NCBI GenBank assembly: GCA_019637315.1
Contig: JAHBVU010000013.1
Coordinates: forward strand, 1 to 40,120
Direction: 5' to 3'
Origin: Gemmatimonadales bacterium
Lineage (GTDB): Bacteria > Gemmatimonadota > Gemmatimonadetes > Gemmatimonadales > GWC2-71-9
Length of the DNA stretch: 40,120 nucleotides
Shown here: piece after piece, positions 1 to 40,120 of the stretch
Layout of the letters: every line of letters begins with the position of its first letter
Numbering within the stretch: position 1 is the stretch's first letter
The notes under the pieces: generated by a model
Told to the model about the DNA's origin: nothing
The model's database searches: none
Seen by the model: the letters and a program-made list of their open reading frames with translations, nothing else
Position numbers and translations under genes: made by a program

Positions 1-2
1 GA

Positions 3-380
3 GCGGGCGTGCCCTATCACGAGATTGCCTCGATCCTGGGCCATGACGCATTCCTGCTGGAAACAGAGCAGGTCGGCCGGATCCTGGCCGACCTGCTTGG
101 GGAGATGCCCTGCATACCGACACCGGGCGAACTGACCACCTCGGCGACCGAACGTTCAGGCGGACTCGGCGGGCACGAGCGTGGCGAGGGTCGTGATCCC
201 GGCGCCGGTGACGGCCTTGTTCTCGCCAGTAATGATCCGGCGCAGATAGCCCACCTGCCCCAGGTGAAGCCCGCAGTGAGAGACGAGGTGAACGAGCCAG
301 TCGCCGGTGCGAATCCGGTAGCGGCCGGCGATCGTCTCGGGGTACAGCGCATTCAGGTCGACCGCCCGGGCGCCGCCTAA
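3..380 (+). CDS. metX: Homoserine O-acetyltransferase, 3' end only (partial)
   Basis: Only the last part of the gene is in the window; the reading frame is open from base 3. The visible residues contain GHDAFLLETEQVGRIL, which matches the C-terminal catalytic-His segment of MetX-type acyltransferases (alpha/beta hydrolases that acetylate or succinylate homoserine for methionine synthesis). The helix after this motif normally ends the protein within about 20 residues, yet here the frame stays open to a TAA at 378-380. The last 75 or so codons therefore lie opposite the 3' half of the DinB gene and look low-complexity (Gly, Ala, Asp rich), as an antisense frame would. Either the enzyme has an odd tail or a frameshift near base 120 hides the true stop. 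The family call is fairly sure; the end is not. Confidence 0.65.
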   Translation, partial: AGVPYHEIASILGHDAFLLETEQVGRILADLLGEMPCIPTPGELTTSATERSGGLGGHERGEGRDPGAGDGLVLASNDPAQIAHLPQVKPAVRDEVNEPVAGANPVAAGDRLGVQRIQVDRPGAA

Positions 381-671
381 CGTCTCTTCGACCGCGGCCT
401 TGGCCTGATCCAGCGCGGCCAGGAGGTCGGCGCGCGGCACGTCCCGGGCGGCGAACTCATACTCCCGATTTCGCAGGTAGCCTGTCTGACCGAGCACTGC
501 GCCAACGAAGTGGCAAAGGTTGCCCGCAATGTGGAGCGTGAGCGTTCCCGCGGAATTCGACACGCCAGGCGGCGCCACCCAGAGGCTGGCCTCATCGGGA
601 AACGCCTCGACTTCGTGACGCCAGGTGTCCAGATCCCGCGCCAGCACCGCTGCGAGCCAACGACTCTCCAT
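156..671 (-). CDS. DinB-family putative metal-dependent protein
   Basis: The 171-aa protein has the length and four-helix-bundle look of the DinB/YfiT-like superfamily. Histidines expected to bind a metal appear in TLTLHIAGNLCHFVGAVLGQ (about residues 45-64) and in HLVSHCGLHLGQVGYLRRII near residue 140, the typical HxxxHxGQ-type end of the family. Members include thiol-dependent S-transferases and many proteins of unknown substrate, so no reaction is assigned. The ATG at 669-671 follows GGGAGAG at a good distance. It lies 87 bp downstream of the esterase gene on the same strand and may be the last gene of that operon. It converges on metX and overlaps its open frame. Confidence 0.8.
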   Translation of the reverse strand: MESRWLAAVLARDLDTWRHEVEAFPDEASLWVAPPGVSNSAGTLTLHIAGNLCHFVGAVLGQTGYLRNREYEFAARDVPRADLLAALDQAKAAVEETLGGARAVDLNALYPETIAGRYRIRTGDWLVHLVSHCGLHLGQVGYLRRIITGENKAVTGAGITTLATLVPAESA

Positions 672-758
672 GGGTCTCTCCCTTCAGTTGCTGGTCAGGC
701 CATCAACGGTCCCACGGGCAGATGCGGGGAAACATGAGCCGCCTCCGCGGCAAACAGC

Positions 759-1418
759 CTACGCAAGCGCAACCAGGGTGCTGCGATCGACCGAGTGCCC
801 CCCGGTAAAGGAACGCGACGTCGCCGCGAGGCCGACCCCGGTCAGGCGGGCCTGCTCGTTGCGCAGCGCTTCGGGCGAGACATAGCGGTCGGTCGTGCCC
901 GACACCAGCACCATCGAGCCCCCCCGCAGGCCCATTCGCAGCCGCTCGAGGTCAAGATCGGGCGGCACCAGACCGCCCCAGAGCACCAGCCGATCGACAG
1001 GATGCCGACCGAGCGCGGCCCAACGACTGGCGGTCGCGGCGCCTTGCGAGAAGCCATGCACCTCGAGCCGAGCCCGGGGCGGAATCGTGCCGAGCACCCG
1101 ATCAGCCAGTTCATCCAGATAACGGACGTAGTCGCTGATTTCCGCCTCGCGGTCCTCCTTGGTCATCCACGACGCGCCGACCCGCCTGGCCGTTGTCTCA
1201 TCGTAATACGAGCGGGACAAGGCTTCCGGCGCAATGATGGCGCGGTGAGGCGCCGCCGCCGGCTCGAACCAGCGGAGGAAGGTTGCGGCCAGCTGGCTGT
1301 AGCCATGCAGCACGACCCAGACTTCGTCGGCGCCTTGCGGATCGCCCAGCGTGTAGTACCTCGCGCTCCGGGTGACCGTGATCCGGTGCGCCTGGTGGGA
1401 AGGCCGACGCTCGCTCAC
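759..1418 (-). CDS. Phospholipase/carboxylesterase family alpha/beta hydrolase
   Basis: This 219-aa protein is a compact serine hydrolase of the phospholipase/carboxylesterase (YpfH/EstB-like) family. The nucleophile elbow is GFSQGA at about residue 122, the acid is probably the Asp in SGTTDRYVS and the base the His in TGGHSVD near the C terminus; the oxyanion-side HGYSQ is near residue 38. No signal peptide is visible, so a cytoplasmic enzyme on small acyl esters is likely; the substrate cannot be read from the sequence. The GTG start at 1418 overlaps the TGA of the upstream mutase gene as GTGA, which suggests translational coupling. Confidence 0.85.
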
Positions 1419-2965
1419 CGCTGGTAGGTCCCCCAGACGCCGCGCAAGGTGTCGCTGATTTCGCCCAGCGTGGCGCGGGCGCGGACCGCCTCGATGATTC
1501 GCGGCATCAGACTGTCGGAGCCGGCGGCGGCCCGACCCAGCGCCTCGAGCGCCGTCGCGACCGCCGAGGCATCCCGCTTGCCGCGCACGGCCGCGACGGC
1601 TGCCTTCTGCTCGGCTTCGAGGGCCGGAAAATTCGGCGTTTCGATGACCGGTGGCGGCTCATCACTGGCAAAGCGATTCACCCCGACGACGGTTACCCGG
1701 CCATCGTCCTGCGCCTTCTGGAGTTCATACGCTGCCTCGGCAATCCGGTCCTGGTAGAATCCCGACTCCACCGCCGCAACGGCGCCGCCCATCGCGTCGA
1801 TCTCGTCGATCAGCGCCAGCGCCGCCGCTTCGATCCGGTCGGTCAGGCTTTCGACATAGTAGCTCCCCGCCAGCGGATCGACGGTCCGATCGAGCCCCGA
1901 CTCGTACCCGATGATCTGCTGCGTCCGAAGGGCCAGCGTGGCGGCCTGCTGCGTCGGCAGCGCCAGCGCCTCGTCGTAGCCATTCGTGTGCAGCGACTGA
2001 GTGCCGCCCAGCGTGGCCGCCAGCGCCTGCACCGTGACGCGCACCACGTTGTTGAGGGGCTGCTGCGCCTGCAGCGTCACGCCGCCGGTCTGGGTGTGAA
2101 ACCGCAGCTTGGAGGTGGCATCGTCGGCGCCCAGTCGATCGCGCGCCACCTTGGCCCAGAGCCGCCGCGCCGCCCGGAACTTGGCCGCCTCTTCGAACAG
2201 ATCGTTATGCGCCGCGAAGAAGAACGAGAGCCGAGGCCCGAAGCGCTCGATCGGAATGCCCGCCGCAATTGCCCGGCGCCCATACTCCAGCGCGTTGGCC
2301 AGCGTGAAGCCGACCTCCTGCACCGCCGTGGCCCCCGCCTCGCGGATGTGGTAGCCGCTGATCGAAATCGGATTGAAGTTCATCCCCTGATCGGCCACGA
2401 ACCGGAAGATGTCGGTAATCAGCCGAAGGGAAGGCTCCGCAGGATAGATGTAGGTTCCGCGCGCGATGTACTCCTTCAGGACATCGTTCTGAATCGTACC
2501 AGACAATGCCTGCGGAGCGACGCCCTGCTCTTCGCCAACCACGATGTACATCGCGAGCAGGATGGCCGCGGTCGCGTTGATGGTCATCGAGGTCGAAACC
2601 TTGTCGAGCGGAATGCCGCGGAAGAGCACCGCCAGGTCGTCGACCGAATCGATGGCGACCCCAACCCGTCCGACTTCTCCCGCCGCCATCGCATGGTCGG
2701 AATCGTAGCCCATCTGCGTCGGCAGGTCGAAGGCCGTCGAGAGACCGGTCTGCCCGGCATCCAGCAGCAGACGGAACCGTGCATTCGTCTGCTCGGCCGT
2801 GCCAAACCCGGCATACTGCCGCATGGTCCAGAGGCGGCCGGTATACATCGTCGGTTGCACACCGCGCAGGTAGGGCCAGCGCCCCGGAGCGCCGACGTCT
2901 CCGGACCACGCATCCGGACCGACCACCGGATCGACCGGAAGCAAGCCGGGATGACTATTGCCCAC
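1415..2965 (-). CDS. Methylmalonyl-CoA mutase, large (catalytic) subunit without B12 domain
   Basis: The 516-aa protein matches the N-terminal TIM-barrel half of B12-dependent acyl-CoA mutases, which interconvert methylmalonyl-CoA and succinyl-CoA. Visible signatures are [18 protein letters not shown] near residue 40, [35 protein letters not shown] and SISGYH. The Tyr in TMY and the Arg in ARGTY correspond to residues known to bind the methylmalonyl-CoA carboxylate (Y89 and R207 of the Propionibacterium enzyme), which favours this substrate over isobutyryl-CoA. The protein stops at GVWGTYQR, so the C-terminal cobalamin-binding domain must be a separate polypeptide; it is not in this window. 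The GTG start at 2965 has GGAGG six bases upstream and overlaps the end of fbp by 11 bases. Confidence 0.9.
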
Positions 2966-4004
2966 GCCCGGCCTCCGCCGCCTGCATCTCCGCCGCCGTT
3001 TCGGCCAGCACGTCCGAGACGAACTGCACGTCCTGCCTCGATCCGATCACCAGCGGAGTGCGCTGATGCAGCGTCGCCGGCTCGATGTCGAGAATCCGAT
3101 CGACTCCGTTCGTCGCCGCGCCCCCCGCCTGCTCCGCAATGAAGGCCATCGGATTGGCTTCGTAGGTGAGCCGCAGCTTGCCGTTGACGTTCTTGGTGTC
3201 TCCCGGATACAGGAAGACGCCGCCCGCCAGCATGTTGCGGTGGAAATCAGCAACCAGCGACCCGATGTATCGGCTGTTCTTCCCGGCGATCCGTTCCGGC
3301 GTATCACCGTGAAAGGCGCGCACAGCCTGCTGAATGCCGCGACTCCAGCGTCCGAAGTTCCGCTCGTTGACGCTGTAGTACACTCCGACTTCGGGAATCC
3401 GAATGTTGGGGTGCGACAGCAGGAACTCGCCGATGGTCGGGTCGAGGGTAAAACCGTGCACTCCCTGCCCAGTCGTGTAGACCATCATCACACTGGAACC
3501 GTACATCACGTACCCGGCGGCCACCTGCTCGGCGCCACGCTGCAGCACATCGTCCATGGTGCCGGGGCCCTCGGGCGACTTACGCCGGTAGACACTGAAG
3601 ATGGTGCCGACCGCGGCGTTGACATCGATGTTGGACGATCCATCCAGAGGATCGTAGAGCACGGCGTACTTGCCCTGCGGCCATCCATCCGGAATCGGAA
3701 TCAGACCCTCGTCCTCCTCCGATCCCATCACACAAACCCGACCGGTGTGCGCCATGACGTTCTGGAACGTTTCGTTGGCGTACACGTCGAGCTTCTTCTG
3801 CTCCTCGCCCTGTACGTTGGTATTTCCCGCGGAACCCAGGATGTCCACCAGGCCCGCCCGGCGGATGGCCGCCGCGACGATCTTGGCCCCGAGCGCAAAG
3901 TCGTACAGAAGATTCGACAGCTCGCCCGTCGCCTGCGGATAGCGGCGCTCCTGGTCGAGAATGAAATGCTCGATCGTCACGATCGGTCCGGTATGGATCG
4001 CCAT
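2955..4004 (-). CDS. fbp: Fructose-1,6-bisphosphatase class 1
   Basis: A 349-aa class I FBPase, hydrolysing fructose-1,6-bisphosphate to fructose-6-phosphate in gluconeogenesis. The metal and substrate motifs are present: GSEEDEG, the signature [27 protein letters not shown], and [14 protein letters not shown] with the substrate-binding Lys. The ATG at 4004 is preferred because GAGG lies eight bases upstream and [15 protein letters not shown] aligns with a normal N terminus. An alternative GTG at 4028 overlaps the comEC stop as GTGA but lacks a ribosome binding site; it would add eight residues. Its place between comEC and a mutase gene appears to be an operon of convenience. Confidence 0.95.
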
Positions 4005-4024
4005 GCGAGGGGTTCCTCGATAAG

Positions 4025-6298
4025 TCACGGGTTGATCGGATACGTCGCCCGGCCTCGCCGCCCGCGTATCACCATGAATGTGTCCTCGACCTGCACGGTG
4101 ACGGTACCGTCCTGATCGGTCCGCCAGAGGGCTGCGCCGGCAGCCGCCAGCCGCTCGAGCGCTTCGGGCGTCGGGTGACCGTAGCGGTTGGCGGCCCCAA
4201 CACTGATCACCGCCACCGTCGGCCGCAGCGCACCGAGCAATGCCTCGCCGCTGGCAGTCCGGGACCCATGATGCCCCACCTTGAGCAGCTCCGTCCGACC
4301 GAGTCGCTCTGCGAGCGCCTCCTCGACCGGGAACCCCGCATCGCCGGGAAAGAGCGCCTGAAAATCGCCCGCCGAAATGCGGAGCACCGAGGAGTCCTCG
4401 TTGAGGTCAAGGCCCCAGTCGCTCCACGTCGTATCCGGATGGAGCGCCTCGATGGTAATGCCGTCGATCGCCAGGCGCGCACCGGCCCTGAGCGGCAACC
4501 AGCTGACACCGCGGTCCGCAATGCCGTCGAGCAGCGCAAGGTAGCCCTGATCCGGCACCCGCACGGCCGGCTCAAAGACTCGGCCCACGGGCATCGCGTC
4601 GAGCACAGCCTCGAGTCCGCCGTAGTGATCCCGGTGCCCGTGGGACACGAAGACGGCTTCGAGCCGGCGAACACCCTGTCGCCTGAGGTACGGAACGATG
4701 ACTCGCCGGCCCGCGTCGTACTGGCGGTCAGCCGGGCCGGCGTCGATCAGCATCCAGCGACCGGCCGGGGTCTCGATCAGCGCGGCATCGCCCTGCCCGA
4801 CGTCGAGAAAATGTAACGTCAGCCGGGACCCCGTGTGAGCCACCGGAAGCCACGCCGCCAGCGAATGAAGCGAGCCCAGCACCGCCCCAATCCAGATCAG
4901 GCGTCGGCCGGCCTCACGCGCGGTCTGACGGTTCCCGAAGACCAGGACCGTCGCGGCTACGACAGCCGCAGCCACCAGAGCCGGCCGGAGCCCGGCCTCG
5001 AAGACCATCGCCGCGCCCGGCGCGCCACCGCCACGAACCGCCAGGTATTCCAGTCCGGCCATCAGCGTCCCGCCACCCGCTGCAAACGCCCCGGCAACCG
5101 CCGGCAGCACCGGCCCGACGATCAGGCTCGCAATCACGGCAGGCACCGCAAACGCGGTCATCGGGATGGCGACGAGATTGAGCAGCACCCCAGCCACGGG
5201 CACGGTGCCGAAAACCCAGGCAGTCAGCGGCGCCGTCGCCAGCGTGGCGCCGATCGATCCGGCGATCACCCGTGACCACTGGCTCGCCCCGAGCGCACGA
5301 TCGCTCCAGCGGCTCGCCGCAGTCGCACCCCAGAGCGCTGTGACGGAGAGCCACGCACCGAGGCTGCTGACCGCCCACGGGTCGATCAGCAACACGCCGA
5401 ACGCGACCGCCGCAAAGAGCGCACCGGTCGACGGATTACGCTGGCGCTGCCGTTCGATTGCCAGCACGATGGCCAGGAGCGAGGCGCGGACGGCCGGCGG
5501 CTCGGCACCGACGAAGATGACGTAGCCGACCACGACGATGGCCGCGCCGATCGGCGCTCGCCGGCCCAAGCCGCCTGCCCGCAAGATGAGCATGGCCCAG
5601 CCCCAGACGAGCCCGACATGGAAGCCACTGATGGACAGCAGGTGGACCAGCCCGGAACGGCTGAAGGCATCGCCTAACGTCGGGTCGATGGTGCCCCGCG
5701 TGCCAAGCACCAGCGCCTGGATCACCCCGGACCTGCCCCCGTAGAGCGTGCCGGTGCTGCGTAGCAGGCGATTGCGGAGCCGGGCCTCGAAGCCGGCGGC
5801 GGCGGTGGAGTCGAGCACCGTGACGCTGCGCACGGCCAGAACGCCCGCCCCGGCCCGCCACAGACTGCGACGCGGCCGCCAGCTCCCCTCGAGCACCAGG
5901 CGCGCCCCGGCCCAGAGCGTGTCGGCCTGGCGATGCCGCACCATCACGACCCCGGCACACCCGGCACCCTGCGGCTCGACTGCGCCGAGCTGCCCGGACG
6001 GCGTCGGCTCCCGAACCAGCACCTCGAGCCGATAGGCCGCCTCGGTCATCCGCTCGGCGCAACGCCCTGCGTCCAGACGCCGCGCCAAGTGGCCGTGTCC
6101 CGCCCCCGCCGCGACGATGACGCCCAGCACCGCAGCGTGGGATCGGCGATAACCGAACCAGGCGACCAGCGCGCCGGCAGTACCGACGGTTCCGACGGCC
6201 AGCCCGACCACAGGATAACGCAGCAACCCGGCCGCGACGCCGGTGACAAACGTCGCCAGGCCGATCACCGCCGGCGACGGCAAACGAATGGGGAGCAC
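4025..6298 (-). CDS. comEC: ComEC/Rec2 DNA uptake channel
   Basis: The 757-aa protein has the full three-part ComEC plan: N-terminal membrane segments with the soluble OB-like (DUF4131) region to about residue 170, a central multi-helix Competence domain containing [17 protein letters not shown] (about 215-235), and a C-terminal metallo-beta-lactamase domain starting at [17 protein letters not shown]. The metal motif HGHRDH is at about residue 556, followed by FPGDAG and KVGHHGSR. In characterised species this protein carries single-stranded DNA across the inner membrane during natural transformation; the MBL domain is thought to degrade the non-transported strand. The GTG at 6298 is the best start available, but it has no clear ribosome binding site and sits in one arm of a perfect hairpin. 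comFB lies just upstream. Confidence 0.95.
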
Positions 6299-6320
6299 GG
6301 TTCAGAGTACCGTGCTCCCC
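6290..6320 (-). promoter_or_regulatory. Perfect inverted repeat spanning the comEC start
   Basis: GGGGAGCACGGT at 6290-6301 and ACCGTGCTCCCC at 6309-6320 pair perfectly over 12 bp around a 7-base loop. In the comEC mRNA the 3' arm contains the GTG initiation codon and the first codons; the 5' arm supplies the only purine-rich GGGGAG near the start. No U-run follows, so it does not look like an intrinsic terminator. It could be an mRNA hairpin that limits comEC translation, or a DNA operator. The structure is read from sequence; the role is inferred. Confidence 0.6.
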
Positions 6321-6370
6321 CTGGCTGCCGGGTACCATTCCGGTATTCGGCGGATCAAATCAGCGCGTTA

Positions 6371-6652
6371 TCAGGCGTAGGTGCTGCTGCCGCACCGCGG
6401 CGACATGGTGACCCGGCGAAACCCATCCATCACGGCAACGTCGATCGAGGCGCGACCCTGCTGTTTGTCCAGGCTCACCTCGGTGACCACCGCACCCTCC
6501 AGCGTCGCCACGTACCGGGGCGGCAGCCGGTTGAGCGCATACACGATCACGTCGGCGCGGCACATTTCACAGCCGCAGAACTCGGGGAAATGCGGCCGCA
6601 AGCTCGCATAGGCCTCGACCACGTGATCCTCGACCGCATTCTTGAGTTTCAT
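6371..6652 (-). CDS. ComFB-family protein (late competence development)
   Basis: The 93-aa protein matches the ComFB family: it opens with LKNAVEDHVVEAYASLRPHF, has the cysteine cluster FCGCEMCRADVIVYALN, then LPPRYVATLEGAVV, and a further Cys at PRCGSS near the C terminus. These cysteines are the likely zinc ligands. The family takes its name from the second gene of the Bacillus comF operon, and members elsewhere have been reported as cyclic-dinucleotide-binding regulators; whether this one binds such a ligand is not visible. The ATG at 6652 overlaps the miaB stop as TGATG, so a GTG one codon upstream is less likely. The comEC gene begins 72 bp downstream, which supports a role in DNA uptake. 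Confidence 0.85.
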   Translation of the reverse strand: MKLKNAVEDHVVEAYASLRPHFPEFCGCEMCRADVIVYALNRLPPRYVATLEGAVVTEVSLDKQQGRASIDVAVMDGFRRVTMSPRCGSSTYA

Positions 6653-7962
6653 CACAAAACCGCCAGAGAGTGCCCAGCTACCGTTGTCCCCGTGTACGTC
6701 GATCCTGTCGTGCCCGTCAAGCGGACCGTCCGATACTCACCAACCGACTCGGGCCCCAAGTCGAGCAGCACCATCAGATTGGTTCGAGTCCGCGCCAGCA
6801 TGCCGCCGCGCTTGGCCGGCTGCTCCACCAGCACCTCGTGTACCGTCCCGACCCGCTCGTGGTTCTTCCGACGCGACTGGGCCCGAACCACCCCGATCAA
6901 CCGATCGAGCCGGTCGGCCGAGACGTCGTCGGGCACATGATCCTTGAGCCGAGTCGCCGGGGTTCCGTCTCGCGGCGAGTAGCGGAAGGTGTAGGCATCG
7001 TCGAACCCCGCCTCGCCGACCAGGCTCACCGTTTCGGCAAACTGCTCCTCGGTCTCACCCGGGAAGCCGACGATGATATCGGTTGAAAAGGTCATGCCAG
7101 GAATGGCGTCGCGCAGCTGCTGCACCACCTCGAGGTAGCGCTCCCGCGTGTAGCGCCTCAGCATCCGCCGCAGCACGGCGTCCGACCCGCTCTGCACCGG
7201 CAGATGCACATGTTCGCACACCGCGGGCGTCTCGGCCATCGCGGCAATCACGACCGGGGTGAAGTCGGTCGGATAGGGGCTGGTAAAGCGCAAGCGGCGG
7301 ATGCCATCGACCGCCCCGACCGCACGGAGCAGGGCCGCAAAGTCCGACTCGCCATCATGATACGAGTTGACCGTCTGCCCCAGCAGGGTCACTTCCGACA
7401 CCCCGGATCCGGCCAGGACCTCGACCTCACGCACCACGTCGGCCAGCCGCCGGCTGCGTTCCGGGCCGCGAGTGGTCGGCACGATACAAAAGGTGCACTT
7501 GTAGTCGCAGCCGCGCTGAACCGTGACGAACGCTTTGGGGCCGGCGTCTCGGGCCGCGGGCACATCCTCGTAATGCTCCCAGGAGCGAAACGTGGTATCG
7601 GCGCCACGGACGCCCGATTCGGCATCGTGAATCAGAGTGGGCAAGTTGCGATAGGCATCGGGGCCAACCACCAGGTCCAGTTTGGGAACCCGATCGAGCA
7701 GGTCGGTCCCGAGTCGTTGCGCCATGCAGCCGACGACGCCGAGCACCGACCCGGGCCGCTTGTAGCGCTGCAGCTCCCCGACCCGCCCCACGACGCGCTG
7801 CTCGGCATGATCCCGCACCGCGCAGGTATTGACGAGCATGATGTCGGCCGCCGCCGGATCGTCGACCCGATCGTACCCATGCTCACCAAGCACACCGAAC
7901 ATCAGCTCGGTGTCGGCGGCATTCATCTGGCAGCCGTAGGTCTCGATGTAGACCCGCTTCAT
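6652..7962 (-). CDS. miaB: tRNA-2-methylthio-N6-dimethylallyladenosine synthase
   Basis: A 436-aa radical-SAM methylthiotransferase with the normal three domains. The N-terminal UPF0004 domain begins KRVYIETYGCQMN and carries the three auxiliary-cluster cysteines (YGCQMN, NTCAVRD, GCMAQ). The radical SAM cluster is RGCDYKCTFCIVPTTRGPE near residue 150. The C-terminal TRAM domain ends with TGTTVAGHSLAV. The enzyme adds the 2-methylthio group to i6A37 (ms2i6A37) of tRNAs that read codons starting with U. GAGGA lies about nine bases before the ATG. It follows the barrel gene by 12 bp and overlaps comFB, so it is probably co-transcribed with both. Confidence 0.95.
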   Translation of the reverse strand: MKRVYIETYGCQMNAADTELMFGVLGEHGYDRVDDPAAADIMLVNTCAVRDHAEQRVVGRVGELQRYKRPGSVLGVVGCMAQRLGTDLLDRVPKLDLVVGPDAYRNLPTLIHDAESGVRGADTTFRSWEHYEDVPAARDAGPKAFVTVQRGCDYKCTFCIVPTTRGPERSRRLADVVREVEVLAGSGVSEVTLLGQTVNSYHDGESDFAALLRAVGAVDGIRRLRFTSPYPTDFTPVVIAAMAETPAVCEHVHLPVQSGSDAVLRRMLRRYTRERYLEVVQQLRDAIPGMTFSTDIIVGFPGETEEQFAETVSLVGEAGFDDAYTFRYSPRDGTPATRLKDHVPDDVSADRLDRLIGVVRAQSRRKNHERVGTVHEVLVEQPAKRGGMLARTRTNLMVLLDLGPESVGEYRTVRLTGTTGSTYTGTTVAGHSLAVL

Positions 7963-7974
7963 CGCGTCAGATCC

Positions 7975-9117
7975 TCACGGTCGGATCGAGACACCCAGCG
8001 TGACCACCGTCGCTCGCTCCGTATAGCTGCCACCATCGGATCGCCAGAGCTGCTGCACTGCCAGGTCGAGGCCGCCGCGGGCCTGGGTAAAGCGAACCCC
8101 GGTTCCCAGCGAGATCCCGTACTCGTGCGCCTGCCGTCCGGTCAGCAGCGGAAACGGCAAGGTGGCGTAGTGCCCGCCCAGTCGAATCGCGCGATGCTGC
8201 GGATTGCGGGTGTCACGAAGCCACTCGATGCCGGTCGACATCTCGTAGGTGTTCTCGGCACCGATGCCGCCCTGCGCCAGGATGTCGGCGCGTGAGGCAC
8301 TCCACTGCTTCTGCTGATAAGTTGCTGCCCAGGTAAAGCGCATGGTGGGCTGCCACCGTCCCGACACGGCCCAGGACACGGGCAGATCGATCCGGCTCAT
8401 CGGGGTGCTGTCGCGGTCGACCCGGAGGTGACCGTCGTTCCGGTACACGCCGGCAAACGCAATGCTGGGATGGACCCGAAGCGTCGCACCAACCGAGGCA
8501 CCCGCGCCAAGGTAGGAGAGGTCGGTTCGCTCGCCCGCGGGGGTATACGACGAATCGGAATAGGCCTGGCGATTCTCGACCCGGTTGAGACCGGTGATCG
8601 CGTGCAGACCAAGCCCCACCTGGAACCAGTTGGTCACCTGCCACCCGGTACCGATCCGGATGTCCGACAGGCCACCGCGTGAGCTCAGCGTGTCGTAGAC
8701 GTCGACTGGCTGTCCGCGCAACTCGACCCGCGTCACCGTACCGAGCGTATAGCTCCGATCAGTATACCCGGACAAGCTCACCGAGACGCCAAACGGCGTG
8801 CCTCCCACCGGACCGGCAGCCAGGATTTGCGGAAAGCGATTGTCCCGCCCCGACTCGGTGCCGAACGGGTTGGTGGAGGTCCGGAAGTTCTGGGTGGTGC
8901 TGAACATCGAGGTGAACTGCGTGATCGACGCAAGCGCCGCCGGGTTGGTGCTCGACTCCGGGTCAAACAGCGCAATGGCCCCGCCGGCGGCCAGCGAGCG
9001 CGGCGAATAGGGACGAAGCGGAATCCCAAGGCCCCGAACCCCGAACTGCGACGACTGCGCCTCGAGCACCGGTGCCACCAGTCCAGTCAGGGCCGCAAGC
9101 AGAAACACACGACGCAT
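7975..9117 (-). CDS. Predicted outer-membrane beta-barrel protein
   Basis: The 380-aa protein starts MRRVFLLAALTGLVAPVLEAQSSQ, a clear signal peptide with probable cleavage after LEAQ or close by. The mature part has SLAAGGAIALFDPESSTNPAALASI, reminiscent of the FadL/PorV-type porins (early Asn-Pro-Ala segment), followed by alternating polar and aromatic strands and a final strand ERATVVTLGVSIRP. An outer-membrane barrel is inferred; substrate unknown. A longer frame runs upstream to 9336, but the extra residues are Cys/Arg/Ser rich and overlap the upstream lipoprotein gene; the ATG at 9117 is one base after that gene's TAG, so this start is chosen. The tight spacing suggests the lipoprotein and barrel act together. 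Confidence 0.8.
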   Translation of the reverse strand: MRRVFLLAALTGLVAPVLEAQSSQFGVRGLGIPLRPYSPRSLAAGGAIALFDPESSTNPAALASITQFTSMFSTTQNFRTSTNPFGTESGRDNRFPQILAAGPVGGTPFGVSVSLSGYTDRSYTLGTVTRVELRGQPVDVYDTLSSRGGLSDIRIGTGWQVTNWFQVGLGLHAITGLNRVENRQAYSDSSYTPAGERTDLSYLGAGASVGATLRVHPSIAFAGVYRNDGHLRVDRDSTPMSRIDLPVSWAVSGRWQPTMRFTWAATYQQKQWSASRADILAQGGIGAENTYEMSTGIEWLRDTRNPQHRAIRLGGHYATLPFPLLTGRQAHEYGISLGTGVRFTQARGGLDLAVQQLWRSDGGSYTERATVVTLGVSIRP

Positions 9118-9118
9118 G

Positions 9119-10360
9119 CTACGGTCTCCCCGGATTGGTCGGCAAACCATAGGTAATTCGCAGCCGCGGCGCGCCGGTGGGCGAGCGCGTCGAGAAGAAC
9201 ACCGGCTGCATGAAGCCGCCACCATACACTTCTTCGAGATGCGTGATGAACACGACCGTGGGCGGGCCACCCGGCAACTGCCACTGGTTGGCCAGCACGG
9301 TGAGTTCGATCGAAACAGGCGTCGTAGTGCCTTCACGCAGCCGCCCGGCCCACACCAGGTTGCCCTGATTCAGGGTCGGCGATTTGGCGCCGAGATCGGC
9401 CACGATGCCGCGAACCGAGACACTGTCGCCGAACAGATTGTTCGGCAGCCCGAGAAGAGGCAGCGCCGGGGTCAACTCCAGGGTGGCGCGCACGATTTCC
9501 GCCGAGTCTTTGATGGCTGCCGGAATCGCAAACCGGATCAGACCCCGACCCACGGCCGGGCCGCCAAGGTAGAGCAAGTCCGGATTGGCGCCGATCGACC
9601 GATCGACGGTGCCGACATAGCCAAAGGCAGCGATGTCGGCAGGCCGCACCAGGGACGCCTGACGGCGCTTGGACGTGTCGGCCACGTCGACCCGGCCGCG
9701 ATACTCGAAGGTCGGCGCGTTGGTCGAGCCGAGATTGTCCACACCAAGGCGCACACCGGTGGGTTTGCTGGCGCGAAGCCGGATGCCAAAGGCCACCCGC
9801 CCGCTGTCAGCAGCGGAGGTGCGCACCTTGTCGATCTCGTCGCCCGTCAGGTACGCACCAATCCGCCCGGTCTTGAGCGTATCGGGCACCATGATGCTGT
9901 CGACAACCGGCGTGCTGGCCAGCAAGGTCTGAAGACTGTCGTAGCTGATGGTCGTGTCTGCGGCTCCCAGCGGCAGCCGGTGCAGGTAGAGCGTCAGGCC
10001 GGTGGCCGTGGTGTCTCGCGACTGCAGCTGAAACGTCACGGCGGCCGAGTCGACCTCGAGCTTCACCATGATGTTGTCGACCAGAACCGAATCTTCCCGA
10101 ACGGGCGGGAACGCCACGAAGGCGCGGTACTCGCCGGCCTCGAGCCCGTCGGAGACCAGCAAGCCGAGTCGATCCGATCGATCGGCATACCCGAAGAACG
10201 TCGAGTCGCCGCCTGGGATCGCGAGAATGGTGGTGTCCCGGATCACGATGGGATCACCAGGGCAAAGATCAGGACACGTCCCGGGCGTCGTGATCCGGTC
10301 CTGGCAGCCGGCAAGCGCCAGCGCCAGCAGACCCACGGCCGCAACAGTACCCCGCTTCAC
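9119..10360 (-). CDS. Putative lipoprotein with DNRLRE-like C-terminal domain
   Basis: The 413-aa protein begins MKRGTVAAVGLLALALAGCQD, with a canonical lipobox LAGC at about residues 16-19, so it should be a lipid-anchored envelope protein. No enzyme motif is visible. The C-terminal half includes RGLIRFAIPAAIKDSAEIVRATLEL and later VFFSTRSPTGAPRLRITY, which resemble the DNRLRE/CBM96-type beta-sandwich found in secreted and surface proteins; that match is from pattern only. The ATG at 10360 overlaps the cdd stop as ATGA, and the barrel gene follows after one base. The function is unknown; a partner role with the barrel is an inference from gene order. Confidence 0.75.
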   Translation of the reverse strand: MKRGTVAAVGLLALALAGCQDRITTPGTCPDLCPGDPIVIRDTTILAIPGGDSTFFGYADRSDRLGLLVSDGLEAGEYRAFVAFPPVREDSVLVDNIMVKLEVDSAAVTFQLQSRDTTATGLTLYLHRLPLGAADTTISYDSLQTLLASTPVVDSIMVPDTLKTGRIGAYLTGDEIDKVRTSAADSGRVAFGIRLRASKPTGVRLGVDNLGSTNAPTFEYRGRVDVADTSKRRQASLVRPADIAAFGYVGTVDRSIGANPDLLYLGGPAVGRGLIRFAIPAAIKDSAEIVRATLELTPALPLLGLPNNLFGDSVSVRGIVADLGAKSPTLNQGNLVWAGRLREGTTTPVSIELTVLANQWQLPGGPPTVVFITHLEEVYGGGFMQPVFFSTRSPTGAPRLRITYGLPTNPGRP

Positions 10361-10743
10361 GACAACGACTCCGGCCCGAACGCGTCGGGCAGTAGATCAC
10401 GCATGTGCCACTGCTTCCTCGATGAGGGACCGACGGCCTCCACCTGGAGGTCGGTCCCGAATTCCCAGAGCACCTGCCGGCACGCTCCGCAGGGAGCGGC
10501 GGGCGGGTCCACGTCCGTTGCCACCACGATGCGCACAAACCGGCGCGCCCCGGCCCCGACCGCCTGCGCCGCCGCGGCTCGCTCGGCACAGATCGTCAGG
10601 CCGTACGAGGCGTTCTCGACGTTGCACCCGACGAAGATGCGGCCGTCGTCGACCTCGATTGCCGCGCCGACCTTGAAGCGCGAGTACGGTGCATAGGCCG
10701 CCTCTCGCGCGGCACGCGCCGCATCGACCAGCCGATCAGCCAC
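10357..10743 (-). CDS. cdd: Cytidine deaminase
   Basis: A 128-aa homotetrameric-type cytidine deaminase, converting cytidine and deoxycytidine to uridine and deoxyuridine for salvage. It has YAPYSRFKVGAAI at about residue 18, the substrate-binding NVENASYG, the catalytic CAE (TICAERAA) and the zinc-binding PCGACRQ. The GTG at 10743 is chosen: GGGGAG lies nine bases upstream and ADRLVDAARAAREAAY gives the usual N terminus. A longer in-frame start at 10842 would add 33 residues lying over deoB and without family resemblance. It overlaps the end of deoB by eight bases, a sensible pairing since both act in nucleoside recycling. Confidence 0.93.
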   Translation of the reverse strand: MADRLVDAARAAREAAYAPYSRFKVGAAIEVDDGRIFVGCNVENASYGLTICAERAAAAQAVGAGARRFVRIVVATDVDPPAAPCGACRQVLWEFGTDLQVEAVGPSSRKQWHMRDLLPDAFGPESLS

Positions 10744-11908
10744 TCCAGATCTCCCCGAGAAACGAGCGCCCCGCCAGGAGCGGGGCAACGCCCAAGAAGT
10801 CGGCAACCGTCTGTCCCACGTCGGCAAACGTGGCACGTTCACCTATCGACACGGGCCGAACCTTTGGCCCGTACGCCAACACCGGGACCCGCTCCCGTGA
10901 ATGGTCAGTCGACGGGGTGGTCGCGTCGTTCCCGTGGTCGGCCGTAAATATAACCAAATCATCCGTTTGCACGGCCCCAAGCAGACCGGGAATGGCCTGG
11001 TCCAGCTGGCCGAGGCCGGCCAGAAATCCAGGAACGTCGTTCCGATGGCCCCAGGTCTGATCGAACTCGATCACATTCGCAAAAACAAACCCGGTCCGAA
11101 CCTCGGCCAATGCCCGGTGGATCAGGCGGTACGCCGCCTGGTTGGTCGGAGTATGCTCTGACTGGATGCCCCGCCCGGCAAAAAGGTCGTCGACTTTGCC
11201 GATGCCCAGCCGAGGCACCCCGGCCGCCGCGAGCCGGTCGAGGAGGGTGACCCCGACCGGCGCGAGAGAGTAGTCCTTCCGGTCAGCCGTCCGAACCCAA
11301 GCCCCCGGGACCCCACGAAAGGGGCGGGCAATCACCCGAGCAACCCCGGTTTCCCCCTGGCAAAGCTCCCGAGCCACCGCGCAGGCGCGGTACAGTTCGG
11401 CCAGAGGCACCGCCTCCTCGTGGGCCGCCACCTGGAAGACGCTGTCGGCGGAGGTATAGACAATCCAGTTGCCCGTCGCGAGGTGGTCCGCGCCGAGCTG
11501 ATCGAGCACGGCCGTGCCGGAGGCGGGCCGGTTTCCCAGCACTCCCCGACCCGTCGCCTCCGCAAAGGCGGCGATGAGCGCGTCGGGAAAGCCGTCCGGA
11601 AAGGTGGGAAAGGGCCTCTCCAGAACGAGCCCAGCCAACTCCCAGTGACCGGTGGTGCTGTCCTTCCCTTCACTGGCAGGCTGTGCGGTACCCCAGGCCG
11701 CCCGCGGCGGGCGGCTCGCCGGAACACCGGCCAGCGGGGCGCACCAGCCAAGGCCGAGGGCTTCGAGCTCGGGGAGCCGGTAGCCTGCCGGGGCCTGCGC
11801 CAGCGCATTGCCCAGGGTGTTGCTGCCGGCGTCGCCGTAGCGCGCCTGGTCGTGCGACGGCCCGATCCCAAGGCCGTCGAGGACGATCAGGAACGCGCGG
11901 CGGCTCAT
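10736..11908 (-). CDS. deoB: Phosphopentomutase
   Basis: The 390-aa protein is a DeoB-type phosphopentomutase, an alkaline-phosphatase-fold enzyme with two manganese ions that interconverts (deoxy)ribose-1-phosphate and -5-phosphate. The first metal Asp is in FLIVLDGLGIG, the phosphorylated Thr is in the segment GKDSTTGHWE, and metal ligands recur in FDQTWGHRND and TADHGND near residues 290-330. Length is normal for the family. The ATG overlaps the DUF1844 stop as ATGA, and cdd overlaps the 3' end. Together with cdd it forms a small nucleoside catabolism module inside a longer operon. Confidence 0.95.
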   Translation of the reverse strand: MSRRAFLIVLDGLGIGPSHDQARYGDAGSNTLGNALAQAPAGYRLPELEALGLGWCAPLAGVPASRPPRAAWGTAQPASEGKDSTTGHWELAGLVLERPFPTFPDGFPDALIAAFAEATGRGVLGNRPASGTAVLDQLGADHLATGNWIVYTSADSVFQVAAHEEAVPLAELYRACAVARELCQGETGVARVIARPFRGVPGAWVRTADRKDYSLAPVGVTLLDRLAAAGVPRLGIGKVDDLFAGRGIQSEHTPTNQAAYRLIHRALAEVRTGFVFANVIEFDQTWGHRNDVPGFLAGLGQLDQAIPGLLGAVQTDDLVIFTADHGNDATTPSTDHSRERVPVLAYGPKVRPVSIGERATFADVGQTVADFLGVAPLLAGRSFLGEIWSG

Positions 11909-12171
11909 TGTATTGGCGGAGCGCCGGAACCGGACTGGACGAAGCGGAAGCGGAGCGCGGTGAGCGCGTCGGTCAGCAGCTTATCCTCGTCAGCCTCGAG
12001 CCGGCCCTTGGTCTTGTCGGCCAGCATACCAAGGGTGTCGATCAGCGCCTGGGCAATCTGCCGCGCATTCGCGCCGGTCATGCCTTCGGCGCCGGGCGGC
12101 AGCGCACCGTTCATCGCCCCTTCAGCTTGCTGCGCAATACCGAGCACCAGGGACGCAAAGTGGGGGTTCAT
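11905..12171 (-). CDS. DUF1844 family small protein
   Basis: This 88-aa protein opens MNPHFASLVLGIAQQAEGAMNG and continues with ARQIAQALIDTLGMLADKTKGRL and EADEDKLLTDALTALRFRFV, the pattern of the DUF1844 family: mostly helical, cytoplasmic, function unknown. The start at 12171 gives an ATGA overlap with alr and places the protein at the usual family size. A much longer frame upstream is Arg-rich noise opposite alr and is rejected. It sits between alr and deoB with overlaps at both ends. Confidence 0.85.
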   Translation of the reverse strand: MNPHFASLVLGIAQQAEGAMNGALPPGAEGMTGANARQIAQALIDTLGMLADKTKGRLEADEDKLLTDALTALRFRFVQSGSGAPPIQ

Positions 12172-13229
12172 GCGGTCTCTCCGTAGCGACGGACCACCCG
12201 GGGTCCGACCGAGGTCAACAACTCGTAACTGATGGTACCGGCCCGGGCCGCCTGCGCATCGAGCGGCAGCGGTCCGCCGAACAGCGTGGCAACCTGACCG
12301 ACCCGCACCGTCTGTCGGGGCGTCACGATCATCGTCATATCCATGGTGACCCGCCCGGCGATCGTCCAGGAGGCATCGCCGATGGCGACCAGGCCTGTGC
12401 CGCTCAAGGCGCGGTGCAGGCCGTCGGCGTATCCGATCCCGAGGGTCACCACCTCGCCGTCGGCGGCAACCGTGTGGGTCGCTCCATAGCTGATGGTGTC
12501 GCCGGCGCGGACGGGGCGGACCGCATGCACCAACGCTTGCAGCCGCGCCACCGGCTCCGGCACCAGCGCGCCCGCCTGACCACCGTAGAGGAAGATACCC
12601 GGCCGTGCGAGCGTTCCTGCGTACCGAGTACCCCACTGTCCCGCCGCGCTGTTGGCGAGATGCACCACGGCCGGTCGACCCAGCGCCGCGACGACTGTGT
12701 CGAACCGATCGGCCTGCTCGACGGTCATCGCTTCGGAGGTGTCGGAGGCGGCAAAGTGCATGAAGACGCCTTCGTAGCGACTCGAGCCCTGGATCCGCTC
12801 ACGCGCCGCCGCCAGCGATGCGTCGTCATGCCACCGGAAGCCACCTCGCCCCATGCCGGTATCGATCTCGAGATGGAAGGGACGGTCCGAGGCCCCCATC
12901 CAGGCATCGAGCCCCCGCACGCTGCCAATCGCAGGGCGCAGGTCGAGTTCCAGGTACTCGTCGAGGCGCTCCGGCACGAACGGAACGAACACCATGATTC
13001 GGCGGCCCATGCCCGCCTGACGCAGTTGCCGCGCCTCACCCAGGGTCGCGACCCCGAAGCCCCAGGGGTCGATCGCCTCCAGCGCCCGGGCCACCGGCAG
13101 GACACCGAGGCCGTAGGCGTTGGCCTTGACCATGGGCAGGATCGGAACGCCAATGGTCTTGGCGTAGCTGCGGGCGTTACGAAGCAACGCCCCGAGATCG
13201 ACATCGAGCCAAGGACCGGAGGCGGACAT
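12168..13229 (-). CDS. alr: Alanine racemase
   Basis: The 353-aa PLP enzyme converts L-alanine to D-alanine for peptidoglycan. The N-terminal barrel has the PLP lysine in PMVKANAYGLG at about residue 36; FHLEIDTGMGRGGF follows, and the second catalytic Tyr is in DTISYGATHTV. The carboxylate-side VTMDMTMI is also typical. ATG at 13229 yields SGPWLDVDLGALLRNAR, a normal N terminus; a GTG at 13280 would add 17 unconserved residues, and neither start has a strong ribosome binding site. It is the first gene of the long minus-strand run and is divergent from mazG. Confidence 0.93.
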   Translation of the reverse strand: MSASGPWLDVDLGALLRNARSYAKTIGVPILPMVKANAYGLGVLPVARALEAIDPWGFGVATLGEARQLRQAGMGRRIMVFVPFVPERLDEYLELDLRPAIGSVRGLDAWMGASDRPFHLEIDTGMGRGGFRWHDDASLAAARERIQGSSRYEGVFMHFAASDTSEAMTVEQADRFDTVVAALGRPAVVHLANSAAGQWGTRYAGTLARPGIFLYGGQAGALVPEPVARLQALVHAVRPVRAGDTISYGATHTVAADGEVVTLGIGYADGLHRALSGTGLVAIGDASWTIAGRVTMDMTMIVTPRQTVRVGQVATLFGGPLPLDAQAARAGTISYELLTSVGPRVVRRYGETA

Positions 13230-13303
13230 GCACGCTGGGGTGGAAGAGGACGGAACGGATGCCGCCGGCACACCGGCCACTGCAGCACGAGGAGGTGACG
13301 GAG

Positions 13304-13324
13304 TACAATAAGGTCACGCGGAGG
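13304..13324 (+). promoter_or_regulatory. Possible mazG -10 element and ribosome binding site
   Basis: TACAAT at 13304-13309 is a five-of-six match to the sigma70 -10 box, 20 bp before the mazG ATG, and GGAGG at 13320-13324 is the ribosome binding site. The -35 position (13281-13286, TGCAGC) is poor, so the promoter call is weak; the ribosome binding site is good. Confidence 0.3.
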
Positions 13325-13328
13325 CGGA

Positions 13329-14084
13329 ATGCAAGAAAAATCGGCGCTCGAACGTGCCATGGCCATGGTGGCGGATCTGCGGGAACGGTGCCCCTGGGAC
13401 CGGGTCCAGACCCGCGAGACCCTGCGGCCCTATCTGATCGAAGAAGTTCACGAACTGGATCACGCCATCGGAGCCGGCGATACCGCGGCCATCCGTGACG
13501 AGATGAGCGACTTCCTGCTCCACGCGGCCTGGCAGCTGGTGCTTGGTGCGGAACGCGGGGAATTCACCCCGGATGAGATTGCCGCCGACCTCGAAGCCAA
13601 GATGAAGCGGCGTCACCCCCATCTGTTCGACCTGGGCCCCAAGCAATCGTGGGAATCGCTCAAGCGCCGAGAACGGACCACGCCCCGGGGTACCCTCGAC
13701 GGCCTGCCTCCGTCCCTGCCGCCGCTCCTCCTGGCCATGCGGATGGGTGAGCGGGCGGCCGCGGTCGGGTTCGACTGGCCGGACGCGACGGGACCGATTG
13801 CCAAGGTCCGCGAAGAGCTGGCCGAGGTCGAAGCCGCCCTGGCCGCCGGACAGCGCGAGGCACTCGAGCACGAAATCGGCGACCTGCTCTTCTCGGTCGT
13901 CAACGTGGCCCGCAAGGTGGGCATTCAGCCGAGCGCCGCGCTGGAACAGGCCAACGCGCGGTTTCGGGAGCGCTTTCAGGGCGTCGAACAGCGGGCAGCC
14001 GAACGCGGGGTCGACCTGGCAACGGCGGGACTGGACCGCCTCGATGAGTTCTGGAACGAAGCGAAGGCCGAGGAACGCTCGTGA
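13329..14084 (+). CDS. mazG: Nucleoside triphosphate pyrophosphohydrolase MazG
   Basis: The 251-aa protein has two MazG repeats, as in the Escherichia coli-type enzyme that converts NTPs to NMPs and pyrophosphate. Repeat 1 has CPWDRVQT, then EEVHELDHAI and DEMSDFLLHAAW (about residues 20-75), with the acidic metal-binding EExxE and ExxD. Repeat 2 starts GFDWPDATGPIAKVREELAEVEAAL, then HEIGDLLFSVVNVARK near residue 190. A linker segment KMKRRHPHLFD between them is characteristic. It may limit (p)ppGpp signalling or remove aberrant nucleotides, as in other species. It starts from ATG after GGAGG and overlaps the next gene as GTGA. Confidence 0.93.
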   Translation: MQEKSALERAMAMVADLRERCPWDRVQTRETLRPYLIEEVHELDHAIGAGDTAAIRDEMSDFLLHAAWQLVLGAERGEFTPDEIAADLEAKMKRRHPHLFDLGPKQSWESLKRRERTTPRGTLDGLPPSLPPLLLAMRMGERAAAVGFDWPDATGPIAKVREELAEVEAALAAGQREALEHEIGDLLFSVVNVARKVGIQPSAALEQANARFRERFQGVEQRAAERGVDLATAGLDRLDEFWNEAKAEERS

Positions 14085-14434
14085 GCCGGAGCTGGCTGAT
14101 CGTGGCACTCGGCGCCGGCATGGGATGCGCGGCTGCCGCACCAGGTGGGGCTCCGACCACCATCCGATGCCCGGCTGCCGACACAACGTCCGGGCATCGG
14201 ATCGCGAGCGTCTTTATCGATGGTCGTGAAGTCGCGGCGGGGCTGTCAGCCCGGCGCGGAGCCGAGGAGTTTCCCGAAACGTACAGCCTGGACGGCCCCG
14301 AGCCCGAGGCGCTTGCCGCGCTGCCGGTCGAGCGCATCGATCTGATCGAATACGCTCGGGGAGCCGACGCCGAACGACGCTACCGACTCTGCCCTGGCGG
14401 CGTCGCCTTGTTGATCACCACGACAGGGCGCTGA
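14081..14434 (+). CDS. Small secreted protein with TonB-plug-like segment
   Basis: The 117-aa product starts SRSWLIVALGAGMGCAAAA, a likely signal peptide; GMGC is a poor lipobox, so lipid attachment is doubtful. The C-terminal half, LPVERIDLIEYARGADAERRYR then CPGGVALLITTTGR, resembles the conserved end of TonB-dependent receptor plug domains (I-x-x-I-E-x-x-x-G-x-x-A ... GV-x-x-ITT), but the protein has no barrel. I do not recognise a named family. The GTG start overlaps the mazG stop as GTGA, so the two are probably co-translated, though a functional link is unclear. Two cysteines remain in the mature protein and could form a disulfide. Confidence 0.65.
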   Translation: MSRSWLIVALGAGMGCAAAAPGGAPTTIRCPAADTTSGHRIASVFIDGREVAAGLSARRGAEEFPETYSLDGPEPEALAALPVERIDLIEYARGADAERRYRLCPGGVALLITTTGR

Positions 14435-14462
14435 AGCCGCTCTGGCGCGGGCGCCCGTCACC

Positions 14463-15758
14463 TCAGGGATAGAGGCGATGGATCTGCCGCGGAAACGCGA
14501 TGGTTTCCCGAATGTGCGGTATCCCGGTAATCCAGGCGACCGTCCGCTCCACCCCGAGTCCGAAGCCCGAGTGCACGAAGGTGCCGTACTTCCGCAGATC
14601 GAGGTACCAGGCATACGCCTTGGGGTCGAGCCCCTGACCGATGATCCGCGCCAGCAGTCGGTCGTGATCGTCCTCCCGCTGTGAACCGCCAATGATCTCG
14701 CCGTAGCCCTCCGGAGCAAGGCAGTCGTTGTTGAGCACGGTCCGCGGATCCTCAGGGTTCTCCTTCATGTAGAAGGCTTTGACCTCCTTCGGATAGTTCT
14801 TGACGAAGATCGGCCGGTCGTACTCCTTCGCCAGCAGCGTCTCGTCGTCGCCACCCAGGTCATCTCCCCACTTGATGTCGGAACCGAGCTGATTCAGACG
14901 TGTTACCGCGTCGCTATAGCTGATCCGGGGAAACGGCCCCACTGTTCGTTCGAGCGGCGCCCGGTCGCGCTCGAGTTCGTCGAGCTCATCCTTGCAGCGG
15001 TCGAGCGCGCGAGCCACGAGATAGCTGACGAGATCTTCCTGCAGCTGCATATTGTCGTCCGAGTCGGCAAAGGCCACTTCGGGCTCGACCATCCAGAACT
15101 CGGTCAGATGCCGGCGCGTCTTCGATTTCTCCGCCCGAAAGGTCGGGCCCAGGCAATAGACCTTGCCGAGGGCAGCACAGGCAGCTTCGACGTAGAGCTG
15201 ACCGGTCTGGGCCAGGTAGGCCTGACCAAGATCGAAGTACTCGGTAGCAAAGAGGTTGCCCGCCTCTTCCCCGATACTGCCGGTCAGGATCGGGGTGCTG
15301 ACATGGTAGAAACCACGTTCATCGAAGAAGTCGTGCAGCGCCTGGAATACCTGATGACGAACCTTGGCAATTGCCACCTGCTTCCGGCTCCGAAGCCAGA
15401 GATGCCGGTGCTCGAACAGAAAGGCCGTGCCGTGTTCCTTGGGCGAAATCGGGTAGTCCGGGCTCGCCCCCAGGACCTCCAGCTCGGCCACAGCCAGTTC
15501 GACACCGCCCGCCTGGCGGGGGTCAGCCCGAACCTCGCCACGGACCCGAACCGAGGTCTCCTGGGTCAGCCCAATGGCGGTTTCCCAGACAGCCTCGGGA
15601 AGGTCCCGCTTGGACAGGACGCACTGGAGATACCCCGAGCCATCGCGCAGCACGAGGAAGGCAATCTTCCCGCTGGTCCGGGTCGTTACGACCCAGCCGG
15701 CGACCGTAACGTGTTGACCGGCTCGGCCCGAAAGGGACTTAATGTCTGAGTGCTCCAT
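14463..15758 (-). CDS. asnS: Asparaginyl-tRNA synthetase
   Basis: The 431-aa class IIb synthetase charges tRNA-Asn. The N-terminal OB-fold anticodon-binding domain is VTVAGWVVTTRTSGKIAFLVLRDG (about residues 17-110), followed by the catalytic domain with motif 2 FRAEKSKTRRHLTEFWMVEPE and motif 3 GFGLGVERTVAWITG. The short HLTEFWMVEPE and the EFWM context favour AsnRS over AspRS. ATG at 15758 is chosen; a GTG at 15770 adds four residues and cannot be excluded, as neither has a clear ribosome binding site. A well-formed promoter lies just upstream, so it is probably a monocistronic unit. Confidence 0.93.
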   Translation of the reverse strand: MEHSDIKSLSGRAGQHVTVAGWVVTTRTSGKIAFLVLRDGSGYLQCVLSKRDLPEAVWETAIGLTQETSVRVRGEVRADPRQAGGVELAVAELEVLGASPDYPISPKEHGTAFLFEHRHLWLRSRKQVAIAKVRHQVFQALHDFFDERGFYHVSTPILTGSIGEEAGNLFATEYFDLGQAYLAQTGQLYVEAACAALGKVYCLGPTFRAEKSKTRRHLTEFWMVEPEVAFADSDDNMQLQEDLVSYLVARALDRCKDELDELERDRAPLERTVGPFPRISYSDAVTRLNQLGSDIKWGDDLGGDDETLLAKEYDRPIFVKNYPKEVKAFYMKENPEDPRTVLNNDCLAPEGYGEIIGGSQREDDHDRLLARIIGQGLDPKAYAWYLDLRKYGTFVHSGFGLGVERTVAWITGIPHIRETIAFPRQIHRLYP

Positions 15759-15787
15759 GCCGATAATCACAGGTTCGAGGGCCGCCT

Positions 15788-15817
15788 ATTGTACCGGGGA
15801 CGTGCCACCGGGGTCAA
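15788..15817 (-). promoter_or_regulatory. asnS promoter, sigma70-like
   Basis: Read on the minus strand, TTGACC (15817-15812) and TACAAT (15793-15788) are each five-of-six matches to the sigma70 boxes with an 18-bp spacer. Transcription would start near 15781 and give a leader of about 23 bases before the ATG. The region 15794-15834 also folds into a GC-rich imperfect palindrome that covers the spacer and -35 box. A second TACAAT lies at 15878-15873 but has no matching -35. Confidence 0.55.
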
Positions 15818-16036
15818 ATCCCGGGCAGTCCCGGATTCGTGTGCAAGTCACCCTCGAGCCAAGCGTCAAAATATTGTACCGCTACACTAGGCCGAACGTA
15901 CGATTTCAATACACCGATCAAATTTTGTGATCTTGCGCACAGGGCGCCAGTTTCAGATCTTAGGCCCGTCGACACAGCCGCTCGCACCGGACCTGCGTCG
16001 AGCCGGGTCTCCTAGTGCACGCAAACGAGGTATCTG

Positions 16037-16276
16037 ATGGCCATTCACATGCAGGCTCGCCTCAAATCCGAACACACCCTGCGATACCCGCGACTTTCGG
16101 CCAACATGTGGTACGAGGTGTCGCCGATCTTCCCCGGCGTGACGACTCGCCGCGTGGACATTTTCGGGCGACGAATCACCCGGATTCGTACGGCTCGCGA
16201 CTACGAAACGGTCCAGGCAGCGCACTTCGAGTTCCGCGAACGACCCGTCGAAGAAGAACAGCCGGTCATGGCCTGA
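16037..16276 (+). CDS. Hypothetical 79-aa protein
   Basis: The small protein reads MAIHMQARLKSEHTLRYPRL, then ANMWYEVSPIFPGVTTRRVDIFG and a Glu-rich tail. It has no signal peptide, membrane segment or cysteine and is not a family I recognise. Support for a real gene is indirect: GAGG six bases before the ATG, a hairpin with a short T-run 30 bp after the stop, and a stand-alone position divergent from asnS with no competing frame of better quality. A predicted soluble, basic-then-acidic protein; function unknown. Confidence 0.55.
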   Translation: MAIHMQARLKSEHTLRYPRLSANMWYEVSPIFPGVTTRRVDIFGRRITRIRTARDYETVQAAHFEFRERPVEEEQPVMA

Positions 16277-16677
16277 GCAGGAGCCGGCCTGAGACTCCGA
16301 CCCAGAAGCGGCAAGCTCGGCAATCCGACGGGCTGCCGCTTTCTCCTGCCCGGCACGCAATGTCGCTTTTCCACATCACCATCCGGGATCGCTGTTGCGC
16401 GTGTCTGCAAATAGCTTCACCGTAATGAGCTGATCCGCAGCAGTCACTCCCGCCTCAAGTGTCACATCAGTCCGCTCCAAGGCCGCATCTGCCGCAACGC
16501 CGGGACGCAACAATGGGGACCTGAGCCAGAACCTCGGCTGGCCCGTTTGACGCGCACCCGCTCGGTCTGCAAGTTCTCTTACCCTCAGACCGCCCGCGGC
16601 CAACGCTCTGCGACCGACCGGTGTCTAAGGCCGAGATATCAGCGCTACGTACCCTCGAGGCTGTGAAAGGACCCGCC
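16277..16677. other. 401-bp intergenic region before the export operon
   Basis: Apart from the hairpin at 16306-16341, no gene is supported here on either strand; the open frames are short and lack start signals or family resemblance. TTGACG at 16547-16552 is a fair -35 box for the downstream operon, but the sequence 17 bp further on (CAAGTT) is a poor -10. AAAGGA at 16666-16671 is the ribosome binding site of the next gene. Confidence 0.5.
16306..16341 (+). terminator. Possible terminator after the 79-aa gene
   Basis: AAGCGGCA (16306-16313) pairs with TGCCGCTT (16334-16341) across a 20-base loop that can itself fold partly; TTCT follows. The stem is solid but the loop is long and the T-run short. 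Confidence 0.4.
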
Positions 16678-18069
16678 ATGCGCTACCTCCGCGCTCGCTG
16701 GTTGCAGATCCTGGTCGCCGTCGTTGCCTTGTCCGCAGCGGCCGCCTGGGCCATGGGCGGCGGTAAAGGTGATGCCACGGCGCCGGTCATCGCGCGGGTC
16801 AGCAAGGGACCCTTTGTGGTCGCCGTAACCACCTCCGGCGAACTCCGGGCCCTCAAAGCCGTCAACATCACGGTGCCGCCGAACGCCCAGCAGGCCGAGG
16901 CCTTCCAGATGCGGATCCAGACCATTGTGCCCGAGGGTACGGTCGTGAAAGAGGGCGACGTGGTGGCCGAGCTGGATCGCTCGACCCTGGCAACCAAGAT
17001 GGCGGAATTCAGCCTGGCGCTGCAGAAGGCCGAGGCGGTGTACGAGCAGGCCATGCTCGATTCGACCCTCAACCTGTCCAAGGCCCGCGAAGAGATCCGC
17101 ACCATGGACCTGGGCCTCGAAGAGAAGAAGCTCGCCAAGGAGCAGGCGGTCTTCGAGGCGCCCTCGGTACGGCGCCAGGCGGAGATCGACTACGAGAAGG
17201 CCGAACGGGCCCTGGCCCAGGCCAAGGTCGACTACAAGACCAAGGTGGAACAGGCCCAGGCCAAGATGCGCGAAGTCGGGGCCGACCGGGAACGCCAGCA
17301 GAACAAGGTCCGCCTGGCCCAGGAGGTCATGGCCGGGTTTACGGTCAGGGCGCCAACCGCGGGCATGGTGATCTACTTCAAGGAATGGAACGGTCGGAAG
17401 CGAACCACCGGGTCGCAGGTATCTGCCTGGGATCAGGTGGTCGCCACCCTGCCCGACCTGAGCCAGATGGAGTCGGTCACCTTCGTCAACGAGATCGACG
17501 TCCGGAAGGTGTCGGTCGGACAGGCGGTTGCCATCTCGCTCGACTCGGACCCGACGAAGCGTCTGACCGGCAAGGTGACGGCCGTGGCCAACGTCGGCGA
17601 ACAGCGCCCCAATACCGACGCCAAGGTCTTCGAGGTCAAGGTGGTCATCGACCAGCCGGATACCACGCTGCGTCCGGGAATGACGACCGGAAACGAGATC
17701 GAGACCTACCGCAGCGACGAGGTGCTCTCGGTGCCGATCGAGGCCCTCTCCAGTGAGGGTGGCGTACCGTTCGTCTTCCGTCAGGACGGCGGCCGCGTCA
17801 CCAAGCAGGAAGTGGAGGCCGGCACCATGAACGACGACGGAGTGGTCATCCTTCGCGGCCTGAACGAAAACGATCGGGTGCTGCTCTCGCCCCCGGCGGA
17901 TCGCGACCGGATGGAGATCAGACGTCTGCCCGGCTCGACTGCCGCTCCTCCCGCGAGCGGTGACACCTCCGCGCCGGTCATTCCCCTCACCGACTCGACC
18001 AAGGTCGCCAAGACTGGTCCGGCTCCGCAGCCCTCGGTCCGGCCCGCCAATACTGCGGCGAGGAACTGA
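16678..18069 (+). CDS. Periplasmic adaptor (membrane fusion) protein, HlyD/MacA type
   Basis: The 463-aa protein has one N-terminal membrane anchor (LQILVAVVALSAAAAWAM, about residues 10-27), then the first half of a barrel-sandwich/lipoyl domain, a long coiled-coil hairpin rich in Ala, Lys and Glu (about 115-225), the second lipoyl half around FTVRAPTAGMVIYF, a beta-barrel domain, and a Pro/Ser/Thr-rich tail. This is the layout of adaptors that join an inner-membrane transporter to TolC. ATG at 16678 has AAAGGA seven bases upstream; a GTG at 16621 would prepend 19 residues before the anchor and is less likely. It is six bases upstream of the permease gene. Confidence 0.85.
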   Translation: MRYLRARWLQILVAVVALSAAAAWAMGGGKGDATAPVIARVSKGPFVVAVTTSGELRALKAVNITVPPNAQQAEAFQMRIQTIVPEGTVVKEGDVVAELDRSTLATKMAEFSLALQKAEAVYEQAMLDSTLNLSKAREEIRTMDLGLEEKKLAKEQAVFEAPSVRRQAEIDYEKAERALAQAKVDYKTKVEQAQAKMREVGADRERQQNKVRLAQEVMAGFTVRAPTAGMVIYFKEWNGRKRTTGSQVSAWDQVVATLPDLSQMESVTFVNEIDVRKVSVGQAVAISLDSDPTKRLTGKVTAVANVGEQRPNTDAKVFEVKVVIDQPDTTLRPGMTTGNEIETYRSDEVLSVPIEALSSEGGVPFVFRQDGGRVTKQEVEAGTMNDDGVVILRGLNENDRVLLSPPADRDRMEIRRLPGSTAAPPASGDTSAPVIPLTDSTKVAKTGPAPQPSVRPANTAARN

Positions 18070-18075
18070 AACGTC

Positions 18076-19464
18076 GTGCGCCTCGACTGGCAGTCCCTTC
18101 GGGGGCGACTGACCGCGCATGTCGGCTTCAGCATGCGGACCGCGCTCGAAGCCGTGCGCCACAACACACTGCGCGCCGCCCTGACCTCGCTCGGCATCCT
18201 CTTTGGGGTGGCCTCGGTGATTGCCATGCTGGCCATCGGCAAAGGGGCCGAGCAGGAAATCCTCCAGCAGATGGTGCTGCTTGGTTCGAACAACGTGGTG
18301 ATCACGCCCTTGATCGAACAGAGGGAGGGCCCCGCCACCGAGCAGGGCAAGGAGGAGCCGAAGCGTTTTTCACCCGGCCTGACCTACGCCGATGCCGAGG
18401 CGCTGACCCGAGTGATTCCCGCCGTCGACGCCATCAGTGCCGAGATCGTGATCAACACCAACATTACGCGCGAGGGACAGCGACGGTCGGGCAAACTGGT
18501 CGGCGTCGATACCGCGTACTTCAGGATTACCAACCTTGCCCTCGGCAGCGGCGCGTGGTTCAGCGCCGAGCAGGTGCGCCAGGGGTTGCCGGTCGCGATC
18601 ATCGGCCAGGGGGTGCGGAGCCGGTTCTTTGCGACGGAGGAGCCGATCGGCCGCCGGATCAAAGTCGGCGAGACCTGGCTGACCGTGGTCGGGGTGCTGA
18701 GCGACCGGCGCGTGGACAACGACATCGCCGCGCGACTCGGCATCCGCGACGCCAACATGGACGTGTACGTCCCGGTCCACACCATGTTGAGCCGGTTTCG
18801 GAACCGTGCCCTGGTGACCCAGCGGGACATCGAGCTGGCCAGTCGCCGGGCCAATCAGCCGCAGAACAACGACACCGGGGAATCGGAGGAGCAGCGCAGC
18901 GAGCGGATCAACCGAAACCAGCTGGACCGGATCATTCTGCGCGTGGCCGACGCCCGCCAGGTGGCTGGCGTGGCCGACATTGCGCAGCGGATGCTGGCTC
19001 GGCGCCACAACGCCGTTATCGATTTCGAGGTCACGGTGCCGGAGCTGCTGCTCAAACAGGAGCAGCGGACCCGCACGATCTTCAACGTCGTTCTGGGCGC
19101 CATTGCGTCGATCTCGCTGATCGTCGGCGGAATCGGCATCATGAACATCATGCTGGCGTCGGTCCTCGAGCGGATCCGGGAGATCGGGGTCCGCCGCGCC
19201 GTGGGCGCCACGCAGCAGGAAATCCTGTTTCAGTTCCTGAGCGAGGCCGTGCTGATCAGCGTGGCTGGTGGCGTGGCCGGGATCCTGGTCGGGGCCGGCC
19301 TCAGTTTCGGCATCGAGCGCCTGGCAGGGATCAAGACCATCGTATCCTATCTCTCGGTCTTCGTGGCGTTCGGCGTGTCGTTCAGCGTCGGCCTTGCTTT
19401 CGGTATTGTGCCCGCCTACCGGGCCGCGCGCCAGGACCCCGTCGTCTGCCTTCGGTACGAGTAA
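18076..19464 (+). CDS. MacB-like ABC transporter permease (no ATPase domain)
   Basis: The 462-aa protein has the MacB/FtsX permease plan: a first membrane helix at about residues 32-56 (TLRAALTSLGILFGVASVIAMLAIGKGAEQ), a large periplasmic MacB_PCD domain, and three C-terminal helices containing GIMNIMLASVLERIREIGVRRAVGA. It ends in DPVVCLRYE, matching the usual DP-x-x-ALR-x-E end. No Walker A, signature or Walker B motif is present, so unlike fused MacB it needs an ATPase encoded elsewhere; none is in the window. The GTG start follows the adaptor gene by six bases. The likely role is export of a lipophilic compound, peptide or lipoprotein-like substrate; direction and substrate are not visible. 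Confidence 0.88.
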   Translation: MRLDWQSLRGRLTAHVGFSMRTALEAVRHNTLRAALTSLGILFGVASVIAMLAIGKGAEQEILQQMVLLGSNNVVITPLIEQREGPATEQGKEEPKRFSPGLTYADAEALTRVIPAVDAISAEIVINTNITREGQRRSGKLVGVDTAYFRITNLALGSGAWFSAEQVRQGLPVAIIGQGVRSRFFATEEPIGRRIKVGETWLTVVGVLSDRRVDNDIAARLGIRDANMDVYVPVHTMLSRFRNRALVTQRDIELASRRANQPQNNDTGESEEQRSERINRNQLDRIILRVADARQVAGVADIAQRMLARRHNAVIDFEVTVPELLLKQEQRTRTIFNVVLGAIASISLIVGGIGIMNIMLASVLERIREIGVRRAVGATQQEILFQFLSEAVLISVAGGVAGILVGAGLSFGIERLAGIKTIVSYLSVFVAFGVSFSVGLAFGIVPAYRAARQDPVVCLRYE

Positions 19465-19469
19465 CTCTT

Positions 19470-20933
19470 ATGCCCATGACACCTCTCGGCCTGGTGGCCG
19501 TCCTGACGGCCGTACTCTGCTCGGCGGCGGCCGGTCCAGCCGCCGCGCAAGACTCGCTCACACTGGAGCGGACCATCGCGATCGCGCAAGACCGGGGCTT
19601 TCCCGCCCGATCCGCCAAAGCGACTCGCGACGCCGCACGCTATCGCGATCGGGCCTTCTACGGCCGCTTGCTCCCCCAGGTCTCGCTCTCGGGCACCCTG
19701 CCCCGGTACAACCGTTCGATCATCCAGGTCATCCAGCCCGATGGCAGCACGCTGTTCCGTCCCCAGGATCTGACCAACTCCGCCCTGACCGCGACAGTCA
19801 CCCAGCGACTGCCGCTGACCGGCGGCGACCTGTTCGTCACCTCGTCGCTATCGCGGCTGGCGGTGAGCGGTCAGCAGACTACCCGAACCTACTCCTCCAC
19901 TCCTTTCTCGATCGGATTGCGCCAGGGTCTCTTCCGTCCGAACACCGACGGCTGGGATCGACGTGAGCAACCGGTGCGAAGCGAGCTGGCCGAGCGGGGC
20001 TATCGCGAGGCCAAGGAAGACATTGCGATCCAGACCACCAGCCTCTTCTTCGATGTCTATGCCGCGAAGATGGCGCTCGACAACGCCGCACGAAACGTCG
20101 GGGTCAACGACACGCTCTACCGACTCAACCAGGGGCGGTTCGAAGTCGGCCGGATCGGCGAGAACGATCTGCTTCAGAGCGAGCTGGCGCTGCTCCGCAG
20201 CCGCAATGCGCTCGACGGCGCCCGACTCGAATACCAGCGCACGCAGGCGGCGCTCCGCACCTCACTCGACCTCGCGCCCGACGCCGCGATCGATCTCGCG
20301 GTACCGACGACGGTCCCGACTGTCACGGTCGACACACTCCTCGCGTCGAGCGAGGCACTCCGGAACCGGGCCGCCGTTACCGATGCCGAACTGCAGGTGA
20401 TTCAGGCGGACCGTCGGGTCAATGAGGCCAGGCTCGCCAACGGAATCGGAGCCACCGTTCAGGCGAGCTATGGCTTCAACGCCACCGCACCCGAGATGAG
20501 CCTGGCCTACTCGAACCTGCTCGAGGCGCGCCAGTTTACGCTCTCGGTCGAGGTACCGCTGATTCGCTGGGGTGCCCAGAAGGGCGAGGTCCAGGCCGCC
20601 CAGGCCGAGCGCCAACGCACGGAGAGCAACACGACGCTGGCACTCCGCCAGACGGCCAACGAGGGCCACTTCGCCGCGCTCGAACTCGCGCAAGCTGCCC
20701 GCGCCCTGACCATCTCGGCCAAAGCCGACACGGTCGCAACCAAGCGTTTCGAGGTGGCGTACAACCGGTACGTGATCGGGCGGATCACGATCGACAATCT
20801 CTACATTGCCCAGGCAGAGAAGGACCAGGCCGTGGCGCAGTTCGTTCAGGCCATGCGTGGGTACTGGCATGCCTACTACCGCCTCCGTCGGCTCACCCTT
20901 TTCGACTTCGTGGCGAACCAGCCCATCCACTAA
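19470..20933 (+). CDS. TolC-family outer-membrane efflux protein
   Basis: The 487-aa protein begins with a signal peptide (PLGLVAVLTAVLCSAAAGPAAAQ) and then has two long-helix repeats typical of outer-membrane efflux proteins, each with Ala/Leu/Arg-rich coiled segments such as NDLLQSELALLRSRNALDGARL (about residues 230-250) and a second copy ending in FEVAYNRYVIGRITIDNL. It should form the outer channel for the adaptor and permease just upstream. ATG at 19470 is chosen, with a second ATG two codons on; a much longer open frame upstream lies over the permease gene in another frame and is not coding. It ends the operon; recG converges from the other side 175 bp away. Confidence 0.87.
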   Translation: MPMTPLGLVAVLTAVLCSAAAGPAAAQDSLTLERTIAIAQDRGFPARSAKATRDAARYRDRAFYGRLLPQVSLSGTLPRYNRSIIQVIQPDGSTLFRPQDLTNSALTATVTQRLPLTGGDLFVTSSLSRLAVSGQQTTRTYSSTPFSIGLRQGLFRPNTDGWDRREQPVRSELAERGYREAKEDIAIQTTSLFFDVYAAKMALDNAARNVGVNDTLYRLNQGRFEVGRIGENDLLQSELALLRSRNALDGARLEYQRTQAALRTSLDLAPDAAIDLAVPTTVPTVTVDTLLASSEALRNRAAVTDAELQVIQADRRVNEARLANGIGATVQASYGFNATAPEMSLAYSNLLEARQFTLSVEVPLIRWGAQKGEVQAAQAERQRTESNTTLALRQTANEGHFAALELAQAARALTISAKADTVATKRFEVAYNRYVIGRITIDNLYIAQAEKDQAVAQFVQAMRGYWHAYYRLRRLTLFDFVANQPIH

Positions 20934-21108
20934 CAGCGATTCGACGGTTCGTGCGTTGCGCGTCACCTTTGCTGCAGGTTTCAGCGCCTGCGCCTTCCGC
21001 CCTTGGCGGCAACCGCCGCGGCGCTGAATGAGGCGACCTGCACCTGCGTCACCTACGATCTGACCTCGGTCGTGGCCGGCCGACTGACAGCGCTGGATGC
21101 ATACGTCG
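20934..21108. other. Convergent intergenic region between tolC-like gene and recG
   Basis: Two small hairpins are present: GCAGG/CCTGC (20974-20991) and GGCGG/CCGCC with a 3-base loop (21005-21017). Neither is followed by a T-run on either strand, so terminator function is only a possibility. No gene is supported. Confidence 0.3.
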
Positions 21109-23175
21109 TCAACCGACTCGAAACAGCACGTCCGCTTTCGGGTATCGAGCCAATGCGCGTTCCCGCAGCGCGCGGTGCTTCGGCTGCTCGAGCCCTGGAT
21201 CGGCGTCGATGATGGTCTGAGCCAGTTCTCGCGCCTGACCCAACAGGTCGGTGTCCTCCGGAAATCGCGCCACCCGGATCTCCGCGCTACCGGATTGTCG
21301 CTCACCCAGAATGTCACCCTGCCGCCGCTCCTCCAGATCGAGTTCGGCAATCCGAAAACCGTCATCGGTCGCGGCGAACGACTTGAGCCGGTCGGTCGGA
21401 ACCCGCACGATCAGGATGCAGTGGCTCTGCTGCCCACCGCGACCGACTCGGCCCCGCAACTGATGCAGTTGCGCCAGCCCGAAACGCTCGGGATGCTCGA
21501 TCATCATGGTCGTCGCATTCGGCACATCGATGCCGACTTCGATGACGGTGGTGGCCACCAGCACCTGAATTCGGCCCTCGCGAAACGCCCGCATGATTTC
21601 ATCGCGCTGGGGCGCCTTGAGCTGACCGTGGACCAGACCGACCTCGACATCGTCCCAGCGCCCGGCCAGGGAGTCGGCCATGGTCTTCGCAGCCAGCAGA
21701 TCGGCCTTCTCGGTCTCTTCGATGACCGGCAGGACGATGTACGCCTGACGCCCGGCCTGACACTCCGCATGGATGAAGTCGAGTACCTTGTCTCGCTGGC
21801 TGGGTGAACGAAGGGCCGTTCGGATGGAGCCACGCCCCGGAGGGCGCTCTTTGATGACGCTGACGTCGAGGTCACCATATCGCGTCAGCGCCAGCGAGCG
21901 CGGAATCGGCGTGGCGGACAGGAGGAGCACGTCGGGTGCCACACCCTTGGCCATCAAGGCCGCACGCTGCTCCACCCCGAACCGATGCTGCTCGTCGATG
22001 ACCGTGAGGCCAAGCCGCTGGAAGGTGACGGTGTCCTGAACCAACGCATGCGTACCAACTACGATCCGCATTCCCCCAGACGCGAGCTGCTTGCGCACCT
22101 TGTCTTTCTCGCCGGCCGTGAGCCGGCCGACCAGCAGCCCAGGCGCAATCCCCAGCGGGGTGAGCAGCCGGGTCAGCGTCGCGTGGTGCTGCTCAGCCAG
22201 CAACTCGGTCGGCGCCATCAACGCCGCCTGGTAGTCGTTCTCGACCGCCAGCAGCATCGCAAACAGAGCGACCAGTGTCTTGCCCGTGCCGACATCTCCC
22301 ATCAGCAGGCGGTGCATCCGATCGGGAGCGGTCATGTCCGCAGTAATCTCGCGGATGGCCCGGCGCTGATCCTCGGTCAGCGGCCACGGCAGGCTGTCCT
22401 TGAGCCGCGTGGTGAGTTCCCGTTTGACTTCGAACGCCACACCCTGCCTGGTTCGCTTGGCGACGTGGCGGGCTCGGCCAAGCATGAGCTGGAGGTCGAG
22501 CAACTCATCGAGGGCAAGGCGACGACGACCCGACTCCGCCTCGGCGCTTGACGACGGCTGGTGCACCGCACGCAGCGCCTCGGGCAGCGGCGGCAGCGCA
22601 AACCGTCGCCGCAGCTCCTCGGGCAGGATTTCCGCCGAGAGCCCCACCAGCGCGTCAAGATGCCGGGCAATCAGGCCGCGAATGATCTTGTGACTGAGCC
22701 CCTGCGTCGCCGGATATACCGGCAGCACCCGGCCGGCCGAGAGCGGATCGCCCTCGTCTTCCTCTTCTGCCAGAATGATGAACTCACGGGGGGCCAGCTG
22801 GCGGCCATGGTAGAAGCGGACCGGGCCGGCCACGAGCAGGGTTTGCCCGACCTGAATCGTTCGATCCATGAACGCCTGGCCCGGCCAGACACATTCGATG
22901 GCGCCGGTGGCGTCACGCAGCACGGCGTGAAAGATCCGCAGACCGCGCTTGGTCGGCAGGGTGCCCTTGGAAATGACTTTGCCGACTGCCGCCGCATCCG
23001 ACCCGACCTGCAGTCGCGCTATCGGCGTGACCGACGACGCGTCGATGTACCGATGCGGCAAGTGCCAGAGCAGATCGCGCGCCGTGTGGATCTCGAGCCG
23101 AGCCAAGGCCTCGGCGCGCCGCTCACCGATGCCCTTGAGGAACTTGACCTCAGTCTCGAGTGAGAGGGCAGCCAT
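21109..23175 (-). CDS. recG: ATP-dependent DNA helicase RecG
   Basis: The 688-aa protein is a full RecG, the helicase that remodels stalled replication forks and Holliday junctions. An N-terminal wedge (OB) domain covers about residues 1-200, including VKFLKGIGERRAEAL. The helicase core has Walker A GDVGTGKT at about 290, the DEQH box in VIDEQHRFGVEQR near 391, and LLSATPIPRSLAL. The second RecA lobe holds VATTVIEVGIDVPNAT and QLRGRVGRGGQQS, and the C terminus the RecG-type wedge partner. ATG at 23175 is four bases after the ftsY stop; the longer frame to 23334 lies over ftsY and adds Cys/Trp/Ser-rich noise. Confidence 0.95.
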   Translation of the reverse strand: MAALSLETEVKFLKGIGERRAEALARLEIHTARDLLWHLPHRYIDASSVTPIARLQVGSDAAAVGKVISKGTLPTKRGLRIFHAVLRDATGAIECVWPGQAFMDRTIQVGQTLLVAGPVRFYHGRQLAPREFIILAEEEDEGDPLSAGRVLPVYPATQGLSHKIIRGLIARHLDALVGLSAEILPEELRRRFALPPLPEALRAVHQPSSSAEAESGRRRLALDELLDLQLMLGRARHVAKRTRQGVAFEVKRELTTRLKDSLPWPLTEDQRRAIREITADMTAPDRMHRLLMGDVGTGKTLVALFAMLLAVENDYQAALMAPTELLAEQHHATLTRLLTPLGIAPGLLVGRLTAGEKDKVRKQLASGGMRIVVGTHALVQDTVTFQRLGLTVIDEQHRFGVEQRAALMAKGVAPDVLLLSATPIPRSLALTRYGDLDVSVIKERPPGRGSIRTALRSPSQRDKVLDFIHAECQAGRQAYIVLPVIEETEKADLLAAKTMADSLAGRWDDVEVGLVHGQLKAPQRDEIMRAFREGRIQVLVATTVIEVGIDVPNATTMMIEHPERFGLAQLHQLRGRVGRGGQQSHCILIVRVPTDRLKSFAATDDGFRIAELDLEERRQGDILGERQSGSAEIRVARFPEDTDLLGQARELAQTIIDADPGLEQPKHRALRERALARYPKADVLFRVG

Positions 23176-23179
23176 ACGG

Positions 23180-24115
23180 TCAGCTCTCGACGCCGGACTC
23201 CACCAGCTCCCGAGCGAAGTCGCGCGGGTCGAACTCGCGCAGGTCGTCGACCCCTTCGCCCAGGCCGATGAAACGAATCGGCACATCGAGTTCCCGGCGC
23301 AGGGCCACGACCGCTCCGCCTCGCGCCGTGCCATCGAGCTTCGTTACCACGAGCCCGGTTGGCGGAATGGCCTGCGCAAACTGGCGGCCCTGCTGCACCG
23401 CGTTCTGCCCCACCGTACCATCGAGCACCAGGAACACCTCGTGGGGGGCGCCCTCGATCTTGCGGCCGACCACCCTGCCCACCTTCCGAAGCTCGTCCAT
23501 CAGACCTTCCTGGGTGTGGAGGCGCCCGGCCGTATCGACGATCACGAGCGTCGCGTTGCGGGCCTGAGCCGCCTCGACGCCATCGAACGCCACCGCGGCC
23601 GGATCTCCTCCAGGCGCCCCCGACACGCACGGCACCCCGATTCGCTCTGCCCAGGTCTTGAGCTGGTCGATCGCGCCCGCCCGGTAGGTGTCAGCTGCCA
23701 CCAGCAGGACGGTGTCGCCCTCCCGCTTGTACCGCGAGGCAAGCTTGGCCACAGTGGTGGTTTTTCCGGTCCCGTTGACCCCCATGACGATCAGCACGGT
23801 CGGTCCGCTGGCCGATCGGCGCAGCTGCCCAGGCGCGCCCGGACCCGCCAGCATCCCGGCGACCCGATCGACGAGGGCGTCCTTGAGATCGTCTTCAGAT
23901 TTGAGCTTGCCGCGGCGAACCTGGTCGTCGAGTTCATCGATCAGCACGGAGGTCGACGCAATCCCGAAGTCGGCCTCGAGGAGCACCTGCTCCATCGCGT
24001 CGATGTCCGCCGCCTTGAAGCCGCGAACCAGGGCACCCACATCGGTGAGCGCGAGGCGTTTGATCTTGCCCCAGAGAGAGAGCTTTTTGCCTTCAGTAAT
24101 TCGAGAGCTGGCCAT
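23180..24115 (-). CDS. ftsY: Signal recognition particle receptor FtsY
   Basis: A 311-aa SRP GTPase receptor that docks SRP-ribosome complexes at the membrane. The N domain (about residues 10-95) is followed by the G domain with G1 GVNGTGKTTT near residue 112, AADTYRAGAIDQL, DTAGRLHTQEGLMDEL and G4 TKLDGTARGG. The acidic A domain found in enteric FtsY is absent, so membrane binding probably relies on the short N-terminal helix KLSLWGKIKRLAL. It lies 18 bp after the upstream membrane-protein gene and four bases before recG, hence the tail of the division cluster operon. Confidence 0.95.
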   Translation of the reverse strand: MASSRITEGKKLSLWGKIKRLALTDVGALVRGFKAADIDAMEQVLLEADFGIASTSVLIDELDDQVRRGKLKSEDDLKDALVDRVAGMLAGPGAPGQLRRSASGPTVLIVMGVNGTGKTTTVAKLASRYKREGDTVLLVAADTYRAGAIDQLKTWAERIGVPCVSGAPGGDPAAVAFDGVEAAQARNATLVIVDTAGRLHTQEGLMDELRKVGRVVGRKIEGAPHEVFLVLDGTVGQNAVQQGRQFAQAIPPTGLVVTKLDGTARGGAVVALRRELDVPIRFIGLGEGVDDLREFDPRDFARELVESGVES

Positions 24116-24133
24116 CCCGGAATGATAGTCGGG

Positions 24134-25927
24134 TCAGCGTAGTCCCGAGCGCCGTCGCCACCACCACTCGCCGGCCAGCGCGCCGATCAGAATACCGAAG
24201 ATCCAGAGCTTGTCGCGGAGCGGCTCACGTCCGGCCGAGGCCGTGACCGTGGCCTCACGATCGGTCAGGGTGACCGGCCGCGGAGTCCATTCGTCCGAAT
24301 ACACCTCGACGCCCAGCACCCCCCGGCCGCCGCCCTCGAGCCCGTAGTCGTAGCGGCCCGGTGCCAGGAGCAGTTCGGCCCGGCCCGCGCCGTCGAAACG
24401 GAGCGTATCGGCTCGAGGCCCCTCGGGCCCGGTCAGATCGATCCGGACCGTCGCTGCCTCGGGTCGGAGCCGCTCGAACAGGATCGGTCGCCCCTGCTGC
24501 ACGATCGCGCGAATCGGGCGGGCCACTCCGGTCGTCGAATCCGACGCACCAAGCAGCCATGAGGTGGTGGCAGCCACCCAGGCCCGATAGGCCTGTTCGC
24601 TCTCGCCACCGCGGAAGGCCCAGCGCCAGAGCCCGGTCACACCGACCTGTACCTGGCGGATGCCGCTCGAGTCGCGCCCGACCACCGCGGCCCGTTCACC
24701 GCCGCGCCGGTTGAGCAGCGCCGAGAGACCAGTCCAATCGCGCGGACCCGGCGCCAGGTTGGCCAGCCCGGTCGCCGGCGGAAAACTGTCGGTGGGCAAG
24801 GCCACAAACGCGCCGGACACGGGTGAAACGCCGCCGGGCGACAGGTACCAGTCGCCTTCGACCACCGGAGTGCCGCTGCCGGTGGCGAGCCAGTCCCAGC
24901 GGGCCCGTGCGCGAACCCGGCCGAAGCGCTCAGGCAGATCACCAAAGCGCACCAGCAGGTCCGCACGGTTGACAGCCTGCTCCACTTCGCCCGCCGAGGT
25001 CGCGGCGACATCGCCCATGCGGACCCAGCGATCACGCTCGACCGCGTAGTAGCCGCGCACCGGCAGGGCCGCGACATCCGTCAGCGCCCGAAAGAAGAAG
25101 CGACTTTCCCACCCCGGCGACGCCGCCACGACCACGATGCCCGGCGTCGGGAGCACAGCAAGCGCGTGGAGCCGCTGGTCGGTACGCGGTTCGGCATCCG
25201 CGGCATCGCGGAGCGACACCGTGAGCAGATGCAGTCCCGCCGGAACCGACGCCGGCAAGGCATACTCGAGGGTGGCGCGACCCGAACCCGCCTCGAGCGG
25301 AACGGCCCGCGAAAACCAGCGCTGCTCACCGGAGGCAACCTCGATGGTGACCTCGCGACGGTCCGGCAGATCGAACCCCGACACTTCGACGTCCAGACGC
25401 AGCGTATCACCCAGCGAGACACGATCTGGGCCGATCACACCGGTCAGTGCCAGATCGGGACGGCGCTCGCGGGGCAGCACCCGAACGCCGGCTTGCGCCA
25501 GCAGCCCGGGCGACAGCTCGGAGGCGTCGTCGATCTCGCCGTCGGTGATCAGCCAAACCGGCCGACCCGCCGCGGTGGCCGCCAGCAGCGCATCACCAAC
25601 CGCCGACCGACCGCCCAACGGCGCCGAATCAGGGCCAAGCGGACCGATCGGGCGGACGTCCCCGAGCGCCGACGCGGTTTCTCTGGCTTCGTCCCAACGG
25701 GCCCCGACCCCGGCCATACTGAGCGACGCGTCGAGCAGCACCAGCGGGCGGATCGATCCCGGCTGGCGCGCACATGATTGATCGATGAGCAGGAGGCCAA
25801 GCAGCGTCCAGGCAACGAAACGAAAGGACGCCGGCATGGTGGCGCGGCGTCCGAGTCGTTCCAGTCCGAGATAGACGCCGAGAGCCAGAACAGCGGCGAT
25901 CAGCGCGATCGCGAGGATCTCGACCAT
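24134..25927 (-). CDS. Membrane protein with VWA-like domain
   Basis: The 597-aa protein has two N-terminal membrane segments (about residues 3-20 and 33-50), a segment PLVLLDASLSMAG (about 61-73) that carries the D-x-S-x-S core of a VWA metal site, VWLITDGEIDD as a second VWA strand, then beta-rich periplasmic domains and a final helix (KLWIFGILIGALAGEWWWRRR) at the C terminus. This layout is like BatA- and glutamine-amidotransferase-like membrane proteins of unknown function found in several phyla. No catalytic residues beyond the metal site are visible. Its place between an M23 endopeptidase and ftsY, in the same operon as ftsZ, hints at an envelope role, which is an inference. Confidence 0.7.
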   Translation of the reverse strand: MVEILAIALIAAVLALGVYLGLERLGRRATMPASFRFVAWTLLGLLLIDQSCARQPGSIRPLVLLDASLSMAGVGARWDEARETASALGDVRPIGPLGPDSAPLGGRSAVGDALLAATAAGRPVWLITDGEIDDASELSPGLLAQAGVRVLPRERRPDLALTGVIGPDRVSLGDTLRLDVEVSGFDLPDRREVTIEVASGEQRWFSRAVPLEAGSGRATLEYALPASVPAGLHLLTVSLRDAADAEPRTDQRLHALAVLPTPGIVVVAASPGWESRFFFRALTDVAALPVRGYYAVERDRWVRMGDVAATSAGEVEQAVNRADLLVRFGDLPERFGRVRARARWDWLATGSGTPVVEGDWYLSPGGVSPVSGAFVALPTDSFPPATGLANLAPGPRDWTGLSALLNRRGGERAAVVGRDSSGIRQVQVGVTGLWRWAFRGGESEQAYRAWVAATTSWLLGASDSTTGVARPIRAIVQQGRPILFERLRPEAATVRIDLTGPEGPRADTLRFDGAGRAELLLAPGRYDYGLEGGGRGVLGVEVYSDEWTPRPVTLTDREATVTASAGREPLRDKLWIFGILIGALAGEWWWRRRSGLR

Positions 25928-25942
25928 CAGAAGGGCAAGGGT

Positions 25943-27202
25943 CTATTCAACGTCAGCCGCAATCGCGGCCGGCAGCTGCGGACCAGGCCGCAACAGATGC
26001 TGCAGTTGATCCCGATGAGCCAGGAATGCGGCGAGTTCCCCGGCCGGCACAGGATCGCCGTTGCCGAGATCGACCGACCCCGGATTGCGGGCCACGCCGT
26101 TCTGTCGGAACTCGTAGTGGAGGTGCGGTCCGGAAGCCAGCCCAGTAGCCCCGACATACCCGATTACATCACCCTGACGAACCCGCGACCCCGTGCGAAC
26201 GCCGGGCGCAAAGCCGCGCAGGTGAGCGTAGCGGGTCGTGATGCCGCTCTTGTGGCGCAGCTCGACCAGGAGGCCATACCCCCCGGCGCGGGTTGCCCGC
26301 AGGACGGTGCCGTCACCGGCCGCCATCACGGGTGTCCCACTGCTGGCCGCATAGTCGATGCCTTCGTGCTTACGGTAAACGCCCAGGACCGGATGGAACC
26401 GAGCCGAGCTGAAACGCGACGAGATCCGCCGGAACTCCACCGGCGCTCGAAGAAAGGCACGCTTGAGCGAGCTGCCCTCTACATCGAAGTACTGTTTTCG
26501 CCCGTCCTGGGTTTCGAATCGGAAGGCAGACTGCTGACGGCCACCAACTTCGAGATGGGACGCCAGAATGTTGCCGACCCGGGTTTCACCCAGTTCGGAC
26601 ACTTCGCGCTCGAACAGCAGGGTGAATCGGTCACCTCGCTGCAGGTCCCGGCTGAAATCGACCGACCAGGCAAATACGTCAGCCAGATCCCAGGCCAGCC
26701 GAACCCGATCGCCCGCGGGAACGTCTTCGCTGAGCTCGGCGTCGATCAGAGCGTCATAGAGCGAGGTTTCGATTCGGCCTTCGAGCCGAACCTGGTGCTG
26801 AGTCCACTCGATCGGTCGGACCTCGGAGGTCCAGGCCGCCGCCTCACGAAACACCCGAGTCTCTTCCGTCCGCTTGGTACGAACGGTCACGTCGACCGGA
26901 TGCGGCACGGTGTCGTGGTACCCGAAGTGAAAGACCTGCCCCGCGCGAACCCGGCGCGCATCGATACCGAGCAGTTCCACCACGGCGGCGAGATCGATCG
27001 CCCCGATGCCGCGCCGGGCAAACAACTCCCCGATCGTTTCACCCGACCGGAGCGTGTCCGAAGCAACCCGACGTTCCACGATCGGGACGATGTCGGGCGC
27101 TTCGGCCGACAACCGCTGCCACGGCCAACTGCCGCGCGCGCTGAACGCGGCAGCCGAGATCAGGATGCCGAGTGCCCCGACGACGGCGAAGAGCCGCCGC
27201 AT
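25943..27202 (-). CDS. M23-family peptidoglycan endopeptidase
   Basis: The 419-aa protein starts with a signal anchor (RLFAVVGALGILISAAAFSARG), has a LysM/OapA-like segment around LRSGETIGELFARRGIGAI (about residues 51-100), a middle domain like the MepM group, and a C-terminal LytM domain. The zinc motifs are intact: HEGIDYAA at about residue 277 and GPHLHYEF near 358, so it should be an active D,D-endopeptidase rather than an EnvC/NlpD-type activator. Such enzymes open cross-links for wall growth. Its ATG overlaps the ftsZ stop as TGATG, tying its translation to division. Confidence 0.88.
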   Translation of the reverse strand: MRRLFAVVGALGILISAAAFSARGSWPWQRLSAEAPDIVPIVERRVASDTLRSGETIGELFARRGIGAIDLAAVVELLGIDARRVRAGQVFHFGYHDTVPHPVDVTVRTKRTEETRVFREAAAWTSEVRPIEWTQHQVRLEGRIETSLYDALIDAELSEDVPAGDRVRLAWDLADVFAWSVDFSRDLQRGDRFTLLFEREVSELGETRVGNILASHLEVGGRQQSAFRFETQDGRKQYFDVEGSSLKRAFLRAPVEFRRISSRFSSARFHPVLGVYRKHEGIDYAASSGTPVMAAGDGTVLRATRAGGYGLLVELRHKSGITTRYAHLRGFAPGVRTGSRVRQGDVIGYVGATGLASGPHLHYEFRQNGVARNPGSVDLGNGDPVPAGELAAFLAHRDQLQHLLRPGPQLPAAIAADVE

Positions 27203-28416
27203 CAGTCCATCTGCCGTCGGATGAAGGTCGGGATCTCCATGTCCGGAAGATCGCTGCCCGGCCCGGGAACAGCCGTCCTCGGCGGCAGTGAAATGGTCCG
27301 GGCAGCTGGCTGCGGAGCCGCTGGCGGACGCGACTCCACCGGAGCTGGCGCGGGCGCCGCCGCGGCAGCGGGCCGTGACTTCTGCTGCGGAAACTGGAGC
27401 ACCTGGGAGCTGGCCCGCTGGGACTGCGCGGGGGCCGGCACGGGCACATCACCGGTCACCGCCCTATCGAAACCCGTCGCGATTACCGTGATGCGGACCT
27501 CACCCTTCAAGGTCGGATCGATCGCGGCGCCGAAGATGATCTCGGCATCGTCACCCACGGCCTCGTGAACGATCTCGGCCATCGTGGTGACTTCGTCGAT
27601 CTGGAGATCTGCGCCAACAACATTCATGAGCACACCGGTTGCGCCGGCAATCGAAATGTTGTCGAGCAGCGGGCTGGTAATGGCCTGCTGCGCGGCCTCG
27701 AGTGCCCGGTTGTCGCCATAGCCAATACCGGTGCCCATCAACGCCGAGCCGCCGTTCTGCATCACGGTCCGCACGTCGGCAAAGTCCACGTTGATGAGAC
27801 CCGTCGCCGTCACCAGCCCCGCAATGCCCTGGGTGGCCTGGAGCAGCACGTCATCGGCCTTCTTGAGCGCGTCCTGGAACAGAATGCCCTTCCCGACCAC
27901 GGCCAGGAGGCGCTCGTTCGGAACCACGATCATAGTATCGACATGCTGCCGCATTTCCATAATGCCGGTCTCGGCCTGCTTCATCCGCTTCTTGCCTTCG
28001 AAGAGGAAGGGCTTGGTCACGATGCCGACCGTCAGGGCGCCGATATCCCGGGCCATCTGGGCAATGAACGGGGCCGCACCAGTGCCGGTGCCACCACCCA
28101 TGCCGCAGGTGACGAAGACAAGGTCGCAGCCCTGCATGGCTTCGAGCACCTCATCCCGGTTCTCCTCGATGGCCTGCCGACCGATTTCCGGTCGTGCCCC
28201 GGCGCCGAGCCCGCGGGTGAGCTTCTTACCAATCTGCACCTTGGCGTCGGCCTTGTTGGACGTCAGGGCCTGTGCGTCGGTATTGACCGACACAAACTCG
28301 ACCCCGACCAGGGCTTCCTGGATCATCCGGTTGACGGCGTTACCTCCGCCACCGCCGACACCGATCACCTTCATGCGGGCGTTCTGAACCGGCGGCTCTT
28401 CAATCCGGAAGGTCAT
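27202..28416 (-). CDS. ftsZ: Cell division GTPase FtsZ
   Basis: The 404-aa tubulin homologue forms the Z ring. The GTPase domain starts KVIGVGGGGGNAVNRMI, contains the tubulin signature GGGTGTGAAPFIAQ at about residue 106 and NVDFADVRTVM. A Pro/Ala/Ser-rich linker (about 318-385) leads to the C-terminal peptide DLPDMEIPTFIRRQMD, the segment known to bind FtsA and other partners. AAGAGG precedes the ATG by two bases, and ftsA ends 21 bp upstream. Confidence 0.97.
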   Translation of the reverse strand: MTFRIEEPPVQNARMKVIGVGGGGGNAVNRMIQEALVGVEFVSVNTDAQALTSNKADAKVQIGKKLTRGLGAGARPEIGRQAIEENRDEVLEAMQGCDLVFVTCGMGGGTGTGAAPFIAQMARDIGALTVGIVTKPFLFEGKKRMKQAETGIMEMRQHVDTMIVVPNERLLAVVGKGILFQDALKKADDVLLQATQGIAGLVTATGLINVDFADVRTVMQNGGSALMGTGIGYGDNRALEAAQQAITSPLLDNISIAGATGVLMNVVGADLQIDEVTTMAEIVHEAVGDDAEIIFGAAIDPTLKGEVRITVIATGFDRAVTGDVPVPAPAQSQRASSQVLQFPQQKSRPAAAAAPAPAPVESRPPAAPQPAARTISLPPRTAVPGPGSDLPDMEIPTFIRRQMD

Positions 28417-28437
28417 GGCCTCTTGTCCTCTCGATGC

Positions 28438-29691
28438 TCAAAAGAAGTCCTGTAACCAGCGCTTGACGGGTCCGATCACCTTGTCCACCGCAGGCGAGCG
28501 GCGCCCATGGGCCCCGAACCCGCCGGTCTGCAGCACCTGCCGTGCTCCGTACAACAGCAACCCTGCGGGCACCGTCATGCGCGGCGATGCAACACGATCG
28601 GCCAGGCCGCTCAGGCCCGTGCCCGGTACCCCGACTCGTACTGGAAGAGCAAACACTTCCCGGGTCAATTCCACAATGCCCGGAAACTGCGCACCACCGC
28701 CGCTCAGCACCACGCCCGCGGCCAACCGCTGACGAAAGCCGGTTCGGTTCAGTTCGTCCAGAGCCAGTTCGAGAATTTCCTGCATCCGCATGTGAACGAT
28801 GTGCGCCAGCACCCGGCGATGCACGTTCCGAGCAGGCTGTCCCGGCAGATTGGGCAGCTGAATGATCTCGTCGTCGGCCACCAGCGGCTCGTACGCCGCT
28901 CCGTGCCGTTCCTTGAGCCGCTCGGCCTCCTGCTGCGGTACCTGCAAGCCGTGCACGATGTCGTTGGTGACATGTCCACCGGCAAACATCAACGATGCCG
29001 TGTGACAGATCTTGCCGTGCTGAAAGACAGCCACGTTGGTCGAGCCACCGCCCAGTTCGATCAGGGCACAGCCCAGTTCCCGTTCATCAGGCGACAGCAC
29101 CGCCAGCGAGCCCGCCAGCGGCTCCAGCACGAATTCGCCGACCCGGAAGCCGGCCCGCTCGATGCAGCGCTGCAGATTGACCATGGCGCTCGAGAGCACG
29201 GTGACGAGGTAGACCTGGGCCTCGAGCCGGGACCCGACCATGCCGATCGGATCGGAAATGCCGTCCTGGGTGTCGACGAGGTAATCCTGGGGCACCCCGT
29301 GGAGCAGTTCATGGTCGCGGCTGAAGGCAATGTTGGCGGCCACTTCGTTGACGCGCGCGACGTCCGCCGTCCGCACCTCGTTGCCAGCCACCGACACCAC
29401 GCCGTGCGACAGCCGTCCCGCCACATGCTCGCCGGCCACGCCAACATACAGCGTGCCGACCTCGACCCCGGCCATCAGCTGCGCATCCTTGAGCGCGCGT
29501 CCGATGGCACGGGTCGTTTCCTCGACATCGCGCACCACGCCCCGTCGGAGCCCCGTGGTCCGTTCGGTGCCGACACCCAGCACCCGAACCCCCGGGTTCC
29601 GTGGATCGCCGGTAACCTCTCCGATCGCGGCCGTGATGGCGCTCGACCCAAGATCGAGCGACGCGACCAGCCGCGGGCCGGCGGCGCTCAT
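28438..29691 (-). CDS. ftsA: Cell division protein FtsA
   Basis: The 417-aa actin-like protein anchors FtsZ at the membrane. It has the phosphate-1 loop VASLDLGSSAITAAIGE, the inserted SHS2 (1C) domain from about residue 85 to 165, the phosphate-2 segment ALIELGGGSTNVAVF, and VVLSGGGAQFPGI as the adenosine motif. The C terminus VIGPVKRWLQDFF is an amphipathic helix of the type that inserts in the inner membrane. ATG overlaps the ftsQ stop as ATGA. Confidence 0.96.
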   Translation of the reverse strand: MSAAGPRLVASLDLGSSAITAAIGEVTGDPRNPGVRVLGVGTERTTGLRRGVVRDVEETTRAIGRALKDAQLMAGVEVGTLYVGVAGEHVAGRLSHGVVSVAGNEVRTADVARVNEVAANIAFSRDHELLHGVPQDYLVDTQDGISDPIGMVGSRLEAQVYLVTVLSSAMVNLQRCIERAGFRVGEFVLEPLAGSLAVLSPDERELGCALIELGGGSTNVAVFQHGKICHTASLMFAGGHVTNDIVHGLQVPQQEAERLKERHGAAYEPLVADDEIIQLPNLPGQPARNVHRRVLAHIVHMRMQEILELALDELNRTGFRQRLAAGVVLSGGGAQFPGIVELTREVFALPVRVGVPGTGLSGLADRVASPRMTVPAGLLLYGARQVLQTGGFGAHGRRSPAVDKVIGPVKRWLQDFF

Positions 29692-30368
29692 CGCGCCCTC
29701 CGCCGGACAATGACACGGCCCTCGAAACGGGCGTCGACTTCAGCGACGTTCCACTGGCGGCTGGACACCTCGGCCAGCGCGGCGGCGGTTCCCTGGATGT
29801 CTTTCGTGGTAGCCCCCACGCGGAAGAGAAGTCGATGCTTCACGGTTTCCAGCACGATCGTGTTCCGCTCCCGGCTGACCGACTCGATGGTGCCGTGCAA
29901 CTCCGAATCAGTGTCGCGCACCCGCTCGATGAACGCGCCGACTTCGCCATCCGCCTCGGCCAGCGGCAGGTCCGCGGGCGAACGGGTCGGATCGAAGGGC
30001 AGGATCCGCCCCCGGCGATCCATCAGCGCCACCCGGTTCTGAGCCCGGACGAATGCCACCGGCTCAAACTCCACCACCTCGACTTCGAGCGCGCCTGGCA
30101 ATCGCCGGTGCACCACGACCCGCTGGACGCCCGGCAACGCCAGCACTCGATCGCGGAGCGGTTCGGTGCTATCGAAAATACTCGCTCCGACCGGGAGCTT
30201 GGCAGCCTCGGCAATTTCGGCGGCGGTGAAGTAGCGCGACCCGGTCACCTCCAGCCGACGCACCTTGAACAGGCTCATCCGACTGAGCGCCATCGGGGCC
30301 AGCCACCAGAGGCTGACCAGGGCCGCCGCGCCGAGCGCCCAGAGCAGGATGATCCAGCCCCGCTTCAC
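29688..30368 (-). CDS. ftsQ: Cell division protein FtsQ/DivIB
   Basis: The 226-aa protein has one N-terminal membrane helix (WIILLWALGAAALVSLWWLAPMAL), then a POTRA domain starting FKVRRLEVTGSRYFTAAEI (about residues 34-100, with LPGVQRVVVHRRLPGALEVEVVE), then the beta domain with ALMDRRGRILPFD. FtsQ links the divisome to the FtsLB complex. The GTG start overlaps the murC stop as GTGA. It follows murC directly, where many genomes have murB or ddl in between. Confidence 0.92.
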   Translation of the reverse strand: MKRGWIILLWALGAAALVSLWWLAPMALSRMSLFKVRRLEVTGSRYFTAAEIAEAAKLPVGASIFDSTEPLRDRVLALPGVQRVVVHRRLPGALEVEVVEFEPVAFVRAQNRVALMDRRGRILPFDPTRSPADLPLAEADGEVGAFIERVRDTDSELHGTIESVSRERNTIVLETVKHRLLFRVGATTKDIQGTAAALAEVSSRQWNVAEVDARFEGRVIVRRRAR

Positions 30369-31738
30369 CGATCTGCCAAACGGCCGAGCAACTCGCGACC
30401 CACTCGGGTGACATCGCCAGCCCCCAACGTAATGACGATATCGCCCGACTCAAGCAGGTCGGCGACGATTCCGGTCAGTTGGGACCGGTCCGCGACATAG
30501 CGCACCCTGGCGCCACTCTGTCGCTCCGCCGCTGCGGCCACCAGCGCACCGGTCACTCCCGGGACCGGCGCCTCTCGGGCACCGTACACGTCGGTGACCA
30601 CCGCAAGGTCCGCCGCAGCAACCGCCTGTCCCATGGCCTCCGCGTGCAGCGCAGTCCGACTGTAGAGATGCGGCTGGAAGACCGCCACCAGGCGCCGCCC
30701 GGGATAGGCCTGCCGCGCCGCAGCGAGCGTCGCCGCCAGCTCGGTCGGATGGTGCGCATAGTCGTCGACGATCGCCACGCCACCCGCCTCGCCCACCCGC
30801 TCGAACCGCCGCCCGACGCCGGCATACGCCGCGAGAGCGGTCGCCGCGCCCGAGACATCCGCCCCGAGCGCATATGCGGCGCCGAGTGCCGCCAGGCCGT
30901 TACGCAGGTTGTGCAGCCCCGGCACCTGCAACGCCAGCGGCACCGCCGACCCGTCGGGAAAGCGCACGGTCGCCCGACTGCCCCGCTCGCTGAGCTGCAC
31001 CGCCTCGAGCCCCAGATCCGGGGCGCCCGGCCCGAACCGCCAGACCCGGCTGCCGATGGCCGCCGCCACCCGATCCGGTCCGGCGCCGTCCGTACCGACC
31101 AGGACCCGCTCTGCCGGCTGCGCAAACTGGAAATAGGCCGCTTCCATCGCCTCGACCGAACCGTAGCACTCGAGGTGATCCGGTTCGACGTTGTTGATGA
31201 TGGCCACCGTCGGCGTCAGCGTCAGAAACGCCTGGTCGTACTCGTCCGCCTCGACCACGAACAGCGCCGTGCCACCCATTCGGGCGTTGCCACCCCAGGA
31301 CGCCACCCGCCCGCCCGCGAGGCCGGTCGGATCGCGGCCCGCGCCGATCAGCGCCTCGGTGGTCATCACGGTGGTGGTCGTCTTGCCGTGCGTACCGGCA
31401 ACGGCCACGACCGTGGCGCCCGCCACCAGCCCGGCTAGCGCCTGCTTCCTGGGCACGATCGGGAGCCCCAGCCGCGCTGCCTCGACGAGGTCCGGGTGCC
31501 CCGGCGGGATCGCCGCACTGGCCACCACCGCCCCGGCCTCGCCCACCAGGAGCGGCGAACTACCCTCGGCAACGACCGCTCCAGCCTTCACGAGATCGGT
31601 GCTGCCCGAGATGTCCGCGTCGGTACCGGTGACCCGCACGCCGCGACGAAGCGCGACCATGGCCAGCGCACTCATTCCGGCGCCGCCGATGCCGACGAAG
31701 TGCAGCGGGCGCGAATCCGACTGGAGAAACAGGTTCAT
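30365..31738 (-). CDS. murC: UDP-N-acetylmuramate--L-alanine ligase
   Basis: The 457-aa Mur ligase adds L-Ala to UDP-MurNAc. The N-terminal Rossmann domain starts LHFVGIGGAGMSALAMVAL, the ATP loop is AGTHGKTTTTVMT at about residue 112, and VVEADEYDQAFLTL and NNVEPDHLECYGSVEAM follow. The C-terminal domain contains VDDYAHHPTELAATLAAAR and AVFQPHLYSRT. It is preceded by 85 non-coding bases after murG, the largest gap in the cluster. Confidence 0.96.
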   Translation of the reverse strand: MNLFLQSDSRPLHFVGIGGAGMSALAMVALRRGVRVTGTDADISGSTDLVKAGAVVAEGSSPLLVGEAGAVVASAAIPPGHPDLVEAARLGLPIVPRKQALAGLVAGATVVAVAGTHGKTTTTVMTTEALIGAGRDPTGLAGGRVASWGGNARMGGTALFVVEADEYDQAFLTLTPTVAIINNVEPDHLECYGSVEAMEAAYFQFAQPAERVLVGTDGAGPDRVAAAIGSRVWRFGPGAPDLGLEAVQLSERGSRATVRFPDGSAVPLALQVPGLHNLRNGLAALGAAYALGADVSGAATALAAYAGVGRRFERVGEAGGVAIVDDYAHHPTELAATLAAARQAYPGRRLVAVFQPHLYSRTALHAEAMGQAVAAADLAVVTDVYGAREAPVPGVTGALVAAAAERQSGARVRYVADRSQLTGIVADLLESGDIVITLGAGDVTRVGRELLGRLADR

Positions 31739-31750
31739 CCGTGTCGGGCT

Positions 31751-31779
31751 AATCTAAAATGCTGTCGAGAGTTGAGAAA
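31751..31779 (-). promoter_or_regulatory. Weak candidate promoter upstream of murC
   Basis: On the minus strand TTTCTC (31779-31774) and TAGATT (31756-31751) are spaced by 17 bp; the -10 matches four of six consensus bases and the -35 only about half. It lies in an AT-richer patch just after a hairpin. Weak on sequence alone. Confidence 0.2.
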
Positions 31780-31781
31780 GA

Positions 31782-31799
31782 CGGAGTCCCTGCACTCCG
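31782..31799 (-). terminator. Possible hairpin terminator/attenuator between murG and murC
   Basis: On the minus strand CGGAGT and ACTCCG form a 6-bp stem with a 6-base loop, followed directly by TCTTTCTC. The stem is short for a strong intrinsic terminator; partial read-through would fit the position inside the cluster. Confidence 0.35.
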
Positions 31800-31823
31800 C
31801 CGGTGCCGAACCCGCGGCGGCGG

Positions 31824-32921
31824 CTACCCGACCAACCGCTCGAGCCGTGCCACGATTTGGGTCACAGCCCCCGGTTTTCCGCGTGCCAGGGCGGCGGCAC
31901 GCATAGCCCCCAGTCGAACCGGATCGGCCAGAAGGTGACGCACGGCCTCCCCCAGCTGGCGCGGCGTGAGATCGGCCTGACGGCGGAGCACGGCCGCCCC
32001 CGCCCGCTCCAGCGCCTCGGCGTTCTTGGTCTGGTGATCGGCCGCCGCGGTCGGCAGCGGTATCAGGATGGACGGCAGCCCCCAGGCACACAGCTCGGCG
32101 ATGGTGGTCATCCCGGCCCGGCCCACCACCAGATCGGCGACGGCGTAGGCATCGGCAATCGGGTCCAGGAAATCGACCACCCGACGGCCCGGCCGGGCAT
32201 CGAGGTCCCGGTATCGGGCGTAGCTGCCTCGTCCGGTAGCCCAGATCAGGTTCAGGTCGGTCAGACCGTCCTCGCCGATCCAGCCCGCCATCAGCTCGTT
32301 GATTGCCACCGCACCTTGGCTCCCGCCAATCACGAGCAGCACCGGCCGGTCGTCCTGCAGGCCAAAACCGGCGCGTGCCGCCGCCCGCCGCTCGGGGCTG
32401 GGAGGCGCAATCGGGCTGCCCGTCACCACCACCTCGGTCGAGCGCCCCGGGCGCAGATGCGGAACCGCCTCGGGCGCGCCGAGGTAGACCTCCCGCACCC
32501 GTGGCGCGAGCCATCGGGTGGCCAACCCGGGATAGGCGTCCTGATCGAGGATGGCAGTCGGAATCCCGCGGCGAGCCGCCGCCCAGAGCAACGGCCCCGA
32601 GGCGTAGCCACCGGTGCCGACCACCAGCGCCGGCCGTTCCTGATCCAGCAAGCGCCGAATCATGCCGAGCAAGCGTAACGCGAGCCAGGGCCAGCGGTAG
32701 TTCTTCCACCATTGCCGCCGGTAGATCGGCTCGAACGGCAGCAGGTGGAAGGGATAGTCCCTGGCCGGGAGCAAATGCGACTCGACGCCTCGCGTGGCGC
32801 CGACCATGACGATCCGCCACTCGGGATGACGCGTCCGGAGCGCGTCGGCAATGGCCAATGCAGGCATCAGGTGCCCCCCGGTACCGCCCCCGGCCACCAG
32901 GACCGTGAGGGGCCCGCTCAC
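31824..32921 (-). CDS. murG: UDP-GlcNAc--lipid I N-acetylglucosaminyltransferase
   Basis: The 365-aa GT28-family enzyme makes lipid II from lipid I on the cytoplasmic face of the membrane. It has the N-terminal glycine loop VLVAGGGTGGHLMPALA, VVGTGGYASGPLLWAA, the middle loop VIGGSQGAVAIN and the UDP-GlcNAc site GRAGMTTIAELCAWG followed by DHQTKNAEAL. The GTG at 32921 overlaps the ftsW stop as GTGA and gives a standard N terminus; the frame open to 33368 lies over ftsW and is not coding. Confidence 0.95.
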   Translation of the reverse strand: MSGPLTVLVAGGGTGGHLMPALAIADALRTRHPEWRIVMVGATRGVESHLLPARDYPFHLLPFEPIYRRQWWKNYRWPWLALRLLGMIRRLLDQERPALVVGTGGYASGPLLWAAARRGIPTAILDQDAYPGLATRWLAPRVREVYLGAPEAVPHLRPGRSTEVVVTGSPIAPPSPERRAAARAGFGLQDDRPVLLVIGGSQGAVAINELMAGWIGEDGLTDLNLIWATGRGSYARYRDLDARPGRRVVDFLDPIADAYAVADLVVGRAGMTTIAELCAWGLPSILIPLPTAAADHQTKNAEALERAGAAVLRRQADLTPRQLGEAVRHLLADPVRLGAMRAAALARGKPGAVTQIVARLERLVG

Positions 32922-34045
32922 GGAGGCACGGCGCGGCCGCGCATCCGGCCGACACTCATGACCACGCCAACCCCCAGCAGTGTGACCCAGAGGTTCGACC
33001 GACCCGCCGACATGAACGGCAGCACCAGCCCGGTCGTGGGCATCAACCCCATGTTGACCGCCATGTGCATCAGAGCGGTAATCCCAACGGATGCGGTCAG
33101 CCCTCCCGCCAGGTAGCGTCCAAACGGATCCGGCGCCGTTCGGGCAATCCGAAGCCCGAGCCAGCAGAAGAGGCCGAACAGCGCCACCACGAACGTCACC
33201 CCCAGAAAGCCCCACTCCTCGCCGACGGTGCTGAAGAGGAAGTCTGAGGGTGCATAGGGCAGATAGTTGAGCTTGAGCTGGCCTTCGCCGAACCCTGTGC
33301 CGAAGAACCGGCCCGAGGCAAACCCTTTGGTGGCCTGGTCGAGCTGCCAGTTGGTGGTGGCCTGACAATCCGAGGCAAGGCCGAAGAAACAGCGGAACCG
33401 CTGGAAGCGATACGGCTCAGCCATGATCGCCGTGACGCCGGCAAACACCACCCCGATGAAGAGCAGCAGGAACTGGCCGATCTTGGCGCCGGCAATGAAG
33501 AGAATCGTTCCGCCCAGCACGGCAATGATCGTGGCCATCGACAGATTGGGCTGCAGCAGAACCAGCAGGGAGACCAGTCCCGTCACGACGAGCACCGGCG
33601 CCATCCCCTTCTTGAACTCGCGGATCTGCTCACCCTTCTTGGCGGCGATCATCGCAACCCAGACCACGATGGCAAACCGCGCCAGCTCCGAAGGCTGGAA
33701 CCCCACTCCGGCGACATTGATCCACCGCTTGGCGCCGTTGATCCGCGGTGCAATCGACCCGAGTCCTGGCAAGAGCAGAATCACCAGGAGCAAGAGCGTG
33801 AAAAACAGGATCGGCCAGGCCCAGTCGCGCCAGCGCTGGTAATCGATCCGCGATGCGATCAGCAGCACCACCGCGCCCACCGCGGCGCCGAAGAGCTGCT
33901 TGAGCGCCACACTCAGCCCGGCATCCTGGAAGCTTGCTGCCGAGTAGACGCTGACGATCCCGAAAACAGTCAGCACGGCCGTCACGGTCCCGAAGAGGCG
34001 CGTTTCCCAACGCACCTCGCTCGGATGGTCGACCTGACGATTCAC
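32918..34045 (-). CDS. ftsW: Septal peptidoglycan glycosyltransferase FtsW
   Basis: The 375-aa SEDS protein has about ten membrane helices. Hallmarks are RINGAKRWINVAGVGFQPSE with the Glu of the helix entrance, LVLLQPNLSMATI, and FGTGFGEGQLKLNYLPYAPSDFLFSTVGEEWGF. It polymerises lipid II together with FtsI. GTG at 34045 has GGAGG four bases upstream and overlaps the murD stop as GTGA; the frame open to 34117 lacks these signals. The large periplasmic loop before KGFASG has two cysteines eight apart (CFFGLASDC), unlike the enteric protein. Confidence 0.94.
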   Translation of the reverse strand: MNRQVDHPSEVRWETRLFGTVTAVLTVFGIVSVYSAASFQDAGLSVALKQLFGAAVGAVVLLIASRIDYQRWRDWAWPILFFTLLLLVILLLPGLGSIAPRINGAKRWINVAGVGFQPSELARFAIVVWVAMIAAKKGEQIREFKKGMAPVLVVTGLVSLLVLLQPNLSMATIIAVLGGTILFIAGAKIGQFLLLFIGVVFAGVTAIMAEPYRFQRFRCFFGLASDCQATTNWQLDQATKGFASGRFFGTGFGEGQLKLNYLPYAPSDFLFSTVGEEWGFLGVTFVVALFGLFCWLGLRIARTAPDPFGRYLAGGLTASVGITALMHMAVNMGLMPTTGLVLPFMSAGRSNLWVTLLGVGVVMSVGRMRGRAVPP

Positions 34046-35385
34046 ATCGCCTCCACCAGGTGACGAAAGGTCGCGCCCCGCACTTCGTAGTTCGGAAACA
34101 TGTCGTAGCTCGAGCACGCCGGCGACAGCAGCACCGCATCTCCGACCCGGGCCAGCGACCGCGCGGCAGCGACGACTTCCGCGAAGGTGCCTCCCTCGAC
34201 CAGCCGAACCGCGCCGCTGAGGTCCCGCAGGATGATCGGCTTGGCCTCACCATACGCAATCACGGCACGGCACCCGGTCAGGAGCGGCGCCAGCCGCGCA
34301 TAGCTCTCGCCTTTGTGCCGCCCCCCGAGCAACAGGATATACGGGCGAGCCATGGCCCGAACCGCCACGTCCGTCGACGACAGGTTGGTCGCCTTGGAAT
34401 CGTTGATCCAGAGCACGCCCCCAGTCTCACTGACCGGCTCCATCCGGTGCGGCAACGCAGCAACCGTCTCCAGTCCCTGCCCGATCACTTCGATCGGCAC
34501 GCCGAGCGCGGCCACCGCCAGGGCCGCCGCCAGCGCGTTGGCAACGTTGTGGTCCCCAAGCAGTGGCAGCCGATCCCGATCGAGCAGGGCCGCCTCGCCG
34601 AGCCGGAGCAGATTCGCGGCCCGATCGTACCACGCGTCGGCCGGCCCGATGAGGGAAAACTGGTAGCGGCGCCCGGGCATGTCGCCGACCCAGCGCGCCG
34701 AGGTCTCGTCATCGGCGTTGGTAATCCAGCGCGACTCGAGGGTTGCGTTGAGGAAGAGCCGCATCTTGTCGCGATAATATTCGTCGAGCGTGGCGTAGCG
34801 ATCGAGGTGGTCCGGCGCCAGGTTGGTCAGCACCCCGACCGACGGGGCCAGGCTCGGCATGTCGTGGAGCTGAAAGCTCGACAACTCGACGGCAAGCACG
34901 TCCGGGCGATCATCCGACAACGCCAACTGTGACAGCGGTGTGCCGATGTTTCCCGCCGTTCGGGCCCGGCGCCCCGCCGCCACGAGCAAGTGCCCCACCA
35001 GCGCGGTCGTCGTGGTCTTTCCGTTGGTCCCGGTAATCGCCGCATACTCGGCCGGATGAAGCGCGCGCAAGCCAAGCTCCGCCTCCGCCCAGACCGGCAC
35101 TTCGTGGCTGCGAGCGGCAACCACCGGCGGCGCATCGGGAGGCACCCCCGGAGAGAGCACGGCGAGCCCGGCCCGGCCAATCCGGTCGAGGTCGTGTCCG
35201 CCGGTCTCGACATCCGCGCCAAGCGCGCGCAGCTCAGATGCCGTCGCCTCGAGCGACTCGCTTTGCCCGCCATCGGACGCATAGACGATCGCCCCAGCAC
35301 TCCGAAGCAACCGAGTTGCGGCCGCACCGCTTCGCCCGAGGCCAATCACCGCGACCTCACGAGCCAGCTCGAGCCCCGGAATCAT
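34042..35385 (-). CDS. murD: UDP-N-acetylmuramoyl-L-alanine--D-glutamate ligase
   Basis: The 447-aa Mur ligase adds D-Glu. REVAVIGLGRSGAAATRLL is the N-terminal UDP-binding domain, ITGTNGKTTTTALVGHLL the ATP loop at about residue 117, TNLAPDHLDRY the central motif, and WINDSKATNLSSTDVAVRA starts the C-terminal domain. ATG at 35385 follows GAGG by five bases and lies seven bases after the mraY stop; the open frame further upstream to 35547 sits over mraY. Confidence 0.95.
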   Translation of the reverse strand: MIPGLELAREVAVIGLGRSGAAATRLLRSAGAIVYASDGGQSESLEATASELRALGADVETGGHDLDRIGRAGLAVLSPGVPPDAPPVVAARSHEVPVWAEAELGLRALHPAEYAAITGTNGKTTTTALVGHLLVAAGRRARTAGNIGTPLSQLALSDDRPDVLAVELSSFQLHDMPSLAPSVGVLTNLAPDHLDRYATLDEYYRDKMRLFLNATLESRWITNADDETSARWVGDMPGRRYQFSLIGPADAWYDRAANLLRLGEAALLDRDRLPLLGDHNVANALAAALAVAALGVPIEVIGQGLETVAALPHRMEPVSETGGVLWINDSKATNLSSTDVAVRAMARPYILLLGGRHKGESYARLAPLLTGCRAVIAYGEAKPIILRDLSGAVRLVEGGTFAEVVAAARSLARVGDAVLLSPACSSYDMFPNYEVRGATFRHLVEAM

Positions 35386-35392
35386 CGGCACC

Positions 35393-36520
35393 TCAGCGGA
35401 GTTTGAGGGTCGCAAAGGCCACCAACGCGCAGAAGAACCCAAGGATCCAGAACCGAACGACCACCTGACTCTCCGGCCATCCCTTCTTCTCGAAATGGTG
35501 GTGCAGCGGCGCCATCCGGAAGACCCGATGCGCATCGGCGTACTCACGCCCCCGAGTCCGCTTGAACCACTTGTAGACGCCGATCTGCAGTATCACCGAC
35601 ATCTGCTCCGCCACGAACACCCCGCCGATGATCAGCAGCAGGAACTCGGCCCGGAGCAGGATCGCCACGGTCCCGAACGCGCCACCGATCGCAAGGCTGC
35701 CGGTATCGCCCATGAAGACGCGGGCCGGGTGGGCGTTGAACCAGAGGAAACCGATGGCCCCGCCCATCAGCGCAGCGCAGAAGACCGTGAGTTCCCCCGC
35801 TCCGGGGAGATAGTAGAAGCCGAGATACGACGTCATGTCGACCCGACCGAAGATGTAGGCGAAGACCGCAAATGCGCCGGCCGCAATCGCGGTCAAGCCG
35901 GCGGCAAGTCCGTCCAGTCCATCGGTCATGTTGACCGCATTGCTGGCGCCCGTTACGACGAAGGTGACAAACCCGATGTAGAGCAGCGGCGCAAAGATCA
36001 CAACCGTGTACTTGAGGAACGGAAGGATCGTCGCGGTGGCCGGGATGGTCGCGGTCGAGACGACGGGCTCGAGCCAGAGATACGTGCCAAGCGCAATCCC
36101 GAAGGTACACTGACCGACCAGCTTCCAGCGCGCCACCAGCCCGCGGGATTTACCCTGCACCACTTTGAGATAGTCGTCGAGGAACCCGATCGCCCCGGTC
36201 CACAAGGTCGCCAGCACGGCCACCAGAATGAACCGATTGGTCAGGGGCGCCCAGAGCAAGGTCGGCACGACGGTCGCGAGGAGAATGATCAGCCCGCCCA
36301 TGGTCGGCGTGCCGCGCTTCGCTTCGTGGCTGGCGAGCAAGCCGGTTCGGACGACCTGACCGATCTTGAGCCGGTGGAGTCGCTCGATGATCCAGGGCCC
36401 GACAACGAACGCGATCAACAGCGCCGTCACCACCGCACCGGCGGCTCGGAAGCTGATGTAGTTGAAAAGGTTGAAGAGGATGTGATCGCGGCCCAGCGGG
36501 GCCAGCAGATGATAGAGCAT
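35393..36520 (-). CDS. mraY: Phospho-N-acetylmuramoyl-pentapeptide transferase
   Basis: The 375-aa integral membrane enzyme makes lipid I from UDP-MurNAc-pentapeptide and undecaprenyl phosphate. The catalytic aspartate motifs are all present: GFLDDYLKV, NAVNMTDGLDGLAAG and FMGDTGSLAIGG, as well as the C-terminal HHHFEKKGWPE. Early MGGLIIL after AKRGTPT is another family mark. It has roughly ten hydrophobic helices. TAAGG precedes the ATG by seven bases; murF ends nine bases upstream. Confidence 0.97.
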   Translation of the reverse strand: MLYHLLAPLGRDHILFNLFNYISFRAAGAVVTALLIAFVVGPWIIERLHRLKIGQVVRTGLLASHEAKRGTPTMGGLIILLATVVPTLLWAPLTNRFILVAVLATLWTGAIGFLDDYLKVVQGKSRGLVARWKLVGQCTFGIALGTYLWLEPVVSTATIPATATILPFLKYTVVIFAPLLYIGFVTFVVTGASNAVNMTDGLDGLAAGLTAIAAGAFAVFAYIFGRVDMTSYLGFYYLPGAGELTVFCAALMGGAIGFLWFNAHPARVFMGDTGSLAIGGAFGTVAILLRAEFLLLIIGGVFVAEQMSVILQIGVYKWFKRTRGREYADAHRVFRMAPLHHHFEKKGWPESQVVVRFWILGFFCALVAFATLKLR

Positions 36521-36529
36521 CGCGGAGCC

Positions 36530-37873
36530 TTAGGGCGCAGTGCGAGCGATGAGAGCCGGGAGCATTCGTTCGAGCGTGACGCCGCGCGACCCCTTGAGCA
36601 CGACGAGTTCATCGCCCTTCAACCTGGGAGCGAGCTGCTCGCCCATGCTAAGGGCGTCGGGCGCTGTGAGCAACCGTTCCCCCAAACGACCGGCAAACGG
36701 CGCCAGCGCCGGGCCGAACTCTCCGACGGCGGCAAGCAGATCGGGGTCGAGCGCCACCAATGCCTCAGCGACGTCCGCATGCCAGCGGGACGCCTCGGGA
36801 CCCAGTTCGCGCATGGTACCGGCCACGAAGACCAGCTTCCGGTTGCCACGCATAGCGCGCGCCACCTCGATGACGGCACGAAACGACGCCGGATTGGCGT
36901 TGTAGCTGTCGTTAAGCACGGTGAGGCTGCCGTGCTGGATCAGCTCGCCTCGCCCGCCAGGCAGGCTGACCTGACCAAGCGCCGATGCCACGGCGGCGAG
37001 GTCGAGGCCGAGCTCCTTCGCCACCGCCCAGACGAGGAGCGCGTTCCTGGCCTGATGAAGCCCGAACTGGCTGACCCTGAGCTCGATGCCGTCGACGATC
37101 ATCCGGGCTCGCCCTGCGGGGTCGAGAGTCACGGAGGTTGGCACAACATCACCGCGCTCGAGACCGGCCGTCACCACCCGGCCGGCACGCGCCCTGGCTC
37201 CCGCCAGCAGCTCGGCATCATCCGAGGGAATCACGACGACCGGAACTCCCTCGGCCAGGGCCAGCTTCTCGGCCCGTACTCCCTCGACCGACCCGAACCC
37301 CTCGAGGTGCCCCTGGGCCACGTTGGTGATCACCGCAACGCTCGGCTCGATGATTTCGCGATACCGCGCAATTTCACCCGGCAGGTTGGCCCCGGCCTCG
37401 ACCACCAGCGCCTCGATACTCTCGGGCGCCTCGAGAATCGTCTGCGGCACGCCCACCAGGTTGTTGAGATTGAGCCGGGTGGCGTGGACCCGAAAACGGG
37501 TCGCCAGCGCGGCCGCGAGCATCTCCTTCGTGGCCGTCTTGCCGTTGGTCCCGGTCACGCCCACCACCGGCCCGCGGAGCTGGCGGCGGCGATGCCGGGC
37601 CAGCCACCCGTACGCTCGCAGGGTGTCCTCGACCCGGTACAGGATCAGGCCGGGCACGTCCGCGGTATCGGCCCGAACCACGGCGGCAATGGCCCCTGCA
37701 TCGCGCGCGACGTCGAGAAAGCGGTGACCGTCGAACCGCTCGCCCGCGAGTGCCACGAACAGCGCCCCTGGCGCCAGGGTGCGCGTATCGGTCACGATGG
37801 CGGTGTAGGCCGGCCCCTCCGCTCCGCCCGGGAGGCCGAGCGCCGTGCGTACCGCCCGATCGTCCCAGCGCAT
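36530..37873 (-). CDS. murF: UDP-N-acetylmuramoyl-tripeptide--D-alanyl-D-alanine ligase
   Basis: The 447-aa Mur ligase adds D-Ala-D-Ala. The N-terminal domain has TDTRTLAPGALFVALAGERFDGH, the ATP loop is VTGTNGKTATKEMLA at about residue 106, ITNVAQGHLEGFGSVEGV is the central motif, and LNDSYNANPASFRAVIEV begins the C-terminal domain. Codon 1 directly abuts the murE TAG. The supply of D-Ala fits with alr elsewhere in the window; no ddl is seen here. Confidence 0.96.
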   Translation of the reverse strand: MRWDDRAVRTALGLPGGAEGPAYTAIVTDTRTLAPGALFVALAGERFDGHRFLDVARDAGAIAAVVRADTADVPGLILYRVEDTLRAYGWLARHRRRQLRGPVVGVTGTNGKTATKEMLAAALATRFRVHATRLNLNNLVGVPQTILEAPESIEALVVEAGANLPGEIARYREIIEPSVAVITNVAQGHLEGFGSVEGVRAEKLALAEGVPVVVIPSDDAELLAGARARAGRVVTAGLERGDVVPTSVTLDPAGRARMIVDGIELRVSQFGLHQARNALLVWAVAKELGLDLAAVASALGQVSLPGGRGELIQHGSLTVLNDSYNANPASFRAVIEVARAMRGNRKLVFVAGTMRELGPEASRWHADVAEALVALDPDLLAAVGEFGPALAPFAGRLGERLLTAPDALSMGEQLAPRLKGDELVVLKGSRGVTLERMLPALIARTAP

Positions 37874-39346
37874 CTAGCGGCCCTCCAGCAACTCGGCGAC
37901 GACCGCTCGCTCGTCGAACGGGTACGAGGTCGTTCCGATGACCTGGTAGGTCTCGTGCCCCTTCCCGGCCAGCACCAGAGTGTCATCGGGCCCCGCCTGA
38001 TCGAGCGCCCACCGAATCGCCTCACGTCGATCGGCGATCCGCTGCAGCCGGTCCCGCGACGGAAAGCCGGCCACGATCTCGTCGATGATCGCGTCGGGGT
38101 CCTCGGTCCGGGGATTGTCGGACGTGACGATCGACAGGTCAGCCAGCTCCGCAGCCAGCTGGCCCATGATCGGGCGCTTGCCGCGGTCACGATCGCCGCC
38201 GCAGCCGAACAGCACCATCAAGCGGCCCGGCGTGATCGGTCGCAAGGTTCGCAAAACCCGCTCGAGCGCGTCGGGCTTGTGGGCATAGTCGCGAATCACG
38301 ACACAAGGCCGGTCGGTCAGCCGCTCCATCCGCCCGGGCACCTGCGGTGCATCGGCGAGACGGGCTGCGACCGCATCGAACGGCCGCCCGAGCCCAAGCG
38401 CGCAGGCCGCCGCGGCCAGCGCGTTGGAGACGTTGAACTCTCCCGGCAGCGGCAGTGTCACGTCCGCCTCACCGTACCGACCGGTTAGCCGGAAGCGGCT
38501 CTCGAGCGGCAGCAGCACGAGATCCCGCGCCTGCAGCATGGCGGCCGGCGAGGTCCCGAAGGTCACCGCGTCAGGGCGACCCCAGAGCGGCTCCCAGGCC
38601 GGGTCATCACGATTGGCCGCCACGACCCCGCCCGGCCCCAACAGGGTGAGGAGGCGAAGCTTGGCCTCGCGATATCGGTCCATGGTGACGTGATAGTCGA
38701 GATGCTCACGGCTCAGGTTCGTGAAGATGGCGCCGTCGAAGACGAGACCGTCCAGCCGTCCCTGCTCCAGGCTGTGCGAGGAGGCTTCCACCGCGAGCTG
38801 GCGAACCCCGGCTGCGACCATCCCGGCCAGGGTGGCCTGCAGATCGACCGGCCCCGGTGTGGTCAGCGACCCCGCCGTCGAAGGAACCGGCCGACCGGAT
38901 CCATCATACGCACCGAGCGTACCGATCGTCCCGGCCGCGTGGCCCTCGTCGCCCAGCAGGTGACCCGTCAGCAACGTCGTCGTGGTCTTGCCGCTGGTGC
39001 CGGTGACTCCGATCAGCGAGAGTTGCCGGGACGGATCGCCAAACCAGGCGCGGGCCAGCGCAATCGCAGCAAGCCGACCGTCACGAACCACGACCTGCGG
39101 CACCGGCAGGTCGGGCACCATGGCTTCGACCACGGCAACCGCAGCGCCCGCAGCCACGGCTGCCGGCGCAAAGCGATGCCCATCGACCTGCGAGCCACGA
39201 ACTGCAAGAAACCAGGCTCCCTGGGTCACCCCACGGCTGTCGATCTGCAGCGACGACGGGGACGGACAATCCTTCGGCGCGCTCTCGAGCAGGTCCTCCC
39301 GCGCCAGCGCCGCCAGCAGCGAGGCGGTATCCCGGACCCCGGTCAT
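37874..39346 (-). CDS. murE: UDP-MurNAc-L-Ala-D-Glu--meso-diaminopimelate ligase
   Basis: The 490-aa Mur ligase adds the third residue of the stem peptide. SRGVTQGAWFLAVRGSQVDGH is the N-terminal domain, VTGTSGKTTTTLLTGHL the ATP loop at about residue 114, EASSHSLEQGRLDGL and FTNLSREHLDYH the catalytic centre. SDNPRTEDPDAI near residue 408 carries DNPR, which in characterised MurE proteins selects meso-diaminopimelate rather than lysine. ATG overlaps the ftsI stop as ATGA. This makes the wall a DAP type, by inference. Confidence 0.96.
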   Translation of the reverse strand: MTGVRDTASLLAALAREDLLESAPKDCPSPSSLQIDSRGVTQGAWFLAVRGSQVDGHRFAPAAVAAGAAVAVVEAMVPDLPVPQVVVRDGRLAAIALARAWFGDPSRQLSLIGVTGTSGKTTTTLLTGHLLGDEGHAAGTIGTLGAYDGSGRPVPSTAGSLTTPGPVDLQATLAGMVAAGVRQLAVEASSHSLEQGRLDGLVFDGAIFTNLSREHLDYHVTMDRYREAKLRLLTLLGPGGVVAANRDDPAWEPLWGRPDAVTFGTSPAAMLQARDLVLLPLESRFRLTGRYGEADVTLPLPGEFNVSNALAAAACALGLGRPFDAVAARLADAPQVPGRMERLTDRPCVVIRDYAHKPDALERVLRTLRPITPGRLMVLFGCGGDRDRGKRPIMGQLAAELADLSIVTSDNPRTEDPDAIIDEIVAGFPSRDRLQRIADRREAIRWALDQAGPDDTLVLAGKGHETYQVIGTTSYPFDERAVVAELLEGR

Positions 39347-40120
39347 GGGGCCCGCGGCCGGGCGGCCACGATCATGACCGTCTTCCCGGCGTCCATGGTT
39401 TCGCCCGACTCCGGCACGGTCCGCTGTACCACCCCGCCGCCTTCGAGTCGGACCTGGAAGCCGCGGCGATGCAGCGCAGCCGTTGCCTTGCGGACCGAGA
39501 GGCCCACGACATCGGGCACCTCGTGCGCCGGTGCGGCCTCGCGACCGACCGGGGGAAGGGGAATCGGCACCCAGCTGCGTCGCTCCGGCTCCCGATCGGC
39601 GGTGCTTGGGCGCGCAGCAACCGACTGGCGCCCGGCGCCCTGGTCGGCCAGCCGGGTTCGATCGAGCGAGGTTCGCCGGGCCGCCAGCGCCTGCCGCAGC
39701 ATCCGGCCCACCAGAGGCGCCGCCACCGTTCCGCCGTAGTACCCGCCCCTCGGCCGCTCGATCCGCACCACCACGACGAGCTGCGGATCGTTGGCCGGGA
39801 AGATCCCGGCAAACGAGGCGGCATGCTCATCGACGTAGCGACCGTTGCGCACCAGACGGGCCGTTCCCGTCTTGCCCAGCACGCCACCTCGGACCTGGGC
39901 CCGGCTCCCGGTGCCTGAATCGGCCGCCGAAAGCGCCAGGTAACCCCGGATCGTGGCCGCCACCTCGGGCGTCACCGCCTGTCGGACTACGAGAGGCTGG
40001 TGACGATAGATCACCTTGCCATCCGGATCTCGGATTTCCCGAATCAGCGCCGGCGCCATCAGGCGGCCGTCGTTGGCCAGCGCCCCATACGCAGCCGCCA
40101 GCTGAATCGGGGTGACCTGA
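39343..40120 (-). CDS. ftsI: Penicillin-binding protein FtsI/PBP3 with PASTA domain, 3' part (partial)
   Basis: The window end cuts the gene; 258 C-terminal codons are visible. QVTPIQLAAAYGALANDGRLMAPALIRE is the late part of a class B transpeptidase domain, and GKTGTARLV is the KTG motif; the SxxK and SxN motifs lie outside. After VGRMLRQALAARR comes a Pro/Arg-rich linker, then VPDVVGLSVRKATAALHRRGF, a PASTA domain, ending at VMIVAARPRAP. PASTA domains on division transpeptidases are common in Gram-positives and some diderm phyla but absent from enteric FtsI. The protein cross-links septal peptidoglycan with FtsW. Confidence 0.93.
   Translation of the reverse strand, partial: QVTPIQLAAAYGALANDGRLMAPALIREIRDPDGKVIYRHQPLVVRQAVTPEVAATIRGYLALSAADSGTGSRAQVRGGVLGKTGTARLVRNGRYVDEHAASFAGIFPANDPQLVVVVRIERPRGGYYGGTVAAPLVGRMLRQALAARRTSLDRTRLADQGAGRQSVAARPSTADREPERRSWVPIPLPPVGREAAPAHEVPDVVGLSVRKATAALHRRGFQVRLEGGGVVQRTVPESGETMDAGKTVMIVAARPRAP

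Follow-up and report, generated by a model that had tools for sequence, protein, structure and literature searches.

Gemmatimonadota are bacteria of soil and lakes, and the DNA considered here (the window, by which we mean the whole stretch of 40,120 nucleotides that was analysed) is one contig of a Gemmatimonadales genome of 3.91 Mb in 36 contigs. On its minus strand lie, in order, miaB, comFB, comEC and a fructose-bisphosphatase-like reading frame (Table 1). ComEC is the inner-membrane channel for DNA import, common to naturally competent bacteria, and the product encoded here has both of the domains expected of such a channel. The small protein encoded before it matches the ComFB profile PF10719 over positions 1-83 of 83 (E 6.9e-20; 71.3 bits against a cut-off of 25) and Bacillus ComFB 4wai (E 8e-9), and it has an ALNRLPPxY stretch in common with CdgR 8hja (E 0.022). 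Coordinates and profile matches together confirm what the first-pass annotation had read from the letters, namely that comFB starts at the end of miaB and that a gap of 72 nt separates the comFB stop from comEC. No start of comEC before the GTG is usable, because an in-frame TGA (6304-6302) stands one codon upstream (TGA ACC GTG); this GTG is kept in five of five genus members, and an in-frame stop lies shortly upstream in four of the five.

Table 1. Features of the miaB-comFB-comEC locus, in positions of the window
Feature	Positions	Strand	Remarks
miaB	6652..7962	-	housekeeping gene upstream, same strand as comFB and comEC
comFB (PF10719)	6371..6655	-	94 aa; start GTG 6655 or ATG 6652; overlaps miaB stop
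comFB-comEC spacer	6299..6370	-	72 nt
comEC	4025..6298	-	757 aa; Competence domain (PF03772) and metallo-beta-lactamase domain (Lactamase_B)
GTG start codon of comEC	6296..6298	-	within 3' arm of hairpin
12-bp perfect hairpin at comEC start	6290..6320	-	5' arm 6320-6309, loop 6308-6302, 3' arm 6301-6290
TACTCT, possible leaderless -10 box for comEC	6304..6309	-	mostly in hairpin loop; inferred
comEC codons FVTGVAAGL, first membrane helix	6224..6250	-	second hairpin of sister genera absent here

That start codon had been described as lying in one arm of a perfect 12-bp hairpin, with the only nearby purine-rich stretch in the other, and the first half of this description holds: the arms, 5' GGGGAGCACGGT and 3' ACCGTGCTCCCC, are 100% complementary over 12 pairs, enclose a 7-nt loop (ACTCTGA) and have a fold z of -3.4. 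The second half is doubtful if the purine run is meant as a ribosome-binding site, which it probably is not, because GGGGGAG is at least 16 nt from the GTG, outside the genome's Shine-Dalgarno peak at approximately -13 to -8; the same distance rules out sequestration of a Shine-Dalgarno sequence by that arm. The hairpin is present once in the genome, which also rules out a repeat element. Structures of this kind are scarce in the source genome, where perfect stems of at least 11 bp number 29 in 760 kb, 24 of them non-coding. Among 1298 predicted starts in the stretches, totalling 1.56 Mb, from which our background statistics were taken, fewer have a stem that places the start codon in its 3' arm than is the case at sites displaced by approximately 30 nt; for comEC and selO alone does such an arm score at least 9. 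No Rfam family matched the window or five relatives at the gathering score, the best sub-threshold match being at chance level, and we found no published report of a hairpin at a comEC start.

Comparable hairpins cover the comEC GTG in G002, G003, G004 and G005; comEC was not found in G001, and our comparison within the genus is of five members only, four of which align without gaps. In those four, 95.8% of the cells of the 12 pairs are paired and 4 of the 12 pairs have changed on both sides, a level of covariation that was matched by 2 of 500 shuffles and a signal that is destroyed when the partners are slid against each other. That is, the compensatory arm changes that one would look for in relatives are there, and with a start codon that is paired or in the loop they are what a start-sequestering structure should display. 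The stem extends to 16 bp in G004, is bulged in G005, and in G003 has one mismatch, one G-U and an open outer pair; the letters CCGTG, which include the start codon, are invariant across the genus. Two observations on gene content belong here. The comFB of G003 (L035) has an in-frame internal deletion that removes its Cys/ALNRLPP core and leaves approximately 34 codons, and DprA was found in four of five congeners and not in the source genome (G000), where its absence is probably an assembly gap.

Is this structure peculiar to one genus? Loci from relatives were collected by search with a ComFB alignment, mostly from draft metagenome assemblies with predicted starts, and when their 5' regions are folded, the start codon of many comECs is found in, or at the loop edge of, a GC-rich hairpin, as in TAGGCGGCC-ATGC-GGCCGCCTA, GGACCCGG-GTGATG-CCGGGTCC and GCGGGCG-GATGA-CGCCCGC. 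Some lineages share arms; between others the arms are unrelated, yet complementary. An ungapped stem scoring at least 6 stands at the start codon of 45% of 55 comECs and one scoring at least 7 at 33%, figures that come from an automatic choice of starts among relatives that are not statistically independent, which is why a Fisher test on them is not to be taken at face value. For controls taken from the same loci, the corresponding values are 2% and 0% at 50 miaB starts and 0% at 47 comFB starts, so that stems at comEC starts are enriched approximately 20-fold, and at the 1298 starts of G000 they are 2.2% and 0.8%. The 55% of comECs that score below 6 do so partly from mismatches, unusual starts or misassigned starts; in G005, for example, the automatic choice took a downstream GTG and thereby missed the bulged hairpin. 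A comEC mRNA that repeatedly folds at its start, keeping the fold while the letters change, suggests that DNA uptake may be held back by RNA structure. The translational hold on comEC that had been proposed from the window alone is, with start hairpins so strongly over-represented, a plausible one, and what has been shown is the fold and its conservation.

How might such a hold work? We propose that the hairpin, acting in cis, would hide the comEC start on mRNA that is read through from miaB and comFB, which are presumably constitutive, so that the default state would be one in which synthesis of the DNA channel is off or low. In 49 other loci the distance from the upstream stop (that of comFB, or of miaB where comFB is absent) to the comEC start has a median of 16 nt, and 42 of the 49 lie between -8 and 35 nt. 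With stop and start this close in most relatives, a ribosome finishing comFB or miaB could melt the hairpin, and initiation would be coupled. The genus of the window differs in that the comFB-comEC gap is 71-86 nt in five members, not the close upstream stop that translational coupling calls for; the hairpin begins 50 nt past the comFB stop and is stronger than in relatives, so that simple coupling should fail and the read-through mRNA should be silent. There, synthesis of ComEC would depend chiefly on a leaderless transcript of the gene itself, with the -10 box in the hairpin loop; a transcript that begins at the GTG has no 5' arm, and the hairpin therefore cannot fold on it. We regard this reading, in which the start hairpin silences read-through comEC mRNA, with coupling in relatives and a leaderless bypass in the window's genus, as having an even chance of being correct.

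The leaderless part draws on a signal that is general in the source genome. When starts are chosen without bias (another count favoured TANNNT in choosing them), TANNNT and TANNTT peak at -12 of starts, TANNNT being present there at 15 of 634 starts against approximately 3-4 at neighbouring positions, and a clear class of leaderless genes stands out in the 760 kb to 1.56 Mb sampled, genes that lack a Shine-Dalgarno sequence and have TANNTT at -12, with the box ending about 6 nt before the start. The match at comEC is weak, TACTCT rather than TANNTT and at -11 rather than -12, also with no Shine-Dalgarno sequence. Three of the five members of the genus have a TANNNT-like box in the loop, at -11 or -12, and in the others it is weaker. 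By position weight matrix (PWM) the loop site scores within the top 0.5-3.4% of control positions in four of five, the exception being G003, which we count as having no -10-like box. The other gene of this layout is selO (PF02696; L073, G000:C4), where a perfect 11-bp inverted repeat at 4665-4697 has the ATG in its 3' arm and a -10 box, TACCTT, in its loop; in congeners, selO keeps the leaderless start and has a terminator-like hairpin just upstream of it. A theme common to comEC and selO would be that of a gene insulated from transcription arriving from its neighbour.

Most sister genera have a second hairpin, GGCCGGTC-TCGC-GACCGGCC followed by a T-rich tract, approximately 30-65 nt past the comFB stop and within the codons of the first membrane helix of ComEC. 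Under a null drawn from the codon usage of the genome concerned, 0.13 of 30 sequences would be expected to have all 8 pairs of the stem, and 17 have them; the 15 nt after the stem hold 6.5 T where 4.9 would be expected (z 12), with a run of T8 in G027. In a set of 33 comECs with a median protein identity of 35%, the codons of the stem are nearly fixed (GCC in 32 of 32, GGC in 32 of 33, GGG in 25 of 27 and ACC in 18 of 18; z 9-12.5), and the columns beyond it have a mean z of 0.28 (s.d. 1.33, maximum 5.2). A synonymous third base covaries with a first base that changes the amino acid, the pair being UA in 19, CG in 12 and UG in 2. The codon null and the control of the rest of the gene rule out a by-product of GC-rich Gly-Ala helix codons. 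The motif occurs approximately once per genome; two copies are present in G061 and in G018, the latter having two comFB genes as well.

Carriers of the coding hairpin include L166, L167, L171 and L209; neither family f2 nor the genus of the window has it. In four f2 loci (L178, L179, L211 and L220) a different stem, CGCCGCC...GGCGGCG, whose loop is longer, may form in the same comEC helix codons, and L006 (G007) has a CATTGCGAGCGAAGCGAAGC-type repeat inside the comEC frame about 230-310 nt past the comFB stop. In a MiaB tree, the genus of the window is one clade nested among carriers of the coding hairpin, and most simply, therefore, it has lost that hairpin. The stronger start hairpin, we infer, may have taken over its role.

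These coding hairpins are also where the most durable of the competing explanations has its strength. The hairpin of the window might be a terminator or 3'-end stabiliser of miaB-comFB that merely overlaps the comEC start, and intrinsic termination or attenuation might likewise explain the coding hairpin of relatives. By structure the 8-bp coding hairpin is of that kind, a GC stem with a T tract that in most sister genera goes against codon preference, and it may terminate; it lies 32-65 nt past the comFB stop, close to the 50 nt of the window's hairpin; a terminator placed within the first 100 bp of a coding region can be functional (PMC4824070); the start of selO orthologues is closely preceded by hairpins that resemble terminators; and a 12-bp stem could itself terminate. 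At the comEC start of the window's genus, however, the GC stems have no consistent T tract after them (ATTCGTTTG, GTTTCGTTC, GTCCGCGTT, GTCCGCGTT and GATGTGCGG), and a hairpin centred on a start codon is not what one expects of a terminator. We think termination an unlikely account of the whole, with a better chance for the coding hairpin than for that at the start. A reading that joins both hairpins is also possible, and we put it forward only tentatively: comEC might stand behind a ComFB-independent gate of two parts, a start hairpin whose letters turn over and a terminator-like coding hairpin, of which the window's genus would have lost the second and rebuilt the first around a leaderless promoter, so that only the gene's own short transcript could be translated.

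A palindrome could, of course, act as double-stranded DNA, here as an operator bound by a repressor around the comEC promoter, and its perfection, its centring on the possible -10 box and the constancy of CCGTG in the genus would all suit that role. Between congeners, however, a change in one half goes with a change in the other, there are G-U cells, the constant CCGTG includes the start codon, and the arms are unrelated in other genera, so we find an operator quite improbable.

A further reading is that of a module in which ComFB, perhaps in response to a second messenger, tunes the translation of comEC, as the first-pass annotation had suggested. The adjacency on which that suggestion drew is real: the order miaB-comFB-comEC is conserved in the taxonomic order, tblastn places comEC downstream in 26 of 29 comFB loci of relatives, and two of the 29, cut by contig ends, still show comEC codons. 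At L031 (G052) the usual place of comEC, directly after comFB, is taken by fbp. Both c-di-AMP and c-di-GMP are bound by cyanobacterial ComFB, which has an effect on competence (PMC12313861), and the source genome has eight GGDEF domains; it has no c-di-AMP cyclase that we could detect, which removes c-di-AMP as the candidate ligand and makes c-di-GMP the likelier one, if this ComFB binds any. The hairpins, however, persist where no comFB was detected. The coding hairpin is kept in all four such genomes (G023, G027, G029 and G033), a start hairpin is present in G023, G029 and G033, that of G023 being interrupted and of low score, and G003 keeps its start hairpin with a comFB reduced to some 34 codons. 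By these comparisons of sequence, ComFB is not required for the comEC hairpins, and a module tuned by ComFB and linked to a second messenger is left unsupported. The published effects of ComFB concern pilus proteins (PMC12313861), and in the ComFB literature that we found no RNA binding is described. Although the cyanobacterial ComFB/CdgR proteins (PMC12313861, PMC13075795) are of the same family as that of the window, their signalling is described with no RNA element, unlike the hairpin here, and the neighbours differ, being hfq in cyanobacteria, comFA/comFC in Bacillus and here miaB and comEC. We thus give very little credence to the idea that ComFB, with a cyclic dinucleotide bound, has the hairpin or the mRNA of comEC as its target. 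As for chance, long GC-rich stems do occur in the intergenic DNA of this 67% GC genome, and covarying conservation with an approximately 20-fold enrichment over same-loci controls leaves that idea almost nothing to stand on.

Silencing by the start hairpin, to return to the reading that we prefer, has precedents in its parts. Coupling by RNA unfolding is known, for example, from phage f1 genes VII/IX, where a hairpin occludes the downstream start and upstream translation opens it, and such coupling is lost when the stop lies well upstream of the hairpin (PMC12548453). Occlusion of a start is the same here; the differences are that comEC is the gene concerned, that the fold is kept through the order despite turnover of its arms, and that no coupling is to be expected from the spacing in the window's genus. 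In the fold-back inhibition of IS10 and IS50, mRNA that arrives from beyond the element folds so that the start is hidden, and the gene's own shorter transcript cannot do so. The logic is the same, with a chromosomal uptake gene in place of a transposase and an internal start site that is only predicted. In Legionella, RocR/RocC represses the translation of comEC by a trans-acting small RNA and a chaperone (PMC7811196); comEC would likewise be controlled after transcription here, by a structure in cis and with no small RNA known. Attenuators in coding sequence (of the pyrBI type, and early-gene terminators; PMC4824070) resemble the coding hairpin in that a structure like a terminator occupies the earliest codons; that hairpin belongs to sister genera and is lacking in the window, and it is a putative terminator.

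A structure whose pairing covariation has preserved through an order suggests that horizontal gene transfer in this largely uncultured phylum is controlled at the level of RNA. Our reading yields predictions that are specific and cheap, such as arm swaps and changes of spacing. In the coding hairpin, selection on the RNA has clearly prevailed over codon preference within the gene of a membrane protein.
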